Origin: Burkholderiaceae bacterium
GTDB taxonomy: Bacteria; Pseudomonadota; Gammaproteobacteria; Burkholderiales; Burkholderiaceae_C
DNA: 64,000 nucleotides
Reading direction: 5' to 3'
Assembly (NCBI GenBank): GCA_023150375.1
Contig: JAKLLA010000002.1
Location: forward strand, 248,001 to 312,000
This document shows, in pieces, positions 1 through 64,000 of the stretch. Position numbers and translations under genes: made by a program. The notes under the pieces were generated by a model. It was given only the letters and a program-made list of their open reading frames with translations, did not search any database and was not told where the DNA came from. Every line of letters begins with the position of its first letter. The stretch's first letter is position 1.

Positions 1-2845
1 CGGCCTGCAGTCGCTCGAGCAGGCCCTGCGCCTGCACGCGCAGCAGGCTGCGCGCGTCGGCGCGCGACAGGCCGCGGGGGTTGAGCAGCAGCGCCGCGAT
101 GCGCCCGACATGCTCGCGCTGCAGCTCGCGCCGTGCGGCCGCAATGTCGCCGCGCGGTGCCGCCAGCTCGGCCCAGATCTCGCGCTCCAGCCGGGCCAGC
201 AGCTCGCTCAGGCGCAGGCTCTGGCCGGGCGCATCGACCTTGCCTTCGGCATCGAGCAGGCGCTGCGCGACACCGTCGCTCATCAGCTGCGCGAGCAGGG
301 CGCGCTGCAGGTCGAAGAGCTGCTGGCGCGGCACGAAGGTGGTGCTGACGTCGGCCCCGCCCTCCTCCAGCGCATCACGGCGCTCGAGGAAGTCGGGCGC
401 CAGACGTCGCTGCAGCGCCGGCGACAGCTGCAGGCCGTCGGCCGCGAAGACCCCGCGAGCCAGCAGGTCGAGCGCGGCGCGCTGGCGCTCGGCCGGCACC
501 GGCTGCAGCGGGTCGCGCCCGGTGCCCGGTGCGTCGCGCAGGGTGCGCAGTCCGCCGATCTGGCGCGCCAGCACGCCCGCGGCACGGCCGGTGTCGCGCA
601 GCGCGTAGCTCACGACGCGGCGCAGCGCGCCCCAGTCGCGCTCGCCGTCGAAGGAGCGGCGCTCCAGCCGGGCCAGCAGGTCGCGCGTGATCTCGAAGCG
701 CTTGGCGGCGAAGGCCACCGGGTCGTCGCCGAGGTCGAAGTGCAGCGCCTCGGGGTCGATGCCCAGGTAGTTGTCCTCGTCGGTGCCGTAGGCCAGCTCC
801 GGCTCGGCGCTGCGCGCGGCGATGCGCGCCAGCTCGGCGGCCTCCTGCGCGGGATCGAGCGGCCGGTAGGCGTACTCGATGGCCCAGTAGTCGTAGGGGC
901 CCAGCGTGGTCTGGAAGGGGGCCGACAGCGGCGCCCCCGGGCGCGGCAGGTTGATCGGCGCGTACTCCATCACCGAACCGGTGAAGGCGCGCCGGCGGCC
1001 GAACTCGGGGTCGGCCACCTGCGCCTCGCCGTACACCCGCGAGGCCCGGAAGTTGTGCCGCAGCCCGAGGGTGTGGCCCACCTCGTGCATCGTCACGTCC
1101 TTCATGTAGGCCTGCACGAAGGCGTCGGCCTCGGGGCCGGCAGGGTCGAGCCCGTCGCGCAGCAGCAGCAGGTCCAAGGCGTAGCCGAGCTGCTCGGCCG
1201 CCTGGTCGGCATGCTGGCAGGCCGCGTCGTGCCCATGCGTGCCGGCCAGGCCCTCCAGCGGCGAGCGCCGCGCGGCGAAGTCGCCGGCAGCCGCGGCGCC
1301 GGCGGCAGCCGCCTCGCGCTGCGCATCGGCGGCCTGCAGCAGGCCCAGCCACTCGGCGCCGGGCCGCGCCAGCACCTGCGCGCGCAGGGCACGCAGGGCA
1401 CGCGAGGACAGGCTCTCGAAGGCGATGTCGGCATCGAGGATCTCGCCGCTGCGCGGATCGACGTGGCTGGGGCCGATCGCGCCGAAACTGGGCGAGGCAT
1501 TGACCATCCAGCGCAGCGAGGCGTAGCCGGTGTCCAGCGTGTCGAAGTCGGCATCGTCGGGCTGCTGGCGCACCACGATCGCGTCCTTGAAGCCGATCGC
1601 CTCGAAGGCCTTGTTCCACTCCAGCACGCCGGCCCGGATGGCTTCGCGGTACTTGGGCGGCACGTTTCGGTCGATCCAGTAGGTGATCGGGCGCACCGGT
1701 TCGGACAGGGCCGCCGCCGGGTCCTTCTTCTCCAGCCGCCAGCGCGTGATGTGGCGCAGCCGCGGGCTGCGCAGCAGGTCGTCGCTGAAGTCGTTGGTGG
1801 TGACCACGAAGTGGCCGATGCGGCCGTCCGCGGCGCGCGCACGCATCGGCTGCTCGGGCAGCCGCGTGAGCGAGTACTGCAGGCCGACGAACAGGCTGCG
1901 CGCATCCGGCAGAGTCTGCGGCGTGGTGGGCTGCGGCGCCCCGGCCGGCGCGCCGGGCTGCGGCAGGGCCAGCGAGGCGGCGGCGAAATGCTGCTGCACC
2001 TGCAGCACCAGCTCGTCGCGGTGGCCGCGCGCCAGGGTGATCGCGCTGTGCCGGCCATCGAGCCCGTAGCCCTGCCGGTAGCGCTGCTGCAGCGCCATGC
2101 CCAGGCCGAGCAGGTCGCCCAGGAAGAGGCTGTTGGCCTCGACCAGCACCGTCTTTCGCTCCGGGTGCGGCTGGCTGGCCACCGTCGTGCTCGCCAGCAG
2201 GCTGGGCGAGAAGCCGGCCTGCACCGCGCGCGCGGCCGGACTGCCCTCGCGGGCGATGTACTCGGTGTTCTCGGCGATCAGCTGCACCTGGTTGTGCACC
2301 CGGCGCAGCCGCACCATCTGCGGACGGCCGTGGTTGCCCCAGCGGCTGGCCATCAGGCCGCCGAGCAGCGCCCCCTCGCCGATGCCGCTGGCGATCTTGG
2401 GCGACAGGAACATCGGCCGGCCGAAGTCCTGCTCGGACAGTTCGAGCCAGAACTTGTCCTCCTTCTGCCAGACCGGCAGCATCGCCTCGATGCGCCGCGC
2501 GTCCTTGGTCACCGCCGCGAAGGCCGGTGGCTGGCCCGGCGCCGGGGCCGCCCCTGCAGGTCCGGCAGCCGGCGCCTTCGCCGGTGCCGCCGCCGAGGCG
2601 GCAGACGCGGCCGCGGCCGGGCTCAGCGCCGCGCGCTGGCCGGGCGAGCCGGCTGCGCTGCGGCCCTGCAGCGCCGGCGCGGAGGCCGCGCTCGCGGAAA
2701 CCGCCGCGGCAGCCCCCGACGCGGCCGGCGCGGCCGGCGCCGATCCCCCGGGCAGCGAGGCGCAGGCCCCGAGCAGCAGGGTCAGGCTCAGGGCCGCCGC
2801 AGCCGTCGGGCGCAGCGGGCCGGGAAGCAGGGTCGATGGGGGCAT
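1..2845 (-). CDS. Zinc-dependent metalloprotease, DUF5117/DUF5118-type, predicted lipoprotein (3' end outside window)
   Basis: Open minus-strand frame from ATG at 2845 to the window edge (absent from the ORF track because it has no stop in the window). N-terminus MPPSTLLPGPLRPTAAAALSLTLLLGACASLPGG has an LLGAC lipobox. Zinc motif TMHEVGHTLGLRHNF is encoded around 1050-1090, in frame with 2845. Confidence 0.85.
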   Translation of the reverse strand, partial: MPPSTLLPGPLRPTAAAALSLTLLLGACASLPGGSAPAAPAASGAAAAVSASAASAPALQGRSAAGSPGQRAALSPAAAASAASAAAPAKAPAAGPAGAAPAPGQPPAFAAVTKDARRIEAMLPVWQKEDKFWLELSEQDFGRPMFLSPKIASGIGEGALLGGLMASRWGNHGRPQMVRLRRVHNQVQLIAENTEYIAREGSPAARAVQAGFSPSLLASTTVASQPHPERKTVLVEANSLFLGDLLGLGMALQQRYRQGYGLDGRHSAITLARGHRDELVLQVQQHFAAASLALPQPGAPAGAPQPTTPQTLPDARSLFVGLQYSLTRLPEQPMRARAADGRIGHFVVTTNDFSDDLLRSPRLRHITRWRLEKKDPAAALSEPVRPITYWIDRNVPPKYREAIRAGVLEWNKAFEAIGFKDAIVVRQQPDDADFDTLDTGYASLRWMVNASPSFGAIGPSHVDPRSGEILDADIAFESLSSRALRALRAQVLARPGAEWLGLLQAADAQREAAAAGAAAAGDFAARRSPLEGLAGTHGHDAACQHADQAAEQLGYALDLLLLRDGLDPAGPEADAFVQAYMKDVTMHEVGHTLGLRHNFRASRVYGEAQVADPEFGRRRAFTGSVMEYAPINLPRPGAPLSAPFQTTLGPYDYWAIEYAYRPLDPAQEAAELARIAARSAEPELAYGTDEDNYLGIDPEALHFDLGDDPVAFAAKRFEITRDLLARLERRSFDGERDWGALRRVVSYALRDTGRAAGVLARQIGGLRTLRDAPGTGRDPLQPVPAERQRAALDLLARGVFAADGLQLSPALQRRLAPDFLERRDALEEGGADVSTTFVPRQQLFDLQRALLAQLMSDGVAQRLLDAEGKVDAPGQSLRLSELLARLEREIWAELAAPRGDIAAARRELQREHVGRIAALLLNPRGLSRADARSLLRVQAQGLLERLQA

Positions 2846-2907
2846 GGTGGTCGATTTCTCCGGAAGGTCGAGGCCAGGACGGGCGGCGCGGTCGCTCGGG
2901 CGCCGCG

Positions 2908-4629
2908 TCAGGCGCGGAAACGCGAAGTGATCGGGTAGCGCCAGTCGCGCCCGAAGGCGCGGTGCGTGATGCGGATGCCCACCGGCGCCTGGCGGCGCTT
3001 GTATTCGTTGAGCTTGATGAGCCGGGTGACGCGCTCGACGTCGGCCGGGGAGAACCCGGCCGCGACGATCTCCTCGAGGCTGCGGTCCTGCTCCATGTAC
3101 AGCGCCAGGATGGCGTCCAGCACCTCGTAGGGCGGCAGGCTGTCCTGGTCGGTCTGGTCGGGGCGCAGCTCGGCCGAGGGCGGCCGCGTGATGATGCGCT
3201 CGGGAATCACCGGCGCCTGGCCGGCGGCCACCGCCTGCGCGTTGCGCCAGTTCGCCAGCCGCCACACCAGGGTCTTGGCCACGTCCTTGATCACCGCGAA
3301 GCCGCCGGCCATGTCGCCGTAGAGCGTGCAGTAGCCGGTGGCCATCTCGCTCTTGTTGCCGGTGGTCAGCACGATCGAGCCGTACTTGTTCGACAGCGCC
3401 ATCAGCAGCGTGCCGCGGATGCGCGCCTGGATGTTCTCCTCGGTGGTGTCCTCGGGCCGTCCGGCGAACTCCGCGGCCAGCGTGGCGCGGAAGGCGTCGA
3501 ACATCGGCACGATCGACATCTCGTCGTAGCGCACGCCCAGGCGCTGCGCCATCTCGCGCGCATCGACCCAGGAGATCTCGGCGGTGTAGGGGCTGGGCAT
3601 CATCACGCAGCGCACCTTGTCGGCGCCCAGTGCATCCACCGCCACCGCCAGCACCAGCGCGGAGTCCACCCCGCCGGACAGGCCGATGATGGCCCCCGGA
3701 AAGCCATTCTTGCCCAGGTAGTCGCGCACGCCGGTGACCAGCGCGTCCCAGGCCTGCGCCTCGTGGGAGGGATGCGGGCAGAGCTCGCCGGCCAGTGCCA
3801 GTGCGCCGTCGGCGGGGCGGATCTCGACGATGGCCTCGGCCTCGGCGAAGGTCACGGCGCGGCTGCGCACGGCCCCGGTCGCGTCCAGCGCAAAGGAGGC
3901 GCCGTCGAAGACGATCTCGTCCTGCCCGCCCACCAGGTGGGCATACAGCAGCGGCAGGCCGAGGTGGCGGGCCCGCTCGGCCATGCGCTCCTCGCGCTCC
4001 AGCGCCTTGCCCAGATGGAAGGGCGAGGCGTTGAGCACCAGCAGCACCTGCGCACCGGCGGCCCGGACGGCCTCGCCGGGTTCGTCGAACCAGGCGTCCT
4101 CGCAGATGTTCACGCCGAAGCGCAGCCCGCCGGCCTCGAACACCAGCGGCCCGAAGCCGGGCGCCGCCGCGGCGTCACGGCCGGACACGAAATAGCGCCG
4201 CTCGTCGAAGACCTGGTAGTTGGGCAGTTCGCGCTTGGCATAGCGGCCCAGCACCCGGCCTTCGCCCAGCAGCGAGGCGGCATTCACACAGGTCGGCACG
4301 GACCAGGAGCGCGTGCGAACATCCGCACGCCGAACCTGGCCGGGCAGTGCCTGCGGGTGCCCGACCACCAGCCGGAAGCCCGGCAGGTCGGCCAGCTGGG
4401 CGGCGCAGTCGGCCAGCGCCTGTTCGCAGGCGGCCAGGAAGGCCGGGCGCAGCAGCAGGTCCTCGGGCGGGTAGCCGGTCAGGGCCAGCTCGGGCGCCAC
4501 CGCCAGGCAGGCCCCCTGGGCCTGCGCACGCCGCGCTGCCGCGACCAGCCGGCGCACGTTGCCGGCCAGGTCGCCGACGGTGGGATTGATCTGCAGCAGG
4601 GCCACCCGCACGGGGTTTGCAAGGGACAT
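2908..4629 (-). CDS. nadE: Glutamine-dependent NAD+ synthetase
   Basis: MSLANPVRVALLQINPTVGDLAGN (nitrilase/glutaminase domain) followed by IGLSGGVDSALVLAVAVDALG (PP-loop synthetase). Start trimmed from the 672-aa ORF to ATG at 4629. Confidence 0.95.
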   Translation of the reverse strand: MSLANPVRVALLQINPTVGDLAGNVRRLVAAARRAQAQGACLAVAPELALTGYPPEDLLLRPAFLAACEQALADCAAQLADLPGFRLVVGHPQALPGQVRRADVRTRSWSVPTCVNAASLLGEGRVLGRYAKRELPNYQVFDERRYFVSGRDAAAAPGFGPLVFEAGGLRFGVNICEDAWFDEPGEAVRAAGAQVLLVLNASPFHLGKALEREERMAERARHLGLPLLYAHLVGGQDEIVFDGASFALDATGAVRSRAVTFAEAEAIVEIRPADGALALAGELCPHPSHEAQAWDALVTGVRDYLGKNGFPGAIIGLSGGVDSALVLAVAVDALGADKVRCVMMPSPYTAEISWVDAREMAQRLGVRYDEMSIVPMFDAFRATLAAEFAGRPEDTTEENIQARIRGTLLMALSNKYGSIVLTTGNKSEMATGYCTLYGDMAGGFAVIKDVAKTLVWRLANWRNAQAVAAGQAPVIPERIITRPPSAELRPDQTDQDSLPPYEVLDAILALYMEQDRSLEEIVAAGFSPADVERVTRLIKLNEYKRRQAPVGIRITHRAFGRDWRYPITSRFRA

Positions 4630-5917
4630 GGACAGGATGGAACGCGACGTGAACAACGAGGCACCGCCGCAGGGCGGCACAGCGGAAAGCGATGGTAACC
4701 CTGCAGACCCGGGCGCGCCGGCCGGGGCCGAACTCCGTCGGCGCGCACCCGCGGCGGCGCGTGTGCGGCTGCACGACTCGCCCGCGTCGATCGACCCCGC
4801 CGCCTGGGATGCCCTGCTCGCGGCCAGCCCCAGCCCGACGCCCTTCCTGCGCCACGCCTGGCTGGCGGCGCTGCACGACTCCGGCAGCGCCTGCGCCGCC
4901 ACCGGCTGGCAGCCGCTGTTCGTCACCCTGGAGGACGACCGCGGCGCCCTGCAAGCCGGCTGCGCGCTCTACCTGAAGACGCACTCCTACGGCGAGTACG
5001 TGTTCGACTGGGCCTGGGCCGAGGCCTACCAGCGCCACGGCCTGGCCTACTACCCGAAGCTGCTGGGGGCCGTGCCGTTCACGCCCGTGCCCGGCAGCCG
5101 ACTGCTGGCGCGCGACGAGGCGGGCCGGCGGGCGCTGCTGGCCGCGCTCGATCAGCTCCTGCGCGCGCGATCCCTGTCGTCCGCCCACCTGCTCTTCCTG
5201 GACGAAGCCGACCGCGCCAGCGCCGCGGCGGCCGGCTGGCTGCTGCGCCGCAGCGTGCAGTTCCACTGGACCAACCGCCAGGTCGGCGATCCGCAGGCCG
5301 GCCCCTGGCGGGATTTCGACGATTTCCTGGCCAGCCTGCAGCGCGACAAGCGCAAGAAGATCGCCCAGGAACGCCGCCGGGTGCGCGAGGCCGGCGTGAG
5401 CTTCCGCATCCTGCGCGGCGCGCAGATCGGCGAGGCGGACTGGGACTTCTTCCACCACTGCTACACCCTCACCTACCGGGCGCACCGCAGCACGCCCTAC
5501 CTCAGCCGCGACTTCTTCCGCCGCAGCGCACAGGCGCTGCCCGAGCACTGGCTGATGTTCGTCGCCGAGCGGGCGGGCGGGCCGATCGCCGCCTCGCTGC
5601 TGGCCCTCGACATCGGCCAGGGTGTGGCCTGGGGGCGCTACTGGGGCGCCGTCGAGCCGGTGCACTGCCTGCACTTCGAGGCCTGCTACTACCAGCCGCT
5701 GCAGTGGTGCATCCAACAGGGCCTGCGGCGCTTCGAGGGTGGCGCCCAGGGCGAACACAAGATGGCCCGCGGCCTGCTGCCGGTGACCACCTGGTCGGCG
5801 CACCGGCTGTCCCACCCCGCCTTCGACGACGCAGTGGCGCGCTTCCTCGAGCGCGAGGGCGTGGGCATGGCGGCCTACGTGGACGAGCTGAACGAAAACT
5901 CCCCCTTCAAGGCCTGA
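4628..5917 (+). CDS. GNAT-fold protein of the COG3146/DUF482 (peptidogalycan biosynthesis) family
   Basis: PFLRHAWLAALHDSGSACAATGWQPLFVTLED...KTHSYGEYVFDWAWAEAYQRHGLAYYPKLLGAVPFTPVPGSRLL...FEGGAQGEHKMARGLLPVTTWSAH is characteristic of this family. Exact start uncertain (4628 or 4637). Confidence 0.85.
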   Translation: MDRMERDVNNEAPPQGGTAESDGNPADPGAPAGAELRRRAPAAARVRLHDSPASIDPAAWDALLAASPSPTPFLRHAWLAALHDSGSACAATGWQPLFVTLEDDRGALQAGCALYLKTHSYGEYVFDWAWAEAYQRHGLAYYPKLLGAVPFTPVPGSRLLARDEAGRRALLAALDQLLRARSLSSAHLLFLDEADRASAAAAGWLLRRSVQFHWTNRQVGDPQAGPWRDFDDFLASLQRDKRKKIAQERRRVREAGVSFRILRGAQIGEADWDFFHHCYTLTYRAHRSTPYLSRDFFRRSAQALPEHWLMFVAERAGGPIAASLLALDIGQGVAWGRYWGAVEPVHCLHFEACYYQPLQWCIQQGLRRFEGGAQGEHKMARGLLPVTTWSAHRLSHPAFDDAVARFLEREGVGMAAYVDELNENSPFKA

Positions 5918-5937
5918 CCTCGACCACCCGGAAACGC

Positions 5938-5963
5938 CGAAGGGCTGCCGCAGCAGCCCTTCG
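5938..5963. terminator. Bidirectional hairpin between convergent genes
   Basis: CGAAGGGCTGC-CGCA-GCAGCCCTTCG, perfect 11-bp stem with 4-nt loop, between the GNAT gene (+) and ppa (-). Confidence 0.75.
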
Positions 5964-6004
5964 TCAGCGACACATCAGCCAGCCACCCGGGCCGGCCCGC
6001 GGCA

Positions 6005-6547
6005 TCACTTCTTGGCCAGTTCGGCTTCGTAGGCGGCCATGCCGTCGACGATTTCCTTCTTGGCGGCCTCCGGGCCTTCCCAGCCGGTCACCTTGACCCA
6101 CTTGCCGGGCTCCAGATCCTTGTAGTGCTCGAAGAAGTGCTGGATGCTCTTCAGGCGCATCGGGTTCATGTCCTCGGGCTTGTTCCAGCTGCTGTACAGC
6201 GGCAGGATCTTCTGGATGGGCACGGCGATCAGCTTGTTGTCGCCGCCGGCCTCGTCGTCCATCTTCAGCATGCCGATCGGGCGGCAGGTGACCACCACGC
6301 CGGGGATCAGCGGCACCGGGGTGATGACCAGCACGTCCACCGGGTCGCCGTCGGCGGCCAGGGTGTTGGGCACATAGCCGTAGTTGGTCGGGTAGTGCAT
6401 CGCGGTGGACATGAAGCGGTCCACGAACAGAGCGCCCGACTCGTGGTCCACCTCGTACTTGATCGGGTCGCCGTTCATCGGGATCTCGATGATGACGTTG
6501 AACTCGTCGGGCGCCTTGGCGCCGGGGGTGACGTTGTGCAGGCTCAT
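6005..6547 (-). CDS. ppa: Soluble inorganic pyrophosphatase, family I
   Basis: [74 protein letters not shown]. Confidence 0.97.
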
Positions 6548-6703
6548 GCGTTGCTCGCTTGCTCTGGTACGAAGGAAGGGACTTGAGACGGGTCAAGGAC
6601 TGCGCGGGATTCTACGGGGCGGCCTTGCACCTCCCTTGCTCGCGCGGTTCACTGGCAGCCGCACGCAACGTCGTACAGGCTGTTACACAGGGTTGCCCCG
6701 TGA

Positions 6704-6732
6704 TTGTCTTCACGCAAGCCATCCCCTAGCAT
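6704..6732 (+). promoter_or_regulatory. Candidate sigma70-type promoter for the membrane pyrophosphatase gene
   Basis: TTGTCT (6704-6709), 17-bp spacer, TAGCAT (6727-6732), upstream of hppA. Confidence 0.4.
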
Positions 6733-6876
6733 GGCCCGAGCGACCCCCGCCCGGCGGCCCGAGCCTGCTCGTGGCCGCTGCCGAGAGAACCGGCGGAGGC
6801 GTGTCGGAGAGACGGAAGTACCTGGTATCGCAACTGATTCGTTGTCTGGGCTTTTGCTCGAGGAAGGAGATCCCTC

Positions 6877-9348
6877 ATGTCGACCACTACAGCGCTCTGG
6901 GTAGCGCTGCTCTGCGGCCTCGCGGCCGTCGCCTACGGCTTCGTGCAGCGAAGCTGGATCCTGAGACAGGACGCCGGCAATGCGCGCATGCAGGAGATCG
7001 CCGGGGCGATCCAGCAGGGCGCCGCAGCCTACCTGGCGCGCCAGTACAAGACCATCGGCATCGTCGGCGTGGTGCTGGCCGTGCTGATCTTCTTCTTCCT
7101 CGGCAGCACGACCGCGGTGGGCTTCGTGCTGGGCGCGGTGCTCTCGGGTGCCTGCGGCTTCATCGGCATGAACGTGTCGGTGCGCGCCAACGTGCGCACC
7201 ACGCAGGCGGCCACCCGGGGGATCGGCCCGGCGCTGGATGTGGCCTTCAAGGGCGGCGCCATCACCGGCATGCTGGTGGTGGGCCTGGGCCTGCTGGGCG
7301 TGGGCCTGTTCTTCATGTTCCTGACCCAGGGCGGCACGGCCGACTCGGCCACGCTCAAGCCGCTGCTGGGCCTGGCCTTCGGCTCCTCGCTGATCTCGAT
7401 CTTCGCCCGCCTGGGCGGCGGCATCTTCACCAAGGGTGCGGACGTGGGCGCCGACCTGGTGGGCAAGGTGGAAGCCGGCATCCCGGAGGACGACCCGCGC
7501 AACCCGGCCGTGATCGCCGACAACGTGGGTGACAACGTCGGCGACTGCGCCGGCATGGCCGCCGACCTGTTCGAGACCTATGCCGTCACGCTGATCGCCA
7601 CGATGGCGCTGGGCGCGCTGATGGTGTCGGCCGCGGGGAGCATGGCCGCGGCGGTCTACCCGCTGCTGCTGGGCGGGGTGTCGATCATCGCCTCGATCAT
7701 CGGCTGCGGCTTCGTCAAGGCCAGCCCGGGCATGAAGAACGTGATGCCGGCGCTGTACAAGGGCCTCATCGTGGCCGGCGTGATCTCGCTGATCGCCTTC
7801 TACGGCGTCACCGTGACGATGTTCCCCGACGGCCTCGAACTGGCTGCCGGCGGCAAGGTCTCGTCGATGGCGCTGTTCGGCACCTGCGTGATCGGCCTGC
7901 TGCTGACCGCCGCGATGGTCTGGATCACCGAGTACTACACCGGCACGCAGTTCAAACCGGTGCAGCACGTGGCGCAGGCCTCCACCACCGGCCACGGCAC
8001 CAACGTGATCGCCGGCCTGGGCGTGAGCATGAAGTCCACCGCCTGGCCGGTGATCTTCGTGTGCCTGGCCATCATCGGCGCCTACTGGCTGGCGGGCCTG
8101 TACGGCATCGCCATCGCCGCCACCTCCATGCTGAGCATGGCCGGCATCATCGTCGCGCTGGACGCCTACGGCCCCATCACCGACAACGGCGGCGGCATCG
8201 CCGAGATGGCCGAACTGCCCGACAGCGTGCGCGACGTCACCGACCCGCTGGACGCCGTGGGCAACACCACCAAGGCGGTGACCAAGGGCTACGCGATCGG
8301 CTCGGCCGGTCTGGCCGCGCTGGTGCTGTTCGCCGACTACACCCATGCGCTGGAAGCGCAGGGCATGCACGTCAGCTTCGACCTGTCGAACCACATGGTG
8401 ATCGTCGGCCTGTTCATCGGCGGCCTGATCCCCTACCTGTTCGGCGCGATGGCGATGGAGGCGGTGGGCCGCGCCGCCGGCTCGGTGGTGGTGGAAGTGC
8501 GCCGCCAGTTCCAGGGCGGCGAGATCATGGCCGGCAAGAAGAAGCCGGACTACAGCGCCGCGGTCGACATGCTGACCACCGCCGCGATCAAGGAAATGAT
8601 CGTGCCGTCGCTGCTGCCGGTGGTCGTGCCGATCATCGTCGGCATGGTGCTGGGCCCGGCTGCCCTGGGTGGCCTGCTGATGGGCACCATCGTCACGGGC
8701 CTGTTCGTGGGCATCAGCATGTGCACGGGCGGCGGCGCCTGGGACAATGCCAAGAAGCTCATCGAGGAAGGCTTCACCGACAGCGACGGCAAGCTGCACA
8801 AGAAGGGCTCGGACGCGCACAAGTCCGCCGTCACCGGCGATACCGTGGGCGATCCCTACAAGGACACCGCCGGCCCGGCCGTGAACCCGCTGATCAAGAT
8901 CATCAACATCGTCGCGCTGCTGATCGTGCCGCTGCTGCCGGTCGCGGCCACCCAGGCCCCCGAAGCCGCGGCCCCGGCGGCGGCCGTCACGGCACCGGCC
9001 GCCGCGCCGGCCGAGACCGGCGGCGCCTCGGTGAAGGTGGAGAACGGCGTGGTGAAGTTCTACTTCGCCAGCGGCAGGGCCGACCTGGCCAGCGGTGCTC
9101 CCGAGGCCCTGACCGAGGTGGTCAAGGGTGTCGCCGAGGGTCGCAAGGCCGTGATCAGCGGCTACACCGACGCCAGCGGCGACCCCGCCGTCAACGAGGA
9201 GCTGGCCAAGCAGCGCGCCTTTGCGGTGCGCGACGCCCTGGCCACCCTCGGCGTGGGCGAGGACAAGGTCGAGCTGAAGAAGCCCGAGCAGCTGACCGGC
9301 AGCGGTGATGCCGCCGAGGCACGCCGCGTCGAGGTGAGCCTGCAGTAG
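6877..9348 (+). CDS. hppA: Membrane-bound proton-translocating pyrophosphatase with C-terminal OmpA-like domain
   Basis: Multi-TM H+-PPase with [32 protein letters not shown] and [25 protein letters not shown]-terminus [13 protein letters not shown]...[34 protein letters not shown]...ARRVEVSLQ is OmpA-C-like. SD aggaaggag. Confidence 0.95.
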
Positions 9349-9370
9349 GCCGCGCCGAGGCTCGATCCGC

Positions 9371-9406
9371 ACGGGGACCCGCGGCCGACGCCGGGGTCCC
9401 CGTTTT
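9371..9406 (+). terminator. Rho-independent terminator downstream of hppA
   Basis: ACGGGGACCC ... GGGTCCCCGT followed by TTT; 10-bp perfect stem. Confidence 0.8.
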
Positions 9407-9539
9407 CGTTGCGTCGGCGCCCGCCGGGCCGCGGGCCCGGCAAGCGCGTGAATACCGCCGCGCCGCGGCCCCAGTTCGACCCTTCGACCCACGACCGCCC
9501 CGCTACAGTGGCCGCCCAGGAGCACTCAGGGCCCACAAG

Positions 9540-10403
9540 ATGCTGGCGCGCAACATCGATCAGGAACTCGACCAGGCCCTGCAGGCCGGACCGGCGGGCA
9601 CGATCACCATTCCCCCCTGTCCGGACCTGCTGACCCGCCTGCAGACGGTGATGCGCGAGAGCGATCCGGACTGGGACGTGGTGGCCTCGATCGCCGCCAG
9701 CGACGTGGCGATGGCCGCCTCGCTGGTGCGCGCGGCCAACAGCCCCCTCTACAGCCGGCGCAGCAGCGCCGCCAGCGTGCCGCAGGCCATGGCGGTGCTC
9801 GGGCTGCGCCAGACCTCCGCCCTGCTGATGCAGTTCCTGACGCTGCGCGCGCTGCCGGTGAACCACCCGGCGCTGCAGAACTTCTGGCAGGGTTCCAGCC
9901 GGCGCGCCATGGCCATGGGCTACATCGCCCGGCAGCTCTACGGCATGCCGCCCGACCTGGCGCACACCTTCGGCCTGTTCTGCGATGTCGGCATCCCGGT
10001 GCTGCTGCAGGGCCTGCGTGGCTATGCCGGCACCCTGGCCGAAGCCCAGGCCCGGCGCGACCGCAGCTTCACGGCCACCGAGCAGGCCAACCACCGCACC
10101 GACCACTGCATCGTCGGTGCCCTGGTGGCCCGGGCCTGGCGACTGCCGGCCGAGCTGAAGGTGGCGATCCGCCTGCACCATGAACCCGAGGCCCTGGCCG
10201 ACACCGGCATCGCCGCGCCGGTGCGTGCGCTGATTGCCGCCGGCGTGATCGCCGACCACCTGGTGGCCCGCCACGAAGGTCTGCCCGAGAGCAGCGAATG
10301 GCGCGAGCGCGGCGCCGCCTGCCTGGCCCACCTGCAGGTGCGCGAGGACGAGCTGACCCTCTGGCTCGACGATCTCCAGCCCGCCCTCGGCCACCTGCAC
10401 TGA
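9540..10403 (+). CDS. HDOD domain-containing signalling protein
   Basis: IPPCPDLLTRLQTVMRESDPDWDVVASIAASDVAMAASLVRAANSPLYSRRSSAASVPQAMAVLGLRQTSALL is typical HDOD. Confidence 0.88.
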   Translation: MLARNIDQELDQALQAGPAGTITIPPCPDLLTRLQTVMRESDPDWDVVASIAASDVAMAASLVRAANSPLYSRRSSAASVPQAMAVLGLRQTSALLMQFLTLRALPVNHPALQNFWQGSSRRAMAMGYIARQLYGMPPDLAHTFGLFCDVGIPVLLQGLRGYAGTLAEAQARRDRSFTATEQANHRTDHCIVGALVARAWRLPAELKVAIRLHHEPEALADTGIAAPVRALIAAGVIADHLVARHEGLPESSEWRERGAACLAHLQVREDELTLWLDDLQPALGHLH

Positions 10404-10432
10404 AGCGGCCACCTCCGCAGCACCCCGGATCG

Positions 10433-10450
10433 ACGCCACGGCCGTGGCGT
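10433..10450. terminator. Short palindromic hairpin downstream of the HDOD gene
   Basis: ACGCCACGGCCGTGGCGT perfect palindrome; no T-tract. Confidence 0.35.
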
Positions 10451-10539
10451 GCAAGCCAAATCCCACCGCGGCGGGCCGGCTGCGCCCCCGCACTCGGGGC
10501 TGGCCCCACTTGATCGCGCGCAAGACGGCATGCATGCTG

Positions 10540-10580
10540 CTGCGCTGCAGCGAAAGCGGCATTAGAATGCTGCACTGCAG
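10540..10580 (+). promoter_or_regulatory. Two CTGC-N3-GCAG dyads flanking a TAGAAT -10-like box upstream of phaZ; candidate PhaR operator
   Basis: CTGCGCTGCAG at 10540-10550 and CTGCACTGCAG at 10570-10580, 30 bp apart, with TAGAAT at 10563-10568. Confidence 0.5.
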
Positions 10581-10636
10581 CAAAACTGTGGGCGACGGCA
10601 TCCCGGCGCCGCCCCTGCCCCGCCCGAGGATCCGCC

Positions 10637-11878
10637 ATGCTTTACCAGCTCTACGAAACGCAGCGCGCCTTTCTGAGCCCGTTCGCCGAATTCGCCAGCG
10701 CGTCGTCCAAGCTCTACAGCCACCCGCTGTCGCCCTTCTCCCATGCGATGGGTTCGCAGCGCATGGCCGCCGGCTTCGACCTGCTGCACCGCCTGACCAA
10801 GGAATACGAGAAGCCGCCCTTCGGCATCACCTCCGTGAACATCGGCGGCGTGGAAGTGGCGGTGCAGGAGCAGGTGGCGCAGGCCCGGCCGTTCTGCCGC
10901 CTGCTGCGCTTCAAGCGCTACACCGACAACGCCCAGGCGCTCGAGAAGATGCGCTCGCAGCCCTCGGTGCTGGTGGTCGCGCCGCTGTCGGGCCACCATG
11001 CGACGCTGCTGCGCGACACGGTGCGCACCCTGCTGCAGGACCACAAGGTGTACATCACCGACTGGGTGGACGCGCGCATGGTGCCGCTGTCCGAGGGCGC
11101 CTTCCACCTGCACGACTACGTGCACTACGTGCAGGACTTCCTGCGCCTGATCGGCCCGGACGTCAACGTGATCTCGGTGTGCCAGCCCACCGTGCCGGTG
11201 CTGGCCGCGGTGTCGCTGATGGCCTCCCACGGCGAGCCCACGCCCAAGGCGATGGTCATGATGGGCGGCCCGATCGACGCCCGCAAGAGCCCCACGGCGG
11301 TGAACGACCTGGCGATCAACCGCTCGCACGAGTGGTTCGAGAACAACGTCATCTACCGCGTGCCGGTCAACTACCCCGGCGCGGGCCGGCGCGTCTACCC
11401 CGGCTTCATGCAGTACACCGGCTTCGTCGCGATGAATCCGGACCGGCATGTGAACTCCCACTGGGACTACTTCCTGGACCTGGTGCGCGGCGACGAGGAA
11501 AGTGCCGACGCACACCGCAGCTTCTACGACGAGTACAACGCCGTGCTGGACATGCCGGCCGAGTACTACCTGGAGACCATCAAGACGGTGTTCCAGGACT
11601 TCGCGCTGGTCTATGGCACCTGGAACGTCGCCGGCGAGCTCGTGCGCCCGCAGGACATCCGGACCACGGCACTGCTGACGGTCGAAGGCGAGCTGGACGA
11701 CATCGCCGGCATCGGCCAGACCCAGGCGGCGCACGGCCTGTGCTCGGGCATCCCGGCCGAGAAGCAGGAGCACTACTCGGTGATCGGCGCCGGCCACTAC
11801 GGCATCTTCTCCGGCCGGCGCTGGCGCGAGATGGCCTATCCGGTGGTGCGCGACTTCATCGCCAAGCACCAGGGGTGA
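10637..11878 (+). CDS. phaZ: Intracellular polyhydroxyalkanoate depolymerase
   Basis: MLYQLYETQRAFLSPFAEFASASSKLYSHPLSPFSHAMGSQRMAAGFDLLHRLTKEYEKPPFGI; family-typical N-terminus and YLETIKTVFQDFALVYGTW. Confidence 0.92.
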   Translation: MLYQLYETQRAFLSPFAEFASASSKLYSHPLSPFSHAMGSQRMAAGFDLLHRLTKEYEKPPFGITSVNIGGVEVAVQEQVAQARPFCRLLRFKRYTDNAQALEKMRSQPSVLVVAPLSGHHATLLRDTVRTLLQDHKVYITDWVDARMVPLSEGAFHLHDYVHYVQDFLRLIGPDVNVISVCQPTVPVLAAVSLMASHGEPTPKAMVMMGGPIDARKSPTAVNDLAINRSHEWFENNVIYRVPVNYPGAGRRVYPGFMQYTGFVAMNPDRHVNSHWDYFLDLVRGDEESADAHRSFYDEYNAVLDMPAEYYLETIKTVFQDFALVYGTWNVAGELVRPQDIRTTALLTVEGELDDIAGIGQTQAAHGLCSGIPAEKQEHYSVIGAGHYGIFSGRRWREMAYPVVRDFIAKHQG

Positions 11879-11936
11879 GGCGCTGCGGCATCGCCGGATC
11901 CGCGGCGGCTGCCGGGTAGCAGCCACAACGTCCTAG

Positions 11937-11959
11937 AGGCCGCCTTCGGGCGGCCTTTG
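11937..11959 (+). terminator. Rho-independent terminator downstream of phaZ
   Basis: AGGCCGCC-TTCG-GGCGGCCT-TTG; 8-bp stem, UUCG tetraloop, short T-run. Confidence 0.8.
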
Positions 11960-11978
11960 TCATGGGGCCTCGCCAGGC

Positions 11979-13148
11979 TCAACCCGCGGTGGTCGGTCGC
12001 CGCCAGCGGATCCACGCCAGCGCCGCGCCCAGCAGGGTCAGCGGCAGCAGGCTGCCCAGGTTCATCGCCTGCCAGCCGCCGGTGGTGACCAGCGCGCCGG
12101 AGCCGAAGGCGGTGAGCGTCATCGTCGCGTAGACGCAGAAGTCCACCGCCGCCTGCGCGGTGGTGCGCTCTTCGGGCCGGTAGGCTTCGGTGGCCAGCGT
12201 GGTGCCCCCGATGTAGAGGAAGTTCCAGCCCACCCCGAGCGTGATCAGCGCGGCCAGGAAGTGCATCAGGTCCACCCCCGACAGCGCGATCGCCACGCAG
12301 ACCATGTTCAGCACCAGCCCGGCCACCAGCACCGGCCAGGCGCCCACACGCTTGATCAGCGCGCCGGTGAAGAAACTCGGCAGGTACATCGCGATGACAT
12401 GCCACTCGAGCACCAGCGCCGCGGCCGAGAAGGGGTGCGCGCACTGCGCCATGGCGATCGGCGTGGCCGCCATCAGCAGGTTCATCACGCCGTAACCCAG
12501 CGCACAGGCGGCCACCGCGACGATGAACACCGGCTGGCGGGCGATCTCGCGCAGCGGCCGGCCGACCTTCGCGACCTCGCCGGGCGGCGTCAGCGGGGGA
12601 AAGCGGATGAACTGCATCAGCACCATCGCCAGCAGCGCCAGTGCCGTCAGCGCCAGATAGGCCCCGGCGAAGGGGCGGTCGAGCGTGTCGCGCGTCGCGC
12701 TGGCCAGGTTCGGGCCGACCACACCGCCCAGGATGCCGCCGGCCAGCACCCAGGAAATCGCCTTCTCCTTGTACGACGGCGCCACCAGCTCGGCCGCGGC
12801 AAAGCGGTACAGCGCCGCATTGGCGTTGAAGTAGCCGGCCACGAAGACCGAGGCGGTGAGCAGCGCGAAGCTGCCGATCTGCACCGCCAGCGCGCACAGC
12901 CCGGCGCTGACCAGCGCCACCAGCAGGCCGAGCTGGAAGCTGCGCCGCCGCCCCCAGGTCCGCTGGGTCCAGGCCACCAGCGGCGTGGCCAGCGCACCGC
13001 CGGCCACGTAGCCGGCCACCGGCAGCGTGGCCATCCAGGCCAGCGGCGCCAGCTCCAGGCCGACCAGACCGTTCACGGCGATGAAGGTGACGTTGTTGGA
13101 CAGGAACAATCCCTGGCAGAGCGCCAGCAGCAGCAGATGTCGGTTCAT
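11979..13148 (-). CDS. MFS transporter
   Basis: Multi-TM 389-aa protein: [74 protein letters not shown]. Confidence 0.88.
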
Positions 13149-13310
13149 GCGGGGCCGCAGGAGAAGGCAGCCGGGCAGTGTAGGCGGCCGGCGGGCTGCC
13201 CGAGGTCGCCGAAGCTGCGCCGGGGAACCCCCGCCGCCGGCAGCACGACCCCGGCTGTGTCAAGCTCGCGGCCGTTGCTTTCCTCCCCCACCCATCCGCC
13301 TCACCTCGCC

Positions 13311-13712
13311 ATGCGACTGCTGCACACCATGCTGCGCGTCGGCAACCTGCCGCGCGCCATCCGCTTCTACACCGAGGGCCTGGGCATGACCCTGCTGCGC
13401 ACCACCGAGAGGCCAGCGCAGAAGTACGACCTCGCCTTCCTCGGCTACGGCCGCAACCCCGAGCACGCCGAGATCGAGCTGACCTACAACTACGGCGTCG
13501 AGTCCTACGAGCTGGGCAGCGCCTACGGGCATATCGCGCTCGGCGTGCCGGACGTGGCAGCGCTGTGCGCCCACCTGCGTGCGCACCCCGAACTGGGCGG
13601 CGCGGTCACGCGCGATGCCGGGCCGGTGCAGGGCGGCACGACGGTGATCGCCTTCGTCACCGATCCGGACGGCTACAAGATCGAGCTGATCGAGCGCCCC
13701 GTCGGGGCCTGA
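13311..13712 (+). CDS. gloA: Lactoylglutathione lyase (glyoxalase I)
   Basis: [47 protein letters not shown]...[17 protein letters not shown]. Confidence 0.95.
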
Positions 13713-13875
13713 GGCCAGCGCCCGCCGAGGCCCCGGAAGGCGCTGCCGAGCCTGCGCGGGCAAACAAATGGCTGCGCTGCGCGTCAACCCGGGGGGTCTG
13801 CAACGGGGTGTAATGAAAGGCCTCGACGATTGCGGGGCCAGGACTGTCGCTGCGGTCCGGCCCTGACCGACCGAC

Positions 13876-15777
13876 ATGTCCACGCCCCCCGTACCGCCCC
13901 GTGCCAATGCCGCCCCCTCGCCCGAAGGCTGGGGGGATCTGGGCGAGGTCGTCCAGGCGGTGCTGCGGCACACCCGTTTCCAGCTGCGCCAGCTGCAACC
14001 GGCCTGGCTGGAGGCCTGTGTGGCCGGCCACGGCGCCGAGCTCGGCTGCACCGACCTGGCCGAATACACCGCTGTGCTGCAGCGCAGCCGCAGCGATGCG
14101 GAACGACTGCTGGCCCGCGCGCTGCAGCTGCCCGCCGCGAACCAGGAGTCCGGCCCGCTGGAGCTGCGCGCCCCCACCCGGGCCCTGCTCGACGCGCTGG
14201 CCCGCCAGCGCAGCGACGCCGAACCCCTGGACGTCTGGCTGCTGATGCCCGAGGCGCTGGTCATGGTCGAGCACCTGCGCCAGCACCTGGCCACCCGCGC
14301 ACCCGGGGCGCCGGCGCTGCGTCTGCACGGCCCTGCCGAGCTGATCGCGCAGGCCCAGGCGCGCCGCGGCAGCGCCCCCGCCGACCTGCGCGAAACCCTG
14401 CGCTGGCTGGAGCGTCAGCTGCCGCAGGACGGCTCGGGCGCGAGCGCCGACCTGATCCTGGCCGGCGAGCTCTTCACCTGCTGGCGGCCCGACCTGCAGC
14501 GGCTGTGGCTGGGCCGGCTGGCCGCCGCGCTGCGCAGCGGCGGCCTGCTGCTGCTCGGCCGGCCGAAGGCCCTGTGGCGAGCCCCGCGCGGCCTGCGCGC
14601 CCTGCATGTGGACGGCTGGCACTGGCTGCAGCGCAGTCGCCCGGCGGGCACCCCACCCCGCTCCCAGGCCCCGGCGCACGACCTGCCGGACCCCCCTGGC
14701 CTGCCGGCCACGCCGGCGGCCAGCGCAGCCGGCGGCCCGGCTGTTGCCGCCGCGGCAACGCAGCCGGCAGATCGGCCTGACACGGACCCCGCCCCCCGAT
14801 CCGACGCGTCGGGGCAGGCCGCTGCCCTGCCCGCCTGGCTGGCCAGATGGTCCGACGCCGAGCAGGCCCAGCTCGGCCGGGCCCTGGGCGGCGAGCTGGG
14901 CGCGCGCTGGCAGCTCACCCTGCAGCCCGCACAGGGCCCGGCCCTGCATCTGCAGGGCCAGCCGCTGGACGAGCCCGACGGGGTCGGAACGCACGCGGAC
15001 GACGCCCTGCAGGTGCAGACCCGCCTGGCCGGCGCGCAGGCCCGCCAGGAACTGGAGCTGCTTTATCAGCCTCAGCTGGACGTGGCCACCGGCCGGCTGC
15101 GCGCGGTCGAGGCGCTGCTGCGCTGGAACCACCCGACGCTGGGCCTGGTGGAGCCCGGCGCCTTCATTCCCTGGGCCGAGCAGTGCGGGCTGATCGTCGA
15201 GCTGGGCCGCTGGGTGCTGCAGCGCGCCTGCCGCCAGCTGCGCCACTGGCGCGACCTGGGCGTGCCGGAGGTGCCGGTGGCCGTGAACGTCTCGGCCGCC
15301 CAGCTGCAGGCGGCGGACTTCGTCGGCCAGGTCGAACAGGCCCTGGACCTGGCCGGCCTGCCGGCCGCCGCCCTGGAGCTGGAGCTCACCGAATCGCTGC
15401 TGCGCGAGCCCAGCGAGCGCATGCGCCAGCAGCTCGGCGCCTGCCGGCGGCTGGGGGTGCGCATCGCCCTGGACGACTTCGGCACCGGCCAGACCCACCT
15501 GGCCCGCCTGCACCGCCTGCCGCTGGACACCCTGAAGCTCGATCCCAGCCTGATCCGCCACCTCGGCAGCGACCGCGGTGCCCAGGCCGTGGTGCGCTCC
15601 ATGGTGGGCCTGGGCCATCAGCTCGGCCTGGCGGTGGTGGCCGAAGGCGTCGAGCAGGCGCCCCAGCTGGCCGCCCTGGACGCGGCGCACTGCGACGCCT
15701 ACCAGGGCCACCATGCCACGCCGGCCTTGTCGGCCGAGCAGCTCACACCGCACCTGCAGCGCCCGCTCGCGGCCTGA
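13876..15777 (+). CDS. EAL-domain c-di-GMP phosphodiesterase with degenerate CheR-like N-terminal region
   Basis: C-terminus has AVEALLRW, VNVSAAQL, ELTESLL, LDDFGTGQ, LKLD, VAEGVE and YQGH (EAL catalytic set retained). N-terminus contains DLILAGELFTCWRPDLQRLWLGRLAAALRSGGLLLLG, reminiscent of the CheR C-terminal methyltransferase motif. Confidence 0.85.
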   Translation: MSTPPVPPRANAAPSPEGWGDLGEVVQAVLRHTRFQLRQLQPAWLEACVAGHGAELGCTDLAEYTAVLQRSRSDAERLLARALQLPAANQESGPLELRAPTRALLDALARQRSDAEPLDVWLLMPEALVMVEHLRQHLATRAPGAPALRLHGPAELIAQAQARRGSAPADLRETLRWLERQLPQDGSGASADLILAGELFTCWRPDLQRLWLGRLAAALRSGGLLLLGRPKALWRAPRGLRALHVDGWHWLQRSRPAGTPPRSQAPAHDLPDPPGLPATPAASAAGGPAVAAAATQPADRPDTDPAPRSDASGQAAALPAWLARWSDAEQAQLGRALGGELGARWQLTLQPAQGPALHLQGQPLDEPDGVGTHADDALQVQTRLAGAQARQELELLYQPQLDVATGRLRAVEALLRWNHPTLGLVEPGAFIPWAEQCGLIVELGRWVLQRACRQLRHWRDLGVPEVPVAVNVSAAQLQAADFVGQVEQALDLAGLPAAALELELTESLLREPSERMRQQLGACRRLGVRIALDDFGTGQTHLARLHRLPLDTLKLDPSLIRHLGSDRGAQAVVRSMVGLGHQLGLAVVAEGVEQAPQLAALDAAHCDAYQGHHATPALSAEQLTPHLQRPLAA

Positions 15778-15837
15778 TCGGAGCGGCCGGCGGCAGATGC
15801 TGCGGCGAAACCGGCCACGGACCGCGACAATCGGGCC

Positions 15838-16692
15838 ATGTTCGCCTACCGACACGCCTTCCACGCCGGCAACCATGCCGATGTCCTCAAGCACCTGGTG
15901 CTGATCCAGGTGCTGCGCCACATGGCGCTCAAGGACAAGCCCTTCACGCTGGTCGACACCCACGCCGGCGCCGGCGCCTACCGGCTGGAAAGCAAGGAGG
16001 CCCGCAAGCATGCCGAGTGGGCCGAGGGCATCGGCCGGCTCTGGGAGCGCCGCGACCTGCCGCCCGCCGTGGCCGACTACGTCGCCCAGGTGCGCGCCTT
16101 CAACGGCCCCGGCCGCCTGCAGGCCTACCCCGGCTCACCGGTGCTGGCCATGCAGCTGCTGCGCGCCGACGACCGCCTGCGCCTGTACGAGCTGCACGGC
16201 AGCGATGTGCCGCTGCTGGCCGAGCAGGTGGCCGGCCGGCGCGAAACCGGCGTGATGCAGATCGACGGCTTCACCGCCCCGCGCGCCGAGCTGCCCCCGC
16301 CGTCGCGCCGCGCGGTGCTGCTGATCGACCCCAGCTACGAGATCAAGACCGACTACGCCAAGGTCCTGACCGCCGTGCGCGAGGGCCTGGAGCGCTTTGC
16401 CGAGGCGGTGATCCTGGTCTGGTATCCGCAGCTGCAGCGCCTCGAGCCGCACGAGATGGTCGAGCGGCTGAAGGCCACGGCCGCGGCCCGGGCGCGCAAG
16501 GGCTGGCTGAACGTGCGCCTGAACGTGCTGCCCCCCGATGCCAGCGGCTTCGGAATGATGGGCAGCGGCATGCTGGTGATCAACCCGCCGCACCCGCTGC
16601 ACGCCACGCTGCAGCAGAGCCTGCCGGTGCTGGTGCAGGCCCTGGGCCGCTACGACGGCGCGAGCTTCCGCCTCGAACAGCTGGCGCGCTGA
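15838..16692 (+). CDS. rlmJ: 23S rRNA (adenine(2030)-N(6))-methyltransferase
   Basis: MFAYRHAFHAGNHADVLKHLVLIQVLRHMALKDKPFTLVDTHAGAGAYRL, with LINPPHPL motif. Confidence 0.95.
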   Translation: MFAYRHAFHAGNHADVLKHLVLIQVLRHMALKDKPFTLVDTHAGAGAYRLESKEARKHAEWAEGIGRLWERRDLPPAVADYVAQVRAFNGPGRLQAYPGSPVLAMQLLRADDRLRLYELHGSDVPLLAEQVAGRRETGVMQIDGFTAPRAELPPPSRRAVLLIDPSYEIKTDYAKVLTAVREGLERFAEAVILVWYPQLQRLEPHEMVERLKATAAARARKGWLNVRLNVLPPDASGFGMMGSGMLVINPPHPLHATLQQSLPVLVQALGRYDGASFRLEQLAR

Positions 16693-16702
16693 CGCAGCGG
16701 CC

Positions 16703-18250
16703 ATGGACGACGCCGGCCTGCGCCAGGAGCTGCGCCGACTCGCCGCGCGCATGCGCAGCGCCAGCCCGCCGGGGCTGGACGACTTCGAAGCCCGCGAGGA
16801 CGGCTTCGCGGCGGCCCGATCGCCGCTGCTGCGCGCCGAGTTCGCCCTGCTGCGCGCCCGCCTGCACGAGACACGCCGCCCGCTGGCCGAGCAGAGCGCC
16901 GCCCTCGAGACGGCCGTGCTCACCTTCGCGGCCAACGGCCGCAGCCGCGAGAAGAGCCAGTGCGTGGCCCAGCTGGCCTACTGGTACAACCTCAGCGGCC
17001 ACGAGGTCAGCGCCGTGGCGGCGGCACGCTGGGCCCTGCGCCAGCCGGAACTGCCGCTGGAGGACCGGCTGGCCCTGTTCCTTCCCGTGGCCATGGCCTA
17101 CGCCCACCAGCTGCGCCTGGGCGACGCCTGGCAGGCCTGGGAGCGTCACTTCGCGGCCGACCATGCCCGCTGCCGCAACCCCCAGCTGGCCGGCGCGCTG
17201 CGCTCGGCGCTGGCCTCGCTGCACTTCTTCTCGGCCCTGCGCGCCCGGCGACTGCCCACCGTCTACAGCCTGGATCTGGCCGAAGGTGCGCCGGACGAGG
17301 CCGCCTTCGAACGCCACATGACGCAGGTCGAAGCCCTGCTGTCGGGCGATGGCCTGCCCGGCAGCCTCACCGCCGCCGAGGAAGGCCGCCAGCGCGACCT
17401 GCGCGGCATGGTCTGCGCGCTGCGCGGCGACCTGGCCGGCCTCGAGCGGCATCTCGCCGACCCGCCCGGCCCGCCGGAGCCGGGCAACCCCCGGCACGGC
17501 CAGGTCAGCCGCCTGTACAACCTGGGCTGGGCCTGGCGCATCGCCGGTCGGCCCGAACGGGCCCTGCCCTGCCTGCGTGCGGCCCAGGCCCAGGCCGACG
17601 CGGGCAGCAAGCTTGCCGCCCGACTGCCCTACGACCTGTCCTGCACCCTCGGCGCGCTCGGGCAGGCGCAGGCCGCCCACGAGGAACTGCGGGCCTTCCT
17701 GCGGCTGCGCAGCGCCGCCGCGGCCGCCGACCTGGCCACCCTCGGCCGTCTGCAGGATCTGTCGGTACGCGCGGGGGCCGCCGCCCCGGGCGCACGCAGC
17801 GCCCTGCCGCAGGCCCGCCCGGCTGCCGCCGAGGTCGATCCGATCCGCCTGCAGCAGAGCGAGCCGCCCAGCCTGCAGCGCCTGCAGCGTCTGCTGGCCG
17901 AACCGGGCGGGCTGTATCTGAAGCCGGCCGAAGTGGCCGAGCGCCTGGGCATCAGCCTGCGCAGCCTGCAGGCCGCCCTGCAGCGCTACCGAGGCAGCTC
18001 GCTGGTGGCCCTGCAGCGTGAACAGCGCCTGCGCCAGGCCGCCGAGCACCTGCGCCACACCGATCGGCCGATCAAGGACATCGCCGAGCAGGCCGGCTTC
18101 GCCGACAGCGCCGGCTTCACGCACGCCTTCCGCCGCATGCTGGGACTGTCGCCGAGCCAGTACCGGCAGCGCGCGGCGCCCGCTCTGCCCGCCGACAGTG
18201 CGCAGGCCGATGCCCGCGCGAGTCTCGGGACGGAGGATCCGAGCCTCTGA
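16703..18250 (+). CDS. AraC-family transcriptional regulator with helical-repeat (TPR-like) N-terminal domain
   Basis: C-terminal LYLKPAEVAERLGISLRSLQAALQRYRGSSLVALQREQRLRQAAEHLRHTDRPIKDIAEQAGFADSAGFTHAFRRMLGLSPSQYR; N-terminal ~350 aa is Ala/Leu-rich helical repeat. Confidence 0.85.
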   Translation: MDDAGLRQELRRLAARMRSASPPGLDDFEAREDGFAAARSPLLRAEFALLRARLHETRRPLAEQSAALETAVLTFAANGRSREKSQCVAQLAYWYNLSGHEVSAVAAARWALRQPELPLEDRLALFLPVAMAYAHQLRLGDAWQAWERHFAADHARCRNPQLAGALRSALASLHFFSALRARRLPTVYSLDLAEGAPDEAAFERHMTQVEALLSGDGLPGSLTAAEEGRQRDLRGMVCALRGDLAGLERHLADPPGPPEPGNPRHGQVSRLYNLGWAWRIAGRPERALPCLRAAQAQADAGSKLAARLPYDLSCTLGALGQAQAAHEELRAFLRLRSAAAAADLATLGRLQDLSVRAGAAAPGARSALPQARPAAAEVDPIRLQQSEPPSLQRLQRLLAEPGGLYLKPAEVAERLGISLRSLQAALQRYRGSSLVALQREQRLRQAAEHLRHTDRPIKDIAEQAGFADSAGFTHAFRRMLGLSPSQYRQRAAPALPADSAQADARASLGTEDPSL

Positions 18251-18256
18251 GCCCCC

Positions 18257-18284
18257 GGGGCCGGGCGATGCCCGTCCCGGCCCC
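18257..18284 (+). terminator. GC-rich hairpin downstream of the AraC-type gene
   Basis: GGGGCCGGG ... CCCGGCCCC, 9-bp stem; no T-run. Confidence 0.4.
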
Positions 18285-18389
18285 CGGAACGGCGCCAGCA
18301 CACCTGCCGGCCGCCCTGCGCCTTCCCGAACGGCGCGGCGGTGCTTTTTCCCGCTGCGCCACCGGTCACGCCCGAAGGCCCGCCGCAAC

Positions 18390-18420
18390 GCTTCGGCGGC
18401 TTCATGTCCGCCGCCGAAGC
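18390..18420 (+). other. Perfect 11-bp stem-loop in the leader of the GGDEF-EAL gene
   Basis: GCTTCGGCGGC-TTCATGTCC-GCCGCCGAAGC. Confidence 0.55.
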
Positions 18421-18509
18421 GCCGATAAGGCAGCCCACAGGCCTTCGCTTGTGCGCCTGGACAGCTCCACCGGGATGCCATCCTCCGAAGGCGCACGTGC
18501 AGTATCCGG

Positions 18510-20684
18510 ATGGTGCCCATGAACCCGACTCTTCCTTCCGTTCCGATCGATCTCGCCCCCGACGAACTGGCCGACATGGTGCAGCGCCTGATGCGCATCG
18601 AACGGGATCTGGAGGCCCAGACCGACCTGCTGCGCACGGTGCTGGACGAAAGCCCGGACTTCGTCATCCTGAAGGACCATGCCGGCAACTTCCTGCTGTG
18701 CAATCGCCCGGTGGCGAACTTCTACGGCACGACGCCGGAGGCCATGGTCGGCAAGAGCGACATCGATTTCGGCTGCCCGCCCGAGATGGCCGAGTCCTTC
18801 CGCCGCAACGTCCTCGACATCATGGCGCGCGGCGAGACCGAGATCGTCTACGAAGAATCCCGCGACGCCCGCAACGGCCGCATCAACCACTTCAAGTCGA
18901 TCAAGAAGCCCTTCACCGGACCGGACGGGCTGCCGCGCATCCTGGTGATCGCACACGACATCACCGACCTGCGCGAGGCCCAGCTGCGCGTGGAGGACAG
19001 CGAGCGGCGCCTGCAGCACGCCCTCGAGGCCACCGGCGACGCGGTCTGGGACTGGCACCTGCCCAGCGGCGGCCTGACCCTGAGCCGGCGCTGGTGCGAG
19101 ATCCTCGGCTATGCGCCTGCGGACCTGGAGGGCAACCTGAGCGACTTCATGCGCTGCCTGCTCGACGAGGAATCCGCCGCCGTGGACGCAGCGCTGCGCC
19201 GCGCCCTGGAGGGCCAAGGCAGCTACCTGCACGAGCACCGCATGCGCCGCAAGGACGGCAGTGTGATCTGGGTGATCGACCGCGGCCGCGTGGTCGAGCG
19301 CGACGACCAGGGGCGCCCGCTGCGCATGGTGGGCAGCGTCTCGGACATCACCGACCAGAAACGCGCGCAGGATCTGATCTGGCAGCAGGCCAACTTCGAC
19401 ACCCTCACCGGACTGCCCAACCGGCACATGTTCCAGGACCGGCTGGCCGGACAGATGCGCGCCAGCGACCGCAGCGGCCGCCCCTGTGCCCTGCTGATGC
19501 TCGACCTCGACCAGTTCAAGGAGATCAACGACTCGCTCGGCCACGCCTGGGGCGATGTGCTGCTGCAGGAGGCCGCCCAGCGGCTGCGCTACTGCGTGCG
19601 CGATACCGACCTGGTGGCACGGCTGGGCGGCGACGAGTTCATGGTCCTGCTGGGCGAGCTGACGGACTCGCAGGCGGTGGCCCGGGTGGCGCACGAGGTG
19701 ATGCAGGCCCTGGCGCAACCCTTCCGGCTCGGCGCCGACCTGGTCTACGTGACCGCCAGCGCCGGGGTGACCTTCTATCCGCACGATGCGGCCAGCCCCG
19801 AGGAGCTGCTGCGCAACGTCGACCAGGCGATGTACGCGGCCAAGCGCAGCGGCCGCAACGCCTGCCGCTACTTCACCCCGGCGATGCAGGTGGCCGCGCA
19901 GGACCGCATGCGGCTGATCTCCGACCTGCGCCTGGCGCTGGCGCAGCAGCAGTTCCACCTGTGCTACCAGCCCATCGTCGAGCTGACCGGCGGGCGCATC
20001 CGCAAGGCCGAGGCGCTGATCCGCTGGCAGCACCCGGAGCGCGGCTTCATCAGCCCGGCCGAGTTCATCCCGGCAGCCGAGGCCACCGGGATGATCCACG
20101 AACTGGGCGACTGGGTGTTCCACGAGGCGGCGCGGCAGGTCGCGCGCTGGCGTCGCAGCCACCCGACCTTCCAGGTCAGCGTGAACGTCTCGCCGCTGCA
20201 GTTCCAGAACGGGCGGCTGGCGCTGGCGGCCTGGCTGCACCACCTGACCAGCCTGGGCACCGACGGCCACAGCATGGTGGTGGAGATCACCGAGGGCCTG
20301 CTGATGGAGGCCGGTCCCGAAGTGACGCAGCAGATGCTGCGCTTTCGCGATGCCGGCGTGCAGGTCGCGCTGGACGACTTCGGCACCGGCTACTCGTCGC
20401 TGGCCTACCTGAACCGGCTGGACATCGACTACATCAAGATCGACCGCTCCTTCGTCTGCAACCTGCGGCCGGACTCGCCCGACCTGGCGCTGTGCGAAGG
20501 CATCGTGATGATGGCCCACAAGCTGGGCCTGAAGGTGGTGGCCGAGGGCGTGGAGACGCCCGAGCAGCTCGCCCTGCTGCGCAGCGCCGGCTGCGACTAC
20601 GGCCAGGGCTATCTGTTCTCGCGGCCGGTGACCGCCGACCGGCTGGACCAGCTGCTGGCGCAGCCGCAGGCCCTGGCGGCCTGA
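18510..20684 (+). CDS. PAS-PAS-GGDEF-EAL protein (diguanylate cyclase/phosphodiesterase)
   Basis: [26 protein letters not shown] (intact GGDEF), [10 protein letters not shown] (EAL), [22 protein letters not shown]; two PAS-like segments upstream. Start may be 18519. Confidence 0.95.
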
Positions 20685-20697
20685 AGCGCGCCTGCGA

Positions 20698-20713
20698 ACC
20701 CGCGGTCGCGGGT
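20698..20713. terminator. Small hairpin between convergent genes
   Basis: ACCCGCG-GT-CGCGGGT. Confidence 0.35.
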
Positions 20714-20752
20714 CGGTGGCCTCGGCCCACCCGGCGCCGCCGGGCTTCGGCC

Positions 20753-21031
20753 TCAGCGCGTCGGGTGGGTGTACTGCACCAGCAGTTCGTCCGGGCGCAG
20801 CATGCCGAGTTCGGCGCGCGCCTTCTCCTCGATGATCTCGCGGCCGGTCTGCAGGTCGGTCACCTCGGCCTGCAGCCGTTCGTTGCGCGCGCGCGCCTGC
20901 TCGTTGAGGGCCTGCTGCTCGTTGACCTGGGCACGCAGCTCCAGGACGCGCGGCAGGCCGCTGCGCCCGAACCACAGCTCGGCATGCACGTAGCCGAGCA
21001 GGGCGAGCAGGACGAGCGTGACGCCGCGCAT
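20753..21031 (-). CDS. ftsB: Cell division protein FtsB
   Basis: 92-aa N-terminal TM plus coiled-coil protein, downstream of eno as usual for the family. Confidence 0.92.
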   Translation of the reverse strand: MRGVTLVLLALLGYVHAELWFGRSGLPRVLELRAQVNEQQALNEQARARNERLQAEVTDLQTGREIIEEKARAELGMLRPDELLVQYTHPTR

Positions 21032-21050
21032 GGCCGGCCTGGCTGCCCGA

Positions 21051-22355
<1,305 letters not shown>

Positions 22356-22455
22356 TCAAAAATTCGTCGCGCGCATGGTGCCGCAAAGACGGTGGGGCGC
22401 GCGGGCCCGGCCGTCGGGGCGACGCGTCACCCGTGCAAAGTTGGGCGGCGCTTGA

Positions 22456-25067
<2,612 letters not shown>

Positions 25068-25088
25068 TTATAGGAGGTCGGACATGCC

Positions 25089-25114
25089 GACGACCGGCCC
25101 GCGGGCCGGTCGTC
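25089..25114. terminator. 26-bp perfect palindrome between the acyltransferase gene and pyrG
   Basis: GACGACCGGCCCGCGGGCCGGTCGTC; no loop, no T-tract. Confidence 0.45.
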
Positions 25115-25144
25115 ACGCCGGGCTGCACGTGGCAGTGGCCCCGC

Positions 25145-26251
25145 TCAGGCTCGGCGCAGGCGGGCGGAGCTCTCGGGATCGAAGGGCACGGCCGGCACGC
25201 GGTGCGACTTCAGCCGCGCCCAGTTGGGCCGCTCGTACAGGAAGCCCAGCCCGATGCGGCGCGCCACCTCGAAGAACGCGACCGAGATCGCCACGCTGCC
25301 GGCCAGCGCCACCAGGCCCACCACGCTGAGCTGATGCCCCCAGCGGGTGGCCAGCATGCCCTCGACGATCAGCACCATCGGCACGTAGAAGCCCAGGTAG
25401 ACCGCGATCGAGTTGCGCCCCAGGTAGGTCACCCAGCGCGCCCAGGCGCGGTCCCAGGTGATCGCACTGAACACGATCACCGCGCTGATGCCCACGAAGG
25501 CCATCACCAGCAGGCCGGGCGACCCCTGCTCGGTCCAGCCGGCCATCACGATCGCCTTGTTCACCGCCACCCACAGCAGCAGGCCGCCGATGGCCAGGCG
25601 CACATGACCGCGGGCCCAGTCGGCCAGGGCGAAGAAATGGCGGGCGAAGCGGGCGCCGGCATAGAAGTAGAGGAAGAACACCCCGAAGCGGTCGAGGTGG
25701 TACTCGCCGGTCTGCGCCGGGAAGAGCATCAGCAGCACCGCCACCGGCGCCATGATCCAGGTCGGCACCCGCCAGGTCAGCCGCGTCACGACGCAGTAGA
25801 TCGACAGGTAGAGCAGGAACCACAGCATCGCGAAGGGCTTGCCGAACACAAGGCCGCCCAGCTGCGTGGCCGCCTCGGCCAGACTGGACGGTGTGTCGCG
25901 GCCGAACCACCACATCGCCGGGACGATGATCAGGGTCCAGAGCAGGAAGAAGTACAGGTAGTGCACCACCTTGGTGTCGAGGTAGCTCTTCCAGGGCCGG
26001 TCCATCACGCGGGACAGGAACAGCCCCGAGATCAGGAAGAAGTCCGGCATGCGAAAGGGCGCCGCGAACCAGACGAAACGGTCCAGCAGGGTGGCCTGTC
26101 CGGCCAGGAAGCCGATGTGGCGATGCTCGAATTCATGCGTGACCCACAGGGCCACGACAGCCAGGATGCACACACCCTTGGAGAAATCGACCCAGCCGAA
26201 GCGGTCCCGGGAGGTGCCAGCGCTCGATGAAGACATAAGAGAGGATTCCAT
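25145..26251 (-). CDS. Acyltransferase 3 family membrane protein
   Basis: GWVDFSKGVCILAVVALWVTHEFEHR...PFRMPDFFLISGLFLSRVMDRPWKSYLDTKVVHYLYFFLLWTLI; multi-TM. Confidence 0.88.
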   Translation of the reverse strand: MESSLMSSSSAGTSRDRFGWVDFSKGVCILAVVALWVTHEFEHRHIGFLAGQATLLDRFVWFAAPFRMPDFFLISGLFLSRVMDRPWKSYLDTKVVHYLYFFLLWTLIIVPAMWWFGRDTPSSLAEAATQLGGLVFGKPFAMLWFLLYLSIYCVVTRLTWRVPTWIMAPVAVLLMLFPAQTGEYHLDRFGVFFLYFYAGARFARHFFALADWARGHVRLAIGGLLLWVAVNKAIVMAGWTEQGSPGLLVMAFVGISAVIVFSAITWDRAWARWVTYLGRNSIAVYLGFYVPMVLIVEGMLATRWGHQLSVVGLVALAGSVAISVAFFEVARRIGLGFLYERPNWARLKSHRVPAVPFDPESSARLRRA

Positions 26252-26400
26252 GCGGCGTCGAAGGACGGCACCGCGGCAGCTCGCGCCGCCGCGGGTCGGG
26301 CCGGAACCGCCATCCGGCCACAGAAGCCAGTGTCGTTCGCATGGATTAGGCCGCGCTTAAGCGCCGTCGGAGCATCCCCCCCGCGATCGAGCCCCCTGGG

Positions 26401-27213
26401 TCAGGGCCGGCTGGTCAGCTCTGCGATGAGGTCGAGCACCTCGTCGGCCGCCTGCTCGGGCCGCTCCATCGGAAAGAGATGCCCCCCCTGCAGGATGCGG
26501 ATGCGCCCGTGCGTGAGCCGACGGGTGGCCTCCAGGCCGACCGCGCGCAGTTCGCGCGAGTGATTGCCCCCGATGAACCCGACCGGGCACTGCAGCGGGC
26601 GACGGCGCAGCACCTCGCCCAGGTGGTGCGGCAGGGTGTCGTAGATGCGGCTTTCGGTGCTGCGGTCGAAGGCCAGGCGCACGCCGCCCTGGGGATCGGG
26701 CTCGGTCCCGGCGGCCACATAGTGGTCCAGCACCCGGGCGTCCCAGTTCGCGAAGACGGACTTGGCGGCATAGTGGGCCCGGCAGGCCTCCTCGCTGGGC
26801 CAGTGCTGGCGGCGCCGCTCGGCCACCCGCGCCGGCGAGAGGCGATGGATCAGCCTCGTCGCCTTGGCCAGGCGCAGGCTCTGGGCGCGCCAGCCGGCGA
26901 TCAGCGGCGAGTCGAGCAGCACGATCGCCCGCGCCAGGTCGCTGCGGTGGCTGGCAGTCAGCAGGCTCAGGAAGCCGCCGAGCGAATGCCCCACCAGCAC
27001 CGGCGGGCCGTCCAGTTTCAGGGCGTCGATGAAGTGCGCCAGCTCCTCGCGCAGCCGGGGCCAGTTGCTGCTGACCGGCCAGCGCGGGTCGTGGCCGAAC
27101 TTCTCCACCGCCTCGACCCGCCAGCCGGCCGCCCGCCAGCGCTCGAACAGGACCCGGTAGGTGCCGGCCGGAAAGCCGTTGGCATGGCTGAAGACGAGGG
27201 TGGGCGGGGACAT
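26401..27213 (-). CDS. Alpha/beta hydrolase
   Basis: MSPPTLVFSHANGFPAGTYRVLFERWRAAGWRV...VLVGHSLGGFLSLL (GHSLGG nucleophile elbow). Confidence 0.9.
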   Translation of the reverse strand: MSPPTLVFSHANGFPAGTYRVLFERWRAAGWRVEAVEKFGHDPRWPVSSNWPRLREELAHFIDALKLDGPPVLVGHSLGGFLSLLTASHRSDLARAIVLLDSPLIAGWRAQSLRLAKATRLIHRLSPARVAERRRQHWPSEEACRAHYAAKSVFANWDARVLDHYVAAGTEPDPQGGVRLAFDRSTESRIYDTLPHHLGEVLRRRPLQCPVGFIGGNHSRELRAVGLEATRRLTHGRIRILQGGHLFPMERPEQAADEVLDLIAELTSRP

Positions 27214-27314
27214 GGGGGAGGCACGGGAATCGGATGGCCCGCAGCTTAGGCTGTGCGCAGCCCGCTGCCTGTCGAGGCAGCGACACCCCTGGGCAATCCC
27301 GGGGCCTTCGTCGC

Positions 27315-28142
27315 TCAGATGACCCGCTCGCCCGGCGAGCCGATCTTCTTCAGCGGCTCGTAGCGCTCGGAGCGGGCGATCAGCGGATGGGTGGCGTCGC
27401 CGCCGTCCCAGCGCGGGTCGTCGATGCCGTCGAACACCTCGCGCAGGCGCTGCCCCCAGGTGCTGTGGATCATCTGGAAGTAGGGGTTCTGATCGTCGAT
27501 GCAGACGATCTGGTCGGCCGCCAGCTCGCCGGCCCGGTAGACCAGCAGGTCCAGCGGCAGGCCCACCGAGAGGTTGGACTTGAGCGTCGAGTCCATCGAC
27601 ACCAGCGCCGCCTTGGCCGCCACGTCCAGCGGCGTGGTCGGGGTGAGCATGCGGTCCAGGATGGGCTTGCCGTACTTGCTCTCGCCGATCTGGAAGAAGC
27701 AGGTCTCGCGCGTGGCCTCGATGAAGTTGCCGGCCGAATAGACCAGGAACATGCGCATGCCCTCGCCGCCGATCTGGCCGCCGAGGATGAAGCTGGCCAC
27801 GAAGTCGATGCCGTTGTTGCGCAGCGCCGCACCGTCCTGCTCGTAGACGCGCCGCACCGCCGCGCCGAGCACGCGGGCCACGTCGAACATGCTCTTGGCA
27901 TTCCAGATCGTGATCGGGTCCTCGCCATCCGGGCCGGCGATCTTCTCGACCTGCAGGATCTCGCGCACCGACTGCGAGATGCTCAGGTTGCCGGCCGACA
28001 GCAGGCACATGAAGCGGTCGCCCGGCTTCTCGTAGACGATCATCTTGCGGAAGGTGCTGATCGAGTCGATCCCCGCGTTGGTGCGCGAATCGGAGAGGAA
28101 CACCAGGCCGGCGTTCAGGCGGATGCCGATGCAGTAGGTCAT
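27315..28142 (-). CDS. Proteasome-type peptidase (Anbu / COG3484)
   Basis: MTYCIGIRLNAGLVFLSDSRTNAGIDSISTFRKMIVYEKPGDRFMCLLSAGNLSISQSVREIL...GGQIGGEGMRMFLVYSAGNFIEATRETCFFQIGESKYGKPILDR. Confidence 0.93.
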   Translation of the reverse strand: MTYCIGIRLNAGLVFLSDSRTNAGIDSISTFRKMIVYEKPGDRFMCLLSAGNLSISQSVREILQVEKIAGPDGEDPITIWNAKSMFDVARVLGAAVRRVYEQDGAALRNNGIDFVASFILGGQIGGEGMRMFLVYSAGNFIEATRETCFFQIGESKYGKPILDRMLTPTTPLDVAAKAALVSMDSTLKSNLSVGLPLDLLVYRAGELAADQIVCIDDQNPYFQMIHSTWGQRLREVFDGIDDPRWDGGDATHPLIARSERYEPLKKIGSPGERVI

Positions 28143-28188
28143 GACGGGTCGAAAGGACGGGAAACCGGAGCGGTGAGCGCGGACGTTC

Positions 28189-30879
28189 TCACGCGTCCGG
28201 GGCCAGCGCCTTCAGTCGGTACAGCAGTTCCAGGGCCGCGCGCGGCGTGAGCGCGTCGGGGTCGATCTCGGCCATCGCACGCTCCAGCGCGCTGGGTTCG
28301 GCGGGGGCCAGGGCGGCCGCTATTGTCGTCGCGGCAGGCGCGGCCGGCTCCGGCAGCGCAGCGCTCATGCCGATCTCGTCGGGGGCGCCGAACAGGTCGA
28401 TCTGCGCGGTGGCGGCGCGCTGCTGCGCCTCCAGCGACTCGAGCGTGCCGCGCGCCTGGCGCAGCACCGGCGCGGGCATGCCCGCCAGCCGGGCCACCTG
28501 CACGCCGTAGCTGCGGCTGGCCGGCCCGGGCTCGATGGCGTGCAGGAAGACGATGTCGTCCCCGCTCTCCGCCGCCGAGACGTGCATGTTCAGCGCATGC
28601 CGGTGCCGTGCCGGGAACTCGGTCAGCTCGAAGTAGTGCGTGGCGAACAGCGTGAAGCTCTTGTTGCGGTCGTGCAGGTGGCTGGCGATCGCGCCGGCCA
28701 GCGCCAGGCCGTCGAAGGTGGAGGTGCCGCGGCCGATCTCGTCCATCAGCACGAGTGAGTGCTCGCTCGCGCTGTGCAGGATGGCGCTGGCTTCGGTCAT
28801 CTCCAGCATGAAGGTGGACTGCGCGTTGGCCAGGTCGTCGGCCGCGCCGATGCGGGTGTGGATCGCGTCGATCGGCCCGAGCCGGCAGCGCGTGGCCGGC
28901 ACGTAGCTGCCGATGGCCGCCAGCAGCACGATCACCGCGACCTGGCGCATGAAGGTGCTCTTGCCGCCCATGTTCGGGCCGGTAAGGACGATCATGCGCC
29001 GCGCCGCATCCAGCCGGCAGTCGTTGGCGATGAAGCTGCCGCCGCCCGTCTCGGCCAGCCGGGCTTCGACGACGGGGTGGCGGCCCTGCTCGATTTCCAG
29101 GCAGGGGGGGTTGACGAACTCCGGCGCGCACCAGTTCAGCGTCGCGGCGCGCTCGGCCAGGGCGGCCAGCACGTCCAGGCTGGCCAGCGCCCGGCCCACC
29201 TCGGCCAGCGCCACCAGGTGCGGCTGCAGCGCATCGAGCAGCTGCTCGTAGAGCCACTTCTCGCGCGCCAGCGAGCGCTCCTGCGCGCTCAGCGCCTTGT
29301 CCTCGAAGGCCTTGAGCTCCGGGGTGATGAAGCGCTCGGCATTCTTCAGCGTCTGGCGGCGCTGGTAGTTCAGCGGCACGCGGTCGAGACCGGACGTTGT
29401 CACCTCGATGTAGAAGCCGTGCACCTTGTTGTACTGCACGCGCAGGTTGCCGATGCCGGTGCGGGCCCGCTCGCGCGCCTCCAGCTCGAGCAGGAAATCG
29501 TCGCAGTGGGTGGCGATGCCGCGCAGCTCGTCCAGCTCGGCGTCGAAGCCCGGGGCGATCACCCCGCCGTCGCGCAGCAGCACCGCCGGCTCGGCGGCAA
29601 TGGCCTGCTGCAGCAGCGTGGCAATCGCCGTGTCCGGCGTCAGCGCGGCGTGCAGCTCGTCGAGCAGCGCGGTGCCGGTGGGCACGCGCTCGCGCAGCGT
29701 CGGCAGGCCCAGCAGCGTCTCGCGCAGGCCGGCCAGCTCGCGCGGGCGCACCTGGCGCAGCGCGGTGCGCGCGGTGATGCGCTGCACGTCGCTGACCTGG
29801 CGCAGCGCGTCGCGCAGGCGCTCGGTGGCCCCCGACGCGAGCAGCACGCCGATGGCGGCCTGGCGCTCGCGCGCGGTGCTGCGCTCGCGCAGCGGGTGCG
29901 TCAGCCAGTGGCGCAGCAGCCGGCTGCCCATGCCGCTGCGGCAGGTGTCCAGCAGGCTCAGCAGCGTCGGCGCCGTCTCGCCGCGCAGCGTGACGGTCAG
30001 CTCCAGGTTGCGGTGCGTGGCCGGCGGCAGCTCCAGCAGCGCGCTGGCGCGCTCCACGCTGAGGCTGTTGACGTGCGCCAGCGCACGGCCCTGGGTGTGC
30101 TCGGCGTAGCTCAGCAGCGCGGCGGCGGCGGCGTGGGCCACGTGCAGGTCCTGCGCGTTGAAGCCGGCCAGGTGCGCCACGCGCAGCTGCTCGCGCAGCT
30201 TGCGCTCGCCCAGCGTGCTGTCGAACTGCCAGCCCGGCCGGCTGGTCTGCGGCGCCGGGCAGGCGCGCAGCGCGGCGGGGCGCTGCTCGGCTTCCGTCTC
30301 GGCGCTGACCAGGATCTCCGCCGGCGCCAGCCGCGCCAGCCAGGCGGCCAGCTCGCGACCGCTGCACTCGGTCAGCCCCAGCTGGCCGCTGGCCAGCGCC
30401 AGCCAGGCCAGGCCGTAGGTGGGCGACGCGGGCGGGCCCTTGGCCGCGATCGCCAGCAGCCGCGTGTCCTCCCGCTCGGCCAGCAGCTCGGTGTCGGTCA
30501 CGGTGCCGGGCGTGACCACCCGCACCACCTTGCGCTCCACCGGGCCCTTGGCAGCGCCCACCTCGCCCACCTGCTCGGCGATCGCCACCGCCTCGCCCAG
30601 CTTGATCAGCTTGGCGAGGTAGGCCTCCACCGAGTGCACCGGCACCCCGGCCATCACCACCGGCTCGCCGTTGCTCTGCCCGCGGGTGGTGAGGGTGATG
30701 TCCAGCAGCCGGTTGGCCTTGCGGGCATCGTCGTAGAACAACTCGTAGAAGTCGCCCATCCGGTAGAACACCAGCGTGTCCGGAAAGTCGGCCTTGATGC
30801 GCAGGTACTGCGCCATCATCGGCGTGTGGCCGGCGAAATCTTGGACGGCGGCGCGGGGGCTGCCGGAGGGAGCGTGCAT
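28189..30879 (-). CDS. mutS: DNA mismatch repair protein MutS
   Basis: [47 protein letters not shown]...[31 protein letters not shown]...[16 protein letters not shown]. Confidence 0.99.
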
Positions 30880-31133
30880 GGGCGGAGACTCGGGAGATCG
30901 GCGCGGCGCTCCGGCGGGAGCGCGAGGACGCGGATCTTAGGCGAGCGGCAAAGCTCGCCCGACCCGCCTGCCGGCCCGCTGGACCGGACCCGTCGAATCT
31001 CGAACCCGCTGCCCGTGCGGGCCATCGGGATGCAGGACTGCCGGACCAGAGGAGCGCATTTCCAGCCTTCACGCCACCCGCCTCACGCCTAGAGTGTCAG
31101 GGCGTCCCACCCAAGTCCGGGCACACCTCGACC

Positions 31134-32264
31134 TTGTCTGCCTCGCTGTCCTCCCCCACCCTCACCCGCCTGCGCTGGCATCGCTGGCTGCCCGCCGATC
31201 CGAAGCGGCGGCTGCGGGCCGGGCAGACCGCCCTGGCCTGTCTGTTCAGCCTGGCGTCGGTGGCCTTCATGGCCTACGGCGTCGCGGTGGATCTGGTGTC
31301 GGCGCAGGCGCTGTGGATCTGGGTGCTGCTGGTGAGCGCCGGCAGCGCCGGCTTCGTCACCGCGATTGCCAGCGGCTGGTCGGAGCGCTTCGCCGACCCT
31401 TCGCTGACCGTGGCGCAGATGGCCTACGCGATCGGCTGCTGCGCCTGGGCCTACGCCGTGGCCGGGCCGCTGCGCGGCGGCCTGTTCCTGCTGCTGATGG
31501 TGGTGATGATGTTCGGCATGTTCGCCCTGCCGCTGCGGCGGATGCTGGGCGTCTGCGCGGTCTCGGTGCTGACGATGGGCCTGGCGATGGTCTGGCAGGT
31601 GAACCAGCCCCAGGGCGGCACGCCTGCGGCCGTCGAGGCCGGCCACCTGCTGATGCTGCTGGTCACACTGCCGGCGGTGGCGCTGCTGGCCGCTCGGCTG
31701 CGCCAGATGCGCAAGCGGCTGCTGCGGCAGAAGGCCGAGCTGGCCGAGGCGCTGGCGCGCATCCAGTACCTGGCCACGCGCGATGCGCTGACCGGGCTGG
31801 TCAACCGCGGCCACCTAGGCGAGCTGCTGGCGCGTGAAGTGCAGCGCCAGCGCCGCAAGGGTGCGCGGCTGAGCGTACTTCTGATCGATGTGGACCACTT
31901 CAAGCAGGTCAACGACCGCCACGGCCACGCCTGCGGCGACGCGGTGCTGCGCAGCCTGGCCGAGCGGTCCCTGGACTGCGTGCGCGCCAGCGATACGCTG
32001 GGCCGCTGGGGCGGTGAGGAGTTCCTGCTGCTGATGCCCGACACCGGACTGGAGGACGCCCGCACCGGCGCCGAGCGGCTGCGCCTGCACCTGGCCCGCG
32101 AGGCGGTGCAGCATCAGGGCCTCACGGTCCCGGTGACCATGTCGGGCGGTCTGGCCGAGCTGCGCGACGGGGAGTCGCCCGAGGCCCTGCTCGAGCGCGC
32201 CGACCAGGCGCTCTACCGCGCCAAGGCGCTGGGGCGCAACCGGGTCGAGGCCGCAGCGGGCTGA
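31134..32264 (+). CDS. Membrane diguanylate cyclase (GGDEF domain)
   Basis: Six or so TM segments, then RDALTGLVNRGHLGELL...VLLIDVDHFKQVNDRHGHACGDAVL...RWGGEEFLLLMP. TTG start in the ORF track. Confidence 0.9.
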   Translation: MSASLSSPTLTRLRWHRWLPADPKRRLRAGQTALACLFSLASVAFMAYGVAVDLVSAQALWIWVLLVSAGSAGFVTAIASGWSERFADPSLTVAQMAYAIGCCAWAYAVAGPLRGGLFLLLMVVMMFGMFALPLRRMLGVCAVSVLTMGLAMVWQVNQPQGGTPAAVEAGHLLMLLVTLPAVALLAARLRQMRKRLLRQKAELAEALARIQYLATRDALTGLVNRGHLGELLAREVQRQRRKGARLSVLLIDVDHFKQVNDRHGHACGDAVLRSLAERSLDCVRASDTLGRWGGEEFLLLMPDTGLEDARTGAERLRLHLAREAVQHQGLTVPVTMSGGLAELRDGESPEALLERADQALYRAKALGRNRVEAAAG

Positions 32265-32303
32265 CGGCCACCCGCCCCGACCAGGGCCGGTGCGGTCCGC
32301 AGC

Positions 32304-33989
32304 CTACTGCCAGAGCACCTTCTGCTTGTCGGCGTACCAGCGGTGGATCTCGGGCTCGAGCATCTTCTCGATGCGGCCGCGCTTGATCTTCATCGTCGGC
32401 GTGAGGCAGCCGTTCTCGATGCTCCAGGGCTCGCGTGCGATCACCAGCATCCTCAGCTGCTCGTAGTCGGCCACCGCGGCGTTCACCTCGTCGAGCAGGC
32501 GCGACAGCTCGTTGGTCACCTCGGCGCGCACGGACGGCTCGTGCTGCCGCGGGCGCAGCGTCTCGCTGAGCAGCACCATCGCGAAGGCCGACGACTGCCC
32601 CACGCCGGAGACCAGCGACAGCTCCACCATCGGGTGGGCGTTGATGAGGTTCTCGATCGGCGCGGGCGCCACGTACTTGCCCTTGGCGGTCTTGAACAGC
32701 TCCTTGACCCGGCCGGTCAGCTTGAGCATGCCGTCGGCGGAAAACTCGCCCATGTCGCCGGTGCGGAAGAAGCCGTCCGGGGTGAAGCTCTCGGCGTCCA
32801 GGTCCGGGCGCTTGTAGTAGCCCACCAGCTGGCCGGGGCTCTTGATCAGCACCTCGCCCTCGGGGCTCAGGCGGGCCTGCACGCCCTTCATCTTCACTCC
32901 CACGTAGCCCGGTGCGTTGTGGGCGGCGTTGGAGGTGAAGGAGTAGGCGCAGTCCTCGGTCATGCCGTAGCCCTCGAACAGATTCAGGCCGATGCGGCGG
33001 TACCAGGCGATCAGGTCGGGCGGAATCGGCGCCGAGCCGCTGCCGGCCATCAGCACCTGGTCCAGGCCCAGGCCGGTGCGGATCTTCTTTGCGACGATCT
33101 TGCCGAGGAGGGGAATCTTCAGCAGCCGGTCGAGCTTGGCCGGCGGCATCTTGGCGAAGACGCCCTGCTGGAACTTCAGCCACAGCCGCGGCACGCTGAT
33201 GAACAGCGTGGGACGGGCGCGCTGCAGGTCGGCCAGGAAGGTGTCCAGCGCCTCGGCAAAGAACATCTGGGTGCGCCCGTCGACCAGCGAGAAGCCCTCG
33301 ATCCAGGTGCGCTCGAAGATGTGCGACAGCGGCAGGTACGACAGCACCCGGTTGGGCGTGTGCTGGCCGATGCGCCCGCGCAGATCCTCGTGGATGCCGG
33401 CGCAGGCGGCCGAGAAGCGCTCGAAGTTGTGCATCACGCCCTTGGGCGTGCCCGTGGAGCCGGAGGTGTACATCAGCACCGCCAGGTCGTCGGGGCGGCG
33501 CTGGGGCTGGCCGGCCATCGGCGGCGTGCGCGCGACGATCTCGTCCCAGGTCGCCAGGCCGTGGCCCTCGGGCGCGAGCGGGAAGGCGATGCAGGGCAGG
33601 TCCGCAGGCACACCGGGCTTCTGGTGCGCCCAGGTGTCGAGCTTGCCGACGAACAGCAGGCTGGCCTCGCTGTGCGACAGCACGTAGCCCACCGTCTCGG
33701 CCGTCTCGGTGGGGAAGATCGCCACGGTGGTGTAGCCGGCCATCCAGATCGCGATCTCGGCCATCACGAAGTGGGCACAGTTCTTCGACAGCATCGCGAT
33801 GCGCGCGCCCGGCGGGAAGCCGCGCGACTGCAGGTGCGCGGCCATGCGGCGCGACTGGTCCATGACCTTCGACCAGGTGTAGTCGACCACCTGCCCGTTG
33901 CCCACGGGCTGGGTCAGGAAGACCTTGTCGCCCAGGCCCTTTTCGTGGGCGTAGATGTAGTCGAGCATGAGCCTGCGGGGTTGCTCCAT
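32304..33989 (-). CDS. Long-chain acyl-CoA synthetase / AMP-binding ligase
   Basis: DDLAVLMYTSGSTGTPKGVMHNFERF (AMP-binding signature), GYGMTEDCAYSF, FFRTGDMGEFSADGMLKLTGRVKELFKTAKGKYVAPAPIENL. Start trimmed to MEQPRRLMLDYIYAHEKGLGD with SD caggaga. Confidence 0.93.
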   Translation of the reverse strand: MEQPRRLMLDYIYAHEKGLGDKVFLTQPVGNGQVVDYTWSKVMDQSRRMAAHLQSRGFPPGARIAMLSKNCAHFVMAEIAIWMAGYTTVAIFPTETAETVGYVLSHSEASLLFVGKLDTWAHQKPGVPADLPCIAFPLAPEGHGLATWDEIVARTPPMAGQPQRRPDDLAVLMYTSGSTGTPKGVMHNFERFSAACAGIHEDLRGRIGQHTPNRVLSYLPLSHIFERTWIEGFSLVDGRTQMFFAEALDTFLADLQRARPTLFISVPRLWLKFQQGVFAKMPPAKLDRLLKIPLLGKIVAKKIRTGLGLDQVLMAGSGSAPIPPDLIAWYRRIGLNLFEGYGMTEDCAYSFTSNAAHNAPGYVGVKMKGVQARLSPEGEVLIKSPGQLVGYYKRPDLDAESFTPDGFFRTGDMGEFSADGMLKLTGRVKELFKTAKGKYVAPAPIENLINAHPMVELSLVSGVGQSSAFAMVLLSETLRPRQHEPSVRAEVTNELSRLLDEVNAAVADYEQLRMLVIAREPWSIENGCLTPTMKIKRGRIEKMLEPEIHRWYADKQKVLWQ

Positions 33990-34285
33990 GGCGGAAGTCT
34001 CCTGTGGTGACGGCATCGCACAAGGTAACCAAGGCAGCGGCTTCTCGTCCACGGTAGATACCTGGGAGGGCCGACGCCTGGGCGACACGACACCCCGCCC
34101 GGCGTGGCTCGCCGGCCACGCAGCAGGCACCTGCAACCCAGGAAAGCGCCGATGTGCCGACCCGCGCTGCCGCGGCGAGAATGCATGCGAGCATCATCCT
34201 GGTGCAAGGTTCCGTTCGCCGTCCTGCCTTTCAGGCCTGCCGGGCGCGTCCATTGCCACCCGACCCCTCGGAAGGAGGCCCCGCC

Positions 34286-35701
34286 GTGAATCTCTTCGCC
34301 ACCCTGAACCAAACACTCGACCTGATCCCCGAAGGCACCCGCGCGGCCGGTCTGAGCGTGCTGATGAAGGGGGCCGGCAAGGTCACCCGCTTCCTGCCCA
34401 TCCCGCAGCCGACGCTGCTGGTCGGCCCGGGCGCCAGCCGGCGGCTGGGGCAGGCGCTGACCGGCTTCGGCCACGAGAAGCTGCTCATCGTCACCGATGC
34501 GGTGATCGTCGAGCTCGGGCTGCTGCAGGGCCTGACGCAGGCGCTCGAGGCGGGCGGCACAGCCTGGGCGCTGTTCGACGAGATCACGCCCGATGCGCCC
34601 ATTCCGCTGATCGAGCGCGGCCTGGCCCGTTTCCAGGAGGAGGGCTGCGACGCCCTGGTGGCCGTGGGCGGGGGCTCGGCGATGGATGCGGCCAAGGCGA
34701 TCGCGATCGCCAGCGCGAACCCGGCCAAGGACCTGCGCAGCCTGGCCGGCTACTTCAAGGGGCTGAGTCACCCGCCGCCGGTGTATGCCGTGCCCACCAC
34801 CGCGGGCACCGGCTCGGAGGTGACGGTGGCCGCCGTCATCGCCGATCCGCAGCGGCGCAGCAAGCTGGTCATCGTCGACACCCGGCTGGTGCCGAAGATG
34901 GCCGCGCTCGATCCGGAGCTGATGACCGGCCTGCCTCCGGCCATCACCGCGGCCACCGGGATGGACGCGCTCACCCATGCGGTGGAGGCCTTCCTGGGCC
35001 ACTGGGCCACGCCCGCCACCGACGGGCTGGCGCTGGCGGCGGTGGGCCTGATCTTCGAGAACCTGCCCCGTGCGTACCGCGAGGGCCGCGATCTGGAGGT
35101 GCGCGAGCGCATGGCGCTGGCCTCCACCTACGCGGGCATGGCCTTCACCCGCGCCAACGTCGGCTACGTGCATGCGATCGCGCACCAGTTCGGCGGGCGC
35201 TACCACACGCCGCACGGGCTGGCCAACGCCATCGTGCTGCCGCAGGTGCTGCGTTTCCTGGCGCCGGAGGTGACCGATCGCCTGGCCAGGCTGGCGCTGC
35301 GCGCCCGCCTGGGCAGCGTCGACGAGGACGAGCAGACCCTGGCCGACCGCTTCCTCGCCGCGGTGGAGGCCCTGGCGCGCGACCTGGGCATCCCGACCCA
35401 GCTGGCGGCCCTGCGCGAGCAGGACATCCCCGCGCTGGCCGAAGCGGCCCTGCACGAGGCCCACACCGGCTACCCGGTGCCGCGCTACATGAGCCGCGCG
35501 GAGTGCGAGGCACTGCTGCGCCGCCTGCTGCCGAGCGCCCCGCCGAGCGCCGCGAAGGCGGCCGAAGCGCCGCCCGAGGCACCCGCTGCGCCCGCCGCGA
35601 AGCCGAAGGCTGCCCGCGCCCCGCGCAAGGCCCGCGTGCGCAAGACCCCTCCGGCCGACCGCGACGACCGGACCGATGGACCACAGGAGGCATCCGCGTG
35701 A
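34286..35701 (+). CDS. Iron-containing alcohol dehydrogenase with basic Ala/Lys/Pro-rich C-terminal tail
   Basis: VAVGGGSAMDAAKAIA, VPTTAGTGSEVT, GMDALTHAVEAFL, HAIAHQFGGRYHTPHGLANAIVLP. GTG start after gaaggagg. Tail AAKAAEAPPEAPAAPAAKPKAARAPRKARVRKTPPADRDDRTDG. Confidence 0.93.
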   Translation: MNLFATLNQTLDLIPEGTRAAGLSVLMKGAGKVTRFLPIPQPTLLVGPGASRRLGQALTGFGHEKLLIVTDAVIVELGLLQGLTQALEAGGTAWALFDEITPDAPIPLIERGLARFQEEGCDALVAVGGGSAMDAAKAIAIASANPAKDLRSLAGYFKGLSHPPPVYAVPTTAGTGSEVTVAAVIADPQRRSKLVIVDTRLVPKMAALDPELMTGLPPAITAATGMDALTHAVEAFLGHWATPATDGLALAAVGLIFENLPRAYREGRDLEVRERMALASTYAGMAFTRANVGYVHAIAHQFGGRYHTPHGLANAIVLPQVLRFLAPEVTDRLARLALRARLGSVDEDEQTLADRFLAAVEALARDLGIPTQLAALREQDIPALAEAALHEAHTGYPVPRYMSRAECEALLRRLLPSAPPSAAKAAEAPPEAPAAPAAKPKAARAPRKARVRKTPPADRDDRTDGPQEASA

Positions 35702-38148
35702 AGAAGGTCACCACCGTTTCCCTGGGCTCGTCGAAGCAGGACTTCGAGTTCGAGACCCGGTTCCTCGGCCAGCCCTTCCGGGTGCGTCGCATGGGCGCGG
35801 ACGACGACATCGGCCGGGCCTGGGAACTGATGCGCCGCCAGCAGGCCGAGTGCGATGCCATCGGCCTGGGGGAAGTGGGCGACCACTACCACGTCGGCCA
35901 GGACACCCGCATCGACAAGGAAACGCAGCGCCTGCTCAAGGTGGTCACGCGCGTGCCGGCCACCACCGGCGCCACGCTGCGCCGGCTGCTGCAGGTGCGG
36001 GCCGTGCGCCAGGTGCACAACCAGCTCGGGCACTACTTCGACAACAACCTGGTGCTGTTCCTGTCGGGCATGCGCAACTACGACATGGCCGTGGCCCTGT
36101 CGGATTACACCCCGAACCTGAAGTTCGCCGATGCGCTGGCGCAGACGGGCGCCCCGACGATGCTGACCTCGCTGCTGCAGCTCGAGCTCTACGCCAGGGG
36201 CAGCGGCCTGGTGCTCGGCGGCCGGCCCGGCGAGATGCTCGAGGCCGCGCTGACCGGCTTCAAGCGCACGCGCCTCGCCGCCGAGGTGGAGCGCGCCCAC
36301 GTCGTGGTGGGCACCTTCCACGAACTCGAGCAGGTGGGCAGCCCGAAGAACCTGGCCGGCAAGACCGTCGTCACCTCGGCGGTGGACGAGCGCCGGCTGG
36401 CCTTCTTCAAGCGCTGCCGGGTCAACCTGGTGGTCGACGTCTCCCCGCAGCTGTTCGACCGCGTGGTGGGCACCAACGTCATCGAGGCCATGATCCTGGC
36501 CGCGCTGGACAAGCCCGCCGAGGCCGTGTCGGACGACGACTTCCTCGAGATCATCGACGAACTCGGCCTGCAGCCGCGCCTGCTGCACCCCACCGGGCGC
36601 TTTCGCAACATCCGCCGCTTCGCCTTCGTCATCCACCCGCTCAGCCAGGAGTTCATCCGCAAGGGCCTGCCCATCCCCCAGGGCACACCCAGGTTCCTGA
36701 TGGACCGGGTGGAGACCCTCGCGGCGCACATGCCGCCGATGGTGTACTGCAAGATGGAGAACATCGTCTCGCCCACCGGCGCAGAGGCCGAAGGCTGGCT
36801 GATCTCGGTGGGCGGCACACCCCGGGAGATGCTCGCACGCAGCCCGGAGTTCACCTACCGCCGCCTGCTGGCCGCCGCCGAGATGGCCGAGAAGCTGGGC
36901 GCACAGATCATGGGCCTGGGCGCCTTCACCAAGGTGGTGGGCGACGCCGGCGTCACGGTGGCGCGGCGCGCGCGCATTCCCATCACCACCGGCAACAGCT
37001 ACTCGGCCTCGGGCGCGCTCTGGGCCGCGGCCGACGCGATGAAGCGCATGGGCCTGGTGAAGCTGCACCCGCAGACGAAGAAGGTGATGGGCCGCACCAT
37101 GGTCATCGGCGCCACTGGCTCGATCGGCTCGGTCAGCGCCCGGCTGCTGGCCATGGCCTTCGACCAGGTGGTCATCGCCGGGCGCGACCTGGACAAGCTC
37201 GAGCAGCTCAAGGCCTCGATCCTGAAGGACACGCCCGAGGCGAACGTGCTGTGCTCGACCGACTACGACCGCCTGCTCGGCGAGATGGACATGATCGTCA
37301 CCAGCACCTCCGGGGCCGGCAAGAAGATCCTGGACATCATGAAGGTCAAGCCCGGCTGCGTCATCACCGATGTGGCCCGCCCGCTGGACCTGCCGCCCTC
37401 CGAGGTGGCCAAGCGCCCGGACGTGCTGGTGATCGAGTCGGGCGAGATCGAGCTGCCCACGCCGGTGAAGGGCCTCAAGAGCATCGGCCTGCCGCCCAAC
37501 GTGATCTACGCCTGCCTGGCCGAGACCATCGTGCTGGCACTCGAGGGTCGCTTCGAGGTCTTCACCATCGGCCGCGACACCGAATGGCCCAAGGTCAAGG
37601 AGATCTACCGCCTGGGCCTGAAGCACGGCATGAAGCTGGCCGCCATCTCCGGCGCCAAGGGGGTCTACAGCGACGAGGACATCGCCCAGGTCGTGCGCCT
37701 GGCGAAGGCGGCCCTGCGCACCTGGAAACCCGACGGCAGCGCAGCAGCGCGCCCGCCCCGCAAACGCGCGGCCCGGGCGGCACTGCCGGGTCCGGCCGCA
37801 GGGGTCTCGCCGACCGTCACGCCCGACGCCCCGCCCACGCCGGAGGGCGCTCCGCCCGCCGCCAGGAAGGTGGCGCAGAAAGTGGCGAAGAAGGTGGTGA
37901 CGAAAGTGGCGCAAGAGACGGCCAAGGAGGCGGCGACAAGCGCGGCGGAGACGGCGGTGGCCGGCAAGAAGGCCGCCAGGAAGGTCGCCAGGAAGGTCAC
38001 GAAGGAGGCCCCGAAGATGGCCGCCGTGCGGACAGCCGACGCGGCTGCGGCCGGGACCGCGGCCCTCGCCCCCCCGGCGGCCGAGGTACCGGCGGGAGGC
38101 ACGCCGAGGCCGCGCCGGCCGCGGGCTGCCAAGGTGGCCGCCGGCTGA
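35698..38148 (+). CDS. Long-chain fatty acyl reductase (AAR-like, COG5322) with ~310-aa N-terminal extension and Lys/Ala-rich PhaF/H1-like tail
   Basis: MPPMVYCKMENIVSPTG...GGTPREMLARSPEFTYRRLLAAAEMAEKLGAQIMGLGAFTKVV...ITTGNSYSASGAL...VIGATGSIGSVSARLLA...IYACLAETIVLALEGRFEVFTIGRD, resembling cyanobacterial AAR. GTG start overlaps the upstream stop (GTGA); SD caggagg. Confidence 0.8.
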   Translation: MKKVTTVSLGSSKQDFEFETRFLGQPFRVRRMGADDDIGRAWELMRRQQAECDAIGLGEVGDHYHVGQDTRIDKETQRLLKVVTRVPATTGATLRRLLQVRAVRQVHNQLGHYFDNNLVLFLSGMRNYDMAVALSDYTPNLKFADALAQTGAPTMLTSLLQLELYARGSGLVLGGRPGEMLEAALTGFKRTRLAAEVERAHVVVGTFHELEQVGSPKNLAGKTVVTSAVDERRLAFFKRCRVNLVVDVSPQLFDRVVGTNVIEAMILAALDKPAEAVSDDDFLEIIDELGLQPRLLHPTGRFRNIRRFAFVIHPLSQEFIRKGLPIPQGTPRFLMDRVETLAAHMPPMVYCKMENIVSPTGAEAEGWLISVGGTPREMLARSPEFTYRRLLAAAEMAEKLGAQIMGLGAFTKVVGDAGVTVARRARIPITTGNSYSASGALWAAADAMKRMGLVKLHPQTKKVMGRTMVIGATGSIGSVSARLLAMAFDQVVIAGRDLDKLEQLKASILKDTPEANVLCSTDYDRLLGEMDMIVTSTSGAGKKILDIMKVKPGCVITDVARPLDLPPSEVAKRPDVLVIESGEIELPTPVKGLKSIGLPPNVIYACLAETIVLALEGRFEVFTIGRDTEWPKVKEIYRLGLKHGMKLAAISGAKGVYSDEDIAQVVRLAKAALRTWKPDGSAAARPPRKRAARAALPGPAAGVSPTVTPDAPPTPEGAPPAARKVAQKVAKKVVTKVAQETAKEAATSAAETAVAGKKAARKVARKVTKEAPKMAAVRTADAAAAGTAALAPPAAEVPAGGTPRPRRPRAAKVAAG
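37861..38010 (+). repeat. Lys/Ala-encoding degenerate tandem repeat (KVAxK units)
   Basis: ARKVAQKVAKKVVTKVAQETAKEAA...GKKAARKVARKVTKEA; at DNA level gccaggaaggtc-gccaggaaggtc and related units. Confidence 0.75.
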
Positions 38149-38166
38149 TCGCCGCCGGGAGGGCCC

Positions 38167-39681
38167 ATGGACGAAGTCCGCCTGAACCCGCTCGACACGG
38201 CCTGGCTGTTCACCGAGTCGCGCGCCACGCCCAACCACGTCGGCGGGCTGCTGCAGTTCCGCCTGCCGCCGCAGGCACCGCGCGATTTCCTCAGCCGGCT
38301 GATGGCCGACTTCCGGGCCCACCGCCGCTTCGCGGCCCCCTGGAACCGGCGGCTGAAATCCGCCTTCACGAAGAACCCGCTGCCCTGCTGGGTGAGCGAG
38401 GACGACGAGGCCATCGACCTCGAATATCACCTGCGCCACGCCGCGCTGCCCTGGCCGGGCGGCGAGCGCGAGCTGGGGGAGCTGGTCGGCCGCCTGCAGA
38501 GCACGCCCATCGACCTGACGCGCCCGCCCTGGGAATGCACCCTGATCGAGGGCCTGGAAGGCGGGCGCTTCGCGATGTTCGTGAAGATGCACCATGCGCT
38601 GATCGACGGGATCAGCGGCATGAAGCTGCTGGAACGGGCCATGTCCGACGACCCGCAGCGCAGCCTGGCCCTGCCGCCGTTCTGGGATCGGCCCGAGGGC
38701 GCCCACCACCGGCCCGACCGGCCCGGCGGGACCGCACGCGCCAGCCCGCTGCCGACCTGGACCGAAGCGACGGCTGCAGCCCTCGAAGGGCTGAGCCTGC
38801 AGGCCAGGGCGCTGCCGCAGCTGGTGGGGGCCTTCGCCCAGATCGTGCGCCGCATCGGCGACCCCTCCGATGGGCTGGCCGTGCCCTTCGACGCGCCGCG
38901 CTCGCTGCTCAACGGCCGGGTCCGCGAGAAGCGCCGCTTCGCCACCCAGCAGTTCGAGCTGGCCCGGCTGCGGGCGCTGGCCGATGCCACCGGCGGCACC
39001 CTCAACGACGTGGTGCTGGCGCTGTGCGGCGGTGCGCTGCGCCGCTTCCTGTCCGAGCGCGGCGAGCTGCCCGAGAAATCGCTCACCGCGGGCATTCCGG
39101 TATCGGTGCGTCCCCAGGACGACGAGGGCACCGGCAACGCCATCAGCTTCATCGTCGCCACGCTGGGCACCGACCTGGAGAACCCCGCCGAGCGGCTGAA
39201 GGCGGTGCGCGCCTCGGTGCAGCATGCCAAGGCGCATGTGCAGAGCCTGACGCGCCCGGTGATGCAGCAGTACACCCTGCTGCTGATGGCGCCCACCCTG
39301 CTGACGCTGCTCACGGGCATCGGCGGGCGCACGCCGCCGATGTTCAACGTCACGATCAGCAACGTACCCGGCCCGGCACGCACGCTGTACTTCCGCGGCG
39401 CACAGCTGCTGTCGATCTACCCGGCCTCCATCGTCACCCACGGCCAGGCGCTGAACATCACCTGCGAGAGCTACGACGGGCAGATGAACTTCGGCTTCAC
39501 CGGCTGCCACGCCTCGCTGCCCAGCCTGCAGAAGGTGGCGGTCTACGCCGCCGAGGCGCTGCAGGAGCTGGAAGCCGCCTGCCTGCCCCGCCCGCGGCGT
39601 CGCCGTGCGCCCCGGCCGGTCGACGCCGAGGCGGTCGCCCGGCCGACGCGGCGCCGCAAGGCAGCCCCCGCAGAGGGCTGA
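38167..39681 (+). CDS. Wax ester synthase / diacylglycerol O-acyltransferase (WS/DGAT) with Arg/Lys-rich tail
   Basis: VKMHHALIDGISGMKLLERAM (HHxxxDG), RPPWECTLIEGL, GGTLNDVVLALCGGALRRFL, MFNVTISNVPGPARTLYFRGAQLLSIYPASIV. C-terminus RPRRRRAPRPVDAEAVARPTRRRKAAPAEG. Confidence 0.95.
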   Translation: MDEVRLNPLDTAWLFTESRATPNHVGGLLQFRLPPQAPRDFLSRLMADFRAHRRFAAPWNRRLKSAFTKNPLPCWVSEDDEAIDLEYHLRHAALPWPGGERELGELVGRLQSTPIDLTRPPWECTLIEGLEGGRFAMFVKMHHALIDGISGMKLLERAMSDDPQRSLALPPFWDRPEGAHHRPDRPGGTARASPLPTWTEATAAALEGLSLQARALPQLVGAFAQIVRRIGDPSDGLAVPFDAPRSLLNGRVREKRRFATQQFELARLRALADATGGTLNDVVLALCGGALRRFLSERGELPEKSLTAGIPVSVRPQDDEGTGNAISFIVATLGTDLENPAERLKAVRASVQHAKAHVQSLTRPVMQQYTLLLMAPTLLTLLTGIGGRTPPMFNVTISNVPGPARTLYFRGAQLLSIYPASIVTHGQALNITCESYDGQMNFGFTGCHASLPSLQKVAVYAAEALQELEAACLPRPRRRRAPRPVDAEAVARPTRRRKAAPAEG

Positions 39682-39700
39682 GGACGAGGCCGCCCGCGCC

Positions 39701-42196
39701 TCAGCGTGGGTGCGGGCCGTCGCGGCGGCCGAACACACCGCGCAGGCCCTGGCCGGCATGGAAGCGCCGCGGCGCCTCCTCGCCGCGCGCATCGCAGGCG
39801 CGCCGGTAGGCCTGCAGGCTGCGCTGCGCCCGGCCGAGCACGCTGTCGGCCGGGTAGCCCTCGGCAGCGTGGGTGCCCGTCGCCAGCTCGCCGTAGGGAT
39901 GGCCGGTCAGCAGCGCCAGGCCCTCGCCGGCGCTCTCGGCCGTGTAGAGGTGGAAGCGCCCCGCGGCCACCGCCTCGACCACCGGCGCATCGAGCATCAG
40001 GTGGCGGCGGTTGCGCGCCGGGATCAGCACGCCCTGGCGGCCGTCCAGGCCGAGCGCCTCGCAGCAGCGGAACCAGCCCTCGATCTTCTCGTTGATGCCG
40101 CCCACCGGCAGCATCTCGCCGTGCTGGTTGATCGCCCCGGTGACCGCGATGCCCTGTGCCACCGGCAGGCCCGACAGGCTCGACAGCAGGGCATAGAACT
40201 CGGCGCAGGAGGCCGAGTCGCCCTCCACGCCGCTGTACTCCTGCTCGAAGACCACCGCGCCGGTCAGCGCCAGCGGCGCGATGTGGGCGAACAGCGCCGA
40301 GAGGTGGCTGGCCAGGATCAGCACGCCCTTGCTGTGGATCGGGCCGGCCATCTCGACCTCGCGCTGGATGTCCAGCAGCCCCTCCTCGCCGGCGTGGGTG
40401 CGTGCGCTCACCCGCACCGGGAAGCCGAAGCGGTAGTCGCCCAGGTCGATCACGGTCAGGCCGTTGACCTGCCCGACCGCCTGGCCGGCCAGGCTGATCA
40501 GGCGCTCGCCGTCGACGATGCTCTCGCGCAGGCGCTGCTCGGGATGGTCGTGGCGCAGCCGGTGCGCCTGCTGCGCGCGGGCGACGTCGACCGCCTCGAG
40601 GCGCGCCGCGCCGCGTTGCTGCGCCAGCGCCGCCGCCTCCAGCAGCAGGGCCTCGCTGCGGCCGAACAGGGCACTCTGGCGGCGCTGGTCCTCGGCCTCG
40701 CGGTGGCTGGCCTCGAGCAGCGCGGCCACCGCCGCAGCCGAGGCCGGCGGCAGGGCCCGCCGCGCGCAGAGCTGGGCCACGAAGATCGCGGTGGCACGGT
40801 AGGACGCGGGCGAGGCCGCGAAGCTCTCGACGAAGTCCACCTTGCAGCGAAAGCGCCGGGCGAACTCGGGGTCGGCCTCCTGCACCAGGTAGTAGTCCTC
40901 CACCGAGGCGACCAGCACGATCTTGACCTCCACATCCACCGGCTCGGGCTGCAGCGACACCGCGGCGATCGGCGCCTGCACCATGCCGGGCTCCTCGATC
41001 TGCAGCCGGCCGCTGCGCAGGAAGCGGCGCAGCTTCTCCCACACCGGCGGATCGGCCATCAGGTCGCGCAGGTGCAGCATCAGGAAGCCGCCGTGCGCGC
41101 GCAGCAGGCTGCCGGCGCGCACCCGCGAGAAGTCGGTGACCAGCACATCGTTCTCGCTCTCGTACTCGATGCTGCCGAAGAGGGCGCGGAAGACCGGGTT
41201 GTCCTCGACGATCACCGGCGCGCCGCGCTGCCCGAGCTCGTCCTCGTGGTGGTCGACCACCACGTTGACGCGCAGCCGGGCGGTCAGCGCCAGCAGCCCG
41301 GCGACCCGCTCGGACTCGTCCAGGTCCTCGGCGGGCTGGAACAGCGCCAGGTTGTCCAGCAGGTCGGCCTGGACCCCCTCGAGGTACTGGGCGAGCTTGC
41401 GCGCATCCTTGATGCCGCGGCGCAGCGCCGCGCGGATCTTCTGCAGCTCGCGCTCGAGCAGCGGCTGCACCCACTGGCGGCGCAGCGTGGCCAGCGCCTC
41501 GCGGCGCGCCGCCTCGCGCAGCTGCATGGCCTCCAGGTGCGGGGCGATCTCGGCACGCAGGGCGGCCTCGGCGGCCTCGTTGGCGGCACGCCGCGCCGGC
41601 TCCAGCGTGAGAGCCTTGGCGGCGGTGAGCGGTTGGCCCGCCTCGTCGAGCTGGGTGAAGACGAAGTGCCCTTGCTCGCGCAGCAGGGTGAAGCCGTGCG
41701 CCTGGGCGCAGGCCGACAGCGCGACAAGGCTGCGCTCGTCCTCGGCCTGGCCGGCGGCCTCGAGGCGGTCGATGGCGGCCTTGGCCTCGGGCGCGGCCAG
41801 CCGACGGGGGATCTGCTCGTGCAGCGTGCGGGCGAACTCGCCCATCAGCTGGCGCAGCAGCCGGCCCTCGCCGGCGGGCAGGCGCAGCGCGCGCGGCTGC
41901 TCGGGATGCTCGAAGTGGTGCAGGTAGACCAGATCGGGCGGCACCGGCCGGGCTGCAGCCAGCGTGTGCATCATCTGCTGCATCAGCGTGCTGCGGCCGC
42001 TGCCGACCTCGCCGAGCACGAAGAGGTGGTAGTCCGGTGCCTGCATCGTCAGGCCGAAGCGCGCCGCCTGCTCGGCACGCTCCTGGCCGATCCAGGGCAG
42101 CGGCTGGCCGGCCAGCTCGGCCGTGTCGGCGAAGGGCAGCGTGGCCGGGTCGATCGTCAGGCGCAGGGCGGCGGGGGCAAGGGCGGCAGCAGGCAT
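39701..42196 (-). CDS. Lon-related AAA+ ATP-dependent protease
   Basis: LGEVGSGRSTLMQQMMHTLAA (P-loop), GDSASCAEFYALLSSLSGLPVAQGIAVTGAINQHGEMLPVGGINEKIEGWF (Lon Ser/Lys dyad). Start trimmed to MPAAALAPAALRLTID. Confidence 0.92.
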   Translation of the reverse strand: MPAAALAPAALRLTIDPATLPFADTAELAGQPLPWIGQERAEQAARFGLTMQAPDYHLFVLGEVGSGRSTLMQQMMHTLAAARPVPPDLVYLHHFEHPEQPRALRLPAGEGRLLRQLMGEFARTLHEQIPRRLAAPEAKAAIDRLEAAGQAEDERSLVALSACAQAHGFTLLREQGHFVFTQLDEAGQPLTAAKALTLEPARRAANEAAEAALRAEIAPHLEAMQLREAARREALATLRRQWVQPLLERELQKIRAALRRGIKDARKLAQYLEGVQADLLDNLALFQPAEDLDESERVAGLLALTARLRVNVVVDHHEDELGQRGAPVIVEDNPVFRALFGSIEYESENDVLVTDFSRVRAGSLLRAHGGFLMLHLRDLMADPPVWEKLRRFLRSGRLQIEEPGMVQAPIAAVSLQPEPVDVEVKIVLVASVEDYYLVQEADPEFARRFRCKVDFVESFAASPASYRATAIFVAQLCARRALPPASAAAVAALLEASHREAEDQRRQSALFGRSEALLLEAAALAQQRGAARLEAVDVARAQQAHRLRHDHPEQRLRESIVDGERLISLAGQAVGQVNGLTVIDLGDYRFGFPVRVSARTHAGEEGLLDIQREVEMAGPIHSKGVLILASHLSALFAHIAPLALTGAVVFEQEYSGVEGDSASCAEFYALLSSLSGLPVAQGIAVTGAINQHGEMLPVGGINEKIEGWFRCCEALGLDGRQGVLIPARNRRHLMLDAPVVEAVAAGRFHLYTAESAGEGLALLTGHPYGELATGTHAAEGYPADSVLGRAQRSLQAYRRACDARGEEAPRRFHAGQGLRGVFGRRDGPHPR

Positions 42197-42323
42197 GGGG
42201 CGGCGGGCGCCGCGCGGGGCGACGCAAGGTGGGCCGCAGGATTGTGCGCGGTCCGGCGCCGACCGGCCAGCCGGCGCGCGCCGACCGCGCGGAGCGAGCG
42301 GGGCGATCGGCGGCGGGGGCGGT

Positions 42324-43292
42324 TCAGGCCCCGGCCTCGAACAGCGCCCGCAGCCGCTCGCCCAGCCAGGCCTGCGCGGCGTCGGGCGCACGCCGCCGCG
42401 AGGCGTGCAGCGAGACGACGAAGCGCGGCCAGTGCCCGGGCAGTTCCTGCTGCACGAAGTCGCCGGCGCGCACCCACTCGCGCGCCAGCTCGGCGGGCAT
42501 CACGACACCCAGGTCGCTGCGCTGCACGATGGCCGGCAGGGCCAGGAAGTGCGAGGCCGACAGGCGCACCCGGCCGGACAGATCCAGGCTGTGCAGCACG
42601 GCCAGCGTCTCGGAGTGCGAGCGCACCACGCCGTAGCCCAGGCCGGCGAGCACCTCGCGCAGGGCTGCGTCGTCGCCCCGGGCATGCGCCAGGGCGGCCT
42701 GCACGGGATGGCCCCGGCGCAGCAGCAGGGTGTAGTGGTCCTCGACCAGCGGCCAGGCACGGGTGGGCTGCGCGGCGCCGCCGGCCTTCAGGCTCGGCAG
42801 GTAGCCGAAGGCGAAGTCGAGCTCGCCGCTGTCGAGCAGGCCGGCGATGCGCTCGGGCTCGACGACGCGGCAGTCGACCGTCACGCCCGGGGCGCGCTGC
42901 CCCAGGTCGGCCATCAGCGCGGGCAGGAAGCGTGCCTCGCCGATGTCGCTCAGGTGCAGGCGGAAGTGGCGGCGCGAGCGGGCAGGCTCGAAGCGCAGCG
43001 AGTCGCCCAGCGCATCGTCCAGCAGGGCCAGCGCCTGGCCGACCGCCAGCGCCAGCCGGTCGGCCGTGGGCGTGGGACGCACGCCGTGGTGGGCGCGGGC
43101 GAACAGCGGATCGCGCAGCTCACGACGCAGGCGGGCGATGGCGCTGCTGGCAGCCGGCTGGCTCATGCCCAGCAGCTCGGCCGCGCGGCTGACGCTGCGG
43201 GTGCGGTGCACCGCCTCGAAGACGCGCAGCAGGTTGAGGTCGAGCCGGGTCGGGTCGAGGGCATCGAAGGCGTCGGCGGCCGTGTTATCCAT
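42324..43292 (-). CDS. LysR-family transcriptional regulator
   Basis: LDLNLLRVFEAVHRTRSVSRAAELLGMSQPAASSAIARLRRELRDPLFARAHHGVRPTPTADRL. Divergent from the IorA-like gene. Confidence 0.92.
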   Translation of the reverse strand: MDNTAADAFDALDPTRLDLNLLRVFEAVHRTRSVSRAAELLGMSQPAASSAIARLRRELRDPLFARAHHGVRPTPTADRLALAVGQALALLDDALGDSLRFEPARSRRHFRLHLSDIGEARFLPALMADLGQRAPGVTVDCRVVEPERIAGLLDSGELDFAFGYLPSLKAGGAAQPTRAWPLVEDHYTLLLRRGHPVQAALAHARGDDAALREVLAGLGYGVVRSHSETLAVLHSLDLSGRVRLSASHFLALPAIVQRSDLGVVMPAELAREWVRAGDFVQQELPGHWPRFVVSLHASRRRAPDAAQAWLGERLRALFEAGA

Positions 43293-43407
43293 GAGGCGAA
43301 TATCACTTAGTCGGCTCATTCTATTGATGCCCTGAACCCGAGCACCGACACTGCGGCGCTGCCCCGAGAGCCCGACGCGCGACGCGCGCCACGAGAGGAG
43401 AGAGCCG

Positions 43408-45603
43408 ATGGAAGTGTCATTCAGCCGCGAGATCGAGAAGCTGCGCCAGGGCGCGGGCAGCACCTTCCACGGCGAGGGCATCCTGGCGATCACCAAGGCG
43501 CTGCTGCAAAGCGGCGTGTCCTACGTCGGCGGCTACCAGGGCGCGCCGATCTCCCACCTGCTGGACGTGATGGTGCAGGCGCGCCCCTACCTGGACGAGC
43601 TGGGCGTGCACGTGCAGGCCTGCTCGAACGAGGCCTCGGCCGCGGCGATGCTGGGCGCGTCGATCCACTACCCGGTGCGCGGCGCGGTGACCTGGAAGTC
43701 CATCGTCGGCACCAACGTGGCCAGCGACGCGCTGTCGAACCTGGCCTCGCCGGGCGTGACCGGCGGCGCGCTGATCGTCGTCGGCGAGGACTACGGCGAG
43801 GGCGCCAGCGTGATCCAGGAGCGCACGCACGCCTTCGCGATGAAGAGCGGCATGCTGCTGCTCGACCCGCGCCCGGACCTGGCGCGCATGGTGGAGATGG
43901 TGGAGCACGGCTTCGCGCTGTCCGAGGCGTCGAACATGCCGGCGATCCTGGAGCTGCGCATCCGCGCCTGCCACGTGCAGGGCAGCTTCGAGTGCCGCGA
44001 CAACCGCGCCCCGGCGATCTCCACCCGCGCGCTGCAGGCCGAGCCGGCCGCCTTCGACTACATGCGCCTGGCGCACCCGCCGGTGACCTTCCGCCACGAG
44101 AAGCTCAAGGGCGAGCAGCGCCTGCCCGCCGCGCGCCGCTACATCGCCGAGCACCGGCTGAACGAAACCTTCCCGGGCACGCACGCCGACCTGGGGATCA
44201 TCGTGCAGGGCGGCCTGTACAACGCGGCGATCCGCGCGCTGCAGCAGTTCGGCCTGGCCAACGCGTACGGCGACAGCGAGATCCCCATCCACGTGCTCAA
44301 CGTCACCTACCCGCTGGTGCACGACGAGCTGCTGGACTTCTGCCGCGGCAAGCGCGGCGTGCTGCTGCTGGAAGAGGGGCAGCCAGAGTACATCGAGCAG
44401 GAGCTGGCCACGCTGCTGCGCCGGCAGGACCTGCCCACGCCGCTGCATGGCAAGGGAGCCGGGAACGGCACCGGCACCGGCACCGGCACCGGCACCGATG
44501 GGCTGCCCAACGGCGGCGAGTACACGGTGGAGGTGATCGCCCAGGGGCTGGCGCCCTTCGTGGCGCGTTACCTGCCGCGCCATGACGCCAGCGCCGCCAC
44601 CGCCTGGCTGGCCGGCAATCGCCAGCGGCGCGAGCAGGCGGCGCAGGCGCTGGGCGCACCGCTGCCGCCCCGCCCGCCCTCGTTCTGCGTCGGCTGCCCG
44701 GAGCGGCCGGTGTTCTCGGCGCTGAAGCTGGCGCAGCAGGAGGTCGGCCGGGTGCACATCGCCGCGGACATCGGCTGCCACGCCTTCGCGACCTTCGAGC
44801 CTTTCTCGTCGGGCCACTCCATCCTCGGCTACGGCATGAGCCTGGCCAGCACCGCGGGCATCTCGCCGCTGATGGCGCGGCGCACGCTGGCCATCGTGGG
44901 CGACGGTGGCTTCTGGCACAACGGCCTGGTCACCGGCGTGCAGAGCGCGCTGTTCAACGGCGACGACGTGGTGCTGCTGATCTTCAAGAACGGCTACACC
45001 TCCGCCACCGGCACGCAGGACATCATCTCCACGCCCGACGAGGAGATCAAGGCGGCGGCGGCCGACAAGCACCAGAGCCTGGTCGACCGCAACCGCACCA
45101 TCGAGGAGACGCTGCGCGGCCTGGGCGTCACCTGGCTGCGCAGCGTGCACAGCTACGAGGTCGGTGCGATGCGCGACACGCTGGTCGAGGCCTTCACCAC
45201 CGCGCAGGGCGGGCTGAAGGTGATCGTGGCCGAGGGCGAGTGCCAGCTGGAACGCCAGCGCCGCATCAAGCCCTGGCTCGCCGGGCTGCTCGAGCAAGGG
45301 GCGCGGGTGGTGCGCAGCCGCTTCGGCGTGGACGACGACGTCTGCAACGGCGACCACGCCTGCATCCGCCTGTCCGGCTGCCCGACGCTGACGTTGAAGG
45401 ACAACCCCGACCCGCTGAAGGTGGACCCGGTGGCCACGGTGCTGGACGGCTGCGTCGGCTGCGGCCTGTGCGGCGCCAACGCCCACGCGGCCACGCTCTG
45501 CCCCAGCTTCTACAAGACCGAGGTGATCCAGAACCCGGCCTGGCACGAGCGGCTGCGCGCCGCGCTGCGCAGCGCGCTGACCCGGCCGCTGCGCGCCGCT
45601 TGA
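43408..45603 (+). CDS. Indolepyruvate ferredoxin oxidoreductase, alpha-subunit type
   Basis: GEGILAITKALLQSGVSYVGGYQGAPISHLLDVM (pyrimidine-binding domain), AIVGDGGFWHNGLVTGVQSALFNGDDVVLLIFKNGYTSATGTQ (TPP domain), CVGCGLCGANAHAATLCPSF (Fe-S). Confidence 0.92.
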   Translation: MEVSFSREIEKLRQGAGSTFHGEGILAITKALLQSGVSYVGGYQGAPISHLLDVMVQARPYLDELGVHVQACSNEASAAAMLGASIHYPVRGAVTWKSIVGTNVASDALSNLASPGVTGGALIVVGEDYGEGASVIQERTHAFAMKSGMLLLDPRPDLARMVEMVEHGFALSEASNMPAILELRIRACHVQGSFECRDNRAPAISTRALQAEPAAFDYMRLAHPPVTFRHEKLKGEQRLPAARRYIAEHRLNETFPGTHADLGIIVQGGLYNAAIRALQQFGLANAYGDSEIPIHVLNVTYPLVHDELLDFCRGKRGVLLLEEGQPEYIEQELATLLRRQDLPTPLHGKGAGNGTGTGTGTGTDGLPNGGEYTVEVIAQGLAPFVARYLPRHDASAATAWLAGNRQRREQAAQALGAPLPPRPPSFCVGCPERPVFSALKLAQQEVGRVHIAADIGCHAFATFEPFSSGHSILGYGMSLASTAGISPLMARRTLAIVGDGGFWHNGLVTGVQSALFNGDDVVLLIFKNGYTSATGTQDIISTPDEEIKAAAADKHQSLVDRNRTIEETLRGLGVTWLRSVHSYEVGAMRDTLVEAFTTAQGGLKVIVAEGECQLERQRRIKPWLAGLLEQGARVVRSRFGVDDDVCNGDHACIRLSGCPTLTLKDNPDPLKVDPVATVLDGCVGCGLCGANAHAATLCPSFYKTEVIQNPAWHERLRAALRSALTRPLRAA
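44467..44496 (+). repeat. In-frame hexanucleotide microsatellite (GGCACC)x5
   Basis: Direct reading; encodes (GT)5 within GNGTGTGTGTGTDG. Confidence 0.95.
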
Positions 45604-45627
45604 GGCAACCCAACGGAGCCGCCCGCC

Positions 45628-47277
45628 ATGAATGCAACCCCGATGAACGACGCCGTGAACACCGACCGCCCGATCTGCCTGCTCGTCTGCGCCCTGGGTG
45701 GCGAAGGCGGCGGCGTGCTGGCCGACTGGCTGGTGGAGGTCGCCCGGCGCGCCGGCCATGCCGCGCAGAGCACCTCGATCCCCGGCGTGGCGCAGCGCAC
45801 CGGCGCCACCACCTACTACCTGGAGTTCGCGCCGCAGCCGCTGGCGCTCAGCGGCCCGAACGCCGGGCGCCGGCCGGTGTTCAGCCTCTACCCGGTGCCC
45901 GGCCAGGTGGACCTGCTGGTGTCCTCCGAACTGCTCGAAACCGCCCGGCAGGTCAGCCTGGGCGTCACCTCGCCCGAGCGCAGCCGGGTCATCAGCAGCA
46001 GCGCCCGCGCACTGACCACCGCCGAGCGCATGCCGCTGGGCGATGGCCGGCTCGACAGCGCCCGGCTGGCCGAGGTGATCCGCCAGGGCTCGCGCGAGCA
46101 TCAGTTGCTCGACATGGCGGCGCTGACGCAAAGCGCCGGCACGGTGGTGAGCGCGGTGATGCTCGGCGCGGTGGCCGCCAGCGGCGTGCTGCCCTTCGGC
46201 CGCGACCTCTATGAGGCGGTGATCGGCAGCGGCAACAAGGCCGCCGACGCCAGCCGGCGCGGCTTTGCCGCCGCCTACGCGCAGGTGCAGCGCCAGCGGG
46301 CCCAGGGCGAGGCGCTGCGCGCGATCGTCGCAGCGGCGCCCGTCGCAGCGGCGCAGCCGGCCGCGCCTGCGCTGCCCGAGGCCGCCGCAGGCCGCTTCCC
46401 GGCCGCGCTGCATCCGCTGATCGCACTGGGCCACGCCCGTCTGGTCGAGTACCAGGACGCCGGCTACGCAGCGCTCTACCTCGAGCGCCTGCAGCAGGTG
46501 CTGGACGCCGAGCGTGCCGCCGACCCGCACGCGGCGCAGTCCTTCGCGCTGACCCGCGAGATGGCGCGCTGGCTGGCGCTGTGGATGGCCTTCGACGACA
46601 TCGTGCGCGTGGCCGACCTGAAGCGCCGCGCCGACCGGCTGGCGCGCATCCGCCGCGAGGCACGCGCGGGCGACGGCGACGTGGTGCAGGTCTGGGACCA
46701 CTTCAAGCCCGGCATCCCGGAGATCGCCGGCCTGCTGCCCGCCGGACTGGACGGCGCGCTGCAGCGCTGGGACACGCGCCGCCAGCAGCGCGGCCGCAAG
46801 CCCTGGTCGCTGGCACTGCGGCTGGGCACGCACACGCTGCGCGGCGCGCTGGCGCTGCGCACGCTGTCGGCCCTGCGCGCCCTGCGCCCGCACGGACAGC
46901 GCTGGGCCGAGGAGCAGGCGCTGATCGGGCGCTGGCTGGCCGCGGTGGTCGACGCCACGGGCCGCGACTGGGCCGTGGGCCATGAGCTGGCGCTGTGCGG
47001 GCGGCTGCTCAAGGGCTACGGCAGCACACACGAGCGCGGCCGTGCCACGCTGCTGCACGTGCTGGACGAGCTGGCACAGCGGGTCCCCTTTGCCAGCCAG
47101 GCCGAACGCGCCGCGGCCATCGCCCGGGCCCGCAACGCCGCGCTGGCCGACGACAGCGGCCGCGCGCTGGACCAGGCGCTGGTCAGCGTCGGCGCGGCGC
47201 CCCGGCCGCTGCGCGAGCAGCCGATCCGCTTCGTGCGGCGGCGCCCCACCGCCGCGCAGCCGGCCGCCGGTTCTTGA
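45628..47277 (+). CDS. Indolepyruvate oxidoreductase beta-subunit family protein (gamma/beta domain plus C-terminal extension)
   Basis: ICLLVCALGGEGGGVLADWLVEVARRAGHAAQSTSIPGVAQRTGATTYYLEF; C-terminal ~300 aa DUF6537-like. Confidence 0.9.
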   Translation: MNATPMNDAVNTDRPICLLVCALGGEGGGVLADWLVEVARRAGHAAQSTSIPGVAQRTGATTYYLEFAPQPLALSGPNAGRRPVFSLYPVPGQVDLLVSSELLETARQVSLGVTSPERSRVISSSARALTTAERMPLGDGRLDSARLAEVIRQGSREHQLLDMAALTQSAGTVVSAVMLGAVAASGVLPFGRDLYEAVIGSGNKAADASRRGFAAAYAQVQRQRAQGEALRAIVAAAPVAAAQPAAPALPEAAAGRFPAALHPLIALGHARLVEYQDAGYAALYLERLQQVLDAERAADPHAAQSFALTREMARWLALWMAFDDIVRVADLKRRADRLARIRREARAGDGDVVQVWDHFKPGIPEIAGLLPAGLDGALQRWDTRRQQRGRKPWSLALRLGTHTLRGALALRTLSALRALRPHGQRWAEEQALIGRWLAAVVDATGRDWAVGHELALCGRLLKGYGSTHERGRATLLHVLDELAQRVPFASQAERAAAIARARNAALADDSGRALDQALVSVGAAPRPLREQPIRFVRRRPTAAQPAAGS

Positions 47278-47340
47278 TCTGGGATAAGGCCGACACGACG
47301 TTGCCGGCAGGGTCGGCCCGCCGCGCGGGATGATCCCGCC

Positions 47341-47934
47341 ATGGCCACGTCGACGCTGCCCGTTCCCGCCGCCACGCCCGGCCCGACGCTGCCCGGCCAC
47401 CGGGCGATGTGGGTGGCGATCTGCCTGGAGTTCGTCGAGTTCGCGGTGTTCTTTGCGGTCTACTTCGCCTCGCGCTGGAACCATCCGCAGGACTTCCAGA
47501 CCGGTGCGGCCCGGCTGTGGACCCTGGGCGGCGTGCTGATCACGCTGGTGATGGTGACCAGCGGCTACCTGCTCACCCGCATGCTGCGCGCGATGCGGCA
47601 GGGCCGCCGAGTGGCGGCCGGCCGCTGGCTGCTGCTGGCGCTGCTCGTGGGCCTGGCCTACCCGGGCATCAAGCTGGCCGAGTGGCAGTGGAACCAGGGC
47701 CAGGGGCTGGATGCGGGCGCGGGCATCTTCGTGGTGGTCTATTACTACCTGACCATCAACCACTTCGTGCATTCCAGCTGGGGCCTGCTGGGCATGGCCT
47801 GGGGCTGGATGCGACTGCGCACCGGGGCCTACACGGCCGCGGACTGCCGCGGCCTGGAGTCGCTGGCCCTCTACTGGCATGCCACCGACCTGGTCTGGCT
47901 GATGATCTTCAGCCTCTTCTACGCCTTTGCCTGA
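47341..47934 (+). CDS. Cytochrome c oxidase subunit III-like / NorE-type protein
   Basis: GHRAMWVAICLEFVEFAVFFAVYFASRWNHPQDFQTGAARLWTLGGVLITLVMVTSGYLL...YYYLTINHFVHSSWGLLGMAW...LYWHATDLVWLMIFSLFY. Confidence 0.88.
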   Translation: MATSTLPVPAATPGPTLPGHRAMWVAICLEFVEFAVFFAVYFASRWNHPQDFQTGAARLWTLGGVLITLVMVTSGYLLTRMLRAMRQGRRVAAGRWLLLALLVGLAYPGIKLAEWQWNQGQGLDAGAGIFVVVYYYLTINHFVHSSWGLLGMAWGWMRLRTGAYTAADCRGLESLALYWHATDLVWLMIFSLFYAFA

Positions 47935-47945
47935 GGAGCCCGACG

Positions 47946-48215
47946 ATGCATCGGCCGAGTTCGACGACCCTGGCCTGGTGGGCGCTGATGCTGCTGACCG
48001 GCCTGAGCGTGGCCGCCGCCGGAGGGGCGCACGCGGGCAACGCACGCCTGTGGATGACCGCCGCGGTGGCGGCCATCGCCTGGGTCAAGGCCCAGCTGCT
48101 GCTGCGCGAGTACCTCGAGCTCGGGCGCGCGACGCCGACGTTGCGGCGGCTGATCCAGGGTTTCGCCGCACTGGCGCCGCTGGGGCTGCTGCTGTGCGCC
48201 TGGCACGAGCTCTGA
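47946..48215 (+). CDS. Small membrane protein, cytochrome c oxidase subunit IV-like / NorF-type
   Basis: 89-aa, three-TM: TLAWWALMLLTGLSVAAAGG...WMTAAVAAIAWVKAQLLLREYLELGRATPTLRRLIQGFAALAPLGLLL; adjacent to the NorE-like gene. Confidence 0.8.
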   Translation: MHRPSSTTLAWWALMLLTGLSVAAAGGAHAGNARLWMTAAVAAIAWVKAQLLLREYLELGRATPTLRRLIQGFAALAPLGLLLCAWHEL

Positions 48216-48250
48216 CAACCCGCGAACGACCCCGGGCACCTCACCGCGCC

Positions 48251-48277
48251 GCCTGCCGAGCCGGCACAGCGGCAGGC
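48251..48277. terminator. Hairpin between convergent NorF-like and DedA genes
   Basis: GCCTGCCG-AGCCGGCACAG-CGGCAGGC, 8-bp stem. Confidence 0.5.
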
Positions 48278-48287
48278 GCACCCGCGC

Positions 48288-48962
48288 TCAGCGCGCCTGC
48301 GCGGCGGCCGGCGTCCGGGCCGCGGCTTCCTTGCGGCGCGCCCGCCAGGCGCCGAAGATCGCCAGCAGCCCCGGCACGATGATCAGCGCCCAGATGATCT
48401 TCGACAGGTTCGCCTGCACCCAGGGCAGGTTGCCGAAGAAGTAGCCGGCCGTGACGATGCCCACCACCCAGAGCAGCGCACCGGTGACGTTGTAGAAGCT
48501 GAACTTGGCACGCGTCATCTCCGCCACGCCGGCCACGAAGGGCACGAAGGTGCGCACGAAGGGCATGAAGCGGGCGATGACGATGGTGATGCCGCCGTAG
48601 CGCTCGTAGAACTCGTGCGCCTGGTCGAAGGCACGGCGGTTGAAGAAGCGGCTGTTCTCCCAGCCGAACACCTTCGGCCCGATGTAGCGGCCGATGCTGT
48701 AGTTGGCCTGATCGCCCAGGATGGCCGCCAGCAGCAGCAGCACCACCACCAGCGGATAGCTCAGCAGCCCCGCGCCGGCCAGGGCGCCGACGACGAAGAG
48801 CAGCGAATCGCCCGGCAGGAAGGGCATCACCACCACGCCGGTCTCGACGAAGACGATCAGGAACAGCAGCGCATAGATCCAGGGCCCGTAGGCTGCCACG
48901 AAAGCCTGCAGGTGGCGGTCCACGTGCAGCACGAAGTCGATCAGGGAAAGCAGCAGGTCCAT
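48288..48962 (-). CDS. DedA family membrane protein
   Basis: FVETGVVVMPFLPGDSLLFVVGALAGAG...LGDQANYSIGRYIGPKVF...ITIVIARFMPFVRTFVPFVAGVAEM. Confidence 0.95.
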   Translation of the reverse strand: MDLLLSLIDFVLHVDRHLQAFVAAYGPWIYALLFLIVFVETGVVVMPFLPGDSLLFVVGALAGAGLLSYPLVVVLLLLAAILGDQANYSIGRYIGPKVFGWENSRFFNRRAFDQAHEFYERYGGITIVIARFMPFVRTFVPFVAGVAEMTRAKFSFYNVTGALLWVVGIVTAGYFFGNLPWVQANLSKIIWALIIVPGLLAIFGAWRARRKEAAARTPAAAQAR

Positions 48963-49097
48963 GGGGCGGCGATTATCCGGTCAGGCCGGCGCAGTCAAGT
49001 TGCGCACTCGTGCACGCCGGGGCCCCTCGGGTGAACCCGGATCGGCCGCGCCCCCGGCTCCGGGGGGCACACTCCCGGCAGTCCCCCCACTTCCGCC

Positions 49098-50213
49098 ATG
49101 CGCCGCCGCCTGCTCCTTGCCTCTCCCGCTCCCCTGCTGCTGCCGGCCCGACCGAGCCGGGCGGACAGCGCCGACCTGGTGATCGCCCAGTTCGCCCCGA
49201 TGAGCGGGCCGCTGGGCTCGCGCATGGCCGCCTTCGATGCGGCAGCCCGACGGGTTTTCGACGGGGTGAACGCGGCCGGCGGCATCCGCGGCCGGCGCCT
49301 GCGTTTCCTCGCGGTGGACGATCACGGCCGCGTCGAGGAGTCGGTGGCCGCCACGCGCCGCTTCCTGCAGCGCGAGCGCGCCGGCGTGCTGTTCGGCTGC
49401 GTGGGCAGCGAGGCCACCCGCGCGGTGCTGCCGCTGCTGCGCCAGGCGGGCGTGCCCGCGCTGGCCGGCCAGGAGCTCAGCGACGCGGTGCGCCTGGAGG
49501 GCAGCCGCCTGATCTTCCCGCTGCGCGCCGGCCTGGGCCGCGAAGCCGAGGCGCTGGCCCAGCATCTGGCCGACGTCGGGCTGCGCAGCGTGGCCATCCT
49601 GCACGAGCCCGGCCCCGCCGGCGGCGCGCTGCTGCGCCTGCTGGGCGACGCCTGCGTGGCGCGGCAGCTGCGCGTGGTCGGCAGCGCTGCGGTGACGGCC
49701 GACCCCGGCGTGCCGCAGGAGGCCGCGCGCAAGCTCGCCGCGCTGGCGCCGCAGGCGCTGCTGCTGGCCGTGCCGGGCCGGCTGGCAATCGCGGTGCTGC
49801 AGGCGGGGGCCTCGGTGGCGCCGCTGCCGGCGGCCTTCGGACCCTCGCTGGTGGCCGAGGACGGCCATGTGCTGCGCCTGGGTGAGCGCGGCGGCAGCCT
49901 GGCCGTGGCGCAGGGCGTGCCCAACCCGTGGAACCCGCACGACGCGACGCTGATCGAGTACCGCCGCCAGGCCACCGCCGCGCGGGTGCCGATCGGCTAC
50001 CCCAGCCTGGAAGGCTGGCTGAGCGCCCAGGTGCTGGTCGAGGCGCTGCGCCGCTGCGGCCGCGACACCAGCCCGGCGCGGCTGCACGCGGTGCTGGACA
50101 CGCTGAAGATGACGATCGCCGGCATGGAGATCGACTTCGGCCGCCGCGAGCTGGCCGGCTCGCGCTTCGTCGAGCTGGTGCAGGTCACCCCCGACGGACG
50201 CTGGCGCAGCTGA
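49098..50213 (+). CDS. ABC transporter substrate-binding protein, branched-chain amino-acid type
   Basis: Signal peptide, then DLVIAQFAPMSGPLGSRMAAFDAAARRVFDGVNAAGGIRGRRLRFLAVDDHGRVEESVAATRRFL. Confidence 0.88.
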   Translation: MRRRLLLASPAPLLLPARPSRADSADLVIAQFAPMSGPLGSRMAAFDAAARRVFDGVNAAGGIRGRRLRFLAVDDHGRVEESVAATRRFLQRERAGVLFGCVGSEATRAVLPLLRQAGVPALAGQELSDAVRLEGSRLIFPLRAGLGREAEALAQHLADVGLRSVAILHEPGPAGGALLRLLGDACVARQLRVVGSAAVTADPGVPQEAARKLAALAPQALLLAVPGRLAIAVLQAGASVAPLPAAFGPSLVAEDGHVLRLGERGGSLAVAQGVPNPWNPHDATLIEYRRQATAARVPIGYPSLEGWLSAQVLVEALRRCGRDTSPARLHAVLDTLKMTIAGMEIDFGRRELAGSRFVELVQVTPDGRWRS

Positions 50214-50283
50214 AGCCGGGACGCGCCGCCGCACGAGGCCCCAGGCGCGGGTGCCGCGGCGCGGCTTCCTAGAATGGCGGACG

Positions 50284-52284
50284 ATGTCCGACCTTCTCCT
50301 GCCCGAGACCGACCTGGCGCTGCCGCCGGCGGTCGCCCTGCCGCCGCGCCGCGCCATCCGCGCCCTGCCCGACGAGCTGATCAGCCAGATCGCCGCCGGC
50401 GAGGTGGTGGAGCGGCCCGCCTCGGTGGTGCGCGAACTGGTGGACAACGCACTGGATGCCGGGGCGCGCCAGATCACGCTGCGCCTGAGCGCCGGCGGCG
50501 TGCGTGCCATCGTGGTGGAGGACGACGGCTGCGGCATCCCCGCCGCCGAGCTGCCGCTGGCGCTGCAGCGCCACGCCACCAGCAAGATCGGCTCGCTGGC
50601 CGAGCTGGAGCGCGTCGCGACGATGGGCTTTCGCGGCGAGGCGCTGGCGGCGATCGCCTCGGTATCGGAGCTCAGCCTGACCAGCCGCAGCGCCGAGGCG
50701 CCCCACGCCCTGCGCCTGGACGCCCGCAGCGGCGAACTCAGCCCGGCTGCGCGCGCCGTGGGCACCACGGTGGAGGTGCGCGAGCTCTTCTTCGCCACCC
50801 CGGCGCGGCGCAAGTTCCTCAAGACCGACGCCACCGAGCTGGCGCACTGCCTGGAGGCGGTGCGCCGCCACGCGCTGGCGCGGCCGGCCTGCGGCTTCGC
50901 GGTCTGGCATGAGGGCCGGCTGGTCGCGCAGTGGCGCCCGGCCCCGGCCGACCAGCGCCTGCGCGACGTGCTGGGCGAGGACTTCCTGGCTGGCAGCCGG
51001 GCGGTGGCCTGGCAGGCCGGGCCACTGACGATCGAGGGCCGCGTGGGCCTGCCCGAACTGGCGCGCGCCCGCGCGGACACTCAGTACGCCTACGTCAACG
51101 GCCGCTACGTGCGCGACCGGCTGGTGGGGCACGGCGTGCGCAGCGCCTACGAGGACGTGCTGCACGGCAGCCGGCAGCCCAGCTGGGTGCTCTTCGTCGG
51201 CATCGCGCCCGAGCGGGTGGATGTGAACGTGCACCCGACCAAGATCGAGGTGCGCTTCCGCGATGGCCGCGAGGTGCACCAGGCGCTGCGCCACGCGGTG
51301 GAGCAGGTGCTGGCACCGCCGCGCACCGGCGCGCCTGGCGAGTCCGAAGGGCCGGCCGGCAGCGCCGCCGCGGGGCCCGCCGCCACGGCAGATCCCGGTC
51401 TGCCAGGCCCACCGGCAGCGGCGCAGGCCGCGGCCCGGCCGGGCTGGCGGCAAGGCGATCGCCCGAGCCCGCGCCAGGCCGGGCTGGCGCTGGAGACGGC
51501 GGCCCTGCTGCATGCCCGCGAGGGCCTGCCGGCCTGGCCACGCACCACCGAGCCGGCACCGGCGCCCGGGGCGGGGCAACGAGAGGCCCCGGCCCCGACG
51601 GCGGCAGCGGCGACGGACGGCCCGCCCGCGGGCATGGATGCGGCCCGGGCCGCCGAAGGTCACTGGCCGCTCGGGCGCGCGCTGGCCCAGCTGGGCGGCA
51701 TCTACATCCTGGCGGAGAACGACCGGGGGCTGGTGATCGTCGACATGCATGCGGCGCACGAGCGCATCGTCTACGAGCGGCTCAAGGCCCGGCACGCCGC
51801 GGCACGTGCCGGTGAGGCCTCGGCTGGCGACGGCGCCTTCGCCTCGCAGCCGCTGCTGATCCCGGCCACCTTCGCCGCCACACCGGCCGAGGTGGCCGCC
51901 GCCGAGACGCAGGCCGCCGTGCTGGCAGAGCTCGGGCTGGACGTGGCGCCGCTGTCGCCCGGCGTGCTGGCGGTGCGGGCCCTGCCGGCCGCGCTGCGCA
52001 GCGCCGATCCGGTGGCGCTGGCACGCGCGGTGCTGGCCGAGCTGGCCGAACTGGACGGCCGCGAGGGCTCGGCGCTGGTGGCCCGGGCGCACGACGAGAT
52101 CCTGGCCACCATGGCCTGCCACGGCGCGGTGCGCGCCAGCCGGGCGCTGACGCTGCCCGAGATGAACGCGCTGCTGCGCGACATGGAGGCCACCGAGCGG
52201 GCCGACCTGTGCAACCACGGCCGGCCGACCTGGCGGCAGATCAGCCTGCGCGAGCTGGACCAGCTCTTCCTGCGCGGGCGCTGA
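50284..52284 (+). CDS. mutL: DNA mismatch repair endonuclease MutL
   Basis: IRALPDELISQIAAGEVVERPASVVRELVDNALDAGARQITL...DDGCGIP...RHATSKIGSLAELERVATMGFRGEALAAIASVSELSLTSR. Confidence 0.99.
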   Translation: MSDLLLPETDLALPPAVALPPRRAIRALPDELISQIAAGEVVERPASVVRELVDNALDAGARQITLRLSAGGVRAIVVEDDGCGIPAAELPLALQRHATSKIGSLAELERVATMGFRGEALAAIASVSELSLTSRSAEAPHALRLDARSGELSPAARAVGTTVEVRELFFATPARRKFLKTDATELAHCLEAVRRHALARPACGFAVWHEGRLVAQWRPAPADQRLRDVLGEDFLAGSRAVAWQAGPLTIEGRVGLPELARARADTQYAYVNGRYVRDRLVGHGVRSAYEDVLHGSRQPSWVLFVGIAPERVDVNVHPTKIEVRFRDGREVHQALRHAVEQVLAPPRTGAPGESEGPAGSAAAGPAATADPGLPGPPAAAQAAARPGWRQGDRPSPRQAGLALETAALLHAREGLPAWPRTTEPAPAPGAGQREAPAPTAAAATDGPPAGMDAARAAEGHWPLGRALAQLGGIYILAENDRGLVIVDMHAAHERIVYERLKARHAAARAGEASAGDGAFASQPLLIPATFAATPAEVAAAETQAAVLAELGLDVAPLSPGVLAVRALPAALRSADPVALARAVLAELAELDGREGSALVARAHDEILATMACHGAVRASRALTLPEMNALLRDMEATERADLCNHGRPTWRQISLRELDQLFLRGR

Positions 52285-52318
52285 AACCCGCGCCGCGCAG
52301 CGTTGCGCAGCCCGGACG

Positions 52319-55075
52319 TCAGAGATCGGCGGCGAGCTGGCGCATCTCCTCGAGGCCGATCTTGCCGGCCAGCATCTTCTCGATGCCGTCCTGGCGCAGC
52401 GACTTCATGCCGTCCCTGACCGCCTGGCGGTGCAGGTTCCAGGCCGGCGCGCCGGCGCGCAGCAGGCGGCGCATCTCGCGGCCGACCGTCAGCAGCTCGT
52501 GCACGGCCACCTGGCGGGCCGGGGTGCCCGGGCCGCAGCGCTCGCAACCGGGGCTCTGGTAGCGGCGCAGCTTGCCTTCGCGGCCGAAGCGCTCGATCCA
52601 GCTGCGCAGCAGCGCCTCGCGGTCCGCCTCGGCGTCCTCGGCGCTGCCGCTGCTGCCGTGCAGGTAGGCGTCGAGCCACTCCTGCACCTCGTTGTCCTTG
52701 GCCGGCCGGCTCATCCGGCAGCCGCTGCACAGGCGGCGCAGCAGGCGCTGGCTGTGCACGCCCAGCAGCGCATCGGCCAGGCTCCAGCGGTCGATGCCCT
52801 GGTCGAGCAGGCGCATCAGGCCGTCGGCGGCGCCGCGTCCGGGCAGGGCCCCCAGCACCAGGCGGCCCGACAGCGCGGCGTCCACCGCAGCGCGGGCCGC
52901 CGCCGGATCACGCAGGTCGGCCACCATGACGACGTCGGCATCGCCCTGCTGCACCGCCTGAAGACCCTGCGCGAAGTCCATGCCGCCGCCGGGGCGCAGT
53001 TCCATCTGGCGCAGGCCGGGCTGGCTGAGTTCGATGCGCTCCTCGATCGACCAGAGGCGACGCTCGGGGCGGTTCAGATGCGCCAGGGCGGCATGCAGCG
53101 TGGTGGTGCGGCCGCTGCGCGGCGGCGCCACATGCAGGATCAGCCCGCTGCTGCGCGCCAGCATGGCCGTCCAGCGGCCCAGGTCGTCACCCGACAGGCC
53201 CAGCCCGTCGAGCTTCATCGGCTTGAGCACCGACGGCAGACCGATCACCAGGTCCTCCAGTCCGCCGCTGCTGGGCAGGGTGGCGACATGCAGATCGACC
53301 TTGTGCGCCGGCGCCAGCCGGCCGAACGACAGCCGGCCCTGCTGGGCGCGGCGGGTCTCGGTGGCGTCCAGTTCGGCCAGCGCCTTGATGCGCGGAATCA
53401 GCGTGTTGCGCAGCGCCGCCGGCAGCGCCGGCAGGGTTTCGAGCTGGCCGTCGCGGCGCAGGCGCACCTGCAGGCCGTCCTCGCCGGGCAGGCATTCCAG
53501 GTGGATGCGGCTGGCGCCCTTGGCCAGGGCCTCGCTGACCAGGCTGACGAAGGCCTGCACCACCGGGCTGTCGGCCCGCTCCAGGCGGGCCCGGCCGCGC
53601 AGTTCGCCACTCGCGCCGCTCACGCTGCCCGGACCGCCGGCGCCGCGCGCGCCGGCCAGGGCCGCCGCCAGGGCCGGTGCGGCCGGTGCCGCCGGGGCCA
53701 GGTCGCCCATGCGGGAGGCGCGACCCCGGCCGGGCCGGCTCTCCGTCGCGTCGAAGGGCGCCAGGCCCGAGGGCTGCGCCGGGCCGGGCCGCGAGGCGGC
53801 CGACGCGCGCGGCCGCGGCACGTCGATCAGTTCGGCGGTCAGCACCGGGAAGGCCGGCATGTCCGACGACGGCCCCGGATCGGCAGCCGGCGGTTGCAGC
53901 GCCGCGTAGGCGCGCTCGATCGCCGCCGGCAGGTCGCCGGCGCCGGCCAGCGCCGGCAGCACCGCGCACTGCGCGACATCCTTCAGGGTGGCCAGCAGGT
54001 CGTCGCGGCTGGCGTCGGCCATGGCCACCACCAGGCGGCCGCCGCGGCGCAGCAGCGGCAGCACGCCCAGGCGGCGTGCCAGGTCGCCCGGCACCAGGCG
54101 CAGCGCCTCGACATCGACCGCGAAGGTGGACACGTCCACCACCGGCACGCCCATCTTGCGCGCCAGGGCCACGCGCACCTCGTCGGCGCTGACCAGGCCG
54201 CGCTGCACCAGCACCTCGCCGATCGGCTGGGCGCGCTCGACCTCCTGCTGGTGCAGGGCCCGCTGCAGCGTGTCCTCGTCGGTGAAGCCCAGCGCCACCA
54301 GGGCCTCGCCCAGGCGCACCAGGGGCATGCGGGCCTGCTTGTCCAGCGCCACCAGCAGCTGCTCGGGCGTCACCACCTGGCGCGCCAGCAGGATGTCGCC
54401 GAGCTTCTGCGCGCGCAGCCGGCGCTGCGCCTCCACGCCCTGCTCGATCTGGCGGCTGCGCTCGAGGTCGCCCTCGGCCAGCAGATCGCCCAGGCGCTCG
54501 CCGACCTGGCTGCGCTCGATCGCCACGCGGGGGATGAAGTGCCGCTCCACCGAGCCCTGCTCGTCCTTGGGCTCGAAGAGGAACAGCCCGATGGAATTCT
54601 CGACATGGGTGACGGTGCGGCCCTGGTAGACCGTGCCGCCCACCAGCGTGACCTCGTAGGGCTGCACCGGATGGTGCGTGAGCAGCGGTGCCTGCGCGGG
54701 GTCGAGGCTGCCGGCCATCTCCGGCTGCAGCAGCAGGGCGCGCAGCGGACGCTGCAGGGTCAGGCGGCGGATCTGCGCGAAGCGCAGCGGCATCGCGGCC
54801 TTTTCGCCGGGCACCTGCACGCGCGCCACACCCTCCTGCGGCTCGAAGACGGTCAGCAGACCGGAGATGAAGCTGCCGCTGCGGCTTTCGACCACGCAGG
54901 GCTCGGGCTCGATCTGGCAGGTCGGCGACGGGTAGGCCGGCAGCGGCGGCGTCGGCCAGGCAAAAGGCTCGGCACGGCTGCCGCCGGGCGCAGCCGAGGG
55001 GGCCCCCGGGTGGGCACGGTGCAGCTCCTCGTCGAGCGGAACCAGGGTCAGCGGCGGCAGGGACAGGTCGGACAT
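52319..55075 (-). CDS. GspE/PilB-like protein with MshEN-type repeats and degenerate ATPase motifs
   Basis: KLGDILLARQVVTPEQLLVALDKQARMPLVRLGEALVALGFTDEDTLQRALHQQEVERAQPIGEVLVQRGLVSADEVRVALARKMGVPVVDV (MshEN/T2SSE_N); C-terminus LHVAPPRSGRTTTLHAALAHL...DADVVMVADLRDPAAARAAVDAALSGRLVLGALPGRGAADGLMRLLDQG. Confidence 0.85.
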   Translation of the reverse strand: MSDLSLPPLTLVPLDEELHRAHPGAPSAAPGGSRAEPFAWPTPPLPAYPSPTCQIEPEPCVVESRSGSFISGLLTVFEPQEGVARVQVPGEKAAMPLRFAQIRRLTLQRPLRALLLQPEMAGSLDPAQAPLLTHHPVQPYEVTLVGGTVYQGRTVTHVENSIGLFLFEPKDEQGSVERHFIPRVAIERSQVGERLGDLLAEGDLERSRQIEQGVEAQRRLRAQKLGDILLARQVVTPEQLLVALDKQARMPLVRLGEALVALGFTDEDTLQRALHQQEVERAQPIGEVLVQRGLVSADEVRVALARKMGVPVVDVSTFAVDVEALRLVPGDLARRLGVLPLLRRGGRLVVAMADASRDDLLATLKDVAQCAVLPALAGAGDLPAAIERAYAALQPPAADPGPSSDMPAFPVLTAELIDVPRPRASAASRPGPAQPSGLAPFDATESRPGRGRASRMGDLAPAAPAAPALAAALAGARGAGGPGSVSGASGELRGRARLERADSPVVQAFVSLVSEALAKGASRIHLECLPGEDGLQVRLRRDGQLETLPALPAALRNTLIPRIKALAELDATETRRAQQGRLSFGRLAPAHKVDLHVATLPSSGGLEDLVIGLPSVLKPMKLDGLGLSGDDLGRWTAMLARSSGLILHVAPPRSGRTTTLHAALAHLNRPERRLWSIEERIELSQPGLRQMELRPGGGMDFAQGLQAVQQGDADVVMVADLRDPAAARAAVDAALSGRLVLGALPGRGAADGLMRLLDQGIDRWSLADALLGVHSQRLLRRLCSGCRMSRPAKDNEVQEWLDAYLHGSSGSAEDAEADREALLRSWIERFGREGKLRRYQSPGCERCGPGTPARQVAVHELLTVGREMRRLLRAGAPAWNLHRQAVRDGMKSLRQDGIEKMLAGKIGLEEMRQLAADL

Positions 55076-55241
55076 GATGTTCGGCGGCGCTCGGCTGTCG
55101 CCGCGTCGGCTCCCCCACGGACCCTGGCAACGACCCCCCGATGCTAGGAAGCACCGCGCCAGCCCAAGCCGCGATCAGGACGGGAAAGACCGGCCAAGTC
55201 CGCGAGGTCGCCGCCCCCGCCCACCCCGACCGTCCTTCCCC

Positions 55242-56534
55242 CTACCCGGCCGGCGCCTGCAGGCTCAGTTCGACGGCGAAGCCCTGCGGCACCGGCAGCA
55301 GCTGCAGCCGCCCGCCATGCGCGCGCGCCACCATGTCGGCCAGCATCAGGCCCAGGCCGGTGTGCCCTTCGTAGGTCTGCGCGTCCAGCGCCTGCTGCAG
55401 CGCCTCGCGGCGCGGCGCGTCCACGCCGGGCCCGTCGTCGTCCAGCCGGACCCGCCCGGCGGCGGGCAGCGACAGCCGTACCCGGCGCGCGCCGTGCCGC
55501 ACCGCGTTGTCCAGCAGGTTGACCAGCGCGGCGGTGAGCAGGTCGGGGTCGGCCACCAGCGTGGCCTCGGGCGGCACCTCGACGGCCAGCCCGTCGGCCG
55601 GCAGCCGCGCCAGCAGCGCGGCCAGTTCCACCGGCTGGAGGTGCAGCTCCGCGCCGCTGCGAAACAGCGCCAGCAGCGCGGCCACCACCCGCTGCAGGCG
55701 TGCGGCCGCCTCGCGCACCCGCTGCAGGCGCGGCTGCAGCGGCGCGGGCGCTTCGCGCAGCGCGACGGCCAGCTGCGCATCGATGCCCGCCAGCGGCGTG
55801 CGCAGGGCGTGCGCCGCATGGGCGGTGAAAGCCCGCTCGTGGCCGATGCGCCGCGCCAGACGACGGGCCAGATCGTCGATCGCGGTCTGCACCGGCTGCA
55901 GCTCGGCGCGCTCGGCCACGCCCAGCCCGGCGCCGGCCTGCAATGGATCGTGCTGCGCCAGCCGGCGGCTGAGCCGGTTCAGCGGCGCCAGCTCGTGGCG
56001 CACCCGGGCGCGCAACCAGACATGGCCCAGCAAGCCGATGGCCAGCGCCGCCAGCGCCGCGCTCAGCGCCACATCGGCCTGTGCTTCGACGCGCTCGGCC
56101 TGGGTCTGGCCCACATAGAGCATGCGCCCGCTGGCATCCAGCGGCAACCCGTAGACCCGCCAGGTGTCGAGGCTGCTGTAGCCCGACGGCGCCACCCAGG
56201 GCTGCATCGGCGCCGCGACCGAGCGCATCTGCAGCCGCGCGCCGGGCCCGACCACCTGCCAGGCGAAGCGGCCCGCGCCCGGATCGGCCACCACGCCGGC
56301 CGGTCCCGACGCCTGCGGCGGGCGGGCCAGGCCCTCGGGCGGCGGGGTCGCGGCATTGCCGTCGGCCAGCAGCGTGGCCAGCACATGCGCGGAGCTGAGC
56401 AGGGTGTCGTCCAGCAGTTCGAGGGTCTCCTCGCGCGCAGCCAGCCAGACCGCGCCGGCCACCGCAAGGCTCCAGACCACCGACCAACCCAGCAGCGCGC
56501 GCGCCAGGCGGCGTCCGATCGCCGGCAGGCTCAT
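55242..56534 (-). CDS. Sensor histidine kinase (PmrB/QseC-like)
   Basis: ERAFTAHAAHALRTPLAGIDAQLAVAL (H-box), LVNLLDNAVRHGARRVRLSL (N-box), LGLMLADMVARAHGG (G-box). Confidence 0.92.
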   Translation of the reverse strand: MSLPAIGRRLARALLGWSVVWSLAVAGAVWLAAREETLELLDDTLLSSAHVLATLLADGNAATPPPEGLARPPQASGPAGVVADPGAGRFAWQVVGPGARLQMRSVAAPMQPWVAPSGYSSLDTWRVYGLPLDASGRMLYVGQTQAERVEAQADVALSAALAALAIGLLGHVWLRARVRHELAPLNRLSRRLAQHDPLQAGAGLGVAERAELQPVQTAIDDLARRLARRIGHERAFTAHAAHALRTPLAGIDAQLAVALREAPAPLQPRLQRVREAAARLQRVVAALLALFRSGAELHLQPVELAALLARLPADGLAVEVPPEATLVADPDLLTAALVNLLDNAVRHGARRVRLSLPAAGRVRLDDDGPGVDAPRREALQQALDAQTYEGHTGLGLMLADMVARAHGGRLQLLPVPQGFAVELSLQAPAG

Positions 56535-56583
56535 CGCGGCCTCCGCCGGCCAGGCTCGGCGCCGGACCCCGCGCCGTCGGGCC

Positions 56584-57243
56584 TCATGAGGGCAGCCCGA
56601 CGCGGTAGCCCAGGCCGCGCACGGTATCGATCAGCTCGCGCCCGAGCTTGCGGCGCAGGGCCGAGACATGCACCTCCAGCGCGTTGCTGGCCAGCTCGGC
56701 CTCGAAGCCCAGCACCAGCCGCTCCAGGTCGGCCTTGGAGACGATGCGCCCGGCGCGCCGCACCAGCGCCTCGAGCACCGCCCACTCGCGCGCGGTCAGC
56801 TCCACCGCCCGGCCGTCCAGCGACACGCTGCGGGCCGTGAGGTCGACCTCGACAGCGCCGAAGCGGCGCCGCGCGCTGGGGCTGCCGGCGGCACGGCGCG
56901 ACACCGCGCGCAGCCGGGCAGCCAGTTCCTCCGGCTCGAAGGGTTTGACCAGGTAGTCGTCGGCGCCGCTGTCCAGGCCCTGGATGCGGTCGCCGAGCCG
57001 GTCGCGCGCCGTCAGCATCAGCGCCGGCGTGACATCGCCGCGGTGGCGCTGCTCGCGCAGCCACTCCAGACCGGAGCCGTCGGGCAGCTGCCAGTCCACC
57101 AGCAGCGCGTCGTAGGGCTCGCCGAGGCAGGCCCGGGCCTCGGCCAGGCGGCGGCACCAGTCCACCGCGTGGCCCTCGGCGCGCAGATAGTCGCGCAGGC
57201 CTTCGCCGAGGATGTCGTCGTCTTCGAGCAGCAGCAGTCGCAT
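56584..57243 (-). CDS. OmpR-family response regulator (PmrA/QseB-like)
   Basis: MRLLLLEDDDILGEGLRDYLRAEGHAVDWCRRLAEARACLGEPYDALLVDWQLPDGSGLEWL...ALMLTARDRLGDRIQGLDSGADDYLVKPFEPEELAARLRA; winged helix at the C-terminus. Confidence 0.95.
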   Translation of the reverse strand: MRLLLLEDDDILGEGLRDYLRAEGHAVDWCRRLAEARACLGEPYDALLVDWQLPDGSGLEWLREQRHRGDVTPALMLTARDRLGDRIQGLDSGADDYLVKPFEPEELAARLRAVSRRAAGSPSARRRFGAVEVDLTARSVSLDGRAVELTAREWAVLEALVRRAGRIVSKADLERLVLGFEAELASNALEVHVSALRRKLGRELIDTVRGLGYRVGLPS

Positions 57244-57366
57244 GATCGGGCAGGCAGTCGGGTCGGCACCGGCCGACGACCGCAACGGTACACCAGTGCG
57301 GCCCGCCGGTACGGCCGGGACGACGGCAAAGCCTCCGGTCGGCTCCTCGCTCCCGGCCCCGGCAGG

Positions 57367-57404
57367 CTTCACCTTCGCTTCACGCCACTTCATGTCGTCT
57401 TCAG
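57367..57404 (+). promoter_or_regulatory. Four phased CTTCA direct repeats upstream of the phosphoethanolamine transferase gene; candidate response-regulator operator
   Basis: CTTCAC (57367), CTTCAC (57378), CTTCAT (57388), CTTCAG (57399); spacings 11, 10 and 11 bp. Confidence 0.55.
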
Positions 57405-57427
57405 TGGGCGCCGGCAAGCTCCAGCGC

Positions 57428-59134
57428 ATGAACTGGAAATTCCGTGCTGCCGGCCGTGCTGCCGGCGCCGCCGCGTCTGCCGAACGAACCGCCGCACCGG
57501 CCTTCGTCATTCCCGCCACCACCGAGCAGCTGCTCGGCCTGGCCTGCCTGTTCTGGGCCCTGGCGGCCAACCGGCTGTTCTTCGGCGCGGCCCTGAAGGA
57601 CCATTCGCTGGGCGACGCCTCCGCCTGGGGCTTCGCCGTCGCGCTGGTCGTGCTGCTGGTGAGCGTGCACTTCCTGCTGCTGGCACCGCTGGCGAACCGC
57701 TGGACCGTCAAGCCCATCGTCGCGCTGCTGATCCTGGTCAGCGCCTTCGCGACCTTCTTCATGAAGCGCTACGGCGTCTTCCTGGACCCGACGATGATGC
57801 GCAACGTGCTGCGCAGCGACCTGCACGAGGCCGGCGAGCTGCTGACCTGGACCCTGCTGCCGCACCTGCTGCTCTATGCGCTGCTGCCGATGCTGCTGCT
57901 CTGGCGGGTGCAGGTGCAGCACCGCCCCTGGCGCCGGGCGCTGGCCTGGCGGCTGGGTGTCGCGCTGCTGGCCCTGGCCGCGGCGGCCGGCGCGCTGCTG
58001 GCGGTGTTCCAGCCGCTGGCCTCGCTGATGCGCAACCACAAGGAGGTGCGCTACCTGGTGACCCCGGCCAACGCCCTGTGGTCGATCGGCGCCGTGCTCG
58101 CGTCGGACGCCCGCGGCGCCGCCCGGCCGCGCCAGCCCATCGGCGAGGACGCCCGGCCGGGGGCCACCTGGACGGCACTGGAGCGCCCGCGCCTGCTGGT
58201 GCTGGTGGTGGGCGAAACCGCCCGGGCCGCCAACTGGGGCCTGAACGGCTATGCCCGCCCCACCACGCCGTCTCTGGCGGCACTGCCGGTGATCAATTTC
58301 CCGGACGTCACCGCCTGCGGCACCAACACCGAGACCTCGCTGCCCTGCATGTTCGCCCCGGTGGGCCGGCGCGACTACGACGAAGACCGCATCCGCGGCA
58401 GCGAATCGCTGCTGCACGTGGCCGCACGCGCGGGCGTGGCGGTGCAGTGGCGCGACAACCAGTCCGGCTGCAAGGGCGTCTGCGAGGGCCTGCCCAGCGA
58501 GCGGGTGATCGATCTGCCGCCCCCGGGCCTGTGTGGTGACGGCCGCTGCCTGGACGAAGGTCTGCTGCACGGCCTGGACGCGCGGCTCGCCGCGGCCAAG
58601 GGGGTGCAGCTGCTCGTGCTGCACCCGCTGGGCAACCACGGCCCGTCCTACTTCCGCCGCTACCCGAAGGCCTTCGCCCGCTTCCAGCCGGCCTGCGAAT
58701 CGGACGACCTGCGCCAGTGCAGCCGCGAGGAGATCGTCAACGCCTACGACAACGCGCTGCTCTACACCGACCACGTGCTGGCGCGGCTGATCGGCACGCT
58801 GCAGGCGCGCGCCGACCGGGTCGACAGCGCGGTGCTGTACGTCTCCGACCACGGCGAATCGCTGGGCGAGAACAACCTCTTCCTGCACGGCGTGCCCTAC
58901 GCGATCGCCCCGCAGGTGCAGACCCGCGTGCCGATGACGCTGTGGCTGTCCGAGGGCTGGCGCCAGGCCCTGGACCTGGACCTGGACTGCCTGCAGCGCC
59001 GCGCCGGAGAGCCGACAGCGCACGACCATCTCTTCCACACCCTGCTGGGCCTGCTCGACGTGCAGACCGGCCTGTACGCCCGCGACTGGGACCTCACGGC
59101 CGGCTGCCGCCGCGACGTGGTGGCATCGCGCTGA
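57428..59134 (+). CDS. eptA: Phosphoethanolamine transferase (EptA/MCR family)
   Basis: LLVLVVGETARAANWGLNGYARPTTPSLAALPVINFPDVTACGTNTETSLPCMF...VLHPLGNHGPSYFRRYPKAF...VLYVSDHGESLGENNLFLHGVPYAIAP. Confidence 0.95.
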   Translation: MNWKFRAAGRAAGAAASAERTAAPAFVIPATTEQLLGLACLFWALAANRLFFGAALKDHSLGDASAWGFAVALVVLLVSVHFLLLAPLANRWTVKPIVALLILVSAFATFFMKRYGVFLDPTMMRNVLRSDLHEAGELLTWTLLPHLLLYALLPMLLLWRVQVQHRPWRRALAWRLGVALLALAAAAGALLAVFQPLASLMRNHKEVRYLVTPANALWSIGAVLASDARGAARPRQPIGEDARPGATWTALERPRLLVLVVGETARAANWGLNGYARPTTPSLAALPVINFPDVTACGTNTETSLPCMFAPVGRRDYDEDRIRGSESLLHVAARAGVAVQWRDNQSGCKGVCEGLPSERVIDLPPPGLCGDGRCLDEGLLHGLDARLAAAKGVQLLVLHPLGNHGPSYFRRYPKAFARFQPACESDDLRQCSREEIVNAYDNALLYTDHVLARLIGTLQARADRVDSAVLYVSDHGESLGENNLFLHGVPYAIAPQVQTRVPMTLWLSEGWRQALDLDLDCLQRRAGEPTAHDHLFHTLLGLLDVQTGLYARDWDLTAGCRRDVVASR

Positions 59135-59144
59135 AGGGTTCGCC

Positions 59145-59888
59145 ATGTCGACCGGCCTGCCGCCTGCCGTCCTGCCCGTCACCTTGCCCGTCACCTTGCC
59201 TGTGACCTTGCCTGTGACCTTGCCCGCTCCCCTCGCGCGGCCCCTCTGGCGCCGCGATGCAGCCGTGGCCGTGCTCGGTCTCGTTTTGCTGCTGGCCTGG
59301 GACTTCAGCGGCCTGGACCTGGCCGTGCTGCGCCTGTTCGGCAACGCCCAGGGCTTTGCCTGGCGCAGCCACTGGCTGGCTCGCGATGTGCTGCACGAGG
59401 GCGGGCGCCTGCTGGCCTGGGCGGCCTTCTTCATGCTGTGTCTGGACCTGCGCTTCACGTTTCTGCCCGGACCGAGCCGTCGCGAGCGCGCCTGGGGCGT
59501 GGCGGCCACGCTGGCCTGCCTGGTGGCCATCCCGACGCTCAAGCGCTTCAGCGCGACGAGCTGCCCCTGGGATCTGGCCGAGTTCGGCGGCCGGGCCGAC
59601 TACGTCTCCCACTGGGCGATGGGCCTGTCCGACGGCGGGCCAGGGCACTGCTTTCCCTCCGGCCACGCGGTGGCGGCCTTCGCCTTCCTGTCGCCCTACT
59701 TCCTGCTGCGGGCGCACCGTCCGGTGGCCGCGCGCCGCTGGCTGATCGGCGTGCTGCTGGTGGGCGCAGCCTTCGGGGCCGCCCAGCTGGCGCGGGGCGC
59801 CCATCCGCCAAGTCACACGCTGTGGTCGGCCTGGCTGTGCTGGGTGATCTGCGCCGGCATGGCGGCCTGGACGGCCCGGCCACGGTGA
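59145..59888 (+). CDS. PAP2-family phosphatase (lipid phosphatase)
   Basis: Membrane protein with KRFSATSCPWDLAEFGG...GGPGHCFPSGHAVAAFAFLSPYFL...GAAQLARGAHPPSHTLWSAWLCW (PSGH and SH motifs). Confidence 0.9.
   Translation: MSTGLPPAVLPVTLPVTLPVTLPVTLPAPLARPLWRRDAAVAVLGLVLLLAWDFSGLDLAVLRLFGNAQGFAWRSHWLARDVLHEGGRLLAWAAFFMLCLDLRFTFLPGPSRRERAWGVAATLACLVAIPTLKRFSATSCPWDLAEFGGRADYVSHWAMGLSDGGPGHCFPSGHAVAAFAFLSPYFLLRAHRPVAARRWLIGVLLVGAAFGAAQLARGAHPPSHTLWSAWLCWVICAGMAAWTARPR
59175..59222 (+). repeat. 4 x 12-bp in-frame tandem repeat (CCYGTSACCTTG) encoding (PVTL)4
   Basis: cccgtcaccttg x2 then cctgtgaccttg x2, by direct reading. Confidence 0.95.
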
Positions 59889-60007
59889 GGTCACGCTGAA
59901 TCGCGGGCGCGGCGGCACGCAGGGCTGAAACGCGGCAAGATGGCCGGGACCCTTCCCCGCGGCGGACCGCCGCGCCAGCCTGCCCGCCCCTCACCCAGGA
60001 TCCCCGC

Positions 60008-60874
60008 ATGAAACTGCTCCGCCACGGCCCCCGGGGGGCCGAGCGCCCCGCCCTGCTCGACGCCCACGGGGTCGTCCGCGACCTGAGCGGCGTGATCACC
60101 GACCTCACCGCCGAGCACCTGTCGCCCGCCGGTCTGGACGCGCTGCGCCGCCTCGACCCGGCCACGCTGCCGGCGCTCGCCCCGCCCACCCGCCTCGGGC
60201 CGCCCTGGCGCGGCATGGGCAAGTTCATCTGCGTCGGGCTGAACTACGCCGATCACGCCGCCGAGTCCGGCCTGGCCCTGCCGAAGGAGCCGGTGCTCTT
60301 CACCAAGCACACCAGCGCGGTGATCGGCTGCAACGACCCGGTGGTGCTGCCCGCGGACGCCACCAAGGGCGACTGGGAGGTGGAGCTCGGCGTGATCATC
60401 GGCCGCACCGCCCGCTGCGTGGCCGAAGCCGATGCACTGGACCACGTGGCCGGCTACTGCGTGGTCAACGACGTGTCCGAACGCGCCTTCCAGCTCGAGC
60501 GCGGCGGCACCTGGGACAAGGGCAAGGGCTGTGACACCTTCGGCCCGGTCGGCCCCTGGCTGGTCACCGCCGACGAGGTGCCCGATCCGCAGGCCCTGTC
60601 GCTCTGGCTGGAGGTGAACGGCCGGCGCTTCCAGGACGGCCGCACGGCCGACATGGTGTTCGGCGTGGCCGCCCTGGTGGCCTACATCAGCCGCTTCTGC
60701 ACGCTGCACCCGGGCGACCTGATCGCCACCGGCACGCCCGCCGGCGTGGGCATGGGCCAGAAACCCGCCCCGGTCTTCCTGCAGCCCGGTGACGTCATGC
60801 GCCTGGGCATCGAGGGCCTGGGCGAGCAGCGGCAGACCGTGTTCGCCTGGGATCCGGCGCTGCTGGACGCCTGA
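60008..60874 (+). CDS. Fumarylacetoacetate hydrolase family protein
   Basis: KFICVGLNYADHAAESGLALPKEPVLFTKHTSAVIGCNDPVVLP...DWEVELGVIIG...DLIATGTPAGVGMGQKP. Confidence 0.93.
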   Translation: MKLLRHGPRGAERPALLDAHGVVRDLSGVITDLTAEHLSPAGLDALRRLDPATLPALAPPTRLGPPWRGMGKFICVGLNYADHAAESGLALPKEPVLFTKHTSAVIGCNDPVVLPADATKGDWEVELGVIIGRTARCVAEADALDHVAGYCVVNDVSERAFQLERGGTWDKGKGCDTFGPVGPWLVTADEVPDPQALSLWLEVNGRRFQDGRTADMVFGVAALVAYISRFCTLHPGDLIATGTPAGVGMGQKPAPVFLQPGDVMRLGIEGLGEQRQTVFAWDPALLDA

Positions 60875-61091
60875 AGGCCGGTCGCTGCGCGGGGTCGTGA
60901 AGGGCGCACGGGGGCGCCGGCTTCGCCACGCCGCGGGCGTCGACGCGCGCCGGGAATCGCCTAAGCTGCGCGCCCACGCTCCCCCACCCCCGGACGCAGC
61001 CAGCCAGCCCTTCGCCAGCCAGGGCGCTCGCCGGGGTCGCGAGCCTGCGGCCGTTCGGGCCGCCGGCCCTTCCGACCCTCACCGCAAGACG

Positions 61092-61739
61092 ATGAAAGAC
61101 GCCCTGATGCGCTGGCTGCGCCGGGGCCGCCAGTGGATCGACCCACCGGCGCGGCAATTGCGCAGCCCCCGACTGCTGGCCGCCTACCGGGCCGGCCGCT
61201 TCCCTCTGATGGAGCGGGACGGCCTGCTCGCCTGGCACTGCCCGCCGACCCGGGCCCTGATTCCGCTGGACGAGCGCTTTCGCATCGGACGGCGACTGCA
61301 GCGCCACCTCGACCGGCCGACCTACCGGGTCAGCTTCGACCAGGCCTTCGAGGCGGTCATCCGGGCCTGCGCCGCGCCGCGCCACGAGGGCGGCCCGGTC
61401 TGGATCACTCCCGCCGTCGTCGACGCCTACCTGCAGCTGCACCGCCTGGGCCACGCCCACAGCGTGGAGGTCTGGCTGGGCGACGAACTGGTGGGCGGCG
61501 AGTACGGCGTGGCGCTGGGCGGCTTCTATTCCGGCGAGAGCATGTTCACCCGCGCCGACTACGCCGGCCGGGTGGCCATGGTGCATCTGGTGCAGCGCCT
61601 GCGCCAGCGCGGCTTCGTGCTGCTGGACACGCAGTACCTGAACGCCACCGCAAAGGAGTTCGGCGGCTACGAGGTTTCGCGCGACGACTATCTGCGCCAG
61701 CTGGCCGAGGCGCTGGCGCGGCCGGTGCACTTCGGCTGA
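61092..61739 (+). CDS. Leucyl/phenylalanyl-tRNA-protein transferase (Aat)-like protein
   Basis: LLAAYRAGRFPLMERDGLLAWHCPPTRALIPLDERFRIGRRLQRHL...ACAAPRHEGGPVWITPAVVDAYLQLHRLGHAHSVEVWLGDELVGGEYGVALGGFYSGESMFTRADYAGRVAMVHLVQRLRQRGFVLLDTQYLN. Confidence 0.88.
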   Translation: MKDALMRWLRRGRQWIDPPARQLRSPRLLAAYRAGRFPLMERDGLLAWHCPPTRALIPLDERFRIGRRLQRHLDRPTYRVSFDQAFEAVIRACAAPRHEGGPVWITPAVVDAYLQLHRLGHAHSVEVWLGDELVGGEYGVALGGFYSGESMFTRADYAGRVAMVHLVQRLRQRGFVLLDTQYLNATAKEFGGYEVSRDDYLRQLAEALARPVHFG

Positions 61740-61778
61740 GCCGCCTTTTCGGCCAGCGCGTCGGCCGGCCTCACCGGC

Positions 61779-62999
61779 TCACCAGCCGGCAAAGCGCGGC
61801 CAGCGCTGCAGGGCCGCCCCCGGCAGCCCGAGCACCTCGTAGTGCGTATGCTGTGCCGCCGTCGCGCAGGCATGGTTGGGCAGGACGCGCAGCAGCGTGC
61901 CCACCGGCAGGTCCAGCCGCCGGGTCGCATCGCCGCTGCGGTGCGTCACGATGCCATGCTCCTGGTTGGCCGCCGAGACGATCCACTCGCCGCCGCCTTC
62001 ACCCAGCACCCGCCCCTGCGCATCGCAGACCAGGCCCAGCCCGTAGTCGTCGAACTCGCCGGCCAGCCCGCGGTCGCGCGACAGCGCCATCCAGCCGGCG
62101 TCGACCAGGGTCCAGCCCCGCTGCGGCTGCTGGCCGATCACGCTGGTCAGCACGCTCAGGGCGATCTCGTCCGCACGGCACACCCCCAGCGACGCCATCA
62201 TCAGGTCCATGAAGACATGCACGCCGGCGCGCACCTCGGTGACGCCGTCGAGCTGCGCGGCGAACAGGGCGGTCGGAGTGGAGCCGACGCTGACCACCGG
62301 CGCCTCGAAGCCCGCCGCGCGCAGCCGGGCGGCCGCGTGCACCGCCGCGGCGCGCTCCTGCTCGGCCATCGCCCGCAGCGCCGCCTCGCCCCGGGCGTGG
62401 TAGGCCCCGCCGCAGTGCGTGAGCACGCCGGCCAGGCGCAGGCCCGGCCCCTGCAGGGCGGCCGCCACCGCCGGCAGCTCGGCCGCCTCGGGGCGCAGGC
62501 CGGCGCGCTGGCCGTCGGCATCGATCTCGACGAGCACCTGCACCGGGCGGCGCCAGCCCGCGGCGGCGGCGGCCGCCAGCGCCCGCGCCGCCTCGACGCT
62601 GTCCAGGATCACCGTCAGCGCCACGCCGGCCTCGAGCAGCCGCTGCACATGGGCGAACTTGTTCGGCGACAGGCCGACCGCGTAGGTGATGTCGCGCCAG
62701 CCGGCGGCGGCGAACCGGTCGGCCTCGCGCAGCGTCGACACGGTGATCGGCCCCGGCTCGGCGGCCCCCGGCACGCCGGCAGCCAGGCTGGCCCGGTCGC
62801 AGGCCTGCGCCACCTCGAGGCACTTGGCCGTCTTGACATGCGGGCGCAGGCGCACGCCCAGCGCCGCCATCTGCCGGGCCATGCGCTGCAGGTTGTGCTG
62901 CAGGCGCGCGGCATCGAGCAGCAGCGCCGGGGTTTCGATCGTGCCGAGCAGCGCCGGGTCGGCGTCGGCCATCGCCGTCGAGGACCGTGAAATCTTCAT
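61779..62999 (-). CDS. DSD1-family PLP-dependent enzyme (D-threonine aldolase / D-serine dehydratase-like)
   Basis: ETPALLLDAARLQHNLQRMARQMAALGVRLRPHVKTAKCLEVAQ (PLP lysine), LRVLPNHACATAAQH (metal-binding HxC region). Start 62999 or 62972. Confidence 0.9.
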   Translation of the reverse strand: MKISRSSTAMADADPALLGTIETPALLLDAARLQHNLQRMARQMAALGVRLRPHVKTAKCLEVAQACDRASLAAGVPGAAEPGPITVSTLREADRFAAAGWRDITYAVGLSPNKFAHVQRLLEAGVALTVILDSVEAARALAAAAAAGWRRPVQVLVEIDADGQRAGLRPEAAELPAVAAALQGPGLRLAGVLTHCGGAYHARGEAALRAMAEQERAAAVHAAARLRAAGFEAPVVSVGSTPTALFAAQLDGVTEVRAGVHVFMDLMMASLGVCRADEIALSVLTSVIGQQPQRGWTLVDAGWMALSRDRGLAGEFDDYGLGLVCDAQGRVLGEGGGEWIVSAANQEHGIVTHRSGDATRRLDLPVGTLLRVLPNHACATAAQHTHYEVLGLPGAALQRWPRFAGW

Positions 63000-63060
63000 C
63001 CGCGCGACTGTATCCTGCGTCCGCCGCGGGTCGGCAGACGGAAAGGGCCGGCCGCGGGAT

Positions 63061-63082
63061 GAATCTGAATTAACATAGATTC
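63061..63082. promoter_or_regulatory. AT-rich inverted repeat in intergenic region; possible operator
   Basis: GAATCT-GAATTAACAT-AGATTC; locally AT-rich within a very GC-rich 570-bp intergenic region. Confidence 0.35.
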
Positions 63083-63573
63083 TTATTCACATTCACCCAG
63101 CGAGATCGCGCGCCAGCCCCTTGCCAGCCAGGGCGGCTCGCCAGGGTGCGAACGCACCGGCCACTTCCGCCGGTCGAGTCGCATCCGGACGTCTTGCGAC
63201 CGGTCTGTCCGGACCGGCCGCCTCGACGCCGCGCGGCCGACCGGTTGCAGGCGTGCCGGTCCCACCGGACGCCGCGAACCGTGATCGAAGCTGCATGACC
63301 TCCTGCCAGTGGCCGGGCCCCCCGGGAATCGCCGCCACGCCCCCGCGAGGCAGCGGCCGCCCGCCGGGCGCAGCGCAGGTTCCCCCGAGCCGGCGACACG
63401 AATCCGCCCGACTCGACCCGCGCAGATCCCGGGACGAACGGCCGCAGCACGCGCCGGGCGGGCTCGCGGCCGGGCCCCGGCCTCCAGTTTCCGGCCCGCT
63501 GGCCGATGCCCAGGTCTGTCCGGTCACGCGCTGCGAGCGCATGCCGCCCGTGCGCCCGGCCCTCTGTCCCCCC

Positions 63574-64000
63574 ATGTCACCCGCCGTGCAAGCCACGCGA
63601 TCGCCGTCCACCCCGCAAGCTGCCGACGCCGCCCTGTCGGCCCGACTGCTGCGCGGCCACGGGGCCCTCGAGCAGCTGCGCCCGCAGTGGCAGGCCGCCC
63701 TCGAGCGTATGGCCGCACCGAGCGTCTTCGTCGGCCCGACCTACATCGCGGCCACGCTGCGGCATCTGAGCGAGCCCGGTGACGAGCCCTGGTTCGTCAC
63801 CGTGTGCCAGGGACAGAACCTGGTCGGGCTGCTGCCGCTGCTGCGCCGGCGCGTTCGCTTGCTGGGCTGGCCGGTGCACCGACTGGAGCACGCCGGCACG
63901 ATCTCCGGCGATCGTCCCGGCATCGTCTGCCTGGGCGATCCCGAAGAGATCTGGGCAGCGATGCTGGCGGTGCTGCGGCAGCATCGCCGCGAATGGCAGC
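63574..64000 (+). CDS. GNAT/BcsL (CelD-like) acetyltransferase family protein (3' truncated by window)
   Basis: Frame from ATG 63574: ...LRPQWQAALERMAAPSVFVGPTYIAATLRHLSEPGDEPWFVTVCQGQNLVGLLPLLRRRVRLLGWPVHRLEHAGTISGDRPGIVCLG. Absent from the ORF track because it has no stop in the window. Confidence 0.7.
   Translation, partial: MSPAVQATRSPSTPQAADAALSARLLRGHGALEQLRPQWQAALERMAAPSVFVGPTYIAATLRHLSEPGDEPWFVTVCQGQNLVGLLPLLRRRVRLLGWPVHRLEHAGTISGDRPGIVCLGDPEEIWAAMLAVLRQHRREWQ

Follow-up and report, generated by a model that had tools for sequence, protein, structure and literature searches.

Several bacterial proteins are known to hold storage inclusions on the chromosome by means of a basic tail, and PhaM, PhaF and AlgP are listed together as nucleoid tethers in a review (PMC13052382). 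The lysines of the PAKKA motifs of PhaM attach PHB granules to the nucleoid, according to another review (PMC9049629), and the tails of PhaF and AlgP are built of KPAA/AAKP repeats (PMC5658603, PMC9239181), the histone H1-like tail of AlgP serving polyphosphate granules (PMC9239181). In the droplet protein MLDS, the PAKKA-bearing C-terminus binds DNA, and lysine-to-glutamate changes abolish that binding (PMC5504291). Tails of this kind are already known. The literature that we searched, mostly outside the subscription journals, did not mention them on pathway enzymes, and the part of it on wax-ester enzymes and inclusions contained no report of tails on wax enzymes.

The locus lies in a window of 64,000 nucleotides (G000:C13:248001-312000, the whole stretch of DNA that was analysed) from a betaproteobacterial genome of high GC content (72.5%). 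Three consecutive genes, all on the + strand, probably encode enzymes that make storage wax. The first, 34286..35701, starts with GTG and encodes an iron-dependent alcohol dehydrogenase of 471 aa (ADH; Pfam PF25137 and PF00465, the domain ending at aa 414). The second, 35698-38148, encodes a reductase of 816 aa (RED), and its GTG start overlaps the ADH stop as GTGA. The third, 38167..39681, encodes a wax ester synthase/diacylglycerol acyltransferase of 504 aa (WS; TIGR02946, PF03007 and PF06974), which scores 451.9 bits against TIGR02946, above the curated cut-off of 309.95, in a match that ends at aa 472. The likely route is from an acyl-thioester to the aldehyde (RED), to the alcohol (ADH), and, with acyl-CoA, to the wax ester (WS), with the substrates assigned by reasoning from the genes. 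Gene linkage is the ground on which ADH would probably convert a fatty aldehyde to a fatty alcohol, and the linkage of RED and ADH is likewise why we infer that the WS product is wax ester and not triacylglycerol. On either side of the three genes lie an acyl-CoA synthetase gene (window 32304-34007), divergent beside ADH and with a counterpart in only one of 80 homologous loci (L058, 27% identity), and a LonB-like protease gene (window 39701-42352) that is convergent to WS.

RED cannot be placed firmly in a named family. Its core of 681 aa (35698..37740, +), delimited by NCBIfam and PDB profile matches and an alignment of orthologues, consists of an N-terminal region of ~300 aa (window 35698-36620), which is well conserved yet matches no Pfam or NCBIfam family, and a PigE-N/AAR-like acyl-thioester reductase half. 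The second half matches both PigE and the cyanobacterial acyl-ACP reductase (AAR) and is homologous to AAR and to the N-terminal domain of PigE, but the scores fall far under both NCBIfam cut-offs; against the AAR family TIGR04058, RED reached 60.8 bits where the curated cut-off is 449.7. A profile of 18 RED orthologues matched PDB 4ppm and 6jzq/6jzu (E 5e-17 for 6jzq/6jzu). Cys606 is invariant in RED and lines up with the cysteine within the CFAE stretch of AAR, and RED carries a GATGSIGS nucleotide-binding motif; by profile matches and alignment it thus has the reductase fold together with the conserved Cys and the nucleotide motif. Reduction of a thioester by PigE is reported (PMC8341465). 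RED differs from AAR and the PigE N-terminal domain in its extra ~300-aa N-terminal region and in its basic tail. A structure model of full-length RED had low confidence throughout (mean pLDDT 52).

Beyond their conserved cores, ADH, RED and WS continue for ~55, 135 and 32 residues, respectively, composed chiefly of Ala, Pro, Lys and Arg, and the basic low-complexity tails that the sequence-only reading had described on all three enzymes are indeed where it placed them. The RED tail (37741..38145, +; net charge +18) begins past a core whose end falls at aa 677-681, and the WS tail (39583..39678, +; net +8) past the end of the TIGR02946 match. The ADH tail (35534..35698, +), which lies outside the Pfam domain as well as the conserved core, is weakly basic: its net charge is +3 to +4, depending on where the tail is cut, and its last part is acidic. 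The protein truly ends in ...DDRTDGPQEASA, six residues beyond the version given in that reading. In the full-length model the RED tail is coil with a pLDDT of ~30; its proline-poor K/A/V segment (aa 720-789; 37855..38064, +) formed one long helix when modelled alone, a single-sequence prediction of low weight.

Such tails are rare in the rest of the genome. Genes were predicted with a simple codon-usage script rather than a published caller in a sample of 51% of the genome (1784 predicted proteins), and of the 1092 other proteins with at least 250 aa only 8 had an A/P/K/R tail, compared with five of the six ADH/RED/WS proteins (Fisher p 6e-10). The sixth, a WS paralogue, has a tail of 91 aa (net +13) that narrowly misses the criterion, its K+R fraction being 0.176 where the threshold is 0.18. 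The rate among the other sampled proteins rules out a genome that is generally rich in tails, and the fear that tails might be common on unrelated proteins proved unfounded in the sampled 51%. Since the three genes of the window had been picked for having tails, an independent test was provided by three further, unlinked WS/DGATs on other contigs, and all three have basic low-complexity tails (net +9, +13 and +11).

A scan of 85,488 genomes yielded 80 RED loci that were kept, mostly from Betaproteobacteria with a few other groups; many are from metagenome bins, and the isolates include Comamonas badia, three Inhella and Variovorax. With a basic tail taken as one of net charge +4 or more, basic tails are present on 73 of 75 RED, 68 of 71 ADH and all 11 WS orthologues of >=65% identity, so that the tails are not lost at random among orthologues. 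Those of RED and ADH are both basic in 64 of 66 loci, the exceptions being L085, in which the ADH is a 53% homologue on the opposite strand, and the window itself, in which the ADH tail is +3 by that cut. Some ADH tails are shorter than 15 aa. Among neighbouring predicted proteins, tails of this sort are limited to 5 of 273. Two Comamonas loci account for four of the five, with a phasin (PF05597) and a helix-turn-helix protein, and the remaining one is a protein of the window at 48288-48962. The loci are related by descent, and the very small Fisher p-values are for that reason not independent evidence. A search of 12 congeneric genomes found no RED, only short weak hits, and the locus is therefore patchy, through transfer or loss.

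The notion of the operon as the unit that carries the tails did not hold up. Only a minority of loci have an adjacent WS. Another RED clade (L183-L190; 55-60% identity, same family), which coexists with the first in some genomes, has its ADH divergently oriented and has tails on both proteins; two genomes of another family with this second RED (G418, G453) have tails of 8-12 aa only. These divergent pairs, with the tails on unlinked WS paralogues, rule out targeting restricted to the operon. Nor is the tail a general property of either enzyme family. In 40 RED-less genomes no ADH orthologue was found, the best ADH relative there being 44% identical, and a basic tail was absent from all 30 such ADH paralogues, which excludes a general Fe-ADH property. 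A general WS/DGAT property is excluded as well: in other genomes most ws2-type WS are tail-less, and WS of 31-33% identity found beside RED (L069, L077, L080) are without a tail, so the WS tail is not required. Based on these clade and paralogue controls, RED and its ADH are, as far as sequences tell, the constant tail bearers and the WS1 clade follows them. That each of the four WS in this genome has a tail looks like a local extension.

The RED tails have repeats beyond what their composition would give. PAKKA is over-represented (z=18), KAPAKK is enriched, and K/R show autocorrelation at lag 5 (z=24); PAKKA is present in 27 of 75 RED tails and [AP]KK[AP] in 58 of 75. As a group, they share with PhaM, PhaF and MLDS a basic Lys/Ala/Pro C-terminal tail with PAKKA-like repeats. 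The histone H1-like Pfam family HC2 (PF07382) was matched by 17 of 73 RED tails at E<=0.001, and NCBIfam hist_H1_lk_Burk by 13 of 73, low-complexity matches that are in both cases partly compositional; the one tail checked against a cut-off, that of L068, scored 45.4 bits against HC2 (curated cut-off 40). HC2 was also matched by 3 of 26 ADH tails. The window's own tails match neither profile, and its RED tail lacks PAKKA.

Close pairs of orthologues (core identity 0.91-0.99) showed that the tails evolve quickly. The dN of the tail was often ~10-fold or more that of the core, and indels were frequent; tail dN was lower than dS in most pairs. Under identity-only scoring, K/R were retained as K/R at 92% (RED) and 90% (ADH) of aligned tail sites, compared with an identity of 36-82%, a few lower small-sample values excepted, for P, T, V, S and G. 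Tail length increases with GC, and K/(K+R) drops as R replaces K, but the charge is still positive, and the tails are basic in lower-GC species too. The expected covariation in charge between the tails did not appear: for ADH and RED, the partial rho was near 0 for both charge and length after control for GC. What is conserved is, to judge from these sequences, a disordered polycation with H1-like repeats.

These features place the locus beside the known tethers and also set it apart. The likeness to PhaM (Cupriavidus necator) and PhaF (Pseudomonas putida) lies in the basic Lys/Ala/Pro tail and its PAKKA or AAKP-like repeats, but those are phasin-type proteins of storage inclusions for which DNA binding was shown, whereas here the tails are on biosynthetic enzymes and are known from sequence. 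MLDS of Rhodococcus jostii RHA1 shares the PAKKA-bearing C-terminus and an association with neutral lipid, but it belongs to an actinobacterium and has a structural role on droplets, unlike RED, ADH and WS. AlgP (Pseudomonas aeruginosa) and the HC2 and Burkholderia H1-like proteins share the H1-like tail, some RED tails matching HC2 or hist_H1_lk_Burk, but they are dedicated DNA-binding proteins, whereas the tails described here are attached to enzymes. No phasin-type or droplet-coat N-terminal domain was found on ADH, RED or WS, all of which match enzyme families.

A common targeting role, as first proposed, is the best reading of these sequences, since the tails are of one type, occur together in nearly all RED-ADH pairs and on every close WS orthologue, are seldom found on other proteins and resemble H1 by profile matches. 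This suggests that the enzymes that make the wax, as well as any separate coat proteins, may be kept on DNA or on some other surface of negative charge. Because of the precedents of MLDS, PhaM, PhaF and AlgP and the H1-like repeats, DNA binding is the leading explanation. The tails would be disordered histone-H1-like polycations that bind DNA irrespective of its sequence and so tether RED, ADH and WS to the nucleoid. Wax would then be made on the chromosome and the inclusions would form and stay held there, much as PhaM and PhaF serve PHA granules, AlgP polyphosphate and MLDS rhodococcal droplets, except that here each enzyme would carry its own tether. This reading, in which DNA-binding tails keep the making of wax at the nucleoid, with a presumed part in co-localisation and in inclusion number and segregation, has a little less than an even chance of being right. 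Bolder, and more tentative, is the idea of a whole pathway addressed to the chromosome, in which each of RED, ADH and WS would have its own histone-like DNA tether, wax bodies would arise on the nucleoid and pass with it to the daughter cells, and the tail would act as a transferable address label that unrelated folds have acquired (here all four WS/DGATs).

The main rival to DNA binding is binding to anionic phospholipid, at the inner membrane or the droplet monolayer, which would concentrate the enzymes where the hydrophobic aldehyde and alcohol partition. The substrates are membrane-soluble, and the window's RED tail, with the long helix that it forms when modelled alone, contains, within aa 720-789, a cationic amphipathic 18-mer (muH 0.61, shuffle p 0.01). 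That 18-mer, however, is seen in this species only: muH reached >=0.5 in 1 of 73 RED tails, namely that of the window, the median longest proline-free run in RED tails is 16, and the tails of ADH and RED have almost no bulky hydrophobic residues and no aromatics counted. An amphipathic anchor is for these reasons not the conserved feature, and a conserved amphipathic helix is ruled out beyond this species. Simple electrostatic binding to lipid is possible, and we regard the lipid explanation as a whole as rather unlikely.

Less probable still is that the tails draw the enzymes into shared condensates, either among themselves or together with an acidic partner (acyl-ACP, polyphosphate or RNA), giving a metabolon without a fixed address. 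One tail type does run across all three steps, and RED resembles an acyl-ACP reductase, ACP being acidic; the pathway showed no matching acidic tails, however, and WS in the characterised cases uses acyl-CoA and is not known to use ACP. The H1-like tail of AlgP, with its service to polyphosphate granules (PMC9239181), is a precedent that would suit an acidic partner. That the tails are neutral low-complexity extensions from slippage in GC-rich genomes is improbable, for although their sequence and length turn over quickly and length increases with GC, they are found specifically on RED, ADH and some WS and not on C-termini at large, are basic at lower GC also, conserve their K/R sites with dN < dS in most pairs, and have a PAKKA periodicity that exceeds composition.

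If DNA binding is the correct explanation, its interest lies in where the tail is found. In PhaM, PhaF, AlgP and MLDS it belongs to an inclusion-associated protein, and here it is borne in parallel by unrelated folds, the enzymes of a neutral-lipid pathway, in many Betaproteobacteria. Tailed enzymes permit a direct test of whether storage inclusions are placed by the site of synthesis, and tail composition could serve as a marker for finding inclusion proteins in genomes.

Other genes with similar tails, or with ties to storage, were encountered. The genome encodes two PHA synthases, and a PF05597 phasin with an A/R/K-rich tail (G000:C28:220138-220473; L217:4111-4650) lies ~5 kb from the ws2 WS/DGAT paralogue, on account of which the tailed wax enzymes may be connected with PHA granules. 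Beside a WS/DGAT in this genome lies an HTH_31 protein (L218:11716-12462) whose tail is basic or Ala-rich; this protein is present in 4 of 13 RED-bearing genomes, compared with 0 of 10 RED-less genomes searched, and in two Comamonas loci it is encoded directly upstream of ADH (L019:2867-3607; L020:2888-3625).
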